A stretch of 64,000 nt of DNA from Roseovarius autotrophicus (GTDB taxonomy: Bacteria > Pseudomonadota > Alphaproteobacteria > Rhodobacterales > Rhodobacteraceae), in contig NZ_JAGQDH010000002.1 of assembly GCF_018069895.1 (NCBI RefSeq), positions 1 through 64,000 on the forward strand. The letters are read 5' to 3'. Of the stretch, positions 1 through 64,000 are shown piece by piece. The notes under the pieces are model-generated. The model worked only from the letters and a program-made list of their open reading frames with translations, had not been told where the DNA came from and did not search any database. Position numbers and translations under genes: made by a program. The stretch's first letter is position 1; every line of letters begins with the position of its first letter.

Positions 1-191
1 ACTTCCGCACCACGGATGTGACCGGCACGGTGGTTCTGCCTGAAGGCACGGAAATGGTCATGCCCGGCGACAACCTGAAATTCACGGTTGAGCTGATCGC
101 GCCCATCGCCATGGAAGACGGCCTGCGTTTCGCCATCCGCGAAGGCGGCCGCACCGTCGGCGCAGGCGTCGTGTCGAAAATCCTCGTCTGA
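1..191 (+). CDS. tuf: Elongation factor Tu, C-terminal end (partial)
   Basis: The window opens inside this gene; codons start at base 3 and the TGA ends at 191. The visible 62 residues are the domain III end of EF-Tu, with the conserved PGDN segment, the [13 protein letters not shown] segment and the terminal VSKIL. EF-Tu delivers aminoacyl-tRNA to the ribosome as a GTP complex. The G domain lies outside the window. Alphaproteobacteria often carry two nearly identical tuf copies, so this may be either one. A terminator follows directly. Confidence 0.97.
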
Positions 192-217
192 GCCCTTTCG
201 GGTCCGACATCACGTCG

Positions 218-245
218 AAGGGCACCTTGCGGGGTGCCCTTTGTC
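218..245 (+). terminator. Rho-independent terminator after tuf
   Basis: A perfect 9-bp stem, AAGGGCACC (218-226) with GGTGCCCTT (233-241), closes a 6-base loop and runs into a short T-rich stretch. It lies 27 bases after the tuf stop and separates tuf from the riboswitch-controlled que operon. Confidence 0.8.
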
Positions 246-302
246 TTTGACAGGCGCCCCGCCTTGTTTTCCGGGCGCGAAAGGTCTAGATCCGGGCGGT
301 CA

Positions 303-337
303 AGCGGTCGCAGCCTACCCGCTCTAAAAAACAAGGA
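303..337 (+). promoter_or_regulatory. PreQ1-I riboswitch controlling queCDEF
   Basis: The leader just before queC has the class I preQ1 aptamer layout. A 5-bp P1 (AGCGG 303-307 with CCGCT 319-323) encloses loop TCGCAGCCTAC, and an A-rich tail, CTAAAAAACAAGG, follows. The GGTCGCAG and AACAAGG blocks match what I recall of the Thermoanaerobacter tengcongensis aptamer. The tail contains the likely queC Shine-Dalgarno sequence (AAGGA, 333-337). Loop C residues pairing with its GG would form the P2 pseudoknot and hide it when preQ1 binds. Translational repression of queuosine-precursor synthesis by its product is inferred. Confidence 0.9.
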
Positions 338-343
338 CAGCGC

Positions 344-1036
344 ATGAGAACACTTGTCATCTGCTCGGGCGGGCTTGATTCCGTCACGCTGGCCCACAAG
401 ACCGCCGACGAGCGCGCGCTTGGCGGGCTGTTGTCGTTTGATTACGGCCAGCGCCATGTGAAGGAGCTGGAAAGCGCCGCGGCCTGCGCACGCCGTCTGG
501 GCGTGGCGCATCGGGTGGTGGATTTGCGCAGCGTCGGCGCGGCGCTGTCGGGGTCGGCGCTGACCGATGCGGTGGAGGTGCCAGACGGCCATTACGCCGA
601 AGAGACCATGCGCATCACTGTGGTACCCAACCGCAATGCGATCATGCTGGCGGTGGGGTTCGGCATGGCGGCGGCGGAAAAGGCCGGGGCAGTGGCGGCG
701 GCGGTGCATGGCGGTGATCATTTCATCTACCCCGATTGCCGCCCCGGTTTTGTAGCAGCCTTTCAGGCGATGCAGGATGCGGCGCTCGAGGGCTATGCCG
801 AGGTGCAACTCTGGACGCCATATGTCAGCGGCTCGAAGGCGGACATCGTGCGCGATGGCGCGCGGCTTGGCGTGCCTTTTGCCGAAACTTGGTCGTGCTA
901 CAAGGGGGGGCTGCGTCATTGCGGGCGCTGCGGCACCTGCGTGGAGCGGCGCGAGGCGTTTCATCTGGCGGGCGTCGATGACCCGACCGATTATGACGAC
1001 CCGGAGTTCTGGCGCGCGGCGGTGGAGGGGCGTTGA
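344..1036 (+). CDS. queC: 7-cyano-7-deazaguanine synthase QueC
   Basis: A 230-aa protein of normal QueC length. It has the PP-loop ATP pyrophosphatase motif SGGLDS (residues 8-13) and a C-terminal zinc site of four Cys around CGRCGTC. QueC converts 7-carboxy-7-deazaguanine to preQ0 using ATP and ammonia, in the cytoplasm. It is the first gene of queC-D-E-F and lies directly behind the preQ1 aptamer, with its ribosome site inside the riboswitch tail. Its stop overlaps the queD start (TGATG), so translation is probably coupled. Confidence 0.97.
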   Translation: MRTLVICSGGLDSVTLAHKTADERALGGLLSFDYGQRHVKELESAAACARRLGVAHRVVDLRSVGAALSGSALTDAVEVPDGHYAEETMRITVVPNRNAIMLAVGFGMAAAEKAGAVAAAVHGGDHFIYPDCRPGFVAAFQAMQDAALEGYAEVQLWTPYVSGSKADIVRDGARLGVPFAETWSCYKGGLRHCGRCGTCVERREAFHLAGVDDPTDYDDPEFWRAAVEGR

Positions 1037-1392
1037 TGTATCGCATCACCAAGGAGTTTCATTTTTCGGCGTCCCATCAACTCTTCGGGCTGCGCGAGGG
1101 GCATCCCTGCGCGCGGCTGCATGGGCATAACTATATCGTGGTGGTGGAACTGGCCGCCGAGACGCTGAACGAGACCGGATTTGTCCGCGATTATCACGAT
1201 CTGGGCGCGCTGAAGACGTATATCGATGAGGAACTGGATCATCGCCACCTCAACGACGTGCTGGGCGACGGCTGTGTTACCGCCGAGCGCATGGCGAAGC
1301 ATTTCTACGACTGGGCGCGCGCGCGCTGGCCCGAGGTTGCAGCGGTGCGGGTGAGCGAGACGCCCAAGACATGGGCGGAATACCGGCCGTGA
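1036..1392 (+). CDS. queD: 6-carboxytetrahydropterin synthase QueD
   Basis: A 118-aa member of the 6-pyruvoyl-tetrahydropterin synthase fold. Zinc ligands are His14, His29 and His31 (SASH and HGHNY), and the catalytic Cys25 lies in [10 protein letters not shown]. It makes 6-carboxy-5,6,7,8-tetrahydropterin from 7,8-dihydroneopterin triphosphate, the first dedicated step to queuosine. The ATG at 1036 overlaps the queC stop. A TTG three bases upstream is possible but less likely. The end overlaps the queE GTG start. Confidence 0.96.
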
Positions 1393-2147
1393 GCGATGCG
1401 ATCCGCGTCTCCGAGATCTTCGGCCCGACCATTCAGGGCGAAGGCGCGCTTATCGGCGTGCCCACGGTCTTTGTGCGCACGGGCGGTTGCGATTACCGCT
1501 GTGCGTGGTGCGATAGCCTGCACGCGGTGGATGCGGAGTATCGCCATGAGTGGACGCCCATGCAGGCCGCCGGGATCATGGCCGAGGTGGCGCGGCTTTC
1601 GGGCGGGCGGCCCTTGCTGGTGACGCTTTCGGGCGGAAATCCGGCGATCCAGCCGCTGGGGCCGCTGATCGAGATGGGCCGCGCGCAGGGCTACCGCTTT
1701 GCGATGGAGACGCAAGGCTCTGTGGCGCGTGACTGGTTCGCGGGCCTTGACATGCTGGTGCTCAGCCCCAAGCCGCCCTCGTCGGGGATGACGGTGGATT
1801 GGGACATGTTCGAGGCGTGTTTGTCAGCGTCGGGTCGGGCGCTGCCCGGCGTTGCCGCCGGGCGGGGCGCTAAACCAGATGTGGTCTTGAAGATCGTCAT
1901 CTTCGACGAAACGGACTATCTTTGGGCGCGCGAGGTGGCGGCGCGCTACCCGGCCTTGCCGCTGGTGTTGCAGCCCGGCAACCACACGCCGCCCCCGCCC
2001 GAGGATGACAGCGCGGTGGTCGATCACGAGGGCATCGCGGAACGGATGCGCTGGCTGGTGGGACGTGTCACGGCGGATGGCTGGTATGCCGCGCGGGTTT
2101 TGCCGCAGCTTCATGTGACGCTCTGGGGCAACCGGCGCGGGGTCTGA
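1389..2147 (+). CDS. queE: 7-carboxy-7-deazaguanine synthase QueE (radical SAM)
   Basis: About 252 aa. The radical-SAM cluster motif is Cys34-x3-Cys38-x2-Cys41 (CDYRCAWC), after the conserved FGPTIQGEG segment that opens QueE proteins. It rearranges carboxytetrahydropterin to 7-carboxy-7-deazaguanine. The GTG at 1389 was chosen because it overlaps the queD stop (GTGA) and has GGCGGA upstream. An in-frame ATG at 1371 would add six residues. Third gene of the queuosine-precursor operon. Confidence 0.95.
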
Positions 2148-2161
2148 AAGGAGAGAGGGCG

Positions 2162-2626
2162 ATGGCCGGGAATATCTATGAGGGGCTGAAACAGTTGGGC
2201 GGGGCGACGCGGGTGCCGCAAAGCCCTGAGGAGGCCGAGCTTGAGCGCGTGGCCAATCCGCAGGCCGACGTGGTCTATGCGGTGCGCTTTACTGCGCCTG
2301 AGTTCACCTCGCTCTGTCCGATGACCGGACAGCCGGATTTCGCCCATCTGGTGATCGACTATGTGCCGGGGGCGTGGCTGGTGGAGAGCAAATCGCTCAA
2401 GCTCTACCTCACCAGTTTCCGCAATCACGGGGCATTTCACGAGGATTGCACGATTTCGATCGCCCGGCGTCTGGTGGCCTTCCTCGAGCCGCAATGGCTG
2501 CGCATCGGCGGCTACTGGTATCCGCGCGGCGGCATCCCGATCGACGTGTTCTGGCAGAGCGGTCCCGCGCCTGAGGGCGTCTGGCTGCCCGTTCAGGGCG
2601 TGCCGCCCTATCGCGGGCGGGGATGA
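2162..2626 (+). CDS. queF: NADPH-dependent preQ0 reductase QueF
   Basis: A 154-aa unimodular (short) QueF. It has catalytic Cys52 and Asp59 in [10 protein letters not shown] and the family signature ESKSLK (75-80), followed by the [11 protein letters not shown] segment. It reduces the nitrile of preQ0 to the aminomethyl group of preQ1, the last free-base step before tRNA insertion. AAAGGAG precedes the ATG. It closes the queC-D-E-F operon, so one preQ1 riboswitch could control the whole route to its own ligand. Confidence 0.96.
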
Positions 2627-2631
2627 TGCCC

Positions 2632-2697
2632 CGTCATCCTCGGGATTGACCCGAGGATCTGTTGGTGCGGTGGCGGGAGATCCCCGCTTGCGCGGGG
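2632..2697. repeat. Dispersed palindromic repeat (CCTCGGG-TTGA-CCCGAGG family)
   Basis: Directly after queF. One unit reads GTCATCCTCGGG, ATTGA, CCCGAGGATCT (2633-2660), followed by GTTGGTGCGG and a degraded inverted partner ending GGAGATCCCCGCTTGCGCGGGGAT. The same unit recurs at five other places in the window. It could also act as a terminator for the que operon, facing the oppositely oriented lipoprotein gene. Confidence 0.7.
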
Positions 2698-2717
2698 ATA
2701 AAGCCGTTCTTCAAGCC

Positions 2718-2984
2718 TCAGCAAGGTACGGTGCGATAGGTGCCGTCACCGTTGGAATAGGCGCATTGATTGGTGCGGGTGTTGCGCGCGATGAGCGTGC
2801 CTGCGGCGGCACCTGCGAGTGTGGAAATCACCGTCCAACCCGCATTGGCGTCGAATACGGCGGCACCGATGAGGCCCGCACCCGCGCCGAGGGCCGCGCC
2901 TGTCAATTCGCGGTTGTCAGACGTGTTGATGCAGCCCGCGAGCGTCAGCCCCGCAACCGCTCCGATGATCATGTTGCGTTTCAT
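2718..2984 (-). CDS. Small glycine-zipper lipoprotein
   Basis: An 88-aa protein with a short N-terminal hydrophobic segment ending in lipobox LAGC (Cys18), so it is predicted to be exported and lipidated. The middle is rich in Gly and Ala with GxxxG spacing (GAALGAGAGLIGAA, LAGAAAGTLIA), the glycine-zipper pattern of 17-kDa-antigen-like envelope proteins. A Cys pair lies near the C-terminus. AAAGGAG precedes the ATG. It is monocistronic, and its exact role is unknown. Confidence 0.75.
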   Translation of the reverse strand: MKRNMIIGAVAGLTLAGCINTSDNRELTGAALGAGAGLIGAAVFDANAGWTVISTLAGAAAGTLIARNTRTNQCAYSNGDGTYRTVPC

Positions 2985-3080
2985 GTCATGCTCCTTTCCG
3001 TTGTCACTTTTATATAGAACAATTCGGGGCAGGTTTGAGTGCCGCAGGAAAAATCCTGTTTTTCGGCAATGAATTGCCGG

Positions 3081-3986
3081 TCAGGGGATGGGCGGCGGCA
3101 CCTTGCGTCGCGCGCCCGAAAGCGCGTTGCCGGCAATCGCCAGAAGCAGGATCGCGCCGCCCGCCAGCGTGCTCGCGGCTGCCGTCTCGCCCAGAAACAG
3201 CCAGACCCAGACCGGCCCCAGCACCACCTCGGCCATGGACAGAAGCGTGAGTTCGGCAGCGGGCACCGTGCGCGAGCCGAGCGTGTAGAGAATGAGCCCC
3301 GCGCCCACCTGGAACACCCCCATGCCAGAGGCAATCCCCGCGTCACGGGGCGAGAGCGCGAGCGAGAGGCCAAGGGTCGCGCAAATCGCCGCCATGACCA
3401 CGGTTCCGATCAGCCCCGAGAGCAGCACGGCGGGCATCATCTCGACCGATTTGCCGCGCCTGAGCGCCACGGTGAAAACCGCGAACCCAAGCGCCGAGCC
3501 GAGCGCCGCGATATTGCCCTTGAGCGCCGCGCCAGAGGTCTTGTCCCAGACCATGACGGCGATGCCGCAGAGCGCGATCAGCATCGCAATCCATGTCGCG
3601 CGGCGCACGTGCTCGCCCAGCAGCACGCGCCCGAGGAGCGCCGCCATCAGCGGGGCGGCGGCGAAAAGCATCATCGCATTGGCGACCGAGGTGGTCTGAA
3701 GCGCGAAGATCGCGCCCGAATAGGCGGCAACGAGGGCCGCCCCGGCAATAAGGCCGGGCCATCCCATCGCGCGGATAAGAGAGAGGGGCGCGCGCCCGGT
3801 GCGCATCTGGATCACGGCGTAGAGAAATACGCTCATGGCGAGCGAGCGGTAAAACAGGATCTGCCAGACCACCGCATCTTCGATGAGCCTTATGCCAAGG
3901 CCCACGGTGGACCAGAGCACACCCGCCATGAAAACCAGCAGATAGCCAGAAAGGTCGCGCTCGGGCGTGGTGGCTGCCGTTCTCAT
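3081..3986 (-). CDS. DMT-superfamily (EamA) transporter
   Basis: A 301-aa integral membrane protein with about ten hydrophobic segments in two EamA repeats. The second repeat carries the usual 'E-V-V-L-G-P-V-W-V-W-L-F-L-G-E' segment near residue 250. EamA proteins export or exchange small metabolites; the substrate cannot be read from sequence. Its start overlaps the stop of the upstream EamA gene by four bases (ATGA), so the pair is cotranslated and may work together or be duplicates. Confidence 0.88.
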   Translation of the reverse strand: MRTAATTPERDLSGYLLVFMAGVLWSTVGLGIRLIEDAVVWQILFYRSLAMSVFLYAVIQMRTGRAPLSLIRAMGWPGLIAGAALVAAYSGAIFALQTTSVANAMMLFAAAPLMAALLGRVLLGEHVRRATWIAMLIALCGIAVMVWDKTSGAALKGNIAALGSALGFAVFTVALRRGKSVEMMPAVLLSGLIGTVVMAAICATLGLSLALSPRDAGIASGMGVFQVGAGLILYTLGSRTVPAAELTLLSMAEVVLGPVWVWLFLGETAAASTLAGGAILLLAIAGNALSGARRKVPPPIP

Positions 3987-5011
3987 GGCGCGCGCTCTTC
4001 CCCTGGCATCTGTGGGGGCAGGGGATTGCCGGGGGCAAAGGTCGCCTCGACGGTGACGGGGATGGCATCGCCGCGCCGCGCCGCGCGCAATTCACGCCAG
4101 CCGATATAGAGCCCCGCGCCGATAATGAGCGCCATGCCGGTGAGCGTGGCAGGTGTCGGGATTTCGGCCCAGACCAGATAGCCAAGCACCACGGCGAAGG
4201 GCAGGTAGGTATAGTCGAAGGGCGCGACAAGGCTGGCCGGGGCCACCTGATAGGCCCGCGAGGCAAGCGTATAGGCCACCATTCCGATCGCCCCCAGCCC
4301 GCCAAGGCGTGCAAGCTCTGCCCAGCCGGTCGCGGGCAAGCCCCAGCGCAGATGCGCCGTTTCGGGCACTATCGGCACAACCTGCGCCACCAGCCAGCCC
4401 GCGGGCAGGATCATCACGCCCGAGAAACTCAGCGTGTAAAACCCGACGGTCAGCGTGCTCTCGCGCTCGCCGATATGGCGCGCGATGATCTGCGAGGCGG
4501 CATAGGTGACGGCACAGGCAAAGGGCAGCACGGCGACCCACGAGAACTGCCCGCCCATCGGGTTCATGGCGATCACCACGCCTGCGAACCCCGCCACCAG
4601 CGCCACCGCGCGATGCGCGCCGATACGCTCGCCCAGAAACAGCGCCGCCATGAGCGCGGTGAACAAAGGCGCGGAATAAAAGATCGTGCTCACCTCGGCC
4701 AGCCCCATGAACGGGAAGGCCGCGTAGAACATCGAGAACCCGGCAGCAAAGAGAAAGGCACGCGCCAGGTGCAGCGGCCAGAGTGCGGAACGCAGCCGGT
4801 GCGGCCCGCCGAGCCACGCGATGAGCGGCACAAGCACAAGTACCGCGACCACCGAGCGCGCAAAAAGCAGTGGCCAGACCGGGTAGGTGGCGAGCAGCCC
4901 CTTCATCACCGCGTCCTGCGCCACGAACAGCAGCATCGCCACCTCGATGCAGAGAATGCCCTGAACCGCGCGCGAGGGCGCAGGCGCGGGATGGGCGGAC
5001 ATCATCGCCAT
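3983..5011 (-). CDS. DMT-superfamily (EamA) transporter
   Basis: A 342-aa ten-segment EamA-type transporter, first gene of a two-gene operon with the paralogue at 3081-3986. The start at 5011 (MAMMSAHP) follows AAGGAGAG; an in-frame ATG 27 bases upstream has no comparable ribosome site. Repeat 1 contains the EVSTIFYSAPLFTAL segment common to S-adenosylmethionine/riboflavin-type DMT carriers, but that is not enough to assign a substrate. Confidence 0.88.
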   Translation of the reverse strand: MAMMSAHPAPAPSRAVQGILCIEVAMLLFVAQDAVMKGLLATYPVWPLLFARSVVAVLVLVPLIAWLGGPHRLRSALWPLHLARAFLFAAGFSMFYAAFPFMGLAEVSTIFYSAPLFTALMAALFLGERIGAHRAVALVAGFAGVVIAMNPMGGQFSWVAVLPFACAVTYAASQIIARHIGERESTLTVGFYTLSFSGVMILPAGWLVAQVVPIVPETAHLRWGLPATGWAELARLGGLGAIGMVAYTLASRAYQVAPASLVAPFDYTYLPFAVVLGYLVWAEIPTPATLTGMALIIGAGLYIGWRELRAARRGDAIPVTVEATFAPGNPLPPQMPGEERAP

Positions 5012-5176
5012 GGCTCTCTCCTTGGCCTTTGGATGCACGGATGCCGGGCGCGTGGTCCCGTCTGGGCGGGGTGCCTCGAATGTGTCATGCGGCAGGACGG
5101 CGCTAATGCCGGACGAGATCAGGGTGTCAGGAGGAAAAGCGACTGTCTCGCCTGTTTGCGACGGAACCTGCGGGTG

Positions 5177-6001
5177 TCAGTTCTGTGCGCGACCCCAGGT
5201 CGGGTGGAACAGCCCGGCGGGCGAGAGGGTGAATATCTCGGCCCCAGAGGCGGTCACGCCCACGGAATGCTCGAACTGCGCAGAGAGCGACTTGTCGCGT
5301 GTCACTGCCGTCCAGTCATCGGCCAGCACCTTGGTTTCGGGTCGTCCGAGATTGACCATCGGCTCGATGGTGAAGAACATGCCCTCTTCAAGGCGCGGCC
5401 CGCTGCCCGGACGGCCGTAATGCAACACGTTGGGCGGCGCGTGAAACACGCGGCCAAGGCCATGCCCGCAGAAATCGCGCACCACCGACATGCGTTGCGC
5501 TTCCACATAGTTCTGGATCGCGTGGCCGATATCACCAAAGGTGTTGCCGGGGCGCACCGCCTCGATCCCCTTCATCAGCGCGTCATGGGTCACGTCGATC
5601 AACCGCTCCGCCTTGCGGCTGAGCTTGCCCGCCACATACATCCGGCTTGTATCGCCGAACCAGCCATCGACGATCACCGTCACGTCAATATTGAGGATGT
5701 CGCCGTCCTTGAGCATCTTGTCGCCGGGGATGCCATGGCAGACCACATGGTTGACGCTGATGCAGCTTGCGTGGCGATAGCCCTTGTAGCCGATGGTGGC
5801 GGATTTGGCACCGGCGGCGTTCACCTTGTCCTCGATCAGCGCATCGAGCGCGCCGGTGGTCTGGCCGACAAAGACATGATCGGCGATCTCATCGAGGATC
5901 TGCGCGGCGAGGCGGCCCGCCTTGTGCATGCCTGAAAAATCCGCCACCTCGTGGATGCGGATGCCTTCGCGCGTCTGTCTGCCGCGATGCGGTTCGTTCA
6001 C
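5177..6001 (-). CDS. map: Methionine aminopeptidase, type I
   Basis: A 274-aa pita-bread metallopeptidase. It has the metal ligands Asp (NIDVTV), Asp (GDTSRM), His (CGHGLGR), Glu (FTIEPM) and Glu (QFEHSVGVT), and the substrate His in NHVVCHGIP. It removes the initiator Met from nascent proteins. The GTG at 6001 gives a normal N-terminus. It is followed on the same strand by the EamA pair after a 165-bp gap and preceded by sfsA. Confidence 0.96.
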   Translation of the reverse strand: MNEPHRGRQTREGIRIHEVADFSGMHKAGRLAAQILDEIADHVFVGQTTGALDALIEDKVNAAGAKSATIGYKGYRHASCISVNHVVCHGIPGDKMLKDGDILNIDVTVIVDGWFGDTSRMYVAGKLSRKAERLIDVTHDALMKGIEAVRPGNTFGDIGHAIQNYVEAQRMSVVRDFCGHGLGRVFHAPPNVLHYGRPGSGPRLEEGMFFTIEPMVNLGRPETKVLADDWTAVTRDKSLSAQFEHSVGVTASGAEIFTLSPAGLFHPTWGRAQN

Positions 6002-6042
6002 GTCATGCCTCGTCGTCTTGCCGGTTTTCCGTTTACTTAGGG

Positions 6043-6774
6043 CTATTTGCCGTCAAGGACCAGAGGCTGCGGCGTGATCACAGGCAGGCCGGGGCCGATT
6101 GTGATGCCTTCTCGCGTGATAGTCGCGCGATATGACAGGGTCATGACCCCGGCGGCGTGGGCGTGGGCCAGCGCCCGCGTATAGGCGGGGTCGATATCAG
6201 CGGCGACTGTCACGGCCCCGGCATCGCTGCGCTGCACGAGGTAGAAAAGCACAGCGCGCGCGCCCGATCGCGCCACCGCCGCCAGATCGTGCAGGTGGCG
6301 CGCGCCGCGCGCGGTCACGCTGTCCGGAAACTCGGCAAGGCCCGGCTGGCGCGAGAGGGTGACGGATTTCACCTCGACATAGGCCGCGGGCAGGCCGTTG
6401 CCCGAGAGCAGGAAATCCACCCGGCTCTTCTCGCCATAGCGTTGCTCGGGGCGGATCGTGTCATACTCGGCCAGTTCGGGGATCGTGCGGGTGACAAGTG
6501 CTTCGTGCAGCACACGGTTGGCCAGCCCGGTATCGACGCAGACCAGCGCACCCGTCGCCGTCTCGACCAGCCGCCAGCCATAGCGCAGTTTCTTGCGCGG
6601 GTCGTCGTTGCGCTCCACCCATATCCGCGCGCCCGGCTCTGCCAGCCCCATCATCGAGCCGGGATTGGCGCAATGGGCCGTCGCCTCGGTCCCGTCATCG
6701 AGCCGGATATCGGCCAGGAACCGCTTGTAGCGGCGGATAAGCACGGCAGGTATCAGGGGGCTTTGAAAGCGCAT
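6043..6774 (-). CDS. sfsA: SfsA family nuclease / sugar fermentation stimulation protein
   Basis: A 243-aa, full-length SfsA. It has the N-terminal OB-like part with the AHCANPGSM signature (about residues 33-41) and a C-terminal restriction-endonuclease-like core, including the conserved SRVDFLL and YVEVKSVTL segments that supply acidic and Lys residues. E. coli SfsA binds DNA and has nuclease activity; its physiological role is unclear. There is no good ribosome site and TATAGG lies 12-17 bases upstream, so a leaderless mRNA is possible. Confidence 0.93.
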   Translation of the reverse strand: MRFQSPLIPAVLIRRYKRFLADIRLDDGTEATAHCANPGSMMGLAEPGARIWVERNDDPRKKLRYGWRLVETATGALVCVDTGLANRVLHEALVTRTIPELAEYDTIRPEQRYGEKSRVDFLLSGNGLPAAYVEVKSVTLSRQPGLAEFPDSVTARGARHLHDLAAVARSGARAVLFYLVQRSDAGAVTVAADIDPAYTRALAHAHAAGVMTLSYRATITREGITIGPGLPVITPQPLVLDGK

Positions 6775-6819
6775 GGCGCGGGCCTATACCGGGCCATGCC
6801 GCAGATCAAGGAGGCCGTC

Positions 6820-7542
6820 ATGCCCAACCCAACCGCCGCCATGCTTGTCATCGGGGACGAGATTCTGTCAGGGCGCACGCGCGATGCGAACATGCATTAT
6901 CTGGCCGGCGAGTTGACGCGCGCGGGGCTGGACCTGCGCGAGGTGCGTGTGATCTCCGATGACGGCCCGGCCATCGTCGCTGCGGTGCAGGCGCTGAGCG
7001 CCGCCTTTGACGTGGTGTTTACCTCGGGCGGTATCGGTCCCACCCATGACGACATCACCGCCGAGAACGTGGCCGCCGCCTTCGGGCGGCCCATTTCGGT
7101 GCGCGAGGATGCGCGCGCGATCCTCGCCGCGCATTATGCCGCACGCGGGCAGGAGCTGAATGCGGCGCGGCTGCGCATGGCACGCATCCCGGAGGGCGCC
7201 ACGCTCATCGAGAACCCGATCAGCGCCGCGCCGGGTTTCTCCATCGGGAACGTGCATGTTTTGGCGGGGGTGCCGTCGATTTTTCAGGCGATGCTTGCCT
7301 CGGTCCTGCCAGGGATCACCGGCGGCGCGCCGCTTCTGTCGCAAAGCTACGAAATCCGGCGCGGCGAGGGCGATATTGCCACGCCGCTGAGCGATCTGGC
7401 CGCGCGATACCCGGACCTTTCGGTGGGTTCTTATCCGTTCATCCGTGATGGCTGTCACGGAGCGAATATCGTGATCCGGGGGGCTGATGGCGCGCGCGTC
7501 GATGCCGCCATGGCCGAGCTTGCCGGGATGTTTCCCGCATGA
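6820..7542 (+). CDS. CinA/MoaB-like molybdopterin-binding domain protein
   Basis: A 240-aa protein of the MoCF_biosynth (MogA/CinA N-terminal) fold. It has VIGDEILSGRT at the start and the TSGGIGPTHDDIT signature near residue 70. It lacks the C-terminal nicotinamide-nucleotide amidase domain of full CinA, so this is the short 'competence/damage-inducible' family, whose substrate is uncertain. The start at 6820 follows AAGGAGG with 5-base spacing. It is divergent from sfsA, with 45 bases between starts, and overlaps the next gene by four bases. Confidence 0.85.
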   Translation: MPNPTAAMLVIGDEILSGRTRDANMHYLAGELTRAGLDLREVRVISDDGPAIVAAVQALSAAFDVVFTSGGIGPTHDDITAENVAAAFGRPISVREDARAILAAHYAARGQELNAARLRMARIPEGATLIENPISAAPGFSIGNVHVLAGVPSIFQAMLASVLPGITGGAPLLSQSYEIRRGEGDIATPLSDLAARYPDLSVGSYPFIRDGCHGANIVIRGADGARVDAAMAELAGMFPA

Positions 7543-8258
7543 TGCCGGATCTTGCCATGCTTTATGCCGTGACCGAGGCGACATGGCCGCCCGCGGCGAC
7601 CGAAGTGCTGGGCCCGGTCACGTTGCGCGAGGGCCGTGGCGGCGGCAAGCGCGTATCGGCGGCCACCGCCTCGGGGCCGGTCACGGCGCAGGACATCGCC
7701 CGCGCCGAGGCGGCGATGCGCGCGCGGGGGGAATTGCCGCTCTTTCAGGTGCGCGCGGGCGAGGGGGGGCTGGATGCGATTCTGGAGGCGCGGGGCTATC
7801 GGGTGGTCGATCCGGTCACTGTGCTGGTCGCGCCGGTCGCGGCGCTCACCGGGGAGCGTCCGCCGCGCCTGACGACCTTTGCCGTCTGGGAGCCGCTGGA
7901 GATCATGCGCGAGATCTGGGCCGAGGGGGGCATAGGGCCTGCGCGCATCGCGGTGATGGAGCGGGTGACAGGGCCGAAAACCGGCCTTTTCGCGCGCCAT
8001 GCCGATCAGCCCGCCGGTGTCGGCTTTGCTGCGATCCACGGCGATGTGGCCATGGTGCACGCGCTCGAGGTCCGCGTGGGGCACCGCCGGGCGGGCGTCG
8101 GGCGGCTGATGATGGTGCAGGCGGCGCTCTGGGCCGAGGCGCAGGGGGCGGCGTATATCGCGGTGCTTTGCACCCAAGGTAACGAGGCCGCGAACGGGCT
8201 TTATGCCGCCATGGGCTTTTGCGTCGCGGGGACGTATCATTACCGCGCAAAGGAGTGA
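7539..8258 (+). CDS. GNAT family N-acetyltransferase
   Basis: 239 aa. The C-terminal half (about residues 105-235) is a GNAT domain with the acetyl-CoA loop RRAGVGRLMM and the NEAANGLYAAMGF helix typical of the fold's end. The N-terminal half is not recognised and may hold a degenerate second GNAT lobe. The start overlaps the previous stop (ATGATGA region), so it is probably coupled. The substrate is unknown. Confidence 0.8.
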   Translation: MMPDLAMLYAVTEATWPPAATEVLGPVTLREGRGGGKRVSAATASGPVTAQDIARAEAAMRARGELPLFQVRAGEGGLDAILEARGYRVVDPVTVLVAPVAALTGERPPRLTTFAVWEPLEIMREIWAEGGIGPARIAVMERVTGPKTGLFARHADQPAGVGFAAIHGDVAMVHALEVRVGHRRAGVGRLMMVQAALWAEAQGAAYIAVLCTQGNEAANGLYAAMGFCVAGTYHYRAKE

Positions 8259-8261
8259 GCC

Positions 8262-8828
8262 ATGACCGACAGACCCACAGCCCTTGATTTGCCGATGGTC
8301 GATCCGCTGCCCGAGGCGACCACGCGCTATTTCGAGATTTGCGAGGAAAAGCTGGGGCTTGTGCCCAATGTGCTGCGCGCGCACGCCTTTGATATCGAAA
8401 AACTCGACGCCTTCACCGCGCTTTACAACACGCTGATGCTCGCCCCCTCGGGACTGTCGAAGCTGGAGCGCGAGATGATCGCCGTGGTGGTCAGCTCGAT
8501 CAACCGCTGCTGGTATTGTCAGGTCGCCCATGGCGCGGCGGTGCGGGCGCTCTCGGGCGATCCGGCCCTGGGCGAGGCGATGGTGATGAATTACCGCGTG
8601 GCTGGGATCACCCCGCGCCAGCGCGCGATGCTCGATTTCGCGGCGCGGGTGACGCAGGCCAGCGCCACCATCGAGGAGGCCGACCGGCAGGCGCTGCGCG
8701 ACCATGGGTTTTCCGACCGCGATATCTGGGACATCGCCAATGTGGCGGGGTTTTTCAACATGTCGAACCGGGTCGCGTCGGCCACGGGCATGGTGCCCAA
8801 TCCCGAGTATCATTCGCAGGCGCGCTGA
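8262..8828 (+). CDS. AhpD-like / peroxidase-related alkylhydroperoxidase-fold protein
   Basis: A 188-aa all-helical protein of the carboxymuconolactone decarboxylase/AhpD superfamily. It has the redox motif CWYCQVAHG (CxxC followed by His) near residue 85 and a preceding conserved Glu. Such proteins carry peroxidase or thiol-oxidoreductase activity. Only three bases separate it from the GNAT gene, so they share an mRNA. The C-terminal NPEYHSQAR end is typical of the uncharacterised peroxidase-related subfamily. Confidence 0.88.
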   Translation: MTDRPTALDLPMVDPLPEATTRYFEICEEKLGLVPNVLRAHAFDIEKLDAFTALYNTLMLAPSGLSKLEREMIAVVVSSINRCWYCQVAHGAAVRALSGDPALGEAMVMNYRVAGITPRQRAMLDFAARVTQASATIEEADRQALRDHGFSDRDIWDIANVAGFFNMSNRVASATGMVPNPEYHSQAR

Positions 8829-8829
8829 G

Positions 8830-9738
8830 ATGCGCGGGCGGCTGGCGGTTCTGCTGTTCGCGGTCGTGGCAACAGGCGCGCTGGCGCAGGATCTGCCCTT
8901 GGCCGACGGCGCCGAGCGCACGGCGGAGGTGATCCGCGAGGCCGACACGATCCACCTGCCCTCGGGGCCGTTCGCGGGTGGCGCGGTGCCGCGCCTGCGC
9001 CTTGATGGCCGGATCACGAGCCGCGCCTGGCGGATACCGGAGCGCGGGCAGGGCACGCTGGCGCGGCTTGCCCCCCTGCGCGAGGCGCTGGAAAAGACAG
9101 GCTGGGAGGTGGTGTTCGACTGCGCCGCCGAGGGCTGCGGCGGATTCGATTTCCGTTTTGCCACGCCGGTTCTGCCCGCGCCTGCGATGTTCGTGAATCT
9201 TTTCGACTATCGCTACCTTCTGGCGCGGCGGAGCGAGGAACACGCCATGCTTTTCGTCAGTCGCGCGGGCGAGCGCGCCTATGTGCAACTGACCCATGTC
9301 GGCCCCGCCGGAACCGGTGCCCCGCCAGCCGTGAGCGAACCCGAACCCGGGTCCGCGCCCGAGGCGGACGATCTGGCCGCGCGGTTGCGCGCGCATGGGC
9401 ATGTGATGCTGGCCGGGCTCGATTTCGCCAGCGGTGCCGCTGCCCTCGGGCCGGGGCCTCATGCCGATCTGGCGGCGCTGGCGCGCTTTCTGGCCGAGAC
9501 GCCTGACGCGCGCATCGCCCTTGTCGGCCATACCGACAGCGTGGGCGGGCTTGAGCCGAATATCGCGCTCTCGCAGGCCCGCGCCGAGGCGGTACGGGCG
9601 CGTCTGATCCAGGACCATGGCACCGATGCCGCCCGCATCGAGGCGCGCGGGGTGGGCTATCTCGCCCCGATTGCATCCAACGCCACGCCCGAGGGCCGGG
9701 AGGCCAACCGCCGCGTCGAGGTGGTGCTTCTGGAATAG
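8830..9738 (+). CDS. OmpA-family peptidoglycan-binding envelope protein
   Basis: 302 aa. It has an N-terminal signal peptide (hydrophobic through ATGALAQ, cleavage near residue 20), a middle domain with two close Cys (FDCAAEGCGG, about 100-108), and a C-terminal OmpA domain. The last contains VGHTDSVG and the SQARAEAVRARL helix, ending in NRRVEVV. The OmpA domain binds meso-diaminopimelate in peptidoglycan. The start lies one base after the AhpD-like stop. The middle domain is not assigned. Confidence 0.88.
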   Translation: MRGRLAVLLFAVVATGALAQDLPLADGAERTAEVIREADTIHLPSGPFAGGAVPRLRLDGRITSRAWRIPERGQGTLARLAPLREALEKTGWEVVFDCAAEGCGGFDFRFATPVLPAPAMFVNLFDYRYLLARRSEEHAMLFVSRAGERAYVQLTHVGPAGTGAPPAVSEPEPGSAPEADDLAARLRAHGHVMLAGLDFASGAAALGPGPHADLAALARFLAETPDARIALVGHTDSVGGLEPNIALSQARAEAVRARLIQDHGTDAARIEARGVGYLAPIASNATPEGREANRRVEVVLLE

Positions 9739-9750
9739 CGGACGAGGCGG

Positions 9751-10467
9751 TCAGATTTCGGGGCGCTCGCGCACGATCTGCTGCACGATGCCTACGAAGA
9801 GCAGGTAGAGGCTTGTCACGACCAGCCCCCAATGCGCCCAGCTTTGCGGGTCGAAATGCACCAAGGCCGCCCAGCCGGCAAAGAAGGTCCAGGCCAGCGC
9901 CATCGGCAGCGACAACCAGCGCCAGCGGCGTGTGCGCACCGGGTGGATGAACTTGAGCGGCAGGAACATCGCCAGCGAAAGCGCGGTCACGAGCGCAAGG
10001 CTGATCCAGAAATTCGGCTCGATCGCGAACAGCACCAGCACCACCATGTTCCAGCAGCCGGGAAAGCCGGAAAAGGAATTATCAAGCGTTTTCATGCGCG
10101 TATCTGCGAAATACATGGCGCTGGCAAAGGTGATCACGATGATGGCGAGCCAGCCCGTCCAGCCCGGCAGAAGACCCGACTTGAACAGCGCGAAGGCCGG
10201 GATGAATACATATGTCAGGTAGTCGATGATCAGGTCGAGCAGCACGCCGTCGAATTCGGGCGCATATTTCTTGACGTGGTAGCGCCGCGCCAGCGGGCCG
10301 TCGATGCCATCGACGGCAAAGGCCACCACCAGCCAGAGAAACATCAGTTCCCATTCGCGATCGATCGCGGCCAGCATGGCCAGCATGGCAAAGACAGCGC
10401 CGGTAGCGGTGAAGAGATGGACGAGGATGGCACAGGTGCGCGGTGTCATGTCCGTTTCATGACTCAT
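9751..10467 (-). CDS. pcs: Phosphatidylcholine synthase
   Basis: A 238-aa membrane protein with about eight hydrophobic segments and the CDP-alcohol phosphotransferase signature DGxxAR...DGxxxDxxxD (about residues 56-83). The spacing and the PEFDGVLLDLIIDY form are those of Pcs rather than PssA or PgsA. It condenses CDP-diacylglycerol with choline to make phosphatidylcholine in the inner membrane, a host-associated and marine alphaproteobacterial trait. It reads towards the OmpA-family gene. Confidence 0.92.
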   Translation of the reverse strand: MSHETDMTPRTCAILVHLFTATGAVFAMLAMLAAIDREWELMFLWLVVAFAVDGIDGPLARRYHVKKYAPEFDGVLLDLIIDYLTYVFIPAFALFKSGLLPGWTGWLAIIVITFASAMYFADTRMKTLDNSFSGFPGCWNMVVLVLFAIEPNFWISLALVTALSLAMFLPLKFIHPVRTRRWRWLSLPMALAWTFFAGWAALVHFDPQSWAHWGLVVTSLYLLFVGIVQQIVRERPEI

Positions 10468-10490
10468 GGGCTTTGGATTTGCAAAGCGAA

Positions 10491-10518
10491 ACCCGGCCCC
10501 CTTGCGGGGACCGGGCCA
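10491..10518 (-). terminator. Probable terminator after the cytochrome P460-like gene
   Basis: On the minus strand a GC-rich stem (CCCGGTCCCC with GGGGCCGGG) is followed by GTTTCGCTTT. It lies between the end of the P460-like gene at 10538 and the start of pcs at 10467, separating two same-strand units. Confidence 0.6.
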
Positions 10519-10537
10519 AGAACCGCGCGGGCGCGGA

Positions 10538-11125
10538 TCAGTTGGACAAGCGCACCTCTTCCACCGGATAGGCCATCATGTCCTGTGTCTCCCAGGCGAC
10601 GTGGCAATCGTGGCAAAAGTTCTGCTTGAACTTCATCGGCTGGCCGTTGGGCTGCAGGCCGGCATAGACCCAGTCGCCGGTTTCGGGCGCGGACCCGGCC
10701 TCGCCCTTGGTCATGATGAAGAGCGGGCCGACGCGGGCCTCCTTGTTCTTGGTGGAGATGGTGATGCTCTCCTTGGCGAGCACCGAGCCTGCGGGCATGG
10801 TCACGTCCTCTTCGGCGAATTTGAGATACTGCTCTGCGGCGACATCGTTGGCGAAGGTCAGCAGCAGGCGGTTGCCATGCGCGCCCTGCACGGCAGGACG
10901 GGTCGCGGTGACGGCCCAGTCGCGATAGGCGGTGGCCACCTCATTGCCCTCTTGCGCGTAGGCTGCGGCCATCTGGTCGCCGATGCAGGCATAGATTTCT
11001 GCGATCGCGGCCTCGTCGAGATCGAACGCATCCTCGACATTCGCGGCACAGGCCTGCGCGGCAGCCTGCTGCCCCATCATCACACCAAGGGTGAGGGCGG
11101 TGGCGGCAATATAGTGACGTTTCAT
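10538..11125 (-). CDS. Cytochrome P460-like c-type heme protein
   Basis: 195 aa. A signal peptide (KRHYIAATALTLGVMMGQQAAAQA) precedes a periplasmic domain with DWVYAGL and a single heme-attachment motif CHDCH near the C-terminus, the layout of the cytochrome P460/c'-beta fold. Characterised P460s oxidise hydroxylamine or bind NO. The Lys that crosslinks heme in true P460 cannot be confirmed by eye. The start at 11125 has GGAGAAGGA upstream; an upstream in-frame ATG would spoil the signal peptide. Confidence 0.75.
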   Translation of the reverse strand: MKRHYIAATALTLGVMMGQQAAAQACAANVEDAFDLDEAAIAEIYACIGDQMAAAYAQEGNEVATAYRDWAVTATRPAVQGAHGNRLLLTFANDVAAEQYLKFAEEDVTMPAGSVLAKESITISTKNKEARVGPLFIMTKGEAGSAPETGDWVYAGLQPNGQPMKFKQNFCHDCHVAWETQDMMAYPVEEVRLSN

Positions 11126-11245
11126 AATGATCCTTCTCCGGGTTTCTGACGTGACTCGAGGGGTCGTCCGGGTCAAAGGGTGGCATATTATGGCTGTAAT
11201 TGAACTTAACTATTCTGTGAGGCTGGCCGTGAGCCTGTGCCGCGC

Positions 11246-12166
11246 TCAGCCACCACCCTGCGGATGGGTGCGGGCATAGACCTCCATCAGCCGTGCGGTA
11301 TCGACGCCGGTATAGGCCTCGGTGGTCGAGAGCGAGGCGTGGCCCAGAAGCTCCTGGATCGTGCGCAGATCGCCGCCGGCATTGAGCAGATGCGTGGCAA
11401 AGCTGTGGCGCAGGGCATGGGGCGTGGCGGTGGCGGGCAGACCAAGCTGCGCGCGCACCCGCGCCATGAGTTTCTGCACCGGACGGGCCCCGAGCGCGCC
11501 GCCGCGAGTGCCGTAAAAGAGCGGTGAGGTGGCGGTGATCGGAAAGGGACAAAGCCGGATGTAGGCCATCACCGCCGCACGGGCGGGCGCGATCACCGGC
11601 ACGATGCGTTCCTTGCCGCCCTTGCCGGTGATGCGCAGCACCTCTGCCATGGGCAGCGCCGCGCCGGTGAGGCCAAGCGCCTCGGAAATGCGCAAGCCGC
11701 AACCGTAGAGCAGGGTGACAACGGCCTGGTCACGGGCGGCGATCCATGGCTCGGTCGCGTGTTCGCCTGACATATCGATCACCTCCTGCGCCGCCCCGAC
11801 CGAGAGCGGGCGGGGCAGCTTGCGGGTGAACTTGGGACTGCGCGCCGAGAGCACGGTAGTCGGCTCGAACCCCTCCCGCTCTGCAAGCCAGCGATAGAAG
11901 CTCTTGACCGCCGAGAGGCGGCGGGCGAGCGAGCGCGGCCCAAGCCCTGCGCCGCGCTCATGCGCCATAAAGGCGCGCATGTCGGCGGTGGTGATGCGGG
12001 CAAGCGCGGCAAGGCCCTGCGCCCCGCCGTGATGGGCGCACATGAAGGTGAGAAAGGCACGCAGGTCGCGCCCGTAGGCGTCTATGGTGTGATCCGAGGC
12101 CCCTTCAAGCGCTTTTTGCGTGGCCAGCCACGTCTGGAGCGCGTCGCGGGCGGCCGCGCTGATCAC
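11246..12166 (-). CDS. xerC: Site-specific tyrosine recombinase XerC
   Basis: 306 aa. An N-terminal SAM-like core-binding domain (about 1-100) precedes the catalytic domain, with Arg in GCGLRISEA, Lys in GKGGKERIVP, HALRHSFATH, the LGHASLSTTEAYT His and the Tyr nucleophile. It acts with XerD at dif to resolve chromosome dimers. The GTG at 12166 overlaps the DUF484 stop (GTGA). The size, lack of att-like repeats and DUF484 neighbour mark it as the housekeeping recombinase, not an integrase. Confidence 0.93.
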   Translation of the reverse strand: MISAAARDALQTWLATQKALEGASDHTIDAYGRDLRAFLTFMCAHHGGAQGLAALARITTADMRAFMAHERGAGLGPRSLARRLSAVKSFYRWLAEREGFEPTTVLSARSPKFTRKLPRPLSVGAAQEVIDMSGEHATEPWIAARDQAVVTLLYGCGLRISEALGLTGAALPMAEVLRITGKGGKERIVPVIAPARAAVMAYIRLCPFPITATSPLFYGTRGGALGARPVQKLMARVRAQLGLPATATPHALRHSFATHLLNAGGDLRTIQELLGHASLSTTEAYTGVDTARLMEVYARTHPQGGG

Positions 12167-12870
12167 GACAGCCAGCGGCGCATCACCCTCTCGAACACGC
12201 CCGCGAAAAAGGCCAGAAGGTCGGCGCCCTGCTGCGGGCTGAACTGGTGCGGGTCCTCGGCCCCCATGACCAGCATCCCGGGCAGGCGGTCGGCGCCGAA
12301 ATCGAGCAGAAGGCACGCCTCCGAGCGCATATGTTGGGCGGCGCGGCCATAGACGCGCATATCGCCCTCGTCGATCTGGCGCAGCGTCACCTGCCGGGCG
12401 GGCGCATCGCGGCCGCGGGACAGGTAGGATCGGATAAAGCCCGGCTCGGCCACCGAGAGCACATCGCCCAGACGGCGCACCGCCGGGTCATTGTCGTTCT
12501 GCACCGATTCGAGCACCAGCCGCACCGCATCGACGCGCAGGATATGGGCCACTTCGCCATCGAGATCGCGCAGAAAGGTCTCGAACTCTACCGGGTCGAG
12601 CATCCGCAGGATGGCGCGGTGTACCTGGTTGGTGCCGGCAAGATTCTCGTAGGCTGCCGCAATCACCGATCGGTGCGTATCCTCGAGCCGGTCGAGCCGC
12701 GCCTCGAGCCGATCCATGGCGATACCGCGCAGATCGACGATATTGCCGCCCATGGCCCGCTCATTCGCGGCGATGAGGGCGCGCATGAGATCCTGATCGT
12801 CAAGGATCATGTCGGGCTGCGCGATGATACGTTCGCGTAGCCTGTCGGTCATCTGGGTGGGGCTGCTCAT
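12163..12870 (-). CDS. DUF484 family protein
   Basis: A 235-aa soluble protein. An N-terminal helical part carries the conserved 'R..I...P..I..D..LM.AL' pattern of DUF484, followed by a GAF-like C-terminal domain. Proteins of this family are encoded next to xerC across Proteobacteria, as here with a four-base overlap, which suggests a link to Xer recombination or chromosome segregation. No biochemical function is established. GAGG precedes the ATG. Confidence 0.85.
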   Translation of the reverse strand: MSSPTQMTDRLRERIIAQPDMILDDQDLMRALIAANERAMGGNIVDLRGIAMDRLEARLDRLEDTHRSVIAAAYENLAGTNQVHRAILRMLDPVEFETFLRDLDGEVAHILRVDAVRLVLESVQNDNDPAVRRLGDVLSVAEPGFIRSYLSRGRDAPARQVTLRQIDEGDMRVYGRAAQHMRSEACLLLDFGADRLPGMLVMGAEDPHQFSPQQGADLLAFFAGVFERVMRRWLS

Positions 12871-13000
12871 GCCGGGGCCTCTGGTATTTTGCAGGCGTTA
12901 TAACAGAAGGCTGTGGACAATGCCGCAAGAAATTTCGGTTTTCGCGGGGGCGTGCGTCCTTCGGGTGCCGTCCGAGGGTGACGGTTTCCCCCCCGTTCCC

Positions 13001-13108
13001 CGTCATCCTCTGGCTCGGCCAGAGGATCTCGTGCCGCAAGAGACCCTCGGATCAAGTCCGAGGGTGACGGCGGAGAGGGAGACCCTCGGATCAAGTCCGA
13101 GGGTGACG
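13001..13108. repeat. Compound palindromic repeat (three units)
   Basis: A left unit (13001-13029, GTCATCCTCTGG..CCAGAGGATCT), linker GTGCCGCAAG, an inverted unit (13041-13070, ACCCTCGGATCAAGTCCGAG), then a second copy of that unit (13080-13108). A half copy (TCCGAGGGTGACGG) lies at 12970-12983. The same left-linker-right-right order occurs at 16108-16217, so the compound form itself has been copied. It fills the gap between DUF484 and the aldolase gene. Confidence 0.8.
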
Positions 13109-13145
13109 TGGGGCTGCCCGGGGGTGACGGGGGCGTGGGCGGAGG

Positions 13146-13799
13146 TCAGATGATCTTCTGTCCGGTCTTTTCCCAATCGGCCATGAAGGCCGCCAGCCCC
13201 TTGTCGGTGAGCGGGTGCGCGGCCATGGCCTTGATCACGGCGGGCGGCGCAGTCATCACATCCGCGCCCAGCATGGCCGATTGATAGGCGTGGTTCACGC
13301 TGCGGATCGAGGCCGCGAGGATCTGCGTCTCAAACCCGTAATTGTCATAGATCTGGCGGATGTCGGAGATGAGTTCCATCCCGTCGAGGTTGATATCGTC
13401 AAGCCGTCCGATGAACGGAGAGATGAACGTGGCCCCCGCCTTGGCGGCCAGAAGCGCCTGATTGGCCGAAAAACACAGCGTCACGTTGACCATGTGCCCC
13501 TCGCCCGAGAGCGCCTTGCACGCCTTCAGCCCGTCCCAGGTGAGCGGCACCTTGACGGCGATGTTGGCGGCGATGGCGGCCAGCTTGCGGCCCTCGGCGA
13601 TCATGTCATCGGCCTTGAGCGCCACGACCTCGGCGCTCACCGGTCCGTCAACGAGGGCGGCGATTTCGCGGGTGACTTCGAGGATGTCGCGCCCCGATTT
13701 CAGGATCAGCGACGGGTTGGTGGTCACGCCATCGACCATGCCCAGATCGTTCAATTCGGCGATCTGGTCGATTTCGGCGGTGTCGACAAAGAATTTCAT
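13146..13799 (-). CDS. fsa: Fructose-6-phosphate aldolase / transaldolase (TalC type)
   Basis: A 217-aa compact (beta/alpha)8 transaldolase-family protein. It starts [10 protein letters not shown], has GVTTNPSLI and the Schiff-base Lys in NIAVKVPLT (about residue 84), and AASIRS near residue 165. This subfamily has either transaldolase or fructose-6-phosphate aldolase activity, and the sequence read by eye does not decide which. GGAAAGG precedes the ATG. It is divergent from priA. Confidence 0.9.
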
Positions 13800-13887
13800 G
13801 GGCTTGCCCTTTCCGGTGTCCGGGTTGTCTCGCGTCTGCCTTTACCGCATAGATCGGGGGCCTGAAACCCCGCAAAGGAGCGATCGC

Positions 13888-16083
13888 GTGAACCTGCCCG
13901 AGCATTTCGACGAGGGTGCGCTGGTGGCGGTGCTGACCGCGCAGCCGTTGGGGGGCACGCTGGATTACCTCGTGCCCGAGGGCGGTTTGGGTCTGGGTGA
14001 TTTCGTCGAGGTGCCGCTTGGGCCGCGCCGCATCATGGGGGTGGTCTGGGGGCCGGGTGCGGGCGGTTTTGACCTCACGAAGGCGCGCAAGGTGGGCCGC
14101 GTGCTCGATCTGGAACCGATGCGCGGCGAGATGCGCGAATTTCTGGCGCGCGCGGCGGCCTATACACTGACGCCGCTGCCCATGATGCTGCGGCTGGCCA
14201 CGCGCGCGCCGGGGCTCTCGGATCCGCCGGGCGCGCACAAGATCTATCGGCTGGGCGAGGGCCTGCCCGCGCGGCAGACGGAGGCGCGCGCGCGGGTGCT
14301 GGCGGTGCTGCGCGATCACGGCGGCCTGGGGTTTGGGCTGCGCGATCTGTGCGATCTGGCGGGGGTGAGCGCGGGGGTCATCAAGGGGCTGGTGGCGCAG
14401 GGCGCGTTGATCGAGGAGACCGCGCCGCGCGACGCTCCCTATCCGCGCCTTGATCCCGACCGCCCCGCGAAGCACCTGACCGAGGATCAGGCGGCGGCGG
14501 CAGAGGCGCTTGGCGCAGGCGTGCGCGCGGGCGGCTATGGCACCACGCTTTTGCGCGGGGTCACGGGATCGGGCAAGACCGAGGTCTACCTTGAGGCGGT
14601 GGCGGAGTGTTTGCGAAAGGGGCGGCAGGCGCTGGTGCTTTTGCCCGAGATCGCGCTGACGGCGGAGTTTCTCACCCGTGTCGAGATGCGGTTCGGCGCG
14701 CGCCCCGCCGAGTGGCATTCGGGGGCCACCATGGCCGAGCGCCGCAGGGTCTGGAAGATGGCCGGGCAGGGCGGCGTTCAGATGGTGGTGGGCGCGCGTT
14801 CGGCGCTGTTTCTGCCGTTCCGCGATCTGGGGCTGATCGTGGTGGATGAAGAGCATGACGGATCCTACAAGCAGGAAGACGGGGTGCTTTACCATGCGCG
14901 CGACATGGCGGTGCTGCGCGCGTCGATCTGCGGGGCGCGGGTGGTGCTGGCCTCGGCCACGCCAAGCCTTGAAAGTTGGGTCAATGCCGAGGCGGGGAAA
15001 TACGCGCGGCTTGACCTCGCGTCGCGCTTCGGGGTGGCGGTGATGCCCGAGCTTGCGGCGATCGATCTGCGCGCCGAGGCGGTGCCGGCGGGGCGGTGGG
15101 TGTCGCCCACCCTGCGGCGCGCGGTGGCCGAGCGGCTCAAGGCGGGTGAGCAGGCGATGCTGTTTCTCAACCGGCGCGGCTATGCGCCGGTGACGGTGTG
15201 CCGCGCCTGCGGTCATCAGGTCGGCTGTGATCAGTGCGATGCGCGCATGGTCGAGCACCGGTTCCAGAACCGCCTTGTTTGCCACCAATGTGGCGAGAGC
15301 GCACCGATGCCCGTGGCCTGCCCCTCCTGCGGGGTGGAGGGGCGCATGGCCCCGGTCGGGCCGGGGGTGGAGCGGCTGGCAGAGGAGGCGGCGGCGCTGT
15401 TCCCCGAGGCCCGGATCGCGGTGTTGTCGTCGGACCTCTTCGCCTCGGCGCGGGCCCTCAAAGAGCAGATCGGGGCGATTGCCGAGGGCGGGGCGGATAT
15501 CATCATCGGCACGCAGCTTGTGGCCAAGGGGCACAATTTTCCGCTGCTGACGCTGGTCGGCGTGATCGACGCCGATCTAGGGCTTCAGGGCAGCGATCTG
15601 CGCGCCGCCGAGCGCACGTTTCAGCTCATGCGGCAGGTGGCGGGGCGGGCGGGGCGCGCCGAGCGGCCGGGGCGCGCGCTGCTCCAGACCCATCAGCCCG
15701 AGCATTCGGTGATCCGGGCAATCCTTGGTGGCGACGAGGAAGGGTTCTGGCGCGCCGAGGCGCGCGAGCGGCAGGCGGCGGGCGTGCCGCCCTATGGCCG
15801 GATGGCGGGGATCATCCTGTCCTCGCCCGACATGAAGGCCGCATTCGATCTGGGCGGGTGGCTGGCGCGCAACGCCGGGCCGCTGCGCGCGGCGGGGGCC
15901 GAGGTGTATGGCCCCGCTCCCGCGCCGATTGCGCGGATCAGGGGGCGGCACCGGGTGCGGCTTCTGATCAAGGCCCCGAAGGGTGCGGCGCTGCAGGCGG
16001 CGCTGACGCAATGGCTCGCCCCGGTAAAGCTGCCTGCGCAGATGCGGCTTGCGGTGGATATCGACCCGCAGAGTTTTTACTGA
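13888..16083 (+). CDS. priA: Primosomal protein N' (PriA helicase)
   Basis: A 731-aa full-length PriA. It has an N-terminal DNA-binding part, a winged-helix region (about 130-200), Walker A GVTGSGKTEVY, the DEEHD box and helicase motifs through AGRAGRAERPGRALLQT. Eight Cys form the two zinc sites (CRACG, CDQCD, CHQCG, CPSCG). It restarts collapsed replication forks. The GTG at 13888 has AAAGGAG seven bases upstream. A much longer upstream reading frame is antisense to the aldolase gene and is not used. Confidence 0.96.
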   Translation: MNLPEHFDEGALVAVLTAQPLGGTLDYLVPEGGLGLGDFVEVPLGPRRIMGVVWGPGAGGFDLTKARKVGRVLDLEPMRGEMREFLARAAAYTLTPLPMMLRLATRAPGLSDPPGAHKIYRLGEGLPARQTEARARVLAVLRDHGGLGFGLRDLCDLAGVSAGVIKGLVAQGALIEETAPRDAPYPRLDPDRPAKHLTEDQAAAAEALGAGVRAGGYGTTLLRGVTGSGKTEVYLEAVAECLRKGRQALVLLPEIALTAEFLTRVEMRFGARPAEWHSGATMAERRRVWKMAGQGGVQMVVGARSALFLPFRDLGLIVVDEEHDGSYKQEDGVLYHARDMAVLRASICGARVVLASATPSLESWVNAEAGKYARLDLASRFGVAVMPELAAIDLRAEAVPAGRWVSPTLRRAVAERLKAGEQAMLFLNRRGYAPVTVCRACGHQVGCDQCDARMVEHRFQNRLVCHQCGESAPMPVACPSCGVEGRMAPVGPGVERLAEEAAALFPEARIAVLSSDLFASARALKEQIGAIAEGGADIIIGTQLVAKGHNFPLLTLVGVIDADLGLQGSDLRAAERTFQLMRQVAGRAGRAERPGRALLQTHQPEHSVIRAILGGDEEGFWRAEARERQAAGVPPYGRMAGIILSSPDMKAAFDLGGWLARNAGPLRAAGAEVYGPAPAPIARIRGRHRVRLLIKAPKGAALQAALTQWLAPVKLPAQMRLAVDIDPQSFY

Positions 16084-16107
16084 AGGGGACGGTTTTCCTT
16101 CTTCCGC

Positions 16108-16217
16108 CGTCATCCTCCGGCTTGACCGGAGGATCTTGTGCGGCAGGAGACCCTCGGATCAAGTCCGAGGGTGACGGGAGACGGGGAGAGACCCCCGGGT
16201 CAAGCCCGAGGGTGACC
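16108..16217. repeat. Compound palindromic repeat (three units)
   Basis: A left unit (16108-16135, CGTCATCCTCCGG..CCGGAGGATCT), linker TGTGCGGCAGG, an inverted unit (16148-16177) and a second inverted unit (16188-16217), followed by CCTTTTAG. It has the same organisation as the copy at 13001-13108 and flanks the other end of priA. It may end priA transcription. Confidence 0.8.
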
Positions 16218-16340
16218 GCCTTTTAGGGGTGGGCGGAGGAGATCACGAGAGGCACGCGGGGCGCGGGTTCGGCCAGCGCCGTGCGCTTCGCTGCATCTCG
16301 CCTCTCGCCAATCCCGTGGCGTCGGCGTATGAGATCCGCC

Positions 16341-17573
16341 ATGAGCCGTCAGTTTCCCATCGCCGATGCCAAATCGTTGCCCTTCTGGCGGCGGCCCGTG
16401 ACGCTGCTTTTTCTCATGGCTGCTGCCATGCCGGTGGCCTTTGCTACATGGTCGGCGCTGCTCAACAATTTCGTCATCGAGGTGGCGGGGTTTGATGGCT
16501 CGGATATCGGGTGGCTGCATACGGTGCGGGAAATTCCCGGCTTTCTGGCCGTGGGTGTGATCGTTCTTATCCTCTTCTTTCATGAACAGGTGCTGGCGCT
16601 GGTGTCGCTGCTGATGCTGGGAGTGGCCACCGCGCTTACGGCGCAGTTTCCGACGCTCGGCGGAATACTGATGATCACGCTGCTGAGTTCCATCGGCTTT
16701 CACTATTACGAGACGGTGAATCAGTCGCTGCAATTGCAATGGCTGGACAAGAAGCGCGCGCCGCAGATGTTGGGCTGGCTGCTGGCGGCCGGGTCCGGGG
16801 CAACGCTGGTGGCCTATGCGCTCATTGTGGTGACATGGCGGGCGTTCGATCTGAGCTACAACCTTGTCTATATGGTGTCGGGCGGGTTTACCGCGCTGGT
16901 GGCGGTGTTCTGCCTGTTCGCCTTTCCGCGTTTCGAGGCGCCCAATCCGCAAGTCAAGAAGATGGTGCTGCGCCGCCGCTACTGGCTTTATTATGCGCTG
17001 CAATTCATGGCAGGCGCCCGCCGCCAGATCTTCATCGTGTTCGCGGGTTTCATGATGGTCGAGAAGTTCGGCTTTGACGTGCACGAGGTCACGGCGCTTT
17101 TCATGATCAACCTTGTGGTCAACATGGTGGTGGCGCCGCTGATGGGGCGCGCGGTGTTCCGCTTTGGAGAGCGCAACACACTGGCCTTCGAGTATTTCGG
17201 GCTGGCGCTGGTGTTTCTTGCCTATGGCGGGATTTACATGTTTGGCTGGGGGGTGGTGCTGGCGGCCACGCTTTATGTGGTCGATCACATCCTGTTTTCG
17301 CTGGCGTTGGCGCTCAAGACCTATTTCCAGAAGATCGCCGATCCGGGCGACATTGCCCCCACCGCCGCCGTGGCCTTTACCATCAACCATATCGCGGCGG
17401 TATTCCTGCCTGCGGCGCTTGGCTATCTGTGGCTGGTGTCGCCAGCGGGTGTGTTCCTGCTGGCGGCGGGTATGGCCTGCGTGTCGCTGTGCCTTGCGCT
17501 GCTGATCCCGCGCCACCCCGAGCCGGGCAACGAAACGGTATTCTCGCGCTTCGTGCCCGCGCCAGCCGAATGA
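16341..17573 (+). CDS. MFS transporter
   Basis: A 410-aa protein with about twelve hydrophobic segments and a short basic cytoplasmic loop (RFEAPNPQVKKM) after segment six, the major-facilitator layout. The substrate is not recognisable. The start at 16341 (MSRQFPIAD) gives a normal short N-terminus; an ATG twelve bases upstream is also in frame. It lies 16 bases before prmA, on the same strand and probably the same mRNA. Confidence 0.85.
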   Translation: MSRQFPIADAKSLPFWRRPVTLLFLMAAAMPVAFATWSALLNNFVIEVAGFDGSDIGWLHTVREIPGFLAVGVIVLILFFHEQVLALVSLLMLGVATALTAQFPTLGGILMITLLSSIGFHYYETVNQSLQLQWLDKKRAPQMLGWLLAAGSGATLVAYALIVVTWRAFDLSYNLVYMVSGGFTALVAVFCLFAFPRFEAPNPQVKKMVLRRRYWLYYALQFMAGARRQIFIVFAGFMMVEKFGFDVHEVTALFMINLVVNMVVAPLMGRAVFRFGERNTLAFEYFGLALVFLAYGGIYMFGWGVVLAATLYVVDHILFSLALALKTYFQKIADPGDIAPTAAVAFTINHIAAVFLPAALGYLWLVSPAGVFLLAAGMACVSLCLALLIPRHPEPGNETVFSRFVPAPAE

Positions 17574-17589
17574 TTCCAAGGAGGGCCAG

Positions 17590-18462
17590 ATGACCACATG
17601 GACCGCGCTGACCACACTGGCCGACAAGGACCGCGCCGAGGCGCTGGCCGAGGCGCTGGAGACTTTCGAGCCAGAGCCCACGGGTGTCGGCGTGCTGGAG
17701 CGTGAGGACGGCTCGGGCCTGTGGGAGGTCGGCGCCTATTTCGAGGCGGCGCCGGACGCGGTTGCGCTCGACCTTCTGTCAGCGGCGCATGATGGGCGTC
17801 CCTTCCTTGTTTCGGAACTGCCCGAGGTGGATTGGGTCGCCAAGGTGCGTCGCGATCTCGCGCCGGTCGTGGCGGGGCGGTTCTTCGTCTATGGCAGCCA
17901 TGATGCCGACCGCGTGCCCGAAGGGGTCGAGCCGCTTCTGATCGAGGCGTCGATGGCCTTTGGCACCGGGCATCACGGCACCACGTTGGGCTGTCTGCGC
18001 GCGCTCGACCAGCTGGCGTCGGCGGGGTTCACGGGGCGTTCGGTGCTTGATCTGGGGTGCGGCACCGCCGTTCTGGCGATGGCGGCGGCGCGGATCTGGC
18101 CGGGCGTGATGCTCGCCTCGGACATCGACGCGGTGGCGGTCGAGGTGGCCGAGGCGAATGTGGCCGCGAATGGTCTTACGGGCCGCGTGCGCTGCATCGA
18201 GGCCGAGGGGCTTGAACATCCCGACCTGCGCGCCGCGGCCCCATATGACCTCATCTTCGCCAATATCCTCAAGGGCCCGCTTCTGGCGCTGGCGCCGGGC
18301 ATCACCGACAGCCTGATGCCGGGCGGCAAGGTGATTCTCTCGGGTCTTCTGAATGAACAGGCGGACGAGGTGATCAAGGTTTATTCCGGACTTGGAAACA
18401 GTCTTGAGAATCATTCCGAAATTGGTGACTGGTCTACGCTTATCCTTGCTAAAGCTTACTGA
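17590..18462 (+). CDS. prmA: Ribosomal protein L11 methyltransferase-like protein PrmA
   Basis: 290 aa. The N-terminal part corresponds to the L11-recognition domain. The C-terminal class I methyltransferase has motif I LDLGCGTAVLA (about 152-162), SDIDAVAVE, and FANILKGPL in the catalytic-loop position. EASMAFGTGHHGTT before motif I is a PrmA hallmark. It methylates ribosomal protein L11. AAGGAGGGC precedes the ATG. The last 35 residues are less conserved-looking and more polar. Confidence 0.93.
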   Translation: MTTWTALTTLADKDRAEALAEALETFEPEPTGVGVLEREDGSGLWEVGAYFEAAPDAVALDLLSAAHDGRPFLVSELPEVDWVAKVRRDLAPVVAGRFFVYGSHDADRVPEGVEPLLIEASMAFGTGHHGTTLGCLRALDQLASAGFTGRSVLDLGCGTAVLAMAAARIWPGVMLASDIDAVAVEVAEANVAANGLTGRVRCIEAEGLEHPDLRAAAPYDLIFANILKGPLLALAPGITDSLMPGGKVILSGLLNEQADEVIKVYSGLGNSLENHSEIGDWSTLILAKAY

Positions 18463-18568
18463 AAATACGACATAAATTGGCCCGATGGGGTGGATTCGCC
18501 TTTTTGTTGCCACATTTCGACCCTACCACAGTCGCATAGCGGTGGGGGCCGCTTTCAGGAATGTTGCC

Positions 18569-18913
18569 ATGGCTGACATACACCAGGGTTTCACGAAAAG
18601 GCTTCGCCAGATCGACCTCAAGCGTTCCCGCCTCGAACGTGGTTATGTTGGCAAGGTGCGCGATGACGGGCTGATCGAATTCAGGCCCAGACGCCGCCTG
18701 CCCTCGGTCCCGTTGCGCGGGCTGATCTACCTCATTTTCGGGTTTGCCTTTTTCAAGGCGGTCGTGCTGGCCCATCTGGGTGTGGTCACCTATCAGGAGC
18801 GGCACGCCTTGCTTGCGCAGGGGAACCCGCTGGAACAGGCGGGGGCCTTTGTCATGCAGCCTGACCCACTGACAGGGTTCCTGGCGTCCCAGATCGGGCG
18901 CGCCCTTCGCTGA
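18569..18913 (+). CDS. Conserved hypothetical single-span membrane protein
   Basis: 114 aa. The N-terminal half is strongly basic (KRLRQIDLKRSRLERG and RPRRRLPS), then one hydrophobic segment (GLIYLIFGFAFFKAVVLAHLGVV, about 52-74, given in two overlapping parts by position) leads to a soluble tail. The start at 18569 has AGGA eight bases upstream. I do not recognise the family. Position between prmA and a strong terminator suggests its own small unit or a readthrough tail of the prmA operon. Confidence 0.65.
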   Translation: MADIHQGFTKRLRQIDLKRSRLERGYVGKVRDDGLIEFRPRRRLPSVPLRGLIYLIFGFAFFKAVVLAHLGVVTYQERHALLAQGNPLEQAGAFVMQPDPLTGFLASQIGRALR

Positions 18914-18945
18914 GCCCTGTCGAGGACAGCAACCGGGTGCAAGAA

Positions 18946-18979
18946 AAAGCCCTGCCCGGCATCGGCCGGGCAGGGCTTT
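18946..18979. terminator. Bidirectional terminator hairpin
   Basis: A perfect 15-bp stem (18946-18960 with 18965-18979; AAAGCCCTGCCCGGC and its complement) closes an ATCG loop. A-run on the left and T-run on the right suit both the plus-strand gene ending at 18913 and the minus-strand DUF1127 gene ending at 19004. Confidence 0.85.
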
Positions 18980-19003
18980 CGCGTGGCGTGGAGCGGCGCG
19001 GCG

Positions 19004-19201
19004 TCAGAATCGGCGCACGATCACGTCGATGTCACCCCGGCACAGGCCGATATCGTCAAGTTCGCGGTCGCTGAGCCGCGACAGGGCCTTGCGGGTGGCG
19101 CGGCGGTCACTCCACGAAAGCAGCGTGCCAAGTAGGCGGGCGAAAAAACCGGGGGTCGCACGGCTGTGTGCGTGAGCGCGGGTGGTGTCAAGCAGGGCCA
19201 T
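19004..19201 (-). CDS. DUF1127 small protein
   Basis: A 65-aa Arg-rich protein. The C-terminal half is the DUF1127 (YjiS-like) motif, with 'ALSRLSDRELDDIGLCRGDI' spanning about residues 39-58. Related small proteins in Rhodobacter and Agrobacterium affect RNA turnover and phosphate or stress responses. AAGGA precedes the ATG. A longer reading frame upstream runs antisense over ruvC and is not used. Confidence 0.85.
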   Translation of the reverse strand: MALLDTTRAHAHSRATPGFFARLLGTLLSWSDRRATRKALSRLSDRELDDIGLCRGDIDVIVRRF

Positions 19202-19402
19202 GGGTCTGTTCCTTGGAATGGGGCGAACGGAGAGTTCCGTTTCTGTGGTGCAGCTAATGTCGGAACGAGCGTTCCGCAAGCAGGGGTTACTGCATAGTCC
19301 ATATGCGTTTTCCGCAAGGCTGTGACCGTGGCGGTCGCGCATTCCGCTTGGCGTTTGTTCCTGTTTCGTGCTAACTGGGGCAAACAGCACGGGCAGGGCA
19401 GA

Positions 19403-19888
19403 ATGAGGGTATTGGGCATTGACCCCGGATTGCGCAATCTCGGCTGGGGCGTGATCGAGGTGACGGGCAGCCGCCTGAGCCATATCGCCAACGGGGTGTG
19501 CCACTCCACAGGCGAGGATCTGGGCGCGCGGCTCTTGTCGCTTTACGAGCAACTCACCGATGTCGTGCATCGCTTTGACCCGCAGGCGGCGGCGATCGAG
19601 CAGACATTCGTCAACAAGGACGGGGCGGGTACGCTCAAGCTGGGGCAGGCGCGGGGCGTGGCCCTTCTTGTGCCCGCACAATACGGGCTGACGGTGGGGG
19701 AATATTCACCCAACCGGGTGAAAAAGACGGTGGTGGGCGTGGGCCATGCCGCCAAGGAACAGGTGGCGCATATGGTGCGCGTACAGCTTCCCGGCGTGGT
19801 GCTGGCGGGGCCGGATGCGGCGGATGCGCTGGCGGTGGCGATCTGTCATGCCCATTATGGGCGAAGCCTTGGGCGGGCGGTGGCATGA
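19403..19888 (+). CDS. ruvC: Holliday junction resolvase RuvC
   Basis: A 161-aa RNase H-fold endonuclease. It has catalytic acidic residues in GIDPGLRN (Asp near residue 6), AIEQTFVN (Glu near 66) and [13 protein letters not shown] (two Asp near 140). It cuts Holliday junctions delivered by RuvAB. The start at 19403 was chosen for the canonical [10 protein letters not shown]-terminus. The stop overlaps ruvA by four bases. Confidence 0.96.
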
Positions 19889-20550
19889 TCGGGCGCATCG
19901 CCGGGCGGATCGACTGGCGCGGGCCGGATCATGTGCTGATCGACGTGCGTGGCGTGGGTTATATCGTGCATTGCTCGGAGCGCACGCTGGCAGCGTTGCC
20001 GGGTGTGGGCGGCATGGCGGCGCTCTATACCGATCTGCTGGTGCGCGAGGACCTGTTGCAGCTTTTCGGCTTTCCCACGCTGGTGGAGAAGGAATGGCAT
20101 CGCCTGCTGATGAGTGTGCAGGGGGTGGGTGCCAAGGCGTCGCTCGCCATTCTGGGGGCGCTGGGCCCCGAGGGGGTAAGCCGCGCGATCACGCTGGGGG
20201 ACTGGCATTCGATCACAGCGGCCAAGGGCGTGGGCGCCAAGACCGCGCAGCGGGTGGTGAACGAGCTGAAGGACAAGGCGCCCTCGGTGATGGCGATGGG
20301 AACGATGCAGGCCGCCGCCCCGCCCGAGGCGGGCGCGGAAGATGTGGTGATCGAGACCGCCGCCGCGTCCGCCCTCGTGGTCCGGCCAAGCCCCGGCGTG
20401 CAGGCCGAGGCGCTCTCGGCGCTCACAAATCTCGGCTACGCCCCCGGCGAGGCGGCGGCCGCGGTGGCACAGGCGGCGGGCGCGGACGGCCAGGCCGATA
20501 CGCCCGCGCTGATTCGCGCCGCGTTGCGGTTGCTGGCACCGAAAGGGTAG
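19885..20550 (+). CDS. ruvA: Holliday junction DNA helicase subunit RuvA
   Basis: 221 aa. An N-terminal OB domain ([13 protein letters not shown]) is followed by two helix-hairpin-helix motifs ([10 protein letters not shown] and [11 protein letters not shown]), a flexible Ala-rich linker and the C-terminal RuvB-contact domain ([11 protein letters not shown]). It binds the four-way junction and loads RuvB. ATGA overlap with ruvC; three bases separate it from ruvB. Confidence 0.97.
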
Positions 20551-20553
20551 GGG

Positions 20554-21582
20554 ATGACCGATCCCGATCCCACCCTGCGGCCCGCGCCCCTGCCCGAGGA
20601 CCTTGACCGCAGCCTGCGGCCACAGGCGCTGTCGGAGTTCATCGGTCAGCGCGAGGCGCGGGCCAACCTGTCGGTGTTCATCCAGTCCGCCCGGCAACGC
20701 GGCGAGGCGATGGATCATACGCTGTTTCACGGCCCCCCCGGTCTTGGCAAGACGACGCTGGCGCAGATCATGGCGCGCGAATTGGGGGTGGGGTTTCGGA
20801 TGACCTCGGGGCCGGTTCTGGCCAAGGCCGGGGATCTTGCGGCAATCCTCACCAATCTGGAGCGCAACGATGTGCTCTTCATCGACGAGATCCACCGCCT
20901 CAACCCGGCGGTGGAAGAGGTGCTTTATCCGGCGATGGAGGATTTCGAGCTGGATCTGGTGATCGGATCGGGGCCTGCCGCGCGCACGGTGCGGATCGAG
21001 TTGCAGCCCTTCACGCTGGTGGGCGCGACGACGCGGCTTGGCCTTTTGACCACGCCCTTGCGCGACCGGTTCGGCATTCCTACCCGCCTGCAATTCTACG
21101 AGATCGACGAGTTGCACGAGATCGTCACCCGCAACGCGCGGCTGCTGAATATCCCGACCGAGGACGATGGCGCGCGCGAGATCGCCCGGCGTGCGCGCGG
21201 CACACCGCGCATTGCCGGGCGGCTGCTCAGGCGGGTGGTGGATTTCGCGGTGGTCGAAGGCGGCGGGCGGATCAGCCGCGCGCTGGCCGATGCCTCGCTC
21301 ACCCGGCTGGGGGTGGATCATCTGGGGCTTGACGGGGCCGACCGGCGCTATCTGCGGCTCATTGCCGAGGCCTATGGCGGCGGGCCAGTGGGGATCGAGA
21401 CGCTGTCGGCGGCCCTATCCGAGAGCCGCGATGCGCTGGAAGAAGTGATCGAGCCGTTTTTATTGCAACAGGGCCTCATCCAACGCACGCCGCGTGGGCG
21501 GATGCTGGCGCAGGCGGCGTGGCGGCATCTGGGGCTGGAGGCACCGGGGCAGGCGGGAACGGGCGATCTGTTCGAGGGATGA
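20554..21582 (+). CDS. ruvB: Holliday junction branch migration ATPase RuvB
   Basis: 342 aa. It has RuvB's [11 protein letters not shown] opening, Walker [11 protein letters not shown] (about 60-69), Walker [10 protein letters not shown], sensor I VGATTRLG, the arginine finger region LRDRFG, and a C-terminal winged helix ending with [14 protein letters not shown] hexameric ring motor for branch migration. Last gene of ruvC-A-B. Confidence 0.98.
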
Positions 21583-21602
21583 GGCGCGCGTGGCGGGGCT
21601 GA

Positions 21603-21640
21603 ATTTGAGTATTTCAGGAACGATGAAGCGGGGATTTGCA
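21603..21640. repeat. Rhodobacteraceae-type AT-rich intergenic motif
   Basis: After ruvB the sequence TTTGAGTATTTCAGGAACGATGAAGC resembles (by eye) the GGATATTT...CCAGAAGAAA element at 28577-28600. Such short motifs after stop codons are common in this family; the function is unknown to me. Confidence 0.4.
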
Positions 21641-21688
21641 GGCGTGGGCGTGGCCTGATAGAGCGGCGCGACTTCAGGAGACTTGCCC

Positions 21689-22327
21689 ATGACCGACACC
21701 CTGACCGCCGACGAGATCGCGGCGCTGTTCACCCGCGCGGATGGCGAGTTTCTTTTTGCCCGCTGGGGGCGGCCCATCGTGCCGGTGGTGTTTGGCACGG
21801 ATGACGCGACGCTGGGAGTCATAAAGGGCGCGGTCGAGGCGGTGGTGGCGCTCTCGGGGCATCGGATGGCCGAGACCGACCCGGAACTGGGCGCGAACCT
21901 GATGCTGTTCTTCCTTCGCGACTGGGAGGAGGTGCGCGCCGTGCCGGGGCTGGAGCGGCTGATGCCGGACCTGCATCCGCTGGTAGACCGGCTTATAGCG
22001 GGCGGGGCCAATCAATACCGTATTTTCCGGTTCGATGCGGGCAGCGCGATCTGCGCAGCCTTTGTGTTTCTGCGGATGGACGAAGAGTTGTCCGCCGTGC
22101 CCGCCGAGGATCTGGCGCTGAGCCAGATCGTACAGACGATCCTGCTGTGGTCCGATCGCGCCTTTGCCGAGCGCTCACCACTGGGGCGCACGCCTATGGG
22201 CCATGTGGTGTTGCGTCCCGATCTGGGCGCGCTTATCCGGGCGGGCTATGATCCGGTCCTGCCCGTGATGAGCCGCGAGCCTGCCCATGCGCTGCGGCTG
22301 GCGGCGCGGCTTCAGAGCCCCTCGTAG
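21689..22327 (+). CDS. Conserved hypothetical protein
   Basis: A 212-aa acidic soluble protein with no signal peptide or membrane segment. The N-terminal region [14 protein letters not shown] and the central [17 protein letters not shown] look structured, and it ends with a basic helix. I do not recognise the family. The start at 21689 has AGGAG eight bases upstream. It is convergent with apt and the two coding ends overlap by 16 bases. Confidence 0.75.
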
Positions 22328-22851
22328 GCGCAGAGCGTGTGCACCTCCATGCCCATGTCGGCAAGCCGTTTATGCCCGCCAAGACCGGGCAGGGCGACGA
22401 TAAAGGCGCAGCCCACGATCGCGCCTCCCAACCGCTCGATGAGCCTGATGCCCGCCGCCGCCGTGCCGCCGGTCGCCAGAAGGTCATCGACCAGAAGCAC
22501 CCGCTCGCCGGGCTGGATGGCGTCATCGTGGATCTCCACCACCGCCTCGCCATATTCGAGCTGGTATTCCTCGGAGATCACCGCGCCGGGCAGCTTGCCC
22601 TTCTTGCGGATGGGAACAAACCCCACCGAGAGCTGATGCGCGATGGCGCCGCCAAGGATGAAGCCGCGCGCCTCCAGCCCCGCCACCTTGTCGATGGGCT
22701 GTCCCGCATAGGGGTGCAGCATCTGGTCGATGGCGATACGAAAGCCGCGCGGATCGGCGAAAAGCGTGGTCACGTCGCGGAACAGGATCCCCTCGTGCGG
22801 GAAATCGACGATGGTGCGGATATAGTCCTGAACGGTCTTGTGCGCGGGCAT
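22312..22851 (-). CDS. apt: Adenine phosphoribosyltransferase
   Basis: A 179-aa type I phosphoribosyltransferase. It has the PRPP-binding motif [14 protein letters not shown] (about 120-133) and APT-specific segments [14 protein letters not shown] and [11 protein letters not shown]. It salvages adenine to AMP. The start at 22851 (MPAHKTV) gives the usual length; the longer frame adds an Arg/Pro-rich tail with no support. Confidence 0.96.
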
Positions 22852-22913
22852 GGGTGGTCTCCGGCTCGGTTGCGCGCTGCTTCTGCCGCAGGGGCGCGGC
22901 GCGCGCAAGGGTG

Positions 22914-23294
22914 TCAGAGCGCGCCGCGATATTCGGCGATGGCCCCGGTCAGCGCGCTCACCGCATAGAGCGTGAGGCCAAAGACCACGACGCAGAGCAG
23001 GAAGTTGAGCGCCGATTGCGCAAGGCGCGCCAGCCGTCCCTCGGGATTGCCGAGAAAGCCGATCTCGGGGCGCAACAGGAAGCGCGAAGCGATATAGCCG
23101 AAGAGCAGCGCCGACAGCGCCCAGTAGGTGACATGCAGGATGAGGATGTCATGCGCGCGGGCCAGATAGCTGGCGAAGCCCACCACAAGAACCCAGCGGA
23201 TCACCTGGAATATTTCGTCCGTCACCGCCTCGAAGCGGCGGCCCATGGCGTAGCGCCATGCCTGATCGGTGAGTCTGTCGGTCAGCCGGGACAT
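22914..23294 (-). CDS. Hypothetical inner-membrane protein
   Basis: A 126-aa protein with about three hydrophobic segments (around residues 31-50, 56-75 and 95-120) and a basic N-terminus. The start at 23294 (MSRLTDRL) has AAGAGAGA upstream. Family not recognised. It lies between a lipoprotein gene and apt on the same strand and may be cotranscribed with them. Confidence 0.65.
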
Positions 23295-23372
23295 TCTCTC
23301 TTGATGGGGTTCTGACCCGTGCACGTCCAGCCCTGTGACAGCTTGCGCGCGAAGAGGTGAAGGGATGTGGGC

Positions 23373-23987
23373 CTAGTTTGCCCGCGCGCGCGCCGGATCC
23401 CAGTTGGCGAGCACCTTGGAATTGTCGTCGCTGTCGTATTCGTAGAGCGTTTCCTCGGTTACCCCGAGGATCCGCGCAAAGGCGTCGGCGGTCTTGACCG
23501 GGAACCAGGAGGTGCTGACCTCACCGGGGAAAAGCTGCGCCAGAATGCGCGAGGTCGCGAGCGAACAGGCCGCATTGGGCACGGGACCCGCCGCCTTGGC
23601 GAGGGCCATGGCCCGGTCTGCCATCTCGGGCGTCACGTCGAGCCGCTGGATACGCACATGGAAGGTCTCGCGCGCGTGGTAGCGGGTATAGACATCCGCG
23701 ACATGCGGCGTGATGCCGTAGAGCACGTCATTGCGCTCGGGCAGGGTACGCAGGCTGTTGAACGAGCCTGCCGGATCGAACATCACCCGTTGCGCGCCGT
23801 TGATCATCAGCGCGCTATGCGCCCCCGACCCGGTGCGGTTGTTGATCATCGTGTAAAGCGTGAGGCGCGGCGGCCCGTCATGGCGATAGGCAGCGCGCGC
23901 CACTTCATCATCCGTCGACCAGACCGATTCGGCGGCACAGCCCGCAAGCATCAGAACGACGCCTAGCGCCAGCAAAACGGATCGCAT
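23373..23987 (-). CDS. Lipoprotein of unknown function
   Basis: 204 aa with a signal peptide ending in lipobox LAGC (Cys17 from this start), so it is predicted to be lipid-anchored. The mature part holds a His-containing segment (GAHSALMING) and NAACSLATSRIL, which together could suggest a papain-like/NlpC-type hydrolase core, but I cannot confirm this. Start at the ATG 23987; a TTG 12 bases upstream is also in frame. It lies 21 bases after the cytochrome oxidase subunit IV gene. Confidence 0.7.
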   Translation of the reverse strand: MRSVLLALGVVLMLAGCAAESVWSTDDEVARAAYRHDGPPRLTLYTMINNRTGSGAHSALMINGAQRVMFDPAGSFNSLRTLPERNDVLYGITPHVADVYTRYHARETFHVRIQRLDVTPEMADRAMALAKAAGPVPNAACSLATSRILAQLFPGEVSTSWFPVKTADAFARILGVTEETLYEYDSDDNSKVLANWDPARARAN

Positions 23988-24008
23988 GGCGGTGTCCAAA
24001 GCGGGTGC

Positions 24009-24143
24009 TCAGGCGTTGACCAGCGCCAGGAAGATCAGAAAGGCAATGATGCCGACGACTGACCACACGGTCCATTTGATGAAGCCATCAAAGGTCTTTT
24101 CCTGAACGGTAATGTCCATTTCACCATGCTTGTGCTCGGCCAT
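24009..24143 (-). CDS. aa3-type cytochrome c oxidase subunit IV
   Basis: A 44-aa reading frame below usual gene-calling size: MAEHKHGEMD start, a QEKTFDGFIKW juxtamembrane stretch, one transmembrane helix (about 24-42) and a short NA end. This is the bacterial aa3-oxidase subunit IV form of Paracoccus and Rhodobacter, which sits beside subunits I-III in the inner membrane. The His/Glu-rich soluble start and the single helix fit well. The catalytic subunit genes are not in this window. Confidence 0.88.
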   Translation of the reverse strand: MAEHKHGEMDITVQEKTFDGFIKWTVWSVVGIIAFLIFLALVNA

Positions 24144-24233
24144 GTGCTGCTGTCCTTCTGTTCGCGAGGAATGTTTCCCCGGGGTGATTACTGCATTTGG
24201 CGGGGCCTGTCACGGCCCATCCTGCCGCAGCCG

Positions 24234-24686
24234 TCAAGCACCGTTGAGATCCTGCACGAGGCGAAAGCCGATTCGTGTGGGCGGGGCCTCGTCTTGCTGT
24301 TTGGGCAGGGCGCGCAGCATCACCGAAAGCTGGCTGACATGCTGCACAAGCTGGGTGCGCACGCCCAGCTGATCCTGCCCGTAAAAGGTCAGGATGTCGG
24401 GTTCGAAATAACCCATGCCCTCGATGCGCAGTGTGCCCGCGTCCGACCCGGCAAAGCCCATGGCCACCTCATGTGCCTCGTCGAGCGTTTCCTCGAAACT
24501 GTGAATATAGAGGATCAGCCGCTCATAGGCCCATTGCGCGGGGGTTTTATCGTCCAGCGGGCTTTGTGTCAGGGATTTGGCCGCCTCCTCGATGCCGGGC
24601 TGGTGGGGCGTGGCGTGCACCTCGTGACAACGGGGCATGGCGGCGGCCTCTGCGGCCTCTGCCGATGTGTTGATCTCATGGCCCAT
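24234..24686 (-). CDS. DUF6173-like conserved protein
   Basis: A 150-aa soluble acidic protein. The core, ERLILYIHSFEETLDEAHEVA, GSDAGTLRIEGMGYFEPDI (split here), and TQLVQHVSQLSVML, matches what I recall of DUF6173 in Rhodobacteraceae. No catalytic function is known. GGGAGG precedes the ATG. It is the last gene of a unit with the MBL hydrolase and the acyl-CoA dehydrogenase. Confidence 0.65.
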   Translation of the reverse strand: MGHEINTSAEAAEAAAMPRCHEVHATPHQPGIEEAAKSLTQSPLDDKTPAQWAYERLILYIHSFEETLDEAHEVAMGFAGSDAGTLRIEGMGYFEPDILTFYGQDQLGVRTQLVQHVSQLSVMLRALPKQQDEAPPTRIGFRLVQDLNGA

Positions 24687-24701
24687 GCGCGCCTCCCTCG
24701 A

Positions 24702-25739
24702 TTACCGCATCTGCCAGAGCCACGCACCATCGGCGCGCCGCTTGCGCCTGACCTCGCCAGCGTGGAGCAGGTGGTTGAGATGCGCAACCGATTCCACCAG
24801 CGCCAGCCCGTAGGTGCCCGCGTCGATCTTGCGCCGGAACAGGAGCGCAAAGCAGTCGGCGGCTGTGTGTGGCTCGCGCAGGAAGTCCCGCAGCCGCCCG
24901 AGCGCGGCCTCGTGGTTCTCGCGCAACTGCCGCATCCGGAGCGGCAGCCCGGTGAAGGGCAGCTTGTGACCGGGTAACACCAGGTGATCCCCGCGCGCGT
25001 GGCGGGCGAGCCGGTCGCAGGCGGCGAACCAGTCGGCCAGCGGATCGGCGTCGGGCTCGGTCGGGTAGACGCCGATATTGGGGCTGATGCCGGGCAGGAT
25101 CTGATCGCCGGCGATCACCAGCGCCGCGTCGCGCGCCCAGAGTGTCAGGTGGTCTGGCGCGTGGCCGCCACCCAGCCGCACGTCCCAGTCGCGCCCGCCG
25201 GCGCGGATCACCTCGCCCTCGGTGATCCGGCGATAGCCCACGGGGATGGGCGCGCAGGTATCGGCGAAATTGTATGGCCGCTGCGCGCGCCGCGCCTCGA
25301 ATATCGCGGGGTCCATCCCGCCCGCGCGCCAGAAGTCGCACGCCTGCGGCGTCGGCGCCTCCTCCACGTCGAGGATGAGCATTCGCGCCATGAGCCAGCT
25401 TGTCCGCGTGGCCCAGAGCGTGGCACCAAAACGGTCCATCAGCCAGCCCGCCATGCCGACATGATCAGGGTGGTGGTGGGTGAGGATGACGCGGCCCACC
25501 GGCTTGCCCTGCAAGGGCCGGGCCAGAAGCCGCTCCCAGAGCGCCGCGGTGCGCTTCGAATGGATGCCCGTGTCCACGATGGTCCAGCTCTCGCCCTCGT
25601 CGAGCGCGTAGACATTGACGTGGTCGAGCACCATCGGCAGCGGCAGGCGCAACCAGAGGATGCCGGGAGCGACCTCGGTGGCCTCCCCCTCGGGCGGCGG
25701 GGCCTCCCACGGGTGATGAATGAGCGCGCTGCCGTCCAT
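24702..25739 (-). CDS. MBL-fold metallo-hydrolase
   Basis: 345 aa. The metallo-beta-lactamase motif THHHPDHVG lies near residue 92, further ligands lie at GGGHAPDH and GDQILPG, and a late His lies in PGHKLPF. The C-terminal helical extension (about 255-345) has the layout of the LACTB2-like/hydroxyacylglutathione hydrolase-like subgroup. It probably hydrolyses a thioester or lactone. Its ATG overlaps the acyl-CoA dehydrogenase stop by one base, so a role in acyl-CoA metabolism is plausible. Confidence 0.85.
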   Translation of the reverse strand: MDGSALIHHPWEAPPPEGEATEVAPGILWLRLPLPMVLDHVNVYALDEGESWTIVDTGIHSKRTAALWERLLARPLQGKPVGRVILTHHHPDHVGMAGWLMDRFGATLWATRTSWLMARMLILDVEEAPTPQACDFWRAGGMDPAIFEARRAQRPYNFADTCAPIPVGYRRITEGEVIRAGGRDWDVRLGGGHAPDHLTLWARDAALVIAGDQILPGISPNIGVYPTEPDADPLADWFAACDRLARHARGDHLVLPGHKLPFTGLPLRMRQLRENHEAALGRLRDFLREPHTAADCFALLFRRKIDAGTYGLALVESVAHLNHLLHAGEVRRKRRADGAWLWQMR

Positions 25740-27457
25740 CAGGCGGCGAAATCCGCGTCTTCCAGCGCGTAAAGATCGCCCGCGCCGCCCGTGGCATGGG
25801 CGAAATGGCCGGTATGATCGGGCAGAAGCCGGGTGATGTAGAACCGCGCCAGCCGCGTGCGCGGACCGGTGCCGCCCTCGGCCAACGCCGCCTTGAGGTG
25901 GAAATGCGCCCCCAGAACGCGGGCAAAGCCGCGCAGAAAGGGCAACGCACCCGCGAAACGCTCGGTCATCTCGGTCTGCGCGAGCATCCAGTCGGTTGTC
26001 TCGCGCAGGGTTTCCGCGGCCTGCCAGACCTTGCCGGCCAGATCGGGCAGGGGGCCGCGCGCGGTCTCGGCGGTGGCCTCGATCTCGTCGATGAGCGCGC
26101 TGGCCGCCTCGCCCCCGTCCATCAGCTTGCGCCCTACCAGATCCATCGCCTGAATCCCGTTGGTGCCCTCGTAGATCGCCGTCACGCGCACGTCGCGGAA
26201 ATACTGCGCGGCGCCGGTCTCCTCGACAAAGCCCATGCCGCCATGCACCTGAACGCCCATATCGGCGACGGCGATGCCGGTCTCGGTGCCGCAGACCTTG
26301 GTGAGCGGGGTGAGAAGGGCGGCGCGCGCGCGCCAGCGCGGCTCGGCTGTGGCGGTCTGCATGTCGATCGCCTGCGCGCAGGCAAGGGCGATGGCGCGCG
26401 CGGCGAAGGTTTCGGCGCGCATGGTGGCAAGCATCCTGCGCACATCGGCGTGACCGAGGATCGCGCCGCCGCTGGCCCCGTTTGCCGTGCGGCCCTGACG
26501 GCGCTCCTGCGCGTAGGCGAGCGCGTGTTGACAGGCACCTTCGGCCACCCCCACACCCTGACCGCCAACGCCGAGGCGGGCGTTGTTCATCATGGTGAAC
26601 ATGGCGCGCATCCCGTCATGTTCGTGCCCCACCAGCCAGCCGACAGCGCCGTCATACTGCATCACCGCCGTGGGGCTGCCATGCAGGCCCATCTTGTGCT
26701 CGAGGCTGACCACATTCAGCGAATTGCGCCTGCCGGGGTTGCCGTTCTCGTCGGGAATGAACTTGGGCACCAGAAAGAGGCTGATCCCCTTGGTGCCCGC
26801 CACGCCGTCGGGCAGACGCGCCAGCACGAGGTGGCAGACATTTTCGGTGAAATCGTTATCGCCCCATGAGATATATATTTTCTGGCCGGTGATGGCATAG
26901 GTGCCGTCGCTATTAGGCTCTGCCTTGCTGCGCAGAGCGCCCACGTCCGAGCCGGCCTGCGCCTCGGTCAGGTTCATCGTGCCCGACCATTCGCCGCTCA
27001 CCAGTTTCGGCAGGTAGAGCGCCTTGATCTCGTCGCTTGCGTGATGTTCGAGCGCTTCGATCTGGCCTTGCGTCATCAGCGGCGCAAGTTGCAGCGACAG
27101 GCAGGCCGCCGACATCATCTCGTTGACGGCGGTGGTCAGCACCATGGGCAGGCCCATGCCGCCATGCTCGGGGCTGGCCGCGATCGAGACCCAGCCGCCC
27201 TCGGCGATGGCGCGATAGCCCTCGGGATAGCCCGGTGAGGTGCGCACGATGCCGTTTTCCAGCCGTGCGGGGTGCAGATCGCCTGCCCTTTGCAGCGGGG
27301 CGAGCACCTCCTCGCATAGTCGCCCCGCCTCGGTCAGGATGGCGGTGGCCATGTCGGGCGTGGCTTCGGCGAAACGCTCGGTGGCGGCGACCTCGGGCAG
27401 GCCGACGATGTGATCGAAGAGAAAACGATACTCCTCCACCGGGGCACGATAGGGCAT
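25739..27457 (-). CDS. Acyl-CoA dehydrogenase, DmdC/long C-terminal type
   Basis: 572 aa, longer than ordinary acyl-CoA dehydrogenases because of the extra C-terminal domain (about 465-572). FAD/substrate motifs include MNLTEAQAGSDVGAL and ISWGDNDFTENV. The catalytic Glu lies in AIYEGTNGIQAMDLVGRK. This subfamily includes DmdC, which oxidises methylmercaptopropionyl-CoA in DMSP demethylation, but paralogues act on other acyl-CoAs and the neighbours give no dmd context. AGGAGG precedes the ATG. Confidence 0.9.
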   Translation of the reverse strand: MPYRAPVEEYRFLFDHIVGLPEVAATERFAEATPDMATAILTEAGRLCEEVLAPLQRAGDLHPARLENGIVRTSPGYPEGYRAIAEGGWVSIAASPEHGGMGLPMVLTTAVNEMMSAACLSLQLAPLMTQGQIEALEHHASDEIKALYLPKLVSGEWSGTMNLTEAQAGSDVGALRSKAEPNSDGTYAITGQKIYISWGDNDFTENVCHLVLARLPDGVAGTKGISLFLVPKFIPDENGNPGRRNSLNVVSLEHKMGLHGSPTAVMQYDGAVGWLVGHEHDGMRAMFTMMNNARLGVGGQGVGVAEGACQHALAYAQERRQGRTANGASGGAILGHADVRRMLATMRAETFAARAIALACAQAIDMQTATAEPRWRARAALLTPLTKVCGTETGIAVADMGVQVHGGMGFVEETGAAQYFRDVRVTAIYEGTNGIQAMDLVGRKLMDGGEAASALIDEIEATAETARGPLPDLAGKVWQAAETLRETTDWMLAQTEMTERFAGALPFLRGFARVLGAHFHLKAALAEGGTGPRTRLARFYITRLLPDHTGHFAHATGGAGDLYALEDADFAA

Positions 27458-27588
27458 GGATACCTCCTATGGGGCTGGCGCGGCTTGGCAGGCAGGCCGC
27501 GTCGCGTTATGGGCTTAACCCTCTGGACGAGGGTAATCAACCGCGGCGGGCTGGCAACCGGAACGCCGCGTCAGGTCAGGGGCCGTAC

Positions 27589-28533
27589 ATGCCGAATGCA
27601 ACCAAAATATTGCAGGCCGACCCGGCGGGCTTTGCGGCGGCCGCCGCAATCTGGCGCGCGGGCGGGCTTGTCGCGATGCCGACAGAGACGGTCTATGGCC
27701 TTGGGGCGGATGCGCGCGACGATCTTGCCGTTGCCCGCATCTTCGAGGCCAAGGGGCGGCCCCGGTTCAATCCGCTGATTGTGCATGTGCCCGATGCGGC
27801 GGTTGCGCGCGCTTTGGTATGCTGGTCGGATGAGGCCGAGCGGCTTGCCTCGGCCTTCTGGCCGGGGCCGCTCACGCTTGTGCTGCCGCTGCAGGGTGGC
27901 GCGGGCATATCGCCGCTGGTGACGGCGGGTCTGGGGACATTGGCGGTGCGCGTGCCCGCGCATCCGGTAGCGCAAGGCGCGCTGCGCGCCTTTGGCGGGC
28001 CGGTGGCCGCCCCCTCGGCCAATCCCTCGGGGCGGATCAGCCCGACCACGGTGGACCATGTGCTGGCGGGACTGTCGGGCCGGATCGAAGCTGTGATCGA
28101 CGGCGGGCCCTGCACGGTGGGCGTTGAGTCGAGCATCGTCGGGCTTTGGGATGCGCCCGCTTTGCTGCGCCCCGGCGGCGTGCCGGTCGAGGTGCTGGAG
28201 GCAGCTTTGGGTGCGCCGCTGGCGGTGCATCAGGGGGGGGGGCAACTCATCGCGCCGGGGCAGATGGCCTCGCATTACGCGCCGGGGGCAAAGGTGCGGC
28301 TCGGGGCGGCGGCGGCGGGTCCGGGCGAGGCGATGCTGGGTTTTGGCGCGGTTGCGGGCGATCTGAACCTTTCGCCGTCGGGCGATCTGCGCGAGGCGGG
28401 GGCCAATCTCTTTCATCACCTGCACGCGCTCGATGCCACGGGCGCGGCGGGGATCGCCGTGGCCCCGATTCCCGAGGTGGGTCTGGGGCGCGCGATCAAC
28501 GACCGGCTGCGCCGCGCCGCCGCCCCGAGATAG
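27589..28533 (+). CDS. L-threonylcarbamoyladenylate synthase (Sua5 type)
   Basis: 314 aa. The N-terminal YrdC/TsaC domain (1 to about 195) has GGLVAMPTETVYGLGADA, KGRPRFNPLIVH and APSANPSG. A linker and the C-terminal Sua5 domain (about 225-310) follow. It makes threonylcarbamoyl-AMP for the t6A modification of ANN-decoding tRNAs. The start at 27589 was chosen for the short MPNATKILQAD leader. It is divergent from the acyl-CoA dehydrogenase operon. Confidence 0.94.
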   Translation: MPNATKILQADPAGFAAAAAIWRAGGLVAMPTETVYGLGADARDDLAVARIFEAKGRPRFNPLIVHVPDAAVARALVCWSDEAERLASAFWPGPLTLVLPLQGGAGISPLVTAGLGTLAVRVPAHPVAQGALRAFGGPVAAPSANPSGRISPTTVDHVLAGLSGRIEAVIDGGPCTVGVESSIVGLWDAPALLRPGGVPVEVLEAALGAPLAVHQGGGQLIAPGQMASHYAPGAKVRLGAAAAGPGEAMLGFGAVAGDLNLSPSGDLREAGANLFHHLHALDATGAAGIAVAPIPEVGLGRAINDRLRRAAAPR

Positions 28534-28600
28534 GGGGCGCTGCCCCCGCCGCGCGTTGCGCGGCTCCCCCGGGATATTTGCGGCCAGAAGAAACCGGGGA
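28534..28600. repeat. Rhodobacteraceae intergenic element (GC hairpin + GGATATTT..CCAGAAGAAA)
   Basis: Straight after the sua5 stop: GGGGGCGCTGCCCCC (palindromic), CCGCGCGTTGCGCGG (palindromic), CTCCCCCGGGATATTT, then GCGGCCAGAAGAAA. I recognise this composite from intergenic ends across Rhodobacteraceae genomes. The GC hairpins could terminate sua5 against the convergent azlD. Confidence 0.6.
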
Positions 28601-28927
28601 TCAGCCGAAAAAGGCGAGGCCCGCGAAAAGCGTCGCCGCCCCTGCCGCGATGGCAAGGATAACGTTGCGGAAGGCATAGCCGAGCGTGAGCGTGACCAGG
28701 GCTGCGGCCATGCGCGGGGCGTCGAGCGCGCCGCCGGTGGCGGCGGGCCAGACCACCAGCGGCGCAACCAGTCCCGGCAGCACCGCGACCGCCGTGTAGC
28801 GCAGGTGCCGCAACAGCCAGGCGGGCAGGGGGCGGTTCCCCACCAGCCCCAGAAAGACGAAGCGCAGCCCGAAGGTGCCAGCCCCGAGAGCGGCGATGAA
28901 GAGCCAGAGCGCGGATCCCTCGATCAT
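28601..28927 (-). CDS. azlD: AzlD family branched-chain amino acid export subunit
   Basis: A 108-aa membrane protein with four hydrophobic segments and the GTFGLRFVFL and LRYTAVAVLPGLVAP segments typical of AzlD. With AzlC it forms the small LIV-E exporter for branched-chain amino acids and analogues. The ATG overlaps the azlC stop by four bases. Confidence 0.9.
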   Translation of the reverse strand: MIEGSALWLFIAALGAGTFGLRFVFLGLVGNRPLPAWLLRHLRYTAVAVLPGLVAPLVVWPAATGGALDAPRMAAALVTLTLGYAFRNVILAIAAGAATLFAGLAFFG

Positions 28928-29646
28928 GGCAGGCGTGCCTCCTTGCGGCGCTCGAACGTCATCTCCGCCTGCGCGCCGGCCATCATCCCCGCGATCCCCG
29001 CCACCAGCAGGCCGAGGTTATAGGGCAGCCAGGCGAACACGAGCGCCAGCGTCACCGATACCAGCGCCGCCACCACATGCGCGGGCGTGCGCAGCATCGG
29101 GCCGATCATCGCCAGAAAGGTGATTGGCAGGGCGAAATCGAGCGGCAGACCCGGCGGCACGGCTGTGCCCACGAGCGCGCCGACGAGGGTGAACACATAC
29201 CAGAGCGGGCAGATGGGCGTGACCACGCCGAAGAAATAGGCGAGGCGCTCGGGCACCGACCAGCGCGGCTCCTGTTCGAACTTGATCACCGCGCAGGCAT
29301 AGCTCTGATCGACGGTGAAATAGGCGGCGATGGCGCGCTGCCAGAGCGGGGCCGCGCCGAGATACGGCGTGAGCGAGGCCGAATACATCGCCATGCGCAG
29401 ATTGACCGCCAGCGCCGAGACGAGCGCGATGAGCGTGGGCGCATTGTCCGTCAGCAGTTGCAGCGCGGTGAACTGCGCCGCCCCTGCGATGACCAGCACC
29501 GAAAATCCCATCGTTTCGGCAATCGACAGCCCCGCCTCGGTGCCCACCACGCCGAAGAGCAGCGAGAAGGGCACGATCACGAGCACGAAGGGCGCGCCGT
29601 CGCGCACGCCTTGCCAATAGGGCGAATTGATGCTTTGCCTTGGCAC
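28924..29646 (-). CDS. azlC: AzlC family branched-chain amino acid export permease
   Basis: A 240-aa protein with about seven hydrophobic segments. SPYWQGVRDGAPFVLVIVPFS at the start and AGAAQFTALQLL near residue 55 are AzlC family marks. It is the large subunit of the AzlCD exporter. The GTG at 29646 is the only start that gives the full family N-terminus; its ribosome site is weak. Confidence 0.9.
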   Translation of the reverse strand: MPRQSINSPYWQGVRDGAPFVLVIVPFSLLFGVVGTEAGLSIAETMGFSVLVIAGAAQFTALQLLTDNAPTLIALVSALAVNLRMAMYSASLTPYLGAAPLWQRAIAAYFTVDQSYACAVIKFEQEPRWSVPERLAYFFGVVTPICPLWYVFTLVGALVGTAVPPGLPLDFALPITFLAMIGPMLRTPAHVVAALVSVTLALVFAWLPYNLGLLVAGIAGMMAGAQAEMTFERRKEARLP

Positions 29647-29701
29647 GGTTTTTTGTCCCGGTCGCTGAGTATGGGGACGGGGTATCCGACAGCGGGAGGA
29701 G

Positions 29702-30592
29702 ATGCAATTGTCCGAGGAGATCGACCTGACGGGCTATCTGATCGCGCCCGACCCGTGCGCGGCGCGACTGACGCGCGTGGTGGAGGGAATGGACCATGCG
29801 GGCCGTCGCGCCACGATTTCGGTGGTGGAGGAGCGTCCTCTCACGATCTTTCTCAACGCGCAGGAGATCGTGACGGCGATGACCATCGGCGATTACCCCG
29901 AGTATCTTGCGCTCGGGTTTCTGCGCAATCAGGGGATGCTGGCCGAGGGCGAGCGTGTTCTGGGTGTCGATTACGACGAAGAACTGGAAACGGTCGTGGT
30001 GCGCACCGACGGACGAACCACCTACGAGGAGAAGCTGAAGAAGAAGACCCGCACCAGCGGTTGCGCCGTGGGCACGGTCTTTGGCGACATGATGGAGGGG
30101 CTGGAGGGGGTGACGCTGCCCGAAGTCGAGGTGAGAACCTCGCAGCTTTATGCGCTGGCAGCGAAGATCAACCGCACGCCCTCGCTGTATCTGGAGGCAG
30201 GCGCGATCCATGGCACGGTGCTCTGTCAGGGGGCGCTGCCGCTGGTCTACATGGAGGATGTGGGCCGGCATAATGCTGTGGACAAGATCGCGGGCTGGAT
30301 GCTCAGTGAGGGCGTGAGCGCGGGCGACAAGCTGCTCTACACCACCGGGCGGCTCACGTCGGAGATGGTGATCAAGACGGCGATGATGGGCATTCCGGTG
30401 CTGGCCTCGCGCTCGGGCTTTACCGCCTGGGGGGTGGAGATTGCGCAGGCCGTGGGGTTGACGCTGATCGGGCGGCTGCGCGGGCGGCGGTTCGTCTGTC
30501 TGAGCGGCGAGGAGCGCCTTGTGCGCGACGCCGACCCCGAGAGCGTGGGCGAGGAAGACAGCAAGCACCGCCGCAAGAGTGCCCGCGAATGA
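29702..30592 (+). CDS. fdhD: Formate dehydrogenase accessory sulfurtransferase FdhD
   Basis: 296 aa, FdhD fold, with TRTSGCAVGT carrying the conserved persulfide-forming Cys (about residue 120) and MEDVGRHNAVDKI and TTGRLTSEMV downstream. FdhD sulfurates the molybdenum bis-MGD cofactor before its insertion into formate dehydrogenase. Only one Cys is present where E. coli has CxxC. It starts a coupled run fdhD-mobA-mobB-moeA. No formate dehydrogenase structural gene is in the window. Confidence 0.94.
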   Translation: MQLSEEIDLTGYLIAPDPCAARLTRVVEGMDHAGRRATISVVEERPLTIFLNAQEIVTAMTIGDYPEYLALGFLRNQGMLAEGERVLGVDYDEELETVVVRTDGRTTYEEKLKKKTRTSGCAVGTVFGDMMEGLEGVTLPEVEVRTSQLYALAAKINRTPSLYLEAGAIHGTVLCQGALPLVYMEDVGRHNAVDKIAGWMLSEGVSAGDKLLYTTGRLTSEMVIKTAMMGIPVLASRSGFTAWGVEIAQAVGLTLIGRLRGRRFVCLSGEERLVRDADPESVGEEDSKHRRKSARE

Positions 30593-31221
30593 GCGCGCCG
30601 CTTGGGGTGATCCTTGCCGGTGGGCAGGCGACAAGGATGGGTGGGGGCGACAAGGGGCTGCTGGCGCTCGGGGATGGGGTGATCCTCGATCACGTCATCG
30701 CGCGGTTTGCCCCGCAGGTGGGGGCGCTCGCGCTCAATGCCAATGGCGATCCGGCGCGGTTCGCCCGCTTCGGCCTGCCGGTGCTGGCCGACCCGCTGCC
30801 GGGCTATCCCGGTCCGCTGGTGGGGGTGCTGGCGGGGCTTGACTGGGCGGCGGGGCAGGGGGCCGAGGCCATCGTGAGCGTCGCCGCCGACACGCCGTTC
30901 TTTCCCTGCGATCTGGTGCCGCGTCTGCAACTGGCCGCCGAGGGGATGGCGCATCCGCTGGTTCTGGCCGCCACGCCGCGCGGGGTGGCGGCGACCAGAT
31001 CCATGAGCCGGGGCGGCCATGTGCGCCACCCCACCTTCGGCCTCTGGCCCGTTGCGTTGCGCCATGATCTGCGCGCGGCGCTTGAAGGGGGATTGCGCAA
31101 GGTGGTGCTCTGGACCGAAAAACAGGGCGGGCGCGAGGCGCTTTTCGACGAGACGGACGCATTTTTCAACGTCAACACGCCCGAGGATCTGGCCCTCGCG
31201 CAGCGGAGGGCGGGAGCATGA
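30589..31221 (+). CDS. mobA: Molybdenum cofactor guanylyltransferase MobA
   Basis: 210 aa. It has nucleotidyltransferase motif LAGGQATRMGGGDKG (about 8-22), Asp-containing VSVAADTPFF and the C-terminal FFNVNTPEDL. It transfers GMP to molybdopterin to form MGD. ATGA overlap with fdhD and ATGA overlap with mobB indicate coupled translation. Confidence 0.95.
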   Translation: MSAPLGVILAGGQATRMGGGDKGLLALGDGVILDHVIARFAPQVGALALNANGDPARFARFGLPVLADPLPGYPGPLVGVLAGLDWAAGQGAEAIVSVAADTPFFPCDLVPRLQLAAEGMAHPLVLAATPRGVAATRSMSRGGHVRHPTFGLWPVALRHDLRAALEGGLRKVVLWTEKQGGREALFDETDAFFNVNTPEDLALAQRRAGA

Positions 31222-31709
31222 GGCTCTATGGTGTGACCGGCTGGAAGAACGCGGGCAAGACCGGGCTGATGGAGCGGCTGGTGGCGGAGATGACGGCGCG
31301 GGGGCTGAGGGTCTCGACCGTCAAGCACGCGCATCACAGCTTTGACGTGGATCAGCCGGGGCGCGACAGCTATCGCCATCGTGTGGCGGGGGCGGGCGAG
31401 GTGCTGCTGGCCTCACGGCACCGGCTGGCGCTGATGCGCGAATTGCGGGGACAGGCCGAGCCGACGTTGGCGGAGCTTCTGGCCATGCTTGCGCCTTGCG
31501 ATCTGGTGCTGATCGAGGGCTACAAGCGCGACGGCCACCCCAAGATGGAGGCGTTTCGCGCCGAGACCGGCAATGCGCTGATCGCGCCGGGTGATCCGAC
31601 CATCCGCGCGGTGGCAAGCGACGTGGCCCTCGATCTCGACCGGCCTGTGTTTGATCTCAACGACACCCGTGCGATTGCCGATTTCATATTGGGAGAGGTG
31701 GGGCTGTGA
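31218..31709 (+). CDS. mobB: Molybdopterin-guanine dinucleotide biosynthesis protein MobB
   Basis: A 163-aa P-loop GTPase. It has Walker A GWKNAGKTGLM (about 6-16), KHAHHSFDVD and LVLIEGYKRD. It assists MobA in MGD formation. Its stop overlaps the start of the MoeA fusion gene by four bases. Confidence 0.94.
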   Translation: MRLYGVTGWKNAGKTGLMERLVAEMTARGLRVSTVKHAHHSFDVDQPGRDSYRHRVAGAGEVLLASRHRLALMRELRGQAEPTLAELLAMLAPCDLVLIEGYKRDGHPKMEAFRAETGNALIAPGDPTIRAVASDVALDLDRPVFDLNDTRAIADFILGEVGL

Positions 31710-33814
31710 CCCCATTCGACAGCTTTGCCGTGCTCGACTGGTCGGGCGGCAACGATACCGGCCCGCGCGAGAGGAAGGATGCGATCTGGCTGGGGGTGAT
31801 GCGCGGCGGGCAGGAGGAGGAACCGCGCTACTGTCGCAACCGGGTGGAGGCCGGGGTGGCGCTGATCGCGCTGATCGAGGCGGAGCAGGCGGCGGGGCGG
31901 CGGTTGCTTTTGGGATGCGATTTCCCGTTCGGCTTTCCGGTGGGGTTTGCCGGGGCGCTGACCGGGCGGGCCGATCCCTTCGCGGTCTGGGACTGGCTGG
32001 AGGCCGCCATCAAGGACAGCCCGCGCGCCAACAACCGCTTTGACGTGGCGGGCGCGATCAATGCGCGATTTCCCGGCACGGGGCCGTTCTGGTTCAACGG
32101 TTTGCACCGCGAGATCGACCACCTGCCGCGCCGCGATACGCGGTCGGGCCATGGCCTGCCCGAGCGGCGCGCGGTTGAGGCGGCCTGCAAGGGGGCATTT
32201 GCCTGCTGGCAGATGGGCGGCGCGGGGGCCGTGGGCGGGCAGGTGCTGACCGGGCTTCCGGTGCTGAACCGTCTGCGACGGCGATTCGGCGCGGCGCTGG
32301 CGGTCTGGCCGTTCGAGCCGCTTACCGCGCCGGTGGCGCTTGTGGAGATATGGCCGGGCCTGATCAACCGGGCGGTGAAACGGGCCGAGGCACGGGGCGG
32401 TATCCGCGACGCGCATCAGGTGCGGCTTCTGACCCGCGCGCTGGCGGGATTGCCTGCCGCGCGGCTTGCCGCCATGCTGGCGGTCGATGCGCCCGAGGAG
32501 GGCTGGATTCTGGGCCTTGGACATGAGGAGGCATTGATGGCTGCCTGTGATGACCCGCTCACACCGCCGCCCCTGCGCGACGATTGCTTTGCCTTGCCCG
32601 CCGGGGTGGACTGGACGCCGGTCGATGACGCGCTGGCCATGCTGCGCGCGCGGTTGTCCTGCGTCGTGGGGCAGGAGCGCGTGGCGCTGGGCGCGGCGGC
32701 GGGGCGTGTGCTGGCCGAGGGGCAGCGCGCGCGCCGCGCCAATCCGTCCGAGGCGAATTCGGCGGTGGATGGTTACGGCTTTGCCCATGGCACGCTTGGC
32801 GAGGGCGATCAGGTTGTGCCGCTGGTCGCGGGGCGCGCGGCGGCTGGGGTGCCCTATCCGGGCACGGTGCCGGGGGGCCATGCGGTGCGGGTGCTGACCG
32901 GCGCGGCGTTGCCCGAAGGGGTGGACACCGTGATCCTGCAAGAGGATGTGACGGTTGGTGAAGGGCGCATCGCGTTTCGCGGCGGGCTGAAACGCGGGGC
33001 CAACACGCGGCGCGCGGGCGAGGATGTGGAGAGCGGCGCGACGGTGCTGGAGGTGGGGCGCGTTCTGACGCCGGCCGATCTGGCGCTTTGCGCCGCCGTG
33101 GGGCTGGCCGATCTGCCGGTTTACAGGCGGCTGCGCGTGGCGGTGCTCTCGACCGGGGATGAGGTGGTTGAGCCGGGGGCCGAGGCCGCGCCGGGGCAGA
33201 TATTTGATGCCAACCGGCCCATGCTGCTCGCGCTCGCGCGGCAGATGGGGCACGAGGCGATTGATCTGGGCCGTGTGGCGGATGACCGCGCCGCCCTGCG
33301 CGCAACGCTTGACCGGGGCGCGGGGCAGGCAGATGCGATCCTGACCTCGGGCGGGGCGTCAGCCGGGGATGAGGACCATGTCTCGGCGCTGCTCACCGAG
33401 GCGGGGGCCATGGCCGAATGGCGCATCGCGCTCAAGCCGGGGCGGCCTCTGGCACTCGGGGTCTGGCAGGGCGCGCCGGTCTTCGGCCTGCCGGGCAATC
33501 CAGTGGCCGCCCTGGTCTGCACGCTGATTTTCGCGCGGCCTGCGCTGCGGCTCCTGTCGGGGGCGGGATGGGCCGAGCCGCAGGGGTTCGACGTGCCCGC
33601 CGCTTTCGAAAAGCGCAAGAAACCCGGACGCCGTGAATACCTGCGCGCGCGCATCCGCGAGGGGCGCGTGGAGGTGTTCAAATCCGAAGGTTCGGGCCGC
33701 ATCAGCGGGTTGAGTTGGGCCCAGGGTCTGGTGGAACTACCCGACGCCGCTGTGGAGATCGGCCCCGGCGATCCGGTGCGCTATATCCCCTTTGCGAGCT
33801 TCCTGAACGGCTGA
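31706..33814 (+). CDS. Fusion of DUF429-like RNase H-fold domain with MoeA molybdotransferase
   Basis: 702 aa, nearly twice MoeA length. Residues about 1-285 resemble the DUF429 predicted RNase H-like domain, with VLDWSGG at the start, LLGCDFPFGFP near 70 and VEIWPGL near 215. Residues about 290-702 are complete MoeA: NSAVDGYGF, LTGAALPEGVDTVI, LSTGDEVV, TSGGASAGDEDHV and FGLPGNPVA. MoeA inserts molybdate into adenylylated molybdopterin. There is no internal stop, and the junction lies around residue 288. It is the last gene of fdhD-mobA-mobB-moeA. The role of the N-terminal domain is unknown. Confidence 0.88.
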   Translation: MTPFDSFAVLDWSGGNDTGPRERKDAIWLGVMRGGQEEEPRYCRNRVEAGVALIALIEAEQAAGRRLLLGCDFPFGFPVGFAGALTGRADPFAVWDWLEAAIKDSPRANNRFDVAGAINARFPGTGPFWFNGLHREIDHLPRRDTRSGHGLPERRAVEAACKGAFACWQMGGAGAVGGQVLTGLPVLNRLRRRFGAALAVWPFEPLTAPVALVEIWPGLINRAVKRAEARGGIRDAHQVRLLTRALAGLPAARLAAMLAVDAPEEGWILGLGHEEALMAACDDPLTPPPLRDDCFALPAGVDWTPVDDALAMLRARLSCVVGQERVALGAAAGRVLAEGQRARRANPSEANSAVDGYGFAHGTLGEGDQVVPLVAGRAAAGVPYPGTVPGGHAVRVLTGAALPEGVDTVILQEDVTVGEGRIAFRGGLKRGANTRRAGEDVESGATVLEVGRVLTPADLALCAAVGLADLPVYRRLRVAVLSTGDEVVEPGAEAAPGQIFDANRPMLLALARQMGHEAIDLGRVADDRAALRATLDRGAGQADAILTSGGASAGDEDHVSALLTEAGAMAEWRIALKPGRPLALGVWQGAPVFGLPGNPVAALVCTLIFARPALRLLSGAGWAEPQGFDVPAAFEKRKKPGRREYLRARIREGRVEVFKSEGSGRISGLSWAQGLVELPDAAVEIGPGDPVRYIPFASFLNG

Positions 33815-33912
33815 GGGGGCGGGGCGCAGCCCTGTCGCCAAGAACGGCGGCACGACCTGGATATACTTGGCGGGTCGAAACCTCGTGCGTCCGTTCCGGT
33901 CGGGCCGTGTCT

Positions 33913-34677
33913 TTATGGTGTGGCCACATTGACGCCTGTGCCCCACTCCTTGCAGCGCGCGGCCAGAGACGCGGGCAGGGGCGCGTCGGTAAAGACGTGG
34001 TCCACGTCGCGCAGCGATCCGATGCGCACCGGCGCGCTGCGCTGGAACTTGGAGGCGTCGGCCACAAGAATCACCTCGCGTGAGCGTTTGAGGAGGGTCT
34101 GGCCCACCAGCACCTCCTGAATGTCGAAATCGAGCATGTCGCCGTCCTCATCAAGCGCCGAACAGCCGAGAATGGCGTGGTCGAACTTGAAATTCTCGAT
34201 GGCGCGCGCGGTCAGGTGCCCCACCAGCCCGTTATCCGAGCGCCGGAGCGCGCCGCCCGCCAGCACGATCTCGCAATCGGGATTGGCCAGAAGGATGTGT
34301 GCCACGTTCATGTTGTTGGTCACCACCATCAGGTTGCGGTGGTCGATGAGCGCCTGCGCCACCGCCTCGGTGGTGGTGCCGATGTCGAGGAAGATCGAGC
34401 AATCCTCGGGGATGGCCGCCGCGCAGGCCCGCCCGATGGCGGTCTTGGCGGGCTCGTTCAGGCGGCGGCGCTCCTCGTATATGATGTTGGTCACGCCCGA
34501 GGGCAGGATCGCGCCGCCATGCACGCGCTCGAGCTTGCCCGCGTTGGCCAGTTCCGTGAGGTCGCGGCGGATGGTCTGCACGGTGACGTTGAAGCGTTCG
34601 GCAAGATCCTCGACCATGACCTTGCCCTCGGCGCGGGCGATCTCGAGGATGTCGGGCTGGCGAAAGGTCTGGGACAT
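33913..34677 (-). CDS. glpR: DeoR-family glycerol regulon repressor GlpR
   Basis: 254 aa. An N-terminal winged HTH with the DeoR signature (VEDLAERFNVTVQTIRRDL split over about 22-41) precedes a DeoRC sugar-phosphate sensor domain with FLDIGTTTEA and LAGGALRR. DeoR proteins of this type bind glycerol-3-phosphate and repress glp genes. It is transcribed away from glpD with a shared intergenic region, so autoregulation together with glpD is likely. Confidence 0.92.
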   Translation of the reverse strand: MSQTFRQPDILEIARAEGKVMVEDLAERFNVTVQTIRRDLTELANAGKLERVHGGAILPSGVTNIIYEERRRLNEPAKTAIGRACAAAIPEDCSIFLDIGTTTEAVAQALIDHRNLMVVTNNMNVAHILLANPDCEIVLAGGALRRSDNGLVGHLTARAIENFKFDHAILGCSALDEDGDMLDFDIQEVLVGQTLLKRSREVILVADASKFQRSAPVRIGSLRDVDHVFTDAPLPASLAARCKEWGTGVNVATP

Positions 34678-34689
34678 GGCGGGCCTGTA

Positions 34690-34925
34690 TCGATTTCGTG
34701 TTCGATTATGTTCGGTTTCGCGCCATGTGCAAGCGCTAGTGCGCGATTCGGGTCATTTTGCGTCGTTTTGCGCAGCGTTGCCTTTGCGATCCTTGCGGAG
34801 GGATGCGTTTTTCTCTGCGTGCAAGGTAAAAAAGCTATCCATTTGCGATTATCATGTGAAAAGGAAATTAAACGAACATTCGTTCTTGACTGAGGGGTGA
34901 AAAAGATGCTTCGTTTTCGTTCACG
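34690..34925. promoter_or_regulatory. glpR-glpD divergent control region with candidate GlpR sites
   Basis: The region is AT-richer than its neighbours. It holds clustered TTCG half-sites (TTTCGTGTTCG and ATGTTCGGTTTCG, about 34693-34720), a perfect inverted repeat AACGAA-CA-TTCGTT (34871-34884), and tandem TTCGTTTTCGTT (34910-34921). TTCG-type repeats are usual DeoR-family operators and resemble the GlpR half-site TGTTCG. Binding is inferred. Confidence 0.55.
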
Positions 34926-34947
34926 GGATCAGGGAGGGGATCGCATC

Positions 34948-36543
34948 GTGGATTGCGCCGAGGGCGATATGGTCGATCTTTTCGTGATCGGCGGTGGCAT
35001 CAACGGATGCGGCATCGCGCGCGACGCGGCGGGGCGGGGCCTGCGGGTCATGCTTGCCGAGATGGATGATCTGGCCTCGGCCACCTCATCGGCCTCGACC
35101 AAGCTGTTTCATGGCGGACTGCGCTATCTGGAGTATTTCGAATTCCGCCTCGTGCATGAGGCGCTGGTGGAGCGCGAGGTGTTGTTGCGCGCGATGCCGC
35201 ATATCTCGTGGCCGATGCGGTTCGTGCTGCCCTATCACCGCGACATGCGGTTCGAGGCCGAGACACCGACCTCGCGGCTTTTGTCATTGGTCTTGCCGTG
35301 GATGCGGGGGCGCAGGCCCGCCTGGCTGATCCGGCTGGGCCTGTTCCTTTATGACAACATGGGCGGGCGCCGGATCCTGCCTGGGACGCGCACGATCAAT
35401 CTGCGCGGCAGCCCCGAGGGCGCGCCTCTGAGGGACAAGTTCGCGCGCGCGTTCGAATATTCCGATTGCTGGATCGAGGACAGCCGCCTTGTGGTGCTCA
35501 ATGCCCGCGACGCCGAGGAGCGCGGGGCGGTGATCCGCACCCGCACCCGCGTGGTGGCCGCCGAGCGCGCGGGCGATGTCTGGAAGGTGACGCTGGAGGC
35601 AGGCGGCGCGCGCGAGGTGGTCGCGGCGCGCGCTTTGGTGAATGCGGCGGGTCCATGGGTGCGCGACGTGATTGGGGGTGTGCTGCGGCTTAATTCCACC
35701 GAAGGGGTGCGGCTGGTGCGCGGCAGCCATATCGTTACCCGCAAGCTCTATGACCACGACAAATGCTATTTCTTTCAGGGCGGTGACGGGCGGATCATCT
35801 TTGCCATTCCCTATGAGGGGGAATTCACCCTGATCGGCACGACGGATGCCGAACACGACAGCGCCGACGCGCGTCCCGAATGCACGCCCGAGGAGGCGGT
35901 CTATCTGTGCCGCTTTGCCAGCGAGTATTTCAAGCGTCCGGTGACCGAGGCCGATATCGTCTGGACCTATTCCGGCGTGCGCCCGCTTTATGATGACGGG
36001 GCGAAATCGGCGACGGCGGCGACGCGCGACTATGTGCTGTCGCTCGACGAAGCGGGCGCACCGCTGCTCAATGTCTTTGGCGGCAAGATCACCACCTACC
36101 GGCGGCTGGCCGAGGCGGCGATGGCGCGGCTTGCGCCGCATTTCCCGCGCGCGGGCGGGAACTGGACGGCGGGCGTGGCGCTGCCGGGGGGGGATTTCGC
36201 CGTTGACGGGTTCGGGGCGCTGGTGGACAGTCTGCGGCAGGACTATCCGTTCCTGTCGGAGGCGCATGCCCGGCGGCTGGTGCGTGCCTATGGCACGGAG
36301 GCGGCGGAGATCATGGGCGGGGCAAGGTCGGCGGAGGATCTTGGCCGCGATTTCGGCGCGACGCTGACCGAGGCGGAGGTGCGCTGGCAGATGGCGCATG
36401 AATATGCGCGCGAGGCGGCGGATGTGCTCTGGCGGCGTACGCGGCTGGGTCTCAGGATGACAGGAACCGAAATCGCCGTGCTGGACGACTGGATGCGCGC
36501 TGCACGCGCGGAGAAGGCCGAGGAAGGGAGGGCCGGGGCGTGA
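34948..36543 (+). CDS. glpD: Glycerol-3-phosphate dehydrogenase, aerobic
   Basis: About 531 aa. The N-terminal FAD dinucleotide fold is FVIGGGINGCGIARDAAGRG (about residues 11-30); SSASTKLFHGGLRYLE, GSHIVTRKLYDHD and FGGKITTYRRLAE follow, with a helical C-terminal cap. It oxidises glycerol-3-phosphate to DHAP and passes electrons to quinone at the inner membrane. The GTG at 34948 has AGGGAGGGG eight bases upstream; ATGs at 34906 and 34969 are alternatives. The stop overlaps glpS (GTGA). Confidence 0.93.
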   Translation: MDCAEGDMVDLFVIGGGINGCGIARDAAGRGLRVMLAEMDDLASATSSASTKLFHGGLRYLEYFEFRLVHEALVEREVLLRAMPHISWPMRFVLPYHRDMRFEAETPTSRLLSLVLPWMRGRRPAWLIRLGLFLYDNMGGRRILPGTRTINLRGSPEGAPLRDKFARAFEYSDCWIEDSRLVVLNARDAEERGAVIRTRTRVVAAERAGDVWKVTLEAGGAREVVAARALVNAAGPWVRDVIGGVLRLNSTEGVRLVRGSHIVTRKLYDHDKCYFFQGGDGRIIFAIPYEGEFTLIGTTDAEHDSADARPECTPEEAVYLCRFASEYFKRPVTEADIVWTYSGVRPLYDDGAKSATAATRDYVLSLDEAGAPLLNVFGGKITTYRRLAEAAMARLAPHFPRAGGNWTAGVALPGGDFAVDGFGALVDSLRQDYPFLSEAHARRLVRAYGTEAAEIMGGARSAEDLGRDFGATLTEAEVRWQMAHEYAREAADVLWRRTRLGLRMTGTEIAVLDDWMRAARAEKAEEGRAGA

Positions 36544-37628
36544 CGCTGACACTTGATGGGGTTTCCAAGGTGGTGAACGGTCAGGTGCATATCCACCCGA
36601 CCGAGCTGACGTTTGCGCCCGGCACAATGAACGTGCTTCTGGGGCCGACCCTTGCGGGCAAGACCTCGCTCATGCGGTTGATGGCGGGGCTGGATGTGCC
36701 TGCGACCGGGCGCATCCTGTGGCAGGGGACGGATGTGACCGGGATGCGGGTCCAGGATCGCGCGGTGGCGATGGTCTATCAGCAATTCATCAACTATCCC
36801 TCGATGAGCGTTTACGACAACATCGCCTCGCCCTTGCGGCTTCAGGGCAAGTCGCGCACCGAGATCGACCGGGCGGTGCAGGAAACCGCCGCGATGATGA
36901 AATTGACGCCGATGCTGGCGCGAAAGCCGCTGGAGCTGTCGGGCGGGCAGCAACAGCGCTGCGCGCTGGCGCGCGCGCTGGTCAAGGGGGCGGGGCTGGT
37001 GTTGCTGGATGAGCCGCTGGCCAATCTCGATTACAAGCTGCGCGAGGAGTTGCGCCTTGAGATCCCGCGCATCTTCGAGGCTGCGGGCAGCATTTTCGTC
37101 TATGCCACCACCGAACCCGAGGAGGCGCTCTTGCTGGGCGGCAACACCGCGACGCTCTGGGAGGGGCGGGTGACGCAGTTCGGCCCCACGCCGCAGGTTT
37201 ACCGGCAGCCGAAGGACGCCACCACCGCGCGCGTGTTCAGCGATCCGCCGATGAATTTCCTCGCCGTGACCAAGGCAGGGGACAGCATAGGCTTTGGCGC
37301 CGGGCAAAAGGCCCCGGCGATCGGCAGTCTCGCGGGGCTTGCCGATGGCCGTTATCTTGCCGGGTTCCGGCCCAATCATCTGGAGATCGACCGCCCCGAA
37401 GGCGCGGCGATGGCGTTCGAGGCACGGCTGAAAGTGACCGAGATCACCGGGTCCGAGACTTTCGTGCATCTCGACCACCATGGCGAGCGGTGGGTGGGCC
37501 TTATCCACGGGGTGCGCGATCTGGAGCTTGGGGCGGAGTTGCGGGTCTGGCTTGATCCGGCGCATGTCTATGTGTTTTCGACCGATGGCGCGCTGGTGGC
37601 CCCTGCCGCCTATGCGCTGGCGGCCTGA
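36540..37628 (+). CDS. glpS: Glycerol ABC transporter ATP-binding protein GlpS
   Basis: 362 aa, CUT1/MalK-like. It has Walker A GPTLAGKTS (35-43), a Q-loop around VYQQF (79-83), signature LSGGQQQR (133-140), Walker B LVLLDEP (153-159) and a C-terminal TOBE/OB domain. The H-loop His is replaced: VYATTEP puts Thr191 where VxVTHD has His. It powers glycerol import with GlpT, GlpP and GlpQ. The GTG start overlaps glpD. The order matches the Rhizobium glpSTPQUV system. Confidence 0.92.
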   Translation: MTLTLDGVSKVVNGQVHIHPTELTFAPGTMNVLLGPTLAGKTSLMRLMAGLDVPATGRILWQGTDVTGMRVQDRAVAMVYQQFINYPSMSVYDNIASPLRLQGKSRTEIDRAVQETAAMMKLTPMLARKPLELSGGQQQRCALARALVKGAGLVLLDEPLANLDYKLREELRLEIPRIFEAAGSIFVYATTEPEEALLLGGNTATLWEGRVTQFGPTPQVYRQPKDATTARVFSDPPMNFLAVTKAGDSIGFGAGQKAPAIGSLAGLADGRYLAGFRPNHLEIDRPEGAAMAFEARLKVTEITGSETFVHLDHHGERWVGLIHGVRDLELGAELRVWLDPAHVYVFSTDGALVAPAAYALAA

Positions 37629-37637
37629 GGGGGAAAG

Positions 37638-38729
37638 ATGGCGAAGATCACGCTCGACAATCTGGCGCACAGCTATCTGGACAATCCGGCATCGGACGAG
37701 GATTGGGCGCTCAAGGAGATGAACCATGTCTGGGGCGATGGCGAGGCCTATGCGCTTCTGGGGGCCTCGGGCTGCGGCAAGTCCACGCTCTTGAACATCA
37801 TCTCCGGCCTCCTGCGGCCCTCGCGCGGGCGGATCCTGTTTGGCGACACGGACGTGACCGATGCGCCGACGGCGGCGCGCAACATCGCGCAGGTGTTCCA
37901 GTTTCCGGTGGTCTACGACACCATGACCGTGCGCGAGAACCTTGCCTTTCCGCTGCGCAATCGCGGCGCGGAGCCGGGCTATATCGCGACCCGCGTGCAG
38001 GCGATTGCCGCGATGATCGGCATGGAGGCCGAGCTTGACCGCAAGGCGCGCGGCCTGACGGCGGATGCCAAGCAGAAGATCAGCCTCGGGCGCGGGATGG
38101 TGCGCGAGGATGTGAACGCGCTTTTGTTCGACGAGCCGCTGACGGTGATCGACCCGCATATGAAATGGGAGTTGCGCACGCAGTTGAAGGCGCTTCACCA
38201 CCAGTTCGGGCATACCATGATCTATGTGACGCATGACCAGACAGAGGCGCTGACCTTCGCCGACAAGGTGGTGGTGATGCATGAGGGGCGCGTGGTGCAG
38301 ATGGGCACGCCGCAAGAGCTGTTCGAGCGGCCCGAGCATACATTCGTGGGCTATTTCATCGGCTCGCCGGGGATGAACCTGCTGCCCGCCGAAGTCGAGG
38401 GCGCGCGCGCGCGGGTGGCCGGACACGAGGTGGCGCTTGGGGCCGATTACGGGCGACCGACGGGCCGGGTGGAGATCGGCGTGCGGCCCGACTTCGTGAC
38501 GCTCACGCAAGAAGAAGGCCTGCCGGTCACGGTCAGGCGGATCGAGGACGTGGGTCGCCACCGTATTGCGCGGCTCGATGCGGGGGGCCATGCGATCAAC
38601 GCCATCCTGCCCGAGGGCGCGGCGCTGAGCGAGGGGGCGCGCCGCGCGCGCTTTGCCCCCGATGCGGTCAATGTCTATGTCGATGACTGGCGCATCGCGC
38701 CGACACAGGCCCTTGAGGAGGTATCATGA
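37638..38729 (+). CDS. glpT: Glycerol ABC transporter ATP-binding protein GlpT
   Basis: 363 aa. It has Walker A GASGCGKST (42-50), a Q-loop at FQFP (87-90), Walker B LLFDEP (162-167), an H-loop VTHDQ with His199 and a C-terminal TOBE part. The signature motif is lost: LTADAKQK (140-147) stands where LSGGQQQR is expected. It pairs with GlpS, which has the complementary defect. Nine bases follow glpS and 76 bases precede glpP. It is unrelated to the E. coli glycerol-3-phosphate antiporter of the same name. Confidence 0.9.
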   Translation: MAKITLDNLAHSYLDNPASDEDWALKEMNHVWGDGEAYALLGASGCGKSTLLNIISGLLRPSRGRILFGDTDVTDAPTAARNIAQVFQFPVVYDTMTVRENLAFPLRNRGAEPGYIATRVQAIAAMIGMEAELDRKARGLTADAKQKISLGRGMVREDVNALLFDEPLTVIDPHMKWELRTQLKALHHQFGHTMIYVTHDQTEALTFADKVVVMHEGRVVQMGTPQELFERPEHTFVGYFIGSPGMNLLPAEVEGARARVAGHEVALGADYGRPTGRVEIGVRPDFVTLTQEEGLPVTVRRIEDVGRHRIARLDAGGHAINAILPEGAALSEGARRARFAPDAVNVYVDDWRIAPTQALEEVS

Positions 38730-38805
38730 TGGTTCGGGTTTCAGATGACTGCGCGCCCGAGGATGACGTCGCCATGAATGGAATCCGCCGCGAGGAGGCC
38801 GCCTG

Positions 38806-39678
38806 ATGGAAAAGACCACCAATCAGAAGGCGTGGTTCCTGGTGCTGCCGGTGCTGGTGCTGGTGGCGTTCTCCGCCGTCATCCCGCTGATGACTGTGGT
38901 CAACTATTCGGTGCAGGACACGTTCGGCAACAACCGCTTTTTCTGGGTCGGCCTCGAATGGTTCGAGGAGATGCTGGCCTCTGACCGGATGTGGGCGGCG
39001 CTGCGGCGGCAGGTGATCTTTTCGGCCATCATCCTTGTCATCGAGGTACCTCTTGGCGTGCTCATTGCGCTGCATATGCCCAAACGCGGCGTCTGGGTCT
39101 CGGTTTGCCTTGTGCTCATGTCGCTGCCGCTTCTGATCCCGTGGAACGTGGTGGGCACCATCTGGCAGATCTTCGGGCGCGTCGATATCGGGCTTCTGGG
39201 CTATACGCTGGCCGCTTTGGGCATCGACTACAACTATACGCAGAACACCTTTGACGCCTGGGTGACGGTGATCGTGATGGATGTCTGGCACTGGACCTCG
39301 CTGGTGGCGCTTCTGGCCTATGCTGGTCTCAAATCCATCCCAGACGCCTATTATCAGGCCGCCCGCATAGATCAGGCAAGCCGGTGGGCGGTGTTCCGCT
39401 ATATCGAACTGCCAAAGATGATGGGGGTTCTGATGATCGCAATTCTCCTGCGCTTCATGGACAGTTTCATGATCTATACCGAGCCGTTCGTGGTCACCGG
39501 CGGGGGCCCCGGCAATGCCACCACGTTCCTCTCCATCGACCTTGTGAAGATGGCCTTGGGGCAGTTCGACCTTGGCCCGGCGGCGGCGTTCTCGATCATG
39601 TATTTCCTCGTGATCCTGCTGGTGAGCTGGGTGTTCTACACGGTGATGACCAATCTCGACAAGCGGGAGGGCAAGTGA
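38806..39678 (+). CDS. glpP: Glycerol ABC transporter permease GlpP
   Basis: A 290-aa MalF-type inner-membrane permease with six hydrophobic segments. The ATPase-contact EAA loop (YQAARIDQASRWAVFRYIELP, about 184-204, given by position) and GPGNATTFLS follow. It forms the membrane channel with GlpQ. Gap to glpQ is 112 bases and holds a large inverted repeat. Confidence 0.92.
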   Translation: MEKTTNQKAWFLVLPVLVLVAFSAVIPLMTVVNYSVQDTFGNNRFFWVGLEWFEEMLASDRMWAALRRQVIFSAIILVIEVPLGVLIALHMPKRGVWVSVCLVLMSLPLLIPWNVVGTIWQIFGRVDIGLLGYTLAALGIDYNYTQNTFDAWVTVIVMDVWHWTSLVALLAYAGLKSIPDAYYQAARIDQASRWAVFRYIELPKMMGVLMIAILLRFMDSFMIYTEPFVVTGGGPGNATTFLSIDLVKMALGQFDLGPAAAFSIMYFLVILLVSWVFYTVMTNLDKREGK

Positions 39679-39700
39679 TGGCGGGTCTGTTCATTTTCCA

Positions 39701-39768
39701 CGTCATCCTCGGGCTTGACCCGAGGATCTGTCCTTCACGAGATCCTCGGGTCAAGCCCGAGGATGACG
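39701..39768. repeat. Large perfect inverted repeat inside the glp operon
   Basis: Two head-to-head units of the dispersed palindrome: left arm 39701-39729 (CGTCATCCTCGGGCTTGACC then CGAGGATCT), loop GTCCTTCACG, right arm 39740-39768. The 29-base arms are exactly complementary. In RNA this would fold as one long hairpin, or two small ones, between glpP and glpQ, ending 22 bases before the glpQ start. It may attenuate or stabilise segments of the operon mRNA. Confidence 0.92.
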
Positions 39769-39790
39769 CGGCATGCGTGGGGGTATCGCA

Positions 39791-40603
<813 letters not shown>

Positions 40604-40605
40604 AC

Positions 40606-40872
40606 ATGAAATCCGAGTGGGTGATAAAACGATTCGATGGCGATACCTGCACGGATGAATGGACCGTTCCAAGCGGCTGCAACATCAACAAATTGCTTGA
40701 GCGTTTATACGCGAGAGAGCTTTGCCCAAGTGAAATAATAAATTCCACCCGTCGTTCCAACGACAAATGGTTCTACGACTGGTTTGAAATAAAGAACAGA
40801 ACAAGGCCCACCGATCCAATCGAGATCGGGGACGGCACGGTATACACAGCTCAAAAAAGGGAGTGCAAATAG
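40606..40872 (+). CDS. Orphan small protein in the glpQ-glpU spacer (cargo 1)
   Basis: 88 aa, soluble, no signal peptide. It has a Cys-containing N-terminal part (DTCTDEW, SGCNINK) and an aromatic patch (KWFYDWFEIKN). Codon use and base composition are clearly AT-richer than the flanking glp genes (AAA, ATA and TTA codons), which suggests acquisition. It uses the ribosome site carried by the glpQ end and stops directly before the chimeric ATG. I do not recognise it. Confidence 0.65.
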   Translation: MKSEWVIKRFDGDTCTDEWTVPSGCNINKLLERLYARELCPSEIINSTRRSNDKWFYDWFEIKNRTRPTDPIEIGDGTVYTAQKRECK

Positions 40873-41013
40873 ATGGCATGGACATGGTCCTCCGCCGCCT
40901 TTTTCGCGGTAATCGCTCCCGGAATGGTCGCCCCGACGATCTTGCCATGTGCTCTGCTGATCTTGTTCGTGCGCAACAACATCGCCAAGGGCTTTGCCCT
41001 AGGGAGGGTGTGA
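40873..41013 (+). CDS. 46-aa chimeric GlpU-head/GlpQ-tail membrane peptide
   Basis: The frame starts MAWTWSSAAFFAVIA, aligning with GlpU residues from its second Met (MAWTTPTAIFFVVIA; 10 of 15 identical). It continues TILPCALLILFVRNNIAKGF and ALGRV, aligning with the GlpQ C-terminus. It has no stop despite many substitutions, so it may be expressed as a one- or two-helix membrane peptide, or may be a remnant still in frame. AAGGGAG lies about nine bases upstream. It overlaps cargo 2 (TGATG). Confidence 0.6.
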   Translation: MAWTWSSAAFFAVIAPGMVAPTILPCALLILFVRNNIAKGFALGRV

Positions 41014-41315
41014 TGAGTCTTCTATTTCCACTAAAATTCAATGCTGCTGTTGCTAGTATTGGTATCAATCCCAACGCCTTTCCAAAAGAACTCCGAAGGA
41101 AAGTGCAGGACTTTGCAATCGGCCACCGCCTGACTCCTGAGGAGGGGGCACTGATACTCATGTCTCAACTCGGGATTGGTGCTCCGATTGAAGAACTGGA
41201 AAGAGCTATGATGGTTTGGCGTTATGAGCGAAAGGTAAACTTTCACAATGAGCATGTTCGTAATGCGCTGGATCAAATGGGCTACGACACTTCGCGTTTC
41301 CAAGAACCAGAATAA
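41013..41315 (+). CDS. Orphan small protein in the glpQ-glpU spacer (cargo 2)
   Basis: 100 aa, soluble, mostly helical (ELRRKVQDFAIG, IEELERAMMVWRYER, NEHVRNALDQMG). AT-richer than the glp genes, and unrelated by eye to cargo 1. The ATG overlaps the chimeric stop and uses the duplicated glpQ-end ribosome site AGGGAGG. The family is not recognised. glpU starts 13 bases after it. Confidence 0.65.
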   Translation: MSLLFPLKFNAAVASIGINPNAFPKELRRKVQDFAIGHRLTPEEGALILMSQLGIGAPIEELERAMMVWRYERKVNFHNEHVRNALDQMGYDTSRFQEPE

Positions 41316-41328
41316 GGGGCTTTGAACA

Positions 41329-41601
41329 ATGGCCTGGATGGCATGGACCACGCCCACGGCGATCTTTTTCGTCGTCATCGCCTGTCTGCTCATCACCTTC
41401 ACGGTGCTGGCGATCAAATTCCCCGAAACCCCGCGCGTCGGTATTCTCAGGATAGAGACCACGCGGGGGGATCGTCTTTTCATTACGCTTCTGGGCTCGG
41501 CCTTCATCAATCTGGCCTGGCTCGGACTTGTCGGCGCAAATCAACCTTATGCGCTGATCGTGTGCCTCATCTATGCTGCGGCGGTGTTTCGCTGGGTGTG
41601 A
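41329..41601 (+). CDS. glpU: Glycerol ABC transporter accessory membrane protein GlpU (DUF2160)
   Basis: A 90-aa protein with two hydrophobic segments (about 10-28 and 52-86), matching the DUF2160 small membrane protein found in glpSTPQUV loci. Its role in the importer is not established. AAGGGG lies seven bases before the ATG; an internal ATG at 41338 is an alternative. It is the intact copy of the region partly duplicated at 40873. Confidence 0.88.
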   Translation: MAWMAWTTPTAIFFVVIACLLITFTVLAIKFPETPRVGILRIETTRGDRLFITLLGSAFINLAWLGLVGANQPYALIVCLIYAAAVFRWV

Positions 41602-41643
41602 GGGGCATAACCACCTGACTGAGAGTTCATAAGGGAGGACAAC

Positions 41644-43347
41644 ATGAACTTGCGATTGACCACGACAACGGCGCTTGTCTCGCTCGGCCTGATGGCCGGG
41701 CCGGCCTTCGCTGACATGGAGGCTGCGCGCGCCTTTCTGGACGAGCGCATCGAGCGTTCGGTCCTGAGCCGCGCGGAGCAGGAAGCGGAGATGCAATGGT
41801 TCATCGACGCGGCGGCACCGTTCCGGGGCATGACGATCAACGTCGTCTCTGAAACCATCACCACCCATGAATGGGAGGCGGGTGTGCTGGCCCCCGCCTT
41901 CAGCGCCATCACCGGGATCACCATCAAGCATGATCTGATCGGCGAGGGCGATGTGGTCGAAAAGCTGCAAACCCAGCTTCAGACCGGCGAGAACGTCTAT
42001 GACATGTATATCAACGATGCCGATCTGATCGGCACGCACTGGCGCTATCAGCAGACCCGCAACCTGACCGACTGGATGGTGGGCGAGGGTGCGGATGTGA
42101 CAAATCCCGACCTGGATCTTGGCGATTTCATCGGGCTGAGCTTTGCCACCGGGCCGGATGGCAAGCTCTATCAACTGCCTGTCCAGCAATTCGCCAATCT
42201 CTACTGGTTCCGCCATGACTGGTTCACCGACCCGGCGATCATGGCCGAGTTCAAGGAGAGATACGGCTATGATCTGGGCGTGCCGGTCAACTGGTCGGCC
42301 TATGAGGACATTGCCGAATTCTTTACCGGCCGCCAGATCGACGGACAGACCGTCTATGGCAACATGGACTATGGCAAGAAGGACCCAAGCCTTGGCTGGC
42401 GCTTTACCGATGCCTGGATGTCGATGGCAGGCATGGGATCGAAGGGCGAGCCGAACGGCTTTCCGGTCGATGAATGGGGCATTCGGGTGAACGACCAGTA
42501 TCAGCCCGTCGGCTCTTGTGTGGCGCGGGGCGGAGCGACGAACAGCCCGGCGGCGGTCTATGCGATCGAGAAATACATCAAGTGGTTGCAGCAATATTCC
42601 CCGCCCGCCGCAGCCGGCATGACCTTTGGCGAGGCCGGGCCGGTGCCTGCGCAGGGCAACATTGCCCAGCAGATGTTCTGGTATACTGCGTTTACCGCCG
42701 ACATGGTCAAGCCCGGCCTGCCGGTGATGAACGAGGACGGAACGCCCAAGTGGCGCATGGCCCCCAGCCCGCACGGTGTCTATTGGGAAGAGGGCATGAA
42801 GGTCGGCTATCAGGATGCGGGGTCTGTCACGCTTCTGGAATCGACGCCGGTGGACCGGGCCAAGGCGGCCTGGCTCTATGGTCAGTTTCTGGTGGCCAAG
42901 ACCGTCGATCTGGAGAAATCCCATGCCGGCCTGACCTTCGTGCGCGACAGCACCATCAACCACCAGAGCTTTAGCGACCGTGCGCCGCAGCTTGGCGGTC
43001 TGGTCGAGTTCTACCGCTCGCCCGCGCGCACGCAATGGTCCGATACCGGCTTCAACGTGCCGGATTATCCGCGCCTTGCGCAACTGTGGTGGCAGAATAT
43101 CGGTGATGCCTCGTCGGGTGCCAAGACGGCACAAGAGGCGCTCGATGCGCTTTGCGAACAGCAGGAGGCGGTGATGGCGCGGCTTGAGCGTGCGGGTGTG
43201 CAGGGCGAGTTCGGCCCCAAGCTGAACGACCCGCAGAACCCCGAATACTGGCTGAGCCAGCCGGGATCGCCCAAGCCCAAGCTGGAGAACGAGGAGGAAA
43301 CCCCGATCACGATCTCCTATGAGGAACTGATCAAGTCCTGGCAGTGA
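41644..43347 (+). CDS. glpV: Glycerol ABC transporter substrate-binding protein GlpV
   Basis: A 567-aa periplasmic solute-binding protein, larger than most cluster B binders but normal for GlpV. The signal peptide is cleaved after GPAFA (about residue 23). It has solute-binding-like IKHDLIGEGDVVEKLQTQL and the aromatic WYTAFTADM. It captures glycerol and delivers it to GlpPQ. GGGAGG precedes the ATG. A stable hairpin follows the stop, as is common behind highly expressed binding-protein genes. Confidence 0.92.
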   Translation: MNLRLTTTTALVSLGLMAGPAFADMEAARAFLDERIERSVLSRAEQEAEMQWFIDAAAPFRGMTINVVSETITTHEWEAGVLAPAFSAITGITIKHDLIGEGDVVEKLQTQLQTGENVYDMYINDADLIGTHWRYQQTRNLTDWMVGEGADVTNPDLDLGDFIGLSFATGPDGKLYQLPVQQFANLYWFRHDWFTDPAIMAEFKERYGYDLGVPVNWSAYEDIAEFFTGRQIDGQTVYGNMDYGKKDPSLGWRFTDAWMSMAGMGSKGEPNGFPVDEWGIRVNDQYQPVGSCVARGGATNSPAAVYAIEKYIKWLQQYSPPAAAGMTFGEAGPVPAQGNIAQQMFWYTAFTADMVKPGLPVMNEDGTPKWRMAPSPHGVYWEEGMKVGYQDAGSVTLLESTPVDRAKAAWLYGQFLVAKTVDLEKSHAGLTFVRDSTINHQSFSDRAPQLGGLVEFYRSPARTQWSDTGFNVPDYPRLAQLWWQNIGDASSGAKTAQEALDALCEQQEAVMARLERAGVQGEFGPKLNDPQNPEYWLSQPGSPKPKLENEEETPITISYEELIKSWQ

Positions 43348-43356
43348 CGACAGGTG

Positions 43357-43382
43357 CCGGGGCGCGTTCAGGCGCGCCCCGG
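43357..43382 (+). terminator. mRNA-stabilising or attenuating hairpin after glpV
   Basis: A perfect 10-bp stem (CCGGGGCGCG with CGCGCCCCGG, 43357-43366 and 43373-43382) with loop TTCAGG lies 9 bases after the glpV stop. There is no T-run, so partial attenuation or 3' protection is likelier than full termination before glpK. Confidence 0.6.
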
Positions 43383-43389
43383 TGCAGGC

Positions 43390-43456
43390 GTCATCATCCG
43401 GCTTGACCGGATGATCTCTGGATCGGGAGATCCTCGGGTCATGCCCGAGGATGACG
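43390..43456. repeat. Paired palindromic repeat between glpV and glpK
   Basis: A left unit GTCATCATCCGG-CTTGA-CCGGATGATCT and an inverted right unit AGATCCTCGGG-TCATG-CCCGAGGATGACG, separated by CTGGATCGGG. It belongs to the same family as 39701-39768, but the two units have different stem cores, each of which still pairs with itself. Confidence 0.85.
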
Positions 43457-43479
43457 TGCAAAATATAATGGACCGAGTC

Positions 43480-44967
43480 ATGACCCATATCCTAGCCATC
43501 GACCAGGGCACCACGTCGAGCCGCGCGATCCTTTTCGATGCGGCGATGCGCCCCATAGCCAGCGCACAGGAGGAATTTCCGCAGCATTACCCCGATTCCG
43601 GCTGGGTCGAGCACGAGGCAGATGACCTCTGGTCCACCACCGCCGCAACCTGCCGCGCCGCCATCGAGAAGGCCGGGATCACCGGCGCGGATGTGGCCGC
43701 CATCGGCATCACCAACCAGCGTGAAACCACCGTGGTCTGGGACCGCCACACCGGCCGCGCGATCCATCGCGCGATCGTCTGGCAGGACCGGCGCACCGCC
43801 GAATTCTGCGCGCGGCTGCGCGAGGCCGGGCATGAGGAGATGGTGAACGCCCGCACCGGCCTGCTGCTCGATCCTTATTTTTCGGGCACGAAACTGCGCT
43901 GGATCCTCGACAATGTGGAGGGCGCGCGCGAGAAGGCGCGCGCGGGCGATCTGCTCTTTGGCACGGTGGACAGTTTCATCATCTGGAAGCTCACAGGCGG
44001 GCGGGTTCACGCGACCGACGCCACCAACGCCGCGCGCACGTTGCTTTACGACATCCGCAAGGGGCGGTGGAGCGCGACCATCTGCGATCTGCTCGACATT
44101 CCCATGCAGATGCTGCCCGAGGTGCGCGACAGCGCGGCCGAATATGGCACGACGCGTGCCGATCTCTTTGGCCACGAAATCCCCATTCTGGGCGTGGCGG
44201 GCGATCAGCAGGCGGCGACCGTGGGGCAGGCGTGTTTTCAGCCCGGAATGCTCAAATCCACCTATGGCACGGGCTGTTTCGCGCTGTTGAATACGGGCGA
44301 GACGCCGGTCACCTCGAAGAACCGCCTGCTCACCACCATCGCCTATCAGCTGGACGGCCAGCCCACCTATGCGCTCGAAGGCTCGATCTTTGTCGCGGGC
44401 GCGGTGGTGCAATGGCTGCGCGACGGGCTGAAAGTGATCCGCGAGGCGCGCGAGACGCAGCCGCTGGCCGATGCCGCCGACCCGCATCAGGAGGTGGTGC
44501 TTGTGCCCGCCTTCACCGGGCTTGGCGCGCCCTATTGGCGCCCCGATTGCCGGGGCGCGATCTTTGGCCTTACGCGCGGCACGGGGCCTGCGGAACTGGC
44601 GCGCGCGGCGCTTGAAAGCGTGGGTTTCCAGACCCGCGACCTGCTTGAGGCGATGCGTGCCGACTGGGCGGGGCAGGGGGCTGATGCCGTCCTGCGGGTG
44701 GATGGGGGCATGAGCGCGAGCGATTGGACCATGCAGTTTCTGGCCGACATTCTTGACGCGCCGGTGGACCGTCCTCAGGTGCTTGAGACGACGGCGCTCG
44801 GCGCGGCGTGGCTCGCGGGAATGCGCGCGGGGATCTATCCCGGACAGGCGGAATTTGCCCGAAGCTGGGCGCTCGAGCGGCAGTTCCTGCCCACAATGCC
44901 CGCCGAGACCCGCGCGCGCAAATGTGCGGCCTGGGCGCGGGCGATCACGGCGACGCTATCGGTGTGA
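43480..44967 (+). CDS. glpK: Glycerol kinase
   Basis: A 495-aa FGGY kinase. It has phosphate-1 motif [11 protein letters not shown] at the start, [10 protein letters not shown], the substrate region around WQDRRTAEF, a C-terminal ATPase half with FTGLGAPYW, and DGGMSASDW. It phosphorylates glycerol for GlpD. The ATG at 43480 gives the canonical N-terminus; an ATG 12 bases upstream with GAGG further back is possible. It closes the glycerol operon behind the repeat. Confidence 0.95.
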
Positions 44968-44989
44968 GCGCGCCCGTTGTGGCGCGCTC
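44966..44989 (+). terminator. Hairpin at the end of glpK
   Basis: A 9-bp stem GAGCGCGCC (44966-44974) with GGCGCGCTC (44981-44989) overlaps the glpK stop, followed by AGCTTCGTTCT. It is a weak T-run, so a plausible but not certain operon terminator. Confidence 0.45.
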
Positions 44990-45028
44990 AGCTTCGTTCT
45001 AGGCTCCGCCCAAACAGGAGGAGCCGCC

Positions 45029-46117
45029 ATGCACGCCCCCATCAGCGCCATCATTCCCGCCCACAACGAGGCCGCGACCATCGCGAAGGTCGTCACCACC
45101 ATGCGGGCCATGGCCCCTGTGGCCGAGGTGGTGGTGATCGACAACGGTTCTGAGGACGGCACGGCCGAGGCTGCGCGTATGGCGGGCGCCACTGTCGTCA
45201 GCGAGGCACGGCGCGGTATGGGGCACGCGGTGCGGTGCGGCGTGGCGGCGGCGCGGCATGACTGGGTGATGAAGGTCGATGCCGATCTGGGGCGGTTCGA
45301 CACGGCGCTTTTTGCCCGCATGGCCGAGGCGCGCGCGCCGGGCGTGGGGCTGGTGAAAGGTGCCTGGAACGATCCGCACGACAACATGCCGATGACGCGG
45401 CTTCTGGTGCGGCCCGCGCTGCGCCTCATGTTTCCGGGGCTGGGGGGGCTCAACGCGCCCAATACCGGGATTTATCTTTTCGATCGTTCCATGATTGCCC
45501 ACGAGCAGCTGACTGGCGATTACGCCGTCGATCTTGACGTGATGCTGCGCGTTTACGCGGCGGGGGCGGGGGTGGCGGAGGTCGATATCGGGCGGATCGT
45601 GCATGATGCACGGGACGTGGGCCATTACAATGCCATGGCCGAGCAGATCCTCGCGTTTTTCCTCTCGCGTCAACCGCTTGGGCTGCTGGAAGAAGTGGTG
45701 GTTATGGCCGAGACCGAGACGGATGTCGCGCGTCATGCGGGGGGGGTGATCGCAGGAAAGCTGATCTCGGGGGCGCGGGTGAGCGTCTATCTGGCCGAGG
45801 GCGGCGGGGTGCTTGACGCTGTGTTTGCGGTCTATCCCACCTATCGTCGTGCGCCGCTTGCCAAGGCCGCGCGCCATGTGCCCCACGCGAATGCGGCACG
45901 GCAGCGGGTAATTGCGTCGCACGCCATCCGGCCCGAGGCGATGCGCGCCCCCGTGCCGGTGGACATCTGGGAGATGCCCGGCGCGGCGGGATTTGCGGCG
46001 GATGTTTCGGTCGGGACCGGCGCCGGGGGGGCGCTCAAGCGCGCGGCGCTGGACCGGTTGGGACTGTCGGGCGCGGTTTCCCCGCGCGAGGTTTTTCGGG
46101 TGGTGGCCGAGGGGTAA
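45029..46117 (+). CDS. Glycosyltransferase family 2 protein
   Basis: 362 aa. The GT-A fold has IIPAHNEAATI (about 8-18), VVVIDNGSEDGT, the GMGHAV segment and the metal-binding DADLGRFD. The C-terminal third (about 245-362) is not typical GT2 and remains unassigned. The acceptor is unknown. AGGAGG precedes the ATG. It follows glpK on the same strand after a hairpin, so cotranscription is doubtful. Confidence 0.85.
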   Translation: MHAPISAIIPAHNEAATIAKVVTTMRAMAPVAEVVVIDNGSEDGTAEAARMAGATVVSEARRGMGHAVRCGVAAARHDWVMKVDADLGRFDTALFARMAEARAPGVGLVKGAWNDPHDNMPMTRLLVRPALRLMFPGLGGLNAPNTGIYLFDRSMIAHEQLTGDYAVDLDVMLRVYAAGAGVAEVDIGRIVHDARDVGHYNAMAEQILAFFLSRQPLGLLEEVVVMAETETDVARHAGGVIAGKLISGARVSVYLAEGGGVLDAVFAVYPTYRRAPLAKAARHVPHANAARQRVIASHAIRPEAMRAPVPVDIWEMPGAAGFAADVSVGTGAGGALKRAALDRLGLSGAVSPREVFRVVAEG

Positions 46118-46126
46118 TGATCGCGC

Positions 46127-46159
46127 CCGTCATCCTCGGGCTTGACCCGAGGATGACGG
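46127..46159. terminator. Palindromic repeat unit acting as bidirectional hairpin
   Basis: A 14-bp perfect stem CCGTCATCCTCGGG (46127-46140), loop CTTGA, CCCGAGGATGACGG (46146-46159). It is a single, symmetric unit of the dispersed repeat family and lies between two converging genes, where it could end transcription from both sides. Confidence 0.7.
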
Positions 46160-46168
46160 GGTTTCCGC

Positions 46169-47215
46169 TCACGCGCCCTTGAAATTCACCTCGCCCTCAT
46201 GTTCCAGCGCGCGTTCCGCCGCCTGTCTTCTCGTTGCGCAATCCTCGCGCATCCGTTGTGAACGGATGCGCCCGTATTGCCCGAGGCCGATGGCCAGCAG
46301 GATGATCGCCCCGCCGGGAATGAGGCCCGGACCAGGATCCTCGCCCAGAAGGATCATGGCAATGAGGATGGCGGCGAGTGGCGAGAACGAGGTGGCCAGA
46401 GACACATCGCCCGAGCGCGCGTATTTCAGCCCGAGCGCCCAGGCGAACTGTCCGCCGATCACCACGATAAGCGCATAGATCCAGACCCATTCCCACACCA
46501 GCGGATGGAACACGTCCTGGAAATGGTCAGGGCCGAAGAGATAGATCGCGAGGAAGAAATAGAAGATGGTGCCTACCACGGTGCGGTAGATCGCGAAAAT
46601 CCCCATCGGGATACCGCGCAGACCGGTGCGCGCAACCAGTGTCGAGGCTATATAGGACAATGTCGCCAGAAGCGCCCCGATCTCGCCCTTGCCGATGTCG
46701 AAGCCGCCGCCGCCGTTCAGCCAAAGCATCAGCACCGCGCCGCCAAGCGCCACGAGACCGGCGACAAAGGCCCAAGGCTCGAACTCCTCGCGCAGGAAGA
46801 GCCAGACCGCGAGCAAAAACAGAGGCGGTTCGATCCGACCCACAAGGACCACGTTGGTCACCGTGGTTTTTTCCAGTGCATAAAAGAAAAGCCCCGGCGT
46901 CAGCGCCGAGGACAGGAAGGCCGATAGTGTCAGGATCATCCAGTGCCGGCGCGTCAGCTTGCGCAGGTTTTCAAGCGTCCATTCACGCCAGAACATGAAA
47001 CTCATCGGCACGATCGACATGAGCGAACCCACGAACAGCAGGTTGCAATAGGTGATGACATTGCGCCCCATCACCCGGTTTTCCATGCCGATCTCAGCCA
47101 GAAGCGAGACGATGGAATTGCCCGCAGCGAAAATCACCACTGCCAGCCAGGCGAGGCTTGCGCCCATCATCACACGGGAATTGTCGGGCAGGGTTTGAGT
47201 GCTGGCCTCGGCCAT
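46169..47215 (-). CDS. DMT-superfamily (EamA) transporter
   Basis: A 348-aa protein with ten hydrophobic segments in two EamA repeats, a short N-terminal tail and a charged C-terminal tail rich in Arg and Glu. The start at 47215 (MAEASTQT) has AAGGA upstream; a longer frame upstream lacks support. Substrate unknown. It is the third of four EamA-type genes in the window and divergent from the methyltransferase-like gene. Confidence 0.87.
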   Translation of the reverse strand: MAEASTQTLPDNSRVMMGASLAWLAVVIFAAGNSIVSLLAEIGMENRVMGRNVITYCNLLFVGSLMSIVPMSFMFWREWTLENLRKLTRRHWMILTLSAFLSSALTPGLFFYALEKTTVTNVVLVGRIEPPLFLLAVWLFLREEFEPWAFVAGLVALGGAVLMLWLNGGGGFDIGKGEIGALLATLSYIASTLVARTGLRGIPMGIFAIYRTVVGTIFYFFLAIYLFGPDHFQDVFHPLVWEWVWIYALIVVIGGQFAWALGLKYARSGDVSLATSFSPLAAILIAMILLGEDPGPGLIPGGAIILLAIGLGQYGRIRSQRMREDCATRRQAAERALEHEGEVNFKGA

Positions 47216-47469
47216 CGAGATAATCCTTGTGAGCACATGAACGGCTGCCCCAACATGCGCTGCACAATCCATGCTTGCAAATGACGTTACCGCACAGGCG
47301 TTCACTTTCGGTAAATCGCGGCGCAACATTGTTTCAGGCGCTCTTGTGTGCACGCCGCGCCGATCACGCCACCGTGCGCCGTATTGCGAAACCGCCTGTG
47401 CCGCTTGTAATCGCGTATCCGGGCGGGCAGGTTCGCCCCATCCATCCCGTGACCCGAGGGACCAAGGCC

Positions 47470-48348
47470 ATGAACAACCAGCCACAAGACGAAAGCTTTG
47501 TCACGATCTTCGATGACACTTATGACCAGCCCGATTGCCGCGCCTATTTCCGCATGCTGGACGCGCTTGGCTATCGCAACCAGATGCATGCTGTGGCGTT
47601 GTTTCGCAAGGGGCTGGGTGCGTTGTGCCGGGTGCGCGGCCTTGCCGCGCCGCGCCTTCTGGATTTCGCGTCAAGCTATGGGCTTGTCACGCTCCTGATG
47701 CGCCACGAGATTTCGCTGATCGATGTGTTCGACCGCTACCGCGCGCCGGACTTCGATCGCATGTCGCCCGCCGAGGTGATCGCGGGGGATCGCACCTGGC
47801 TGGCGCGTCTGCCCTGCTACTCGCCGCCCCTGCATGTGATTGGCCTCGACGTGATGCCGAATGCCATCGCCTATGGTCACGCCGTGGGGCTGTTCGACGA
47901 AGGCTTTGCCGAGAACCTCGAAGTGGACGCAGCCTCGCCCGCTCTGGCGGCCGCGCTCGGGCAGGTGGACATGATCGTGGAATGCGGTTCGGTCGCGCAG
48001 CTCATGCCGCGCACGCTTGACCGTGTTCTGACGGCCTGCGGCGAGAGGAAGCCCTGGATCATGACCTCGCCCATTCGCGGCAACGAGCGCGCGGCAGCGG
48101 TCGAGGTGCTGGTGCGCCACGGCATGCGGCAGGAGGTGCTGCCGGTGGCGCCCTTCATCCACCGCCGTTTCGAAAGCCCCGAGGAGCAGGCCCGCGCCAT
48201 CGCCAATGCCCGCGCGGCCGGACACGCGCCCGAGGGCTACGAGACCACGGGCCATTTCCATGCCCAGGTGCTGCTTGCGCGGCCCGAAGGCGAGGGCGGT
48301 GCGCCCGGGGAATGGCCCGAGTTGCGTGGCTTGGTGCCCTTGTCGTGA
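47470..48348 (+). CDS. Methyltransferase-like conserved protein
   Basis: 292 aa, soluble. RLLDFASSYGLVTLL (about 60-74) sits where a class I methyltransferase has motif I. It is followed by a beta-strand/acidic pattern (LIDVFDRY) and VDMIVECGSVAQLMP in the motif IV position. The Gly-rich loop is reduced to a single SSYG, so SAM binding is uncertain. There is no membrane segment. The 254-bp divergent region upstream shows no recognised site. Confidence 0.6.
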   Translation: MNNQPQDESFVTIFDDTYDQPDCRAYFRMLDALGYRNQMHAVALFRKGLGALCRVRGLAAPRLLDFASSYGLVTLLMRHEISLIDVFDRYRAPDFDRMSPAEVIAGDRTWLARLPCYSPPLHVIGLDVMPNAIAYGHAVGLFDEGFAENLEVDAASPALAAALGQVDMIVECGSVAQLMPRTLDRVLTACGERKPWIMTSPIRGNERAAAVEVLVRHGMRQEVLPVAPFIHRRFESPEEQARAIANARAAGHAPEGYETTGHFHAQVLLARPEGEGGAPGEWPELRGLVPLS

Positions 48349-48614
48349 GGCGGCGCAGGCGCTTGCTCGGCGGGATTGCGCCGCGCCTCGCCGACCCCGA
48401 TGCCTGACGTGATAGGGCTTGATCCGGTTTCCTGCGGGGCGGCTGTCCGGAGGCCGACTTGTCAGCGCGCGCAAGTGCGGTGTGGTTCTCATCGTCCCGA
48501 TTTCGGGACTGACGATCCGCTGATCGGTCCTTGACCTGCCATCTGCGGGCGAGGGCGTTGCAGGCGGGTGCGGTGCCGGGCTATAAGGGGCCCTCAGCAG
48601 CGGAAGGCAAGCCG

Positions 48615-49880
48615 ATGAAGGATCTCACCGACATTCCCGCCCTCATGGCCGAAATCGGCGCGCGCGCCCGCGTGGCCGCCGCGGACCTCGCCACCGCCAC
48701 ACCAGAGACCAAGCAGGCCGCCCTCGAAGCCGCTGCCGAGGCGGTCTGGACGGGCCGCGACGCGATTCTGGCCGCCAACGCGCAGGACATGGAGGCCGGC
48801 CGCGACAAGGGGCTGACGCCGGCCATGCTCGACCGGCTCATGCTCGACGAAAAGCGGCTCTGGGGCGTGGTCGAAGGGTTGCGCGCGGTGGCGGCGCAGG
48901 ACGATCCCGTGGGGCAGATCATTGCCGAATGGGATCGGCCCAATGGCCTGCATATCCAGCGGGTACGCACCCCGCTGGGCGTGATCGGCGTGATCTACGA
49001 AAGCCGTCCCAACGTCACCGCCGATGCCGGTGCGCTGTGCCTCAAATCGGGCAATGCGGTGATTCTGCGCGGCGGGTCCGAGAGCTTTCACTCCTCGGGC
49101 GCGATCCATGCCTGCCTTGTCGAGGGGCTGAAATCCGCCGGATTGCCCGAGGATGCGATCCAGCGCGTGCCGGTGACCGACCGTGCGGCGGTGCAGCTCA
49201 TGCTGGGCATGACCGACCATATCGACGTGATCGTGCCGCGCGGCGGCAAGGGCCTTGTGGGCCTGGTGCAGGCCGAGGCGCGGGTGCCGGTCTTTGCCCA
49301 TCTCGAAGGCATCGTGCATATCTATCTTGACGCCGAGGCGGACCCGGAAAAGGCGCTCAAGGTCGTGCTCAACGCCAAGACCCGGCGCACAGGGATTTGT
49401 GGCGCCGCCGAATGCCTGCTCATCCACCGCGAGATCGCCGACACCATAGGGCAGGGCGTGATTCGGGCGCTGATCGACGCGGGCGTGGAGGTGCGGGCCG
49501 ACGCGGCGCTTCAATCCATCCCCGGCGTGACGCCTGCCAGCGACGAGGACTGGGGGCGCGAGTATCTCGACAGCATCATCGCTGCCAGAGTGGTCGATAA
49601 CCTTGACGCCGCCATCGCCCATATCCGGCAGTATGGGTCGAGCCACACCGATTGCATCGTGACCGAGGACGCGGGCGCGGTGGCGCGCTTCTTTTCCCGG
49701 CTCGACAGCGCCATCCTGATGCACAACGCATCGACGCAATTTGCCGACGGGAGCGAATTCGGCATGGGCGCGGAAATCGGTATAGCCACCGGCAAGATGC
49801 ACGCGCGCGGCCCGGTGGGGGCGGAACAACTGACCAGCTTCAAATATCTGGTGACGGGCGACGGCGCGGTCAGGGACTGA
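48615..49880 (+). CDS. proA: Gamma-glutamyl phosphate reductase
   Basis: A 421-aa aldehyde-dehydrogenase-fold enzyme. It has [14 protein letters not shown] (about 114-127), [20 protein letters not shown] and the catalytic Cys in [11 protein letters not shown], plus the [16 protein letters not shown] end. It reduces glutamyl-5-phosphate in proline synthesis with NADPH. proB is not adjacent. GGAAGG precedes the ATG. The 266-bp upstream gap holds a small GTCCCGA/TCGGGAC hairpin (48494-48509) and no gene I can support. Confidence 0.96.
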
Positions 49881-49885
49881 AGCCT

Positions 49886-50758
49886 CTACAGCACCCGCCC
49901 CGCCACCGCGTCGAGCCGCGCCAGAGCCTCGGGGGCGCGTCTCTCGGGCGTGGTGAGCAGCGCGAAGTCGAGCGCGCGGTCGCAGCCATGCGGGCAGGGG
50001 GCGCGGGTCGCGCCCAGAAGCGCGGGCAGGCGGCGGACAAGGGCGCGGCCCTTGTCGGCATTGGCCCCGAGCGTGGCGATGATCGTGGTGATATCGACCG
50101 CGCCATGATCCGGGTGCCAGCTGTCATAATCCGTGATCATGGCGACCGAAGCATAGCAAAGCTCGGCCTCACGGGCGAGCTTGGCCTCGGGCATCCCGGT
50201 CATGCCGATCACGTCGCAACCCCATTGATCGCGGTAGAGTTTCGATTCGGCCATGGTCGAGAATTGCGGACCTTCCATCGCCAGATAGGTGCCGCCGCGA
50301 TGCACGGTGATACCCGCGTCACGCGCGGCCTGCTCGCAGGCGTCCGAAAGGCGCGCGCAGGTCGGGTGCGCAACGCTGACATGGGCCACGCAGCCGGGGC
50401 CGAAAAAGGATTTCTCGCGCGCGAAGGTGCGGTCGATATATTGATCGACAAGGACAAAATCGCCGGGGGCCAGATCTTCGCGGAACGATCCGCAAGCCGA
50501 GACGCTGATCACATCGGTCACGCCCAGCCGTTTGAGTGCGTCGATATTGGCGCGGTAGGGGACAGAGGAGGGGCTATGGACATGGCCGCGCCCGTGGCGC
50601 GGCAGAAAAGCCATGGGCACGCCGTCTAGCCGCCCGGTCAGGATCGCGTCCGAGGGGGCGCCCCAGGGCGTCTCGACGTTCTGCCATGTGGCGCCTTCCA
50701 GCCCGTCGATATCATACAGTCCCGAACCGCCGATCACCCCGATCATGGTCTTTGCCAT
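49886..50758 (-). CDS. mtnP: S-methyl-5'-thioadenosine phosphorylase
   Basis: A 290-aa purine nucleoside phosphorylase family member. It has IGVIGGSGLYDIDGL at the start, LPRHGRGH, the SVSACGSFRED loop, MEGPQFSTMAES and the MTGMPEAKLARE base-binding region. It cleaves methylthioadenosine from polyamine synthesis, feeding methionine salvage. It is convergent with proA with only five bases between stops. Confidence 0.94.
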   Translation of the reverse strand: MAKTMIGVIGGSGLYDIDGLEGATWQNVETPWGAPSDAILTGRLDGVPMAFLPRHGRGHVHSPSSVPYRANIDALKRLGVTDVISVSACGSFREDLAPGDFVLVDQYIDRTFAREKSFFGPGCVAHVSVAHPTCARLSDACEQAARDAGITVHRGGTYLAMEGPQFSTMAESKLYRDQWGCDVIGMTGMPEAKLAREAELCYASVAMITDYDSWHPDHGAVDITTIIATLGANADKGRALVRRLPALLGATRAPCPHGCDRALDFALLTTPERRAPEALARLDAVAGRVL

Positions 50759-50805
50759 TGCCCTGACTCCGTCTTGGTCTGATGCAGGCTTAGGCCGGAT
50801 CGCGG

Positions 50806-50846
50806 CAAAAGAAAATGCCCGCGCGGTTGCGTGATCCCGCGCGGGC
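50806..50846 (-). terminator. Rho-independent terminator of the isochorismatase-fold gene
   Basis: On the minus strand a 10-bp stem GCCCGCGCGG/CCGCGCGGGC (50846-50837 with 50826-50817) is followed by ATTTTCTTTTGCC. It lies 37 bases after the stop of the gene at 50883-51692. Confidence 0.85.
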
Positions 50847-50882
50847 GGCCTCGTTCATCCCCGGCAACGGCCGGTGGCGCAC

Positions 50883-51692
50883 TCAGCCGAGCATCGCCAC
50901 GACCTCATCCGTGGTCCAGAGCGCGTTGGCCATGTAACGGAAGTTGATGAGCGCCGCGAGATAGCCGTCACCCTCGGGCAGCATCGCCGCCGCGGTCCCG
51001 TCCGAGACCACCGCCACCTCGAAGCCTTGTTCGAGCAGTTCGCGCATATGCGCTTCGGTGCAGAGGTTGGCGGACATGCCGGCAAGGATCACCTGATCCA
51101 CCCCCGCCTTGCGCAATTGCAGCGCAAGATCGTTGGTTTCCGGCCCGTAAACCTTGTGCGGCGAGCAAATGATCGTCTTGCCGTCAAGGATATAGGGCTT
51201 GTATTGCGGCATGTAATCGGCGCCCGAGCCTTCGAACCCCTCCATGCTCACCGGGCTGGTGCGGTCGAACATGCCGATGGCATGCATCAGTTTTTCCAGC
51301 GCGCCGCCGAATTTCCACGTGTGATCGCTTGGGTAGTAGTAATGCGGCGAGATGGCGACGGGGATATCCGCGCCCTTGGCCGCCTTGAACAGCCGTTCGA
51401 TGTTCGCGACGGTGTTGTTGGCGGTGACACTCGCGCCGACCGCGCCCCAGGCGACGCCGTCGGGCGAGAGAAAGTCAATCTGCGGATCGGTGACGACGAG
51501 CGCGGCGCGGCTGAGGTCGAGCACCATGTCGCTTGGTGGCAGGAACGGCTCTGCGGGTGGCGCGTAGGGGTTGTCTTGCGCGCGCGCGCCGGTGGTCGCA
51601 AGGCCGGTGGCGGCGGCAAGTGCGGCGGTGCCGGTCAACGCGGCGCGGCGGGTGAATTTGGGGTCATGATCGTGGTCAGGGCAATTGCACAT
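50883..51692 (-). CDS. Tat-exported isochorismatase-family cysteine hydrolase
   Basis: 269 aa. An unusual start MCNCPDHDHDPK precedes a twin-arginine signal (FTRRAALTG, hydrophobic stretch, cleavage near ARA-Q at about 39). The mature domain has the isochorismatase-hydrolase Asp (VVTDPQIDFL) and the catalytic Cys in AGMSANLCTEAHM. This family hydrolyses amides or imides. Periplasmic location is inferred. GGGAGG precedes the ATG. It is divergent from an AraC regulator that may control it. Confidence 0.85.
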   Translation of the reverse strand: MCNCPDHDHDPKFTRRAALTGTAALAAATGLATTGARAQDNPYAPPAEPFLPPSDMVLDLSRAALVVTDPQIDFLSPDGVAWGAVGASVTANNTVANIERLFKAAKGADIPVAISPHYYYPSDHTWKFGGALEKLMHAIGMFDRTSPVSMEGFEGSGADYMPQYKPYILDGKTIICSPHKVYGPETNDLALQLRKAGVDQVILAGMSANLCTEAHMRELLEQGFEVAVVSDGTAAAMLPEGDGYLAALINFRYMANALWTTDEVVAMLG

Positions 51693-51815
51693 GGGGTCCT
51701 CCCTTGGTGAGTGTTGGCGGTAGTCTGGCGGGGGCGATGTGCCTTTGCGTCCCGAATCTGGGGCAAGAGATGAATTTTTCGTGCCTTTCCTTGCAGGCTG
51801 CGGCAAGGTGAGGCC

Positions 51816-52754
51816 ATGCAGGAGCATCCCCACGACCGGATTCTCGACGCGCTTGAGATTAGCGCCGACCCCTTTGCGATCTGTGCGCTTGAAGGCGCGT
51901 GCAGCATGGGGTTGGGCCGCAATCCGCGCGCCACGCTGCATTATGTGCTGGGCGGGCAAGGTGTCTTGTCGGTGCAGGGGATGGCACCGCTGGAGCTGCA
52001 ACCGGGGCGGCTTGTGCTGGTGCCGGCGAGCCGAAGCCATTCGTTGAACAATCGCGGGGGTGGGCAGGTGGGCTTGCCCGCGTGTCGGCCGGTCGGGCTC
52101 GATCTGGAGGCGCATTTGGCGCGTGGCGAGGGGGCGGGGGTGATGGTCGTGCTGTGCTCGACCATCTCGCTGGGGTTGCGCGGGACGCATGGGCTGATTG
52201 ACCTTTTGCGCGCGCCGCTCAGCCTCGATGTGACCGCGAGCCCGGTGGCCGCGCAGGCGATGGCAGCGCTGGTGGCCGAGATGGGCAGCGCGCGGCCCGG
52301 TCAAGGCGCAATGGTGCGCGCGCTCTTGCTGCAATGCCTGATCGAGATGTTGCGCACGCGGCTGGAGGCGGGCGATCCGGGGGTGACATGGCTGGCGGCG
52401 CTGGCCGATCCGGGGTTGTGGCGGGGTTTGCGCGCGATGCTTGACGAACCCGGCAGCCCCCACACGCTGGAAAGCCTTGCCGGGGCGGCAGGGATGAGCC
52501 GGTCACGCTTTGCGGCGCGGTTTCAGGCGGCTTACGGCCAGGGTGCGATGACGCTTCTGCGCGATTTGCGGCTTGCGCGCGCCGCGCAGATGCTGACAGA
52601 GCGGCGTGCGCCGGTGGATCAGGTGGCGCGTGCGGTGGGTTTCCAGAGCCGGAGCGCCTTTAGCCGCGCCTTTGTCGCCATGTGGGGCGAAGCGCCGCGC
52701 GCCTTTCGCGCGCGCGGCGCTCAGGCGGCGGATCGTGCGCAGAACCGCGCCTGA
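51816..52754 (+). CDS. AraC-family transcriptional regulator with cupin sensor
   Basis: 312 aa. The N-terminal half is a cupin-like AraC binding domain (LHYVLGGQGVLSV, LVLVPASRSHSL). The C-terminal HTH_18 pair has LAGAAGMSRSRFAARFQ and VDQVARAVGFQSRSAFSRAF. It is likely to regulate the divergently transcribed exported hydrolase; the effector is unknown. Its 3' end overlaps the convergent cyclase gene by 34 bases. Confidence 0.88.
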   Translation: MQEHPHDRILDALEISADPFAICALEGACSMGLGRNPRATLHYVLGGQGVLSVQGMAPLELQPGRLVLVPASRSHSLNNRGGGQVGLPACRPVGLDLEAHLARGEGAGVMVVLCSTISLGLRGTHGLIDLLRAPLSLDVTASPVAAQAMAALVAEMGSARPGQGAMVRALLLQCLIEMLRTRLEAGDPGVTWLAALADPGLWRGLRAMLDEPGSPHTLESLAGAAGMSRSRFAARFQAAYGQGAMTLLRDLRLARAAQMLTERRAPVDQVARAVGFQSRSAFSRAFVAMWGEAPRAFRARGAQAADRAQNRA

Positions 52755-54094
52755 TTGCGTCCACGCGCCTTGGCCGCATAAAGAGCGCGATCGGCCTGTT
52801 CCAGCAGGGTCTGCATGAGGGGCGGCGGAAGTCCGGGGCGGGAGGCGGCCACGGTGACGCCGATGCTGAGGGTGACCGGAATCGGCGCCCCCCCGCCGGG
52901 AATGATCACCGGGGTGGCGCTGACCGCCTCGCAGAGCCGGGCCGCCACCTCCTGTGCCTGGGCGCGCGACGTGTCGGGCAGCGCGATCAGGAATTCCTCG
53001 CCGCCGATGCGCGCCAGAAGATCGCCTTCGCGCAGATGCGCGCGCAACCGCTCGGTCACCGCGCACAGCACGGCATCGCCCGCGACATGGCCATGCCGGT
53101 CATTGATCCGCTTGAAGAAATCGAGATCGGCCACCATCACGGCAAGGCTCTTGCGGTTGAGTGTGAGGCGCGCGATCTGCCGTTCGAGCCAGGGCAGGGC
53201 ATGGCGACGGTTATAGGCCCCGGTGAGCGGGTCACGCAGCGCCGCCTCCAGCCCCGAGCGCATATGCGCGTGCAACCCTTCTTTCAGGCGCTTGTGGCGC
53301 ATCTGGCGGGCGATCCGCTGAGCGAGTTCCTCGGGCCTGATCCGGGCCGGTACCACCTCATCCGCGCCGATGTCGAGCAGCGTCACGGCAAGCGGAGCGG
53401 CATCGTTCTCGAGCATGGCTATCACCGGGCAATGGCGCGTGCCGGGTGCGGCCTTTAGATCGGCCAGAAGGCGCAGCCCCTCTTCGGCCTGCGCCATGGC
53501 GAGGCGGATCACGAATACATCCTGTGGCTCGCGATTGGGAGGGGTGTCGAGCGTGAGACAGGTCAGGCGATGTGGCACCTGATCGGCAAGGGATGCGCGC
53601 AAGGCGAGCATCTCGGCGCGGCCCGGCCCGAACAGGGCGACACGGCCCAGCGGGGAAAGCGCGGCCTGGGTCTCGGCAAAGCCTGTCACGCTGCCGATCT
53701 GGGCCAGCAGTTCCTCTGTGGCCATGCGCTGACGCAAGAAGTTGCGCAACCGTGCCAGAAGAAGCGGTTCCGGGATCGGCTTGCTCAGCACTTCGTCGGC
53801 GCCCGCGCGCAGCAATGCCAGACGTTCGGCGGTGTCGTCCTCGCTCTGGAGCAGGACGATGGGCACATGAGCGAGCCGGTCCACACGGCGCAGCGCGCGC
53901 ACGAACGGCTCTGCGCTTTGTCCGCCGAGGCGGGCATTGACGAGGATGAGGTCGGGCGCGTCACGCATAGCCATGCGCAGTGCCTCGCGCGCCGCACCCG
54001 CCTGCACCGCGCGATAGGGCGCGGTCGCGAGCTTGACCTTGAGGACGATCCGGTTGGTGGCCAGATCGTCAACGATGAGAATGGTGCCCGACAT
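52721..54094 (-). CDS. PleD-like response regulator diguanylate cyclase
   Basis: 457 aa. REC1 (1-120) has Asp9-Asp10 and Lys105, but Asn53 (LILVNARLGG) replaces the phosphorylated Asp. A degenerate REC2 follows (about 150-265). The GGDEF domain has metal Asp323 (ADLDFFK), active site GGEEF (364-368), and an intact inhibitory RxxD site (Arg355-Asp358) five residues before it. It should synthesise c-di-GMP with product inhibition; control by phosphorylation at this site looks lost. Confidence 0.92.
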   Translation of the reverse strand: MSGTILIVDDLATNRIVLKVKLATAPYRAVQAGAAREALRMAMRDAPDLILVNARLGGQSAEPFVRALRRVDRLAHVPIVLLQSEDDTAERLALLRAGADEVLSKPIPEPLLLARLRNFLRQRMATEELLAQIGSVTGFAETQAALSPLGRVALFGPGRAEMLALRASLADQVPHRLTCLTLDTPPNREPQDVFVIRLAMAQAEEGLRLLADLKAAPGTRHCPVIAMLENDAAPLAVTLLDIGADEVVPARIRPEELAQRIARQMRHKRLKEGLHAHMRSGLEAALRDPLTGAYNRRHALPWLERQIARLTLNRKSLAVMVADLDFFKRINDRHGHVAGDAVLCAVTERLRAHLREGDLLARIGGEEFLIALPDTSRAQAQEVAARLCEAVSATPVIIPGGGAPIPVTLSIGVTVAASRPGLPPPLMQTLLEQADRALYAAKARGRNQARFCARSAA

Positions 54095-54180
54095 CGCGGT
54101 TGCGCCTTTGCCCTTAGCGTTTACCTTTCGCTTACTCTCGCGCTAAGTGGTTAAGAAAACCTTTCCGGGATTTGATAAAC

Positions 54181-54465
54181 ATGACCATGATGCGGGAAAC
54201 CGCCGAAACTGTCGCGCTACAGGCGTTGGGTTGGCTGGCCGGGAATGATGAGTTGTGGCCGGTGTTTCTCGGCGCGACCGGGGCCTCGGAGGCGGATTTC
54301 CGCGCGCGCGCGGCGGAGGCCGAGTTTCTCGGCGCGGTACTCGATTTTGTGATGATGGACGATCACTGGGTGGTGGCGTTCTGCGATTCGCAGGGCCACA
54401 AATATGACCTGCCGATGCGGGCGCGCGCCGCCCTGCCAGGCGGGCAGGAGATGAACTGGACATGA
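54181..54465 (+). CDS. DUF3572 family small protein
   Basis: A 94-aa soluble acidic protein with AETVALQALGWLAGN near the start and DDHWVVAFCDSQG near residue 57, matching the alphaproteobacterial DUF3572 family. Function unknown. Start at the ATG 54181; a TTG nine bases upstream is in frame. The end overlaps the HAD phosphatase start by four bases, a linkage suggesting coupled translation. It is divergent from the PleD-like gene. Confidence 0.85.
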   Translation: MTMMRETAETVALQALGWLAGNDELWPVFLGATGASEADFRARAAEAEFLGAVLDFVMMDDHWVVAFCDSQGHKYDLPMRARAALPGGQEMNWT

Positions 54466-55157
54466 GATTGCGCGCCGATGCGGTGCTGTTCGACAAGGAC
54501 GGGACCCTGTTCGATTTTCACGCCACCTGGAGCCATTGGGCGCATGAGGTGCTGCATGATCTGGCGGCAGGCGACGCGGGTCTTGTCGTGCGGCTTGCCG
54601 CGACGGTCGATTACGACCTTGTCGTGCGCCGGTTCCGCCCGACAAGCCCGGTCATCGCCGGGACCAACCGCGAGGCGGCGGAATGTCTGGCCACCGCGCT
54701 GCCAGGGCGCAGCGTGGCGGCGATCGAAGATCACCTGATGCTGAGCGCGGCGCGCGCGCCGCTTGCGCCCGCCGTGCCGCTCATGCCTTACCTCGACGGG
54801 TTGCGGGGGCAGGGGCTGCGGCTTGGGGTGATGACCAATGACACGGAATACGGCGCGCGCGCGCATCTGGGTGCGGCGGGGGTTCTGGAGCGGTTCGATT
54901 TCATCGCAGGCTTCGATTCCGGCTTTGGCGCCAAGCCCGCGCCGGGGCCGTTGCTGGCCTTCGCGCATGCGGTGAATGTGGCCCCGGCGCGCGTGGTCAT
55001 GGTGGGCGACAGCACCCATGACCTGATCGCGGGGCGCGCGGCGGGCATGGCCTGTGTCGGCGTGCTGACGGGCACGGCGATTGCACAGGATCTTTTGCCC
55101 TTGGCCGATGCCGTTCTGCCGGATATCGGCCATCTGCCCGGCTGGCTTCTGGCGTGA
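54462..55157 (+). CDS. HAD-superfamily hydrolase, phosphoglycolate phosphatase-like
   Basis: 231 aa. HAD motif I is FDKDGTLFDF (about 10-19), motif II MTNDTE, motif III Lys in GFGAKPAPGP and motif IV VMVGDSTHDL, with a helical cap between motifs I and II. It dephosphorylates small phosphomonoesters; in position between DUF3572 and an EamA transporter it is probably cotranslated with both (ATGA and GTGA overlaps). Confidence 0.9.
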   Translation: MRLRADAVLFDKDGTLFDFHATWSHWAHEVLHDLAAGDAGLVVRLAATVDYDLVVRRFRPTSPVIAGTNREAAECLATALPGRSVAAIEDHLMLSAARAPLAPAVPLMPYLDGLRGQGLRLGVMTNDTEYGARAHLGAAGVLERFDFIAGFDSGFGAKPAPGPLLAFAHAVNVAPARVVMVGDSTHDLIAGRAAGMACVGVLTGTAIAQDLLPLADAVLPDIGHLPGWLLA

Positions 55158-56062
55158 CGCGCCATCCGCTCTTCGGGTTGGCGCTGGCCATATTCGGTGC
55201 GCTGATGCTGACGCCCGACGCGCTTTTCATGCGGCTCTCGGGCATGGCGGGCTATCAGATGGTGGGCTGGCGCGGAGTCATGATGGGGACGGTCATGCTG
55301 ATCCTCTGGAGCGTCACGGCACGCGCCAAGGCGCGCGATCTGGCGATGCTGGCCACCGGCACGGGCGCGCTGCTTGTCGTCACGCAATATGCCAACATGA
55401 CGCTGTTCAGCCTTGGCATCGCGCATGCGCCGGTGGCAGTGATGCTTCTGGGCGTGGCCACGGCCCCGGTTTTCGCAGCGCTCTTGTCATGGGCGGTGAT
55501 GGCAGAGCGCACGCGCCCCGCCACATGGGTGGCCATTGTCGCGGTCATGGCCGGGCTGGCGCTGGCGGTTTCGGGGGGCGACGGCACGGACGCGGGCAGC
55601 GCGGTGCTGGGGCTTGCGGCGGGGCTGGGGGTGGCGCTGGTGCTGGCGCTCAACTTCGTGCTGTTGCGCGCGCGCCCGGACATGCCCATTGCGCTGGTGA
55701 TCGGGCTTGGCGCGGTGCTGGCGGGGGCGACGGGCTGGGCGGTGACGGGGCCGGCGCAGATGGGGCAGGGCGCGGTCTGGGCCATCGCGGTTTGCGGCCT
55801 TGTCATCCTGCCGGTGTCGTTCTTCTCGCTCTCGTTTGCCTCTCGCCACACGCACGCCTCCAATGTGAGCCTGCTTTTGTTGCTGGAGACCGTGCTCGGC
55901 CCGCTCTGGGTCTGGCTGGGCGTGGGGGAGCGGCCGACGCCGGTCATGCTTGCAGGCGGCGCGGTGGTGGTGGCAAGCCTTGCGCTCTATCTCTGGCATG
56001 AGGGACGGCGGCGGCGCGCCGAGTTGAAAAAACGACAGGCTGCGTCGCAAAGCGGCGGGTGA
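55154..56062 (+). CDS. DMT-superfamily (EamA) transporter
   Basis: A 302-aa protein with ten hydrophobic segments and EamA repeats, the second with LLLLETVLGPLWVWLGVGE. The GTG start overlaps the HAD gene stop. Coupling to a phosphatase hints that it may export or import a dephosphorylated metabolite, which is an inference from position only. Confidence 0.87.
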   Translation: MTRHPLFGLALAIFGALMLTPDALFMRLSGMAGYQMVGWRGVMMGTVMLILWSVTARAKARDLAMLATGTGALLVVTQYANMTLFSLGIAHAPVAVMLLGVATAPVFAALLSWAVMAERTRPATWVAIVAVMAGLALAVSGGDGTDAGSAVLGLAAGLGVALVLALNFVLLRARPDMPIALVIGLGAVLAGATGWAVTGPAQMGQGAVWAIAVCGLVILPVSFFSLSFASRHTHASNVSLLLLLETVLGPLWVWLGVGERPTPVMLAGGAVVVASLALYLWHEGRRRRAELKKRQAASQSGG

Positions 56063-56115
56063 CGCGCGCGCGCACGGTGTTTCGTAGGCCGGGACGAGCA
56101 CCGGGAGGGCGCGAC

Positions 56116-57678
56116 ATGGCCGAAGATCTCAAACGCAGGACACGCAGTGGCGGGCGCGCGGGCAATGCCGCGCGGCGCGGTGGCGCAGCGATCGAGCAGA
56201 TGCCCTGGAACCCGCCGCTGAACATCGACTCGCCGGTGGAGCCGCTCTCGCCCGAGGGTGTTCTGGCGATCCACGATGGCGCCATGCGGATACTTGAGGA
56301 GATCGGGATCGAATTTCTCAACCCCGAGGCGGTGGCGATCCTGCGCGCCTCTGGCGGCTGCGAGATCAACGGCGAGAATGTCCGCATGGGCCGCGATTTC
56401 GTCATGGAGATGATCGGCAAGGCGCCCGAAAGCTGGACCATCACACCACGCAACCCGGACCGCCGTATCACCATGGGGGGCAATCACCTTAATTTCGGCA
56501 ATGTCTCCTCGCCGCCGAGTTACTGGGATATGAAGATCGGGCGCAAGGTCGCGGGCACCCGCGAGATGTGCCAGAACCTGCTGAAACTGACGCAATATTT
56601 CAACTGCATCCATTTCGCGGGCGGCTATCCGGTGGAGCCGCAGGATATTCATGCCAGCGTCCGGCATCTGGACGTGCTCTATGACAAGCTGACGCTGACC
56701 GACAAGGCGATGCATGCCTATTCCTTGGGCGCGGAGCGGGTCGATGACGTGATGGAGATGGTGCGCATCGCGGGGGGGCTGACACACGAAGAATTCGAGG
56801 CGACGCCCCGGATGTATACCAACATCAACTCTACCTCGCCGCTCAAGCACGACTTTCCGATGCTCGATGGCTGGATGCGGCTGGCGCGGCGCGGGCAGGG
56901 TCTGGTGGTGACGCCGTTCACCTTGGCCGGGGCCATGGCGCCGGTGACGATGGCGGGGGCGGTGGCGCAGTCGATTGCCGAGGCGCTCTGTGCGGTGGTG
57001 CTGGCGCAGCTGATCCGCCCCGGCGCGCCCTGTGCCATTGGCACATTTACCAGCAACGTGGACATGAAATCCGGCGCGCCCGCATTCGGGACGCCGGAAT
57101 ACATGCGCGCCACGCAGATGACCGGGCAATTGGCGCGGTTCTACAAGCTGCCGTTGCGGGCGTCTGGTGTCTGTGCTGCGAACGTGCCCGACGGGCAGGC
57201 GATGTGGGAGACTTCGAACAGCCTGTGGTCGGCGGTGCAGGCGGGGGCGCATATGGTCTATCACGCCGCCGGGTGGCTGGAGGGCGGATTGATCGCCAGC
57301 CCTGAGAAATTCATCATGGATTGCGAGATTTTGCAGCAAATCCAACGCTATATGGACCCGATGCTGACCGCCACAGGCCCTGACGAGATCGCCATAGAGG
57401 CGATCCGCGAGGTCGGCGACAAGGGGCATTTCTTTGGCATCCAGCACACGCAGGACCGCTATACCACGGCCTTTTATCAGCCCTTCCTCTCTGATTGGCG
57501 CAATTATGAGGCTTGGGAGTCGGCTGGCGCGGTCTGGACACCGGCGCGCGCGCATCAGGTGTTTCAGGACATCATCGCCGACTTTGAGGCCCCGCCGATG
57601 GAGGGCGCGGTGCGCGCGGAACTGGCGGATTTCGTGGCCCGGCGCAAGGCCGAGGGCGGGGCACCGACGGATTTCTGA
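56116..57678 (+). CDS. Non-pyrrolysine trimethylamine methyltransferase (MttB) family protein
   Basis: 520 aa. A basic N-terminal tail (KRRTRSGGRAGNAARRGG) precedes the MttB (beta/alpha)8 barrel, with EEIGIEFLNPEAVAIL and the FTLAGAMAPVTMAGAVAQ core. There is no in-frame amber codon, so this is the Pyl-free group, some members of which demethylate glycine betaine or related quaternary amines to a corrinoid protein. No corrinoid protein or MtgA partner is adjacent. The start at 56116 has GGGAGGG upstream. Confidence 0.9.
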   Translation: MAEDLKRRTRSGGRAGNAARRGGAAIEQMPWNPPLNIDSPVEPLSPEGVLAIHDGAMRILEEIGIEFLNPEAVAILRASGGCEINGENVRMGRDFVMEMIGKAPESWTITPRNPDRRITMGGNHLNFGNVSSPPSYWDMKIGRKVAGTREMCQNLLKLTQYFNCIHFAGGYPVEPQDIHASVRHLDVLYDKLTLTDKAMHAYSLGAERVDDVMEMVRIAGGLTHEEFEATPRMYTNINSTSPLKHDFPMLDGWMRLARRGQGLVVTPFTLAGAMAPVTMAGAVAQSIAEALCAVVLAQLIRPGAPCAIGTFTSNVDMKSGAPAFGTPEYMRATQMTGQLARFYKLPLRASGVCAANVPDGQAMWETSNSLWSAVQAGAHMVYHAAGWLEGGLIASPEKFIMDCEILQQIQRYMDPMLTATGPDEIAIEAIREVGDKGHFFGIQHTQDRYTTAFYQPFLSDWRNYEAWESAGAVWTPARAHQVFQDIIADFEAPPMEGAVRAELADFVARRKAEGGAPTDF

Positions 57679-57695
57679 GGGATTTCCGAAGGGCG

Positions 57696-58376
57696 TTAGA
57701 CCGGGGTGTTCGCAAACCCCTCGGGTCTGAAGCGCACATTCGCCTTCGGCCCCTTGGGGTCAAGATTGTAGAGCGCGGCGCGTTTAGTCAGATAGGTGCG
57801 CCAGGTCTTGTCGGGCAGTTCGCTGATCTTGAAGTCGTGCTCGCTCCGCATCAGGTTCGCCAGAGATGTAATTGGAATGCCGTGGCCGTTCTTGCTGTTC
57901 TTCTGGATGACAGCCTTGATTTTCCTGTCTATCAGATCGACCTTTCCGGGCTGATCCGGTTTCGGGCATTGCGGCGCGCTTGCGGGCAACACCTCGAACA
58001 GGGAACACGCTGCGCGCAATCTCTCGACCGTCTTGGCTTCGCCTGCGCCGATCACGGTCAGGCCGTAGCCGCGCAAACGGGTGGCGAGGTGGGTAAAGTC
58101 CTGATCCGAACTGACCAGCATAACAGCCTCGCATTTCCCGGAAAGCGCGCGTTCCATCGCGTCGATGCAGATCAGCATGTCGGTCGCGTTCTTGCCACTG
58201 CCGGAATGGACAAAGTGAAATCCGGGCATCCTTTCCCAATCGGGAAGATTGCATGCATTGCCATAGGCGCGCACAAGATCCGGCGCGCCGTGTCGTCGGG
58301 CGAGTGCGAGGATGTGCCCGGCCTGCGCGGCGGGAATGTTGTCGGCATCGACAAAGACCGAGAGGCGGGTAGACAT
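57696..58376 (-). CDS. NYN-domain (LabA-like) protein with C-terminal LOTUS-like domain
   Basis: 226 aa. An N-terminal PIN-like NYN domain has acidic FVDADNIPA (about 8-16), DMLICIDAME and LVSSDQDFTHLA, matching the metal-dependent RNase active-site pattern. A basic C-terminal part (about 150-226) resembles an OST-HTH/LOTUS RNA-binding domain (DLIDRKIKAVIQKN, ITSLANLM). It is probably an RNA-processing nuclease. It is convergent with the MttB-like gene. Confidence 0.85.
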   Translation of the reverse strand: MSTRLSVFVDADNIPAAQAGHILALARRHGAPDLVRAYGNACNLPDWERMPGFHFVHSGSGKNATDMLICIDAMERALSGKCEAVMLVSSDQDFTHLATRLRGYGLTVIGAGEAKTVERLRAACSLFEVLPASAPQCPKPDQPGKVDLIDRKIKAVIQKNSKNGHGIPITSLANLMRSEHDFKISELPDKTWRTYLTKRAALYNLDPKGPKANVRFRPEGFANTPV

Positions 58377-58493
58377 GGCAAAGGTGATCCTGAAATACGC
58401 GTCCAGACGATGTGAGTCTCAAAATCCGGTAGGATCAAGGTAAAGGGCGGGCGAATTCCGGGCAATCCCTGCTGGCGTGCCGAATGGGTCCGC

Positions 58494-59237
58494 TCAGCCT
58501 GCCGAGTGCCCATCCAGCCACCTTCTACACCCCCGATCCACCCCGGCGTGCAGCAAGAGCGTCAGGAGCGCCAGCACGATGAGGGCGGCGAACATGAGGT
58601 CGATCTTGGCGCGGCCATTGGCCAGAAGCATGAGATAGCCCAGCCCCTTGGACGCCCCCACCCATTCACCGATGATCGCCCCGATGGGCGCATAGACCGC
58701 CGCCAGCCGCAGACCCGAGGCGAAACCGGGCAGGGCGGCGGGCACGCGGATATGCCACATGAGCCGCGTGCCGTTCGCGCCCATGACGCGCCCGAGATCG
58801 AGCAACGGCTGCGGCGTGCGCATGAGCGCGTCGAAAAAGGCCGAGGTGACCGGAAAATAGATGATCAGCAGCGCCATGGCGATCTTGGAGGCAAGCCCGT
58901 AGCCCAGCCAGAGCGTCAGGATCGGCGCGAGGGCAAAGACGGGAATCGCCTGTGAAAACACCATCATCGGGCGGATCAGGCGGCGCGCCACGGGCGAGGC
59001 GGCAAGGCCGATGGCCGAGGTCCCGCCCAGCACCGCCCCGAGCGCCAGCCCGATAAGCACTTCGGCAGCGGTGATCACGCCGTGTTCGGCAATGAGCGCA
59101 CGGCTTGTCCAGAGGGCCTCGGCCACGCGCCCTGGCCCCGGCAGGATAAAGGGCGGCAGGCTCGCCAGCATCACCAGCGCCTGCCACAGGCCAAGCGCCA
59201 GTGCGGTCGAGGCGGCGATGGTCAGCACGCGGGTCAT
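58494..59237 (-). CDS. thiX: ABC transporter permease for thiamine precursor (ThiX-like)
   Basis: A 247-aa BPD permease with five to six hydrophobic segments and the EAA-like loop LGRVMGANGTRLMWHIRVPAALP (about 152-174, by position). It is in the TPP-riboswitch operon, so hydroxymethylpyrimidine or a thiamine breakdown product is the likely substrate. The start overlaps the tenA stop. No substrate-binding gene follows, and the next 117 bases lack one. Confidence 0.88.
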   Translation of the reverse strand: MTRVLTIAASTALALGLWQALVMLASLPPFILPGPGRVAEALWTSRALIAEHGVITAAEVLIGLALGAVLGGTSAIGLAASPVARRLIRPMMVFSQAIPVFALAPILTLWLGYGLASKIAMALLIIYFPVTSAFFDALMRTPQPLLDLGRVMGANGTRLMWHIRVPAALPGFASGLRLAAVYAPIGAIIGEWVGASKGLGYLMLLANGRAKIDLMFAALIVLALLTLLLHAGVDRGCRRWLDGHSAG

Positions 59238-59890
59238 GCGGTGGCGAAATCTGCGAGGGCGGCGGCAAAGAACGCGCGTTCAAGCCGGGTGGCGCGGGCG
59301 AAAAGGGCGGCGGTCTCGGCCTGCTCCTGCGGCCCGATCTTTGGCCAGGTGCGGTCAAGTTGGTCACGCAGATAAGCCACCACGCCCTCGAAGCCCGCGC
59401 CGCTGTGGAGCGTGATCCACTCTCCGGCCCAGAATGGCAAATCGCGCGCCTTGTCCTCATGTGGGTGCGCCCAGTCGAGATAGCACCATTCCGCCACCAC
59501 CAGCACCGCCAGCATCCGTGGGTAACTGCCCGAGCCCGTGGCCTCGGCCATCAGCGCCTGAAAATCGGCGGTGACCGGATGGGCGGGGGCGGGGGGCGTG
59601 ACCGTGCCGCCGAGGGCGGTGATCGCACGCTCGAAATAGGTGTTCTCCGGCCCGGTCACGAGGGCCAGGAACTGCGCCGCCGGGATGGCGTCCGGCAATG
59701 TGGGCGCATGGGCGATGGCCGAAGCCAGAAGCCGCACGAAACCGCCAAGAAAAAGGTGATCCTGCCGCAGATAGGCCAGCATCCGGGCCTCGGTCAGGCG
59801 GCCCGCGACAAGATCGCCGGTAAAGCGGTGATGCGTGGCGGCGTGCCAGTCCTCGGCGACAAGCGATTGCAGGTGGTCGGTGGGGCGCAT
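59234..59890 (-). CDS. tenA: TenA/THI-4 family aminopyrimidine hydrolase
   Basis: A 218-aa all-helical TenA. It has LRQDHLFLGGF near residue 42, GPENTYFERA and AEWCYLDWA (about 133-141). TenA hydrolyses degraded thiamine pyrimidines (aminopyrimidine to hydroxymethylpyrimidine). The EWCYLDWA form differs from the PCxWxY active-site Cys segment of Bacillus TenA, so it may belong to the other TenA group. It lies between thiZ and thiX in a riboswitch-controlled unit. Confidence 0.9.
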   Translation of the reverse strand: MRPTDHLQSLVAEDWHAATHHRFTGDLVAGRLTEARMLAYLRQDHLFLGGFVRLLASAIAHAPTLPDAIPAAQFLALVTGPENTYFERAITALGGTVTPPAPAHPVTADFQALMAEATGSGSYPRMLAVLVVAEWCYLDWAHPHEDKARDLPFWAGEWITLHSGAGFEGVVAYLRDQLDRTWPKIGPQEQAETAALFARATRLERAFFAAALADFATA

Positions 59891-59902
59891 GGGTGGCTCC
59901 TT

Positions 59903-60628
59903 TCAGGCGGCGGGGCGCAGGCGTGCCAGAAGGCGGCCCTGCACGGCAAGGGTCTGGGGATCATCGACCGCACGCGGCACCTTTGCGGGTGGCGGCGCGA
60001 CGGTCTCAAGCCCGGTTGCGGTGAGGATGTGGATGGCGTGGCCCATCCGCGCGGCCTCGCCCGGATCATGCGTCACCATCAGCACGGTGCGCCCCGTCAG
60101 ATGCTCGGCGGCGAGGTCCTGCATCTGCGCGCGCGTGCCCGCGTCAAGTGCCGAGAACGGCTCGTCCAGCAGGACAATCGGGCGATCCTCCATCAGCGTG
60201 CGGGCAAGCGCCACGCGCTGCCGCTGCCCGCCCGAGAGGGCATGGGGGCGTTTGCGGGCGTGTTCGGAAAGGCCCATCCGGTCAAGGATCGCGCGGGCGC
60301 GGGGCAGGTCGGGCGGCTGCCCGCGCAGCCGCGCCCCAAGCGCCACATTGCCCAGCACATCGCGCCAGGGCAGCAGATCCGCCCCCTGCGCCATCAGCGC
60401 GATGCGCCCGGCAAGGGGCAGGCCGTCAGAGGCGGTGATCCGCCCCTCGAACCGCGTCACCTCGTCCAGTCCCGCCACAAGCCGCAGGAGCGTGGTCTTG
60501 CCCACGCCCGAGGGGCCGAGCAGGCAGGTGATCCGCCCGCCCGCGACCCCGAGCCGCAGCGGCCCGAAAAGCGGCGTCGTCCCGATCCGGGCGGTGCCGT
60601 CGATCAAAAGCGCGGGTGCGGCGCACAT
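59903..60628 (-). CDS. thiZ: ABC transporter ATP-binding protein (ThiZ-like)
   Basis: 241 aa. It has Walker A GPSGVGKTT, a Q-loop at MAQGADLLPW, signature ALSGGQRQRVALAR, Walker B IVLLDEPFSALD and H-loop MVTHDPGEA. It energises uptake with ThiX. The start at 60628 (MCAAPALL) has AAAGGA upstream; a longer frame is not supported. First gene behind the TPP riboswitch. Confidence 0.9.
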   Translation of the reverse strand: MCAAPALLIDGTARIGTTPLFGPLRLGVAGGRITCLLGPSGVGKTTLLRLVAGLDEVTRFEGRITASDGLPLAGRIALMAQGADLLPWRDVLGNVALGARLRGQPPDLPRARAILDRMGLSEHARKRPHALSGGQRQRVALARTLMEDRPIVLLDEPFSALDAGTRAQMQDLAAEHLTGRTVLMVTHDPGEAARMGHAIHILTATGLETVAPPPAKVPRAVDDPQTLAVQGRLLARLRPAA

Positions 60629-60669
60629 GGCCAGTCCTTTGACGGGGGCGCGCACGGGACGGGGATGAG

Positions 60670-60757
60670 AATGCTCCGTTCCCTCCGCCGGTGCGAGCCG
60701 GATCAGGTTCGATGGGTTGGCACGCGCCTCTCAGCCCTTCCGGGCACCCCAACGGAT
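60670..60757 (-). promoter_or_regulatory. TPP (THI element) riboswitch
   Basis: On the minus strand the leader shows the THI-box order: GGGGTGCCC, GGGCTGAGAGG, ACCC, GAACCTGATCCGG, CACCGGCGGAGGGAACGG. It lies about 42 bases before thiZ and would shut down thiZ-tenA-thiX when thiamine pyrophosphate is plentiful. Confidence 0.96.
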
Positions 60758-60862
60758 ACACGCGGTCTATCATCCGGGGCGAGGCGTGGCAAGTTTCGGG
60801 CGCGTGTTCAGCTTTTCTTAAAGAAAGCGTGCCAGCTTGGGCGCGTTGGCGTGGAGAGGCAC

Positions 60863-61465
60863 ATGAACGGGCTGATTAACCGGGCGATCGAATGGTTCGT
60901 GCGCGACAATTATGGTGAGGCGCTCTGGATCGGGGTTGTCGAGGCGCTCGCGTTGCGCGAGGCGGCATTCGAGCCATTGATGCCCTGCGAACCCGAGATA
61001 ACCGAGCGGCTGATTGGTGCGCTGGCCGCACAGATCGGGCGCGCGTCCGACGAGTTGCTCGAGGATCTGGGCACCTATCTGGTCTCGCATCCCCGCACCG
61101 AGGCGGTGCGTCGGCTGCTGCGGTTCAGCGGTGTGGATTTCACGGATTTTCTTTATTCCCTTGATGATCTTTCCGACCGCGCGCGTCTTGTCATATCCGA
61201 CCTGGCCCTGCCGGAGATCCGTCTTTTCCTGGAAAGAGAGGGTCTTTACCGGATCGAGGTCGCGCGGGGCGTGCAGAATGGGCTGTGCTTTGGGCCGGTC
61301 CTGGTTGGCCTGATCCGGGCGATGGCTGACGATTACGGCGCGCTCGTGATGCTGGATCATCGCGGAGTGGATGCGCGATGCGAACTGATCGAGGTGCGGC
61401 TGCTCGACGCCGCGTTTGCCGACGGGCGCGCCTTTCATATGGGCGCAGGGCCGGTGGCACGATGA
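60863..61465 (+). CDS. H-NOX-fold protein lacking heme-binding residues
   Basis: A 200-aa protein of the H-NOX (HNOB) fold, with MNGLINRAIEWFVRDNYGE at the start and FTDFLYSLDDLSDRARL in the proximal-helix region. Ser104 stands where the heme-ligating His is expected. The YxSxR propionate motif reads YRIEV (129-133). Heme or NO sensing as in classic H-NOX is therefore doubtful. GGAGAGG precedes the ATG. It overlaps the GGDEF gene (ATGA). Confidence 0.85.
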   Translation: MNGLINRAIEWFVRDNYGEALWIGVVEALALREAAFEPLMPCEPEITERLIGALAAQIGRASDELLEDLGTYLVSHPRTEAVRRLLRFSGVDFTDFLYSLDDLSDRARLVISDLALPEIRLFLEREGLYRIEVARGVQNGLCFGPVLVGLIRAMADDYGALVMLDHRGVDARCELIEVRLLDAAFADGRAFHMGAGPVAR

Positions 61466-62508
61466 GCACGGTCATGGTTCTTGGTGCGATCCTCGCGCGG
61501 CTTTGCCCGATGTCCGCGATCATGGGGCCGACCGGCCATCTGATCGCGGTCGGCCCCACCCTCGCCCGGATCATTGCGCCGCGTGACGCCATCGGGGCGC
61601 GGTTTCTGGACCTGTTCGAGGTGTTGTGCCCTCATGGCGTTGACGGGATGGCGGGACTGGTCGCGCTCGAAGGGCGGCGGATCCGTCTGCGGCTGCGTGC
61701 GGCCGGGCGCCATACGCTCAAGGGCGTGGTATGCGGGTTGCCCGACGATGGTGCGCTCGGACCGGCAGGGGGGGTGATCGTTAACCTGTCATTCGGGATC
61801 ACAGTGGTTGAGGCGGTGCGCGATTTCTCTCTCACGGGTGCGGATTTCGCGGCGACCGATCAGACCACGGAAATGCTCTATCTGCTTGAGGCCAAAAGCG
61901 TCGCGATGGAGGAATCGCGCCGCCTCAACCTCCGTCTGGAAGGGGCGCGGTTCGCGGCGCAGGAGCAGGCCCTGACCGATCCACTCACCGGATTGCGCAA
62001 TCGCCGCGCCTTTGACGATGCACTCAAGCGCAGCTGCCGGGGGCTGGATCCGTTCGCGCTGCTGCATCTCGATCTCGACTACTTCAAGCAGGTCAATGAC
62101 ACCTATGGCCACGCGGCGGGCGATCTCGTGCTTCGGGTGGCGGCGCGCCGGATGCAGGCGGCGCTGCGGTTGCGGGATGTGATCGCACGGATCGGGGGGG
62201 ATGAGTTCGCGATTCTCCTGCCCGGCGTTGACGATGTCGGGTCACTTGACGCGGTTGCGAATCGGCTTGCCGCGTCACTCGAGGAACCGGTCACCGATGG
62301 CGCGCGGTGCTACCGCATCTCTGTCAGCATCGGGGGAACACTCAGACGCTTTCACACATATGCAAACGGCCCCGCCCTGCTTGAGGCCGCCGATCAGGCC
62401 CTCTACATCGCCAAGGAGGCGGGGCGCGGCCGCCATGTCGTCCACGATCCCGGCAAACCCCCGCCAGTGCCTGGCACCGATCAGGGGGTGGAAACCCGTT
62501 CCAGATAG
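61462..62508 (+). CDS. Diguanylate cyclase with HNOBA-like N-terminal domain
   Basis: 348 aa. Residues about 1-150 resemble the heme-NO-binding-associated (HNOBA) PAS-like region, then a short helix leads to a GGDEF domain (about 172-335). The latter has metal Asp in HLDLDYFKQVND, active site ARIGGDEFAILL and inhibitory RLRD five residues before GGDEF. It should make c-di-GMP. Its ATG overlaps the H-NOX-like stop, so the pair is likely a signalling unit. Confidence 0.9.
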   Translation: MSTVMVLGAILARLCPMSAIMGPTGHLIAVGPTLARIIAPRDAIGARFLDLFEVLCPHGVDGMAGLVALEGRRIRLRLRAAGRHTLKGVVCGLPDDGALGPAGGVIVNLSFGITVVEAVRDFSLTGADFAATDQTTEMLYLLEAKSVAMEESRRLNLRLEGARFAAQEQALTDPLTGLRNRRAFDDALKRSCRGLDPFALLHLDLDYFKQVNDTYGHAAGDLVLRVAARRMQAALRLRDVIARIGGDEFAILLPGVDDVGSLDAVANRLAASLEEPVTDGARCYRISVSIGGTLRRFHTYANGPALLEAADQALYIAKEAGRGRHVVHDPGKPPPVPGTDQGVETRSR

Positions 62509-62906
62509 GCCCATATGTCGCGCGCCTTGGTTTCATCCGGCAGTTTGTAGGCCATCTTGCCGCGCGCGGACGGATCCGAAAGATAGTCGCGCAGGAATGC
62601 GGTCGCGTCACGGACGTAGACAACGAAATCCGCTTCGTTCCAGCGCAGGCCATTCTGTCCGGCGGCCACCATCGACGTTGAATAGTGAAACCCCGGCACG
62701 CTGCCCGCGTGCCGTCCGATCACCCCGAAGAGGTTGGGACCCGTGCGACCACCGCGCTCGCGAACCTTGCCGGTCTCGTCGATCACCGCGTGGCACGCGC
62801 GACAGTCATTGAAAAGCCGCTCCCCGCGCTGGGGATCGGCAGCCGAGGCAGGCAGCCCGGTTCCCGCGGCCAGCACCACCAGAATCGCCGTCAGCTTCTG
62901 TCTCAT
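62481..62906 (-). CDS. c-type cytochrome (cytochrome c2/c550-like)
   Basis: 141 aa. Signal peptide through GLPASA (about 21), heme motif CRACH (about residue 35), the GPNLFGVIGRHAG segment and axial Met in RGKMAYKLPD. It is a monoheme class I cytochrome, periplasmic. The start at 62906 has GGAGAGG upstream. Its 3' end overlaps the GGDEF gene by 28 bases, convergently. Confidence 0.9.
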   Translation of the reverse strand: MRQKLTAILVVLAAGTGLPASAADPQRGERLFNDCRACHAVIDETGKVRERGGRTGPNLFGVIGRHAGSVPGFHYSTSMVAAGQNGLRWNEADFVVYVRDATAFLRDYLSDPSARGKMAYKLPDETKARDIWAYLERVSTP

Positions 62907-63050
62907 GCTGGCCTCTCCTGCGTTCCCTCCCGACAAGGTGGCATAGCGCGCGGGAGAGACAACATGGGAAAGGCGTGCCTCACACCCTTGTCATGTCCTT
63001 TCACGAGGACGTGTCCCGATCGCGCGACCGATGATCCGGGCCTGACGATC

Positions 63051-64000
63051 TCAGAGTGATGGGAGACGATACATGCCGGCGCTCGAGAAGGCGAGCGCAT
63101 GCCCGTCGGCCAGATCGTCCGCGAAGCGTTCGGCGATCGCGCGCAAGGCGGTCGTGCGCCCATGCTGCAACACTGTCCGGCGTGGAGGCAGGGTGGTGTC
63201 GCGGCCCGCCCCGATCAGGGCCTGCGACCACAGCAGCGGGTGAAGTTCGCGCAAGTGATCCGCGACCAGCCAGTCCAGACAGGCATGGATCGTTGCACGT
63301 GCCCGTTCCTTTGCCAGGCCAAGACGCCTGCCTTGTCGATGCGGCGCCATTACAAGCGCGCAGAAGGCGGTAAGCTGGTTGATGACATGTTGATCGGGCA
63401 GACGGGTTGCGATCGCGCGCAGGCCCTCGACGAAGAACGGCGCATCGACAACGCCAAGCCCATCGGGGTCGAGCGCAAGCGCATCGAGCCACACCCAGGC
63501 ATAGCCACCCGCGCCCCAGACACGGTCGGTGCGGGCCGCGCAGCGCCGTGCTTCCAACTCGATTTCGTCAAGGCTGCCGAAACGCGAGGGCAAAAGCGCC
63601 TCGCCAAGGGCGCGCATATGGGCAGATGTGCCGGGATCGAGGTCGATGAGCCGGGTGTAATCGTCGGCCACATGCCGCCGGGGGGTGGGGCGCGCCGCCA
63701 GAAGCGCGCATTGCGCCGAGGCGATCGAGGGCGCATCGAGCGCCGTTGCGTCAAAGGCATCGAGCAGGGCCTCGGCCTGCGCGAAATGTTCGAGAAAGCG
63801 CAGTTCACCGGCGTCACGTCCGTGGTCCCGCCAGAGGCGCCCCATGTCCACATGGGCAAGTGCCACGACCAGCGTGATCGGGTAAGAGCCCGGATACTCG
63901 TTCCGTGCCTCCTCAAGAGCCTCGAGCCCCCCGTGATCGGGTGTGCGCCCGTCTGCGATCGCGTCCCTTGCCGCGGCCACGAGATCGGCGCGCGCACCCT
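63051..64000 (-). CDS. Hypothetical helical protein, truncated by window edge
   Basis: At least 309 aa from the first in-frame start codon (GTG at 63980); the frame stays open to base 64000, so the true N-terminus is probably outside. It is soluble, Ala/Asp/Arg-rich and mostly helical with TPR-like stretches (GGLEALEEARNEYPGSYPI). I do not recognise the family. No other gene is visible in the 144 bases between it and the cytochrome start. Confidence 0.6.
   Translation of the reverse strand, partial: GARADLVAAARDAIADGRTPDHGGLEALEEARNEYPGSYPITLVVALAHVDMGRLWRDHGRDAGELRFLEHFAQAEALLDAFDATALDAPSIASAQCALLAARPTPRRHVADDYTRLIDLDPGTSAHMRALGEALLPSRFGSLDEIELEARRCAARTDRVWGAGGYAWVWLDALALDPDGLGVVDAPFFVEGLRAIATRLPDQHVINQLTAFCALVMAPHRQGRRLGLAKERARATIHACLDWLVADHLRELHPLLWSQALIGAGRDTTLPPRRTVLQHGRTTALRAIAERFADDLADGHALAFSSAGMYRLPSL

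Follow-up and report, generated by a model that had tools for sequence, protein, structure and literature searches.

The window, the whole stretch of 64,000 nucleotides from Roseovarius autotrophicus that was analysed, carries on its forward strand a unit that begins with fdhD, mobA and mobB and ends with a fusion gene. The fusion gene joins a domain of about 275 residues, here called X, through a flexible linker to a complete MoeA. The features are as follows.

29702..30592, + strand: fdhD, formate dehydrogenase sulfurtransferase/chaperone (Pfam PF02634, 6.6e-73)
30589..31221, + strand: mobA, molybdenum cofactor guanylyltransferase (TIGR02665, 4e-54, over cut-off; Pfam, 8.7e-30)
31218..31709, + strand: mobB, GTP-binding adaptor (PF03205, 1.5e-46; TIGR00176, 1.7e-45)
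31706..33814, + strand: X-moeA fusion gene, 702 aa, GTG start (open frame; architecture recurs in relatives)
31706..32530, + strand: domain X, residues 1-275, predicted RNase H-like (NF011066; AlphaFold2; invariant columns)
32546..32617, + strand: linker, residues 281-304 (modelled with low confidence in the full-length protein)
32618..33811, + strand: MoeA part, residues 305-702 (Pfam; residue survey)

Neighboring genes overlap by 4 nt (fdhD/mobA, mobA/mobB and mobB/X-moeA), and X-moeA is the last gene of the unit. A sequence-only reading of this locus had proposed a single 702-codon frame and a complete MoeA closing an fdhD-mobA-mobB-moeA order. Both proposals are borne out: 31706-33814 (+) is one open frame from GTG to stop, and the gene order follows from Pfam and NCBIfam matches together with the 4-nt overlaps. 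Pfam places the complete MoeA at residues 305-696 (MoeA_N 2e-34, MoCF_biosynth 1.1e-29, MoeA_C 2e-12), and no Pfam family matched N-terminal of residue 305 up to E 1. The three acidic motifs named in that reading are all present in X (VLDWSGG at residues 9-15, CDFPFGFP at 71-78 and VEIWPG at 213-218). The full-length model (pTM 0.59) contains two mostly well-folded parts with a linker of low confidence between them (pLDDT 55 for residues 281-290 and 50 for residues 291-300), and for this reason the model suggests that X is best viewed as a tethered module.

Several other features of the window were recorded. The stretch after the operon (33913-34677, -, and 34897-38729, +) encodes a DeoR-family regulator and a glycerol-3-phosphate-dehydrogenase-like FAD protein (Pfam DAO and DAO_C), together with two ABC ATPase-like frames. 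An open frame at 6157-7542 (+) contains a molybdopterin-binding-type domain (PF00994), and we take it to resemble the CinA/COG1058 family rather than a cofactor enzyme. A TPP riboswitch is found at 60663-60761 (-), 27 kb from X, with 70 bits against a gathering score of 54.3.

A domain search of the first 290 residues gave one useful match, in NCBIfam. Residues 4-279 match positions 167-449 of NF011066 (PRK14495) with 1.9e-66, which covers the whole domain. This entry is named "MobB/unknown domain fusion protein", and its C-terminal domain, of no stated function, is X. PRK14495 fuses X to MobB, whereas the window fuses X to MoeA. Because X is joined to MoeA instead of MobB, the whole-protein score of the window protein (225 bits, from the X part alone) is below the cut-off of 596 and the equivalog is not assigned. 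Fusion of MobB to X is already recorded in NCBIfam without function, and X is otherwise without a Pfam model. We found the MobB-X fusion in three loci, L192 (identified by Pfam and NCBIfam), L197 and L204 (both by BLAST). Searches by sequence of solved structures gave no match to X. A phage or defence origin was rejected, as PHROGs and PADLOC gave no match up to E 1 for the window X and one homologue of the rarA-linked branch described below. In searches of an open-access library no paper was recognisable from its title or the start of its abstract as dealing with X or its MoeA and CbiC fusions, which is a weak negative.

The structure of X was predicted with AlphaFold2 from 69 rows and gave a confident model (pLDDT 95.3, pTM 0.91). 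Its elements (E6-11, E27-33, E41-43, H46-62, E67-71, H176-197, E198-200/E210-214 and H234-248) follow the RNase H-like order b1-b2-b3-aA-b4-aB-b5-aC. Strand 4 is followed by a helical insert, roughly 100 residues long, that carries R111, N119, W129 and R155; extra helices lie within the insert (81-160) and at 217-229. Among the chains that VIA-align ranks highest, the top ones are Spt6, Tex, RuvC, Cas9, Cas12, a terminase nuclease, YqgF/RuvX and relatives. Going by their titles and by what is known of these proteins, 49 of the best 50 rows are RNase H-like, the title of 8qwd not telling. These 50 rows have Z scores of 5.6-7.5 over 113-163 residues with 4-14% identity, and the tool warns that Z below 8 can reflect shared arrangement alone. 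The best Foldseek E value was 0.046; its first row is a protein of actin-like ATPase fold and exopolyphosphatases are among the first rows, so related ASKHA folds compete for X. The RuvC/YqgF/Tex/Spt6 branch provides the best structural matches, from which X differs by the large insert after strand 4. The model thus supports the RNase H-like domain proposed in the sequence-only reading, and since Z is at most 7.5, this fold is likely rather than proven.

Twenty-five columns are invariant among the 69 X rows (the window and 68 loci from named genomes), including D11, R46, D72, R111, N119, R155, Q179, E214, D235 and Q238. The same ten residues are invariant in a set of 23 rows, all but one of which come from other families of the class. 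D11 and D72 thus provide, in both sets, the conserved acidic ends of strands 1 and 4 that mark the superfamily. D11, D72, E214 and D235 may share one pocket with R46, R111 and R155. That the acidic cluster and the three arginines are kept in free-standing copies as well speaks for ligand binding or catalysis.

The domain had been likened to DUF429, and that likeness stands only in part. The spacing of the acidic motifs is similar: an alignment of 13 DUF429 proteins shows, as in X, an Asp ending strand 1, an xDxPxG motif after strand 4 and a later E-x-x-P. Membership in DUF429 did not hold up. Pfam DUF429 (PF04250) gave no match for the window X up to E 1, nor for three other X proteins and seven more distant homologues up to E 10, and DUF429 was without a match in 41 genomes of the order. 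Comparison of profiles by hhalign, with 13 sequences on the DUF429 side, gave probabilities of 3.4% over 45 columns (A1) and 6.6% over 31 columns (A3). X may be a distant cousin of DUF429, yet it is not a member by these tests. Majorek et al. (PMC3985635) grouped DUF429 with RuvC, YqgF, Tex and Spt6 in one superfamily, the conserved residues lying in strands 1 and 4, and predicted DUF429 proteins to be nucleases from the conserved Asp in these strands; no word beginning with "molybd" occurs in the main text of that paper.

By the same reasoning, X could be a true nuclease that trims mRNA or another nucleic acid in a manner tied to cofactor status. In its predicted RNase H-like fold, strands 1 and 4 each bear a conserved Asp, the feature used by Majorek et al. 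(PMC3985635), and a homologous branch adjoins rarA and an RNA pseudouridine synthase gene. In several genomes of the class that branch, which has no Pfam model, is flanked by rarA/mgsA on one side and the pseudouridine synthase gene on the other (L153 and other loci among L142-L159). At L153 the neighbors are rarA/mgsA, an RNA pseudouridine synthase and ATP12, and BLAST clusters of neighbors are rarA-like in 7 loci and pseudouridine-synthase-like in 9. Compared by hhalign, a 15-row alignment of the branch shows clear kinship with X (99.9%, E 5e-37), and sequence searches of solved structures gave the branch two chance-level matches only. As a bridge from X to DUF429 it was rejected, hhalign giving only 5.1% although the E..P and D..DA motifs are in register. 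With the same probes, none of sixteen more distant homologues was near molybdenum or cobalamin genes. Most rows of the branch have a D-H-x-x-D-A-L motif, and X has no counterpart of this helix in the hhalign alignment, which counts against nuclease activity of X. Recurrent fusion to metabolic enzymes would be odd for a nuclease. Near X, no Rfam family reached its gathering score, either in the window or in seven of the cobalamin-linked loci described below; X as a riboswitch-linked RNase was dropped, as no cobalamin or molybdenum riboswitch was found at that score in these eight sources. We consider a nuclease improbable.

To follow the fusion in relatives, loci were collected from named genomes with patterns taken from the window's own X, and the 78 loci obtained therefore lean to close relatives. 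X and MoeA are in one frame in 64 of the 78, including L111, where only a 48-residue remnant of X is left; a few of the 64 (e.g. L074 and L106) end at a contig edge. In nine loci X lies beside a separate moeA, so that both the conserved fusion and the split forms that the sequence-only reading wished to see surveyed exist. Three loci (L034, L058 and L108) have X with mobA/mobB and no assigned moeA, the sequence ending at a contig edge after X; in L108 X is broken into two frames. The remaining two (L102 and L103) have no molybdenum neighbor. FdhD, MobA and MobB are encoded on the strand of X within 5 kb in 75 of the 78 loci. Two frame assignments are odd: in L104 MobB was matched in a 699-codon frame, and in L057 its match is a frame of 234 codons that comes, in the list, after an X-MoeA frame of 968 codons. 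Because the same single frame recurs in 64 loci, and X adjoins moeA as a separate gene in nine, a sequencing error or missed stop as the source of the fusion is ruled out.

Forty further loci of the family Rhodobacteraceae were picked for lower rank or odd frame length, a few of them ending at contig edges. Their molybdenum contexts are 5 X-MoeA fusions, 5 X beside moeA, 3 MobB-X fusions and 15 X with only mobA or mobB; the remainder are 6 X-CbiC fusions, 1 X near cobalamin genes and 5 with neither. In many genomes of the family X is placed between MobB and MoeA, as a free protein or joined to one of the two, an arrangement that is new here. X is present in 176 of 295 family genomes. A single match in 173 of the 176 speaks against a selfish mobile element. 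Among the matches listed, MobB was found in 148 of the 176 X-positive and 72 of the 119 X-negative genomes (leaving 28 genomes with X but no MobB and 47 with neither; Fisher p 1e-5, kinship uncorrected). FdhD was found in 175 of the 176 and 107 of the 119, respectively (both 175, X only 1, FdhD only 107, neither 12; Fisher p 1e-4, kinship uncorrected).

Also new here is a tie to cobalamin: in other genomes X forms one chain with precorrin-8X methylmutase (CbiC/CobH) or is situated among cobalamin genes. The CbiC part was identified by Pfam PF02570 in L193, L195, L196, L162, L178 and L167, and by BLAST in the other X-CbiC fusions. Among 289 genomes of the class, a profile search detected X or a distant relative in 57, and a phylum sample gave a match in 13 of 150, two of them outside the class. 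We examined the 28 strongest places outside the family (E <= 1.1e-42): three are X-CbiC fusions, four have cobalamin genes close by (CbiX, CobL and CbiC in three, CobB alone in one), 20 are near neither pathway and one has fdhD on the other strand. Hence 21 of the 28 lack a same-strand gene of either pathway nearby; as several loci end at contig edges, such counts of absence outside the family are upper bounds. X is linked to molybdenum and cobalamin enzymes alike, and the cobalamin tie, like the existing NCBIfam entry, had been missed in the sequence-only reading. With the same domain joined to enzymes of both pathways, the finding is more interesting than a single fusion.

X is not a constant part of the operon. 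Three relatives (L312, L313 and L314) have lost it and retain fdhD, mobA, mobB and moeA, which indicates that X is not needed for moeA to persist. In two of the three, G735, of the window's genus, and the genome of L111, a Roseovarius by title, a relic of 48-50 residues of X precedes moeA; the third, G742, also of the window's genus, has no X match. We also examined 13 X-less family genomes chosen for a MobB frame of 591-650 codons among the matches listed. In all 13 (L299-L311) MobB is fused directly to MoeA with mobA before it, the sequence of L303 covering only the end of mobA, and fdhD is visible in 11 of the 13 stretches. This architecture is that of NF011060/PRK14491, a MobB-MoeA fusion without X. 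The window MoeA matches PRK14491 with 2.2e-127, below its cut-off (426 versus 532 bits), and the window MobB is a separate protein.

These direct fusions raise the possibility that X has no catalytic activity and works as an adaptor, comparable to the YqgF-type domain in Tex and Spt6, spacing or docking MobB against MoeA and CbiX against CbiC so that labile intermediates would be passed on. X occupies the very place at which MobB and MoeA are joined to each other in the 13 X-less genomes, but these were selected by MobB frame length among the matches listed, so the mutual exclusion of X and direct fusion is partly by construction. Spt6 and Tex head the structural list. Gln238 of X, invariant and three residues after Asp235, also favors an adaptor, as it presumably occupies the place where RuvC has a second Asp. 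A MoeA1-MobB platform has been reported in Methylorubrum extorquens (PMC13197769). On the other hand, free-standing copies with no cofactor gene found nearby also keep the acidic and basic residues without change, and a spacer would not need them. We give an adaptor clearly less than even odds, close behind the helper role discussed below.

The MoeA part itself was compared with M. extorquens MoeA1, a tungstate insertase in which Arg291 and Ala312 have been tied to tungsten preference (PMC13197769). Arg580 and Ala601 of the window protein correspond to these positions, and the spacing of 21 residues agrees. The two proteins have in common the Arg/Ala pair, a MobB partner and fdhD; an X domain, present with the window MoeA, is not mentioned for MoeA1 in the parts of that source consulted (PMC13197769). 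At X loci, all 105 fused and all 23 split MoeA carry the R/A pair, in a survey that counts duplicate loci and drops alignments missing either position. Twenty other MoeA have K/S (13), R/A (6) or K/A (1). Since the pair is shared by every one of the 13 direct MobB-MoeA fusions and by the three relatives from which X has been lost, it marks fdhD-linked MoeA and not X, and a tungsten link as a property of X was rejected. From these residues, the operon may serve a tungsten-capable formate dehydrogenase, which we offer as a lead only. The source genome has three MoeA. A large PF00384 gene on C3 (open frame 1305), which we take to be a nitrate reductase, lies some 6 kb from one of them. X standing in for an adenylating MogA/MoaB was made unlikely by a separate MoCF-domain gene (G000:C44:227880-228296), read by us as presumably MoaB/MogA-like.

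An X tree was built by a quick search from 103 rows (a random sample of 28 named family loci, the other sets and the window); 39 of its 100 inner branches have support under 80. Context labels (molybdenum, cobalamin, none and rarA-type) need 15 changes on this tree. The MoeA fusion needs 9, the CbiC fusion 7 and the MobB fusion 3, of which at least 5, 4 and 2, respectively, fall on starred branches. Shuffled labels need on average 3.0 changes for the MobB fusion and 8.7 for the CbiC fusion, and the small groups with these fusions are thus barely clustered. As gains and losses are indistinguishable on the tree, we claim repeated change and not a number of origins. Such changes bear on the idea that the fusion is an accident of overlapping neighbors, X having an unrelated role and being caught between mobB and moeA. 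The 4-nt overlaps in the unit would ease fusion, moeA survives without X, and 21 of the 28 copies outside the family have no cofactor neighbors. Against an accident, X is joined to three different cofactor enzymes of both pathways with repeated changes on the tree, and in the family it co-occurs with MobB (among the matches listed) and FdhD at the p values given above, uncorrected for kinship. We give an accident the least credence, about as little as a nuclease.

Any account of X starts from what the analysis shows: the fusion, the operon, the conservation, the predicted fold and the recurrent linkage to two cofactor pathways. We tentatively favor, at clearly less than even confidence, the view that X is an auxiliary module, probably one that binds metal, which is tethered to enzymes of cofactor assembly and does the same job in every setting. 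The fusion gene would then encode two independently folded modules on one chain. Its C-terminal MoeA module would be a metal insertase grouped with fdhD-mobA-mobB and, belonging with these genes, would most likely make the bis-MGD cofactor for formate dehydrogenase. The acidic cluster and the three arginines are invariant in molybdenum-linked, cobalamin-linked and free copies, from which we infer binding of a divalent metal and of an anionic ligand by X, with one job throughout. The ligand is, weakly, more apt to be a small nucleotide or phosphate-type compound than nucleic acid. The flexible tether would keep X beside the MobB/MoeA or the CbiX/CbiC step, where it may act as a local helper.

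In favor of this helper role we count the invariant residues, the model with pLDDT 95.3, the 49 RNase H-like rows among the best 50 structural matches, the tethered domains, the fusions to MoeA, MobB and CbiC with their repeated changes on the tree, and the sixteen more distant homologues, none of which adjoins either pathway. Counted against it are the dispensability of X for its MoeA (three losses and 13 direct MobB-MoeA fusions), the 28 of 176 X-positive family genomes without MobB among the matches listed, and the Z scores of 5.6-7.5, which may reflect only shared arrangement. The 21 of 28 copies outside the family without either pathway on the same strand indicate that the link of X to cofactors is not universal. 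The adaptor is nearly as likely as the metal- and ligand-binding helper; a nuclease and an accident are less so.

To our knowledge, no late factor is common to the molybdenum and cobalamin cofactor routes. It is possible, if somewhat less probable than the helper role in itself, that X is a shared helper for late Mo/W bis-MGD and corrin assembly, nearly always encoded once per genome, performing one reaction for both, moving between the two operons and repeatedly becoming fused to the enzyme next to the step at which the metal is handled (MobB/MoeA or CbiX/CbiC). Should X have no part in these pathways, its repeated fusions would still be a puzzle of genome organisation. If X does act in both pathways, the two cofactor routes would share a late factor. 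This would give a handle on why some formate dehydrogenases need MobB and dedicated MoeA copies, and a testable function for an alphaproteobacterial protein family without a Pfam match.
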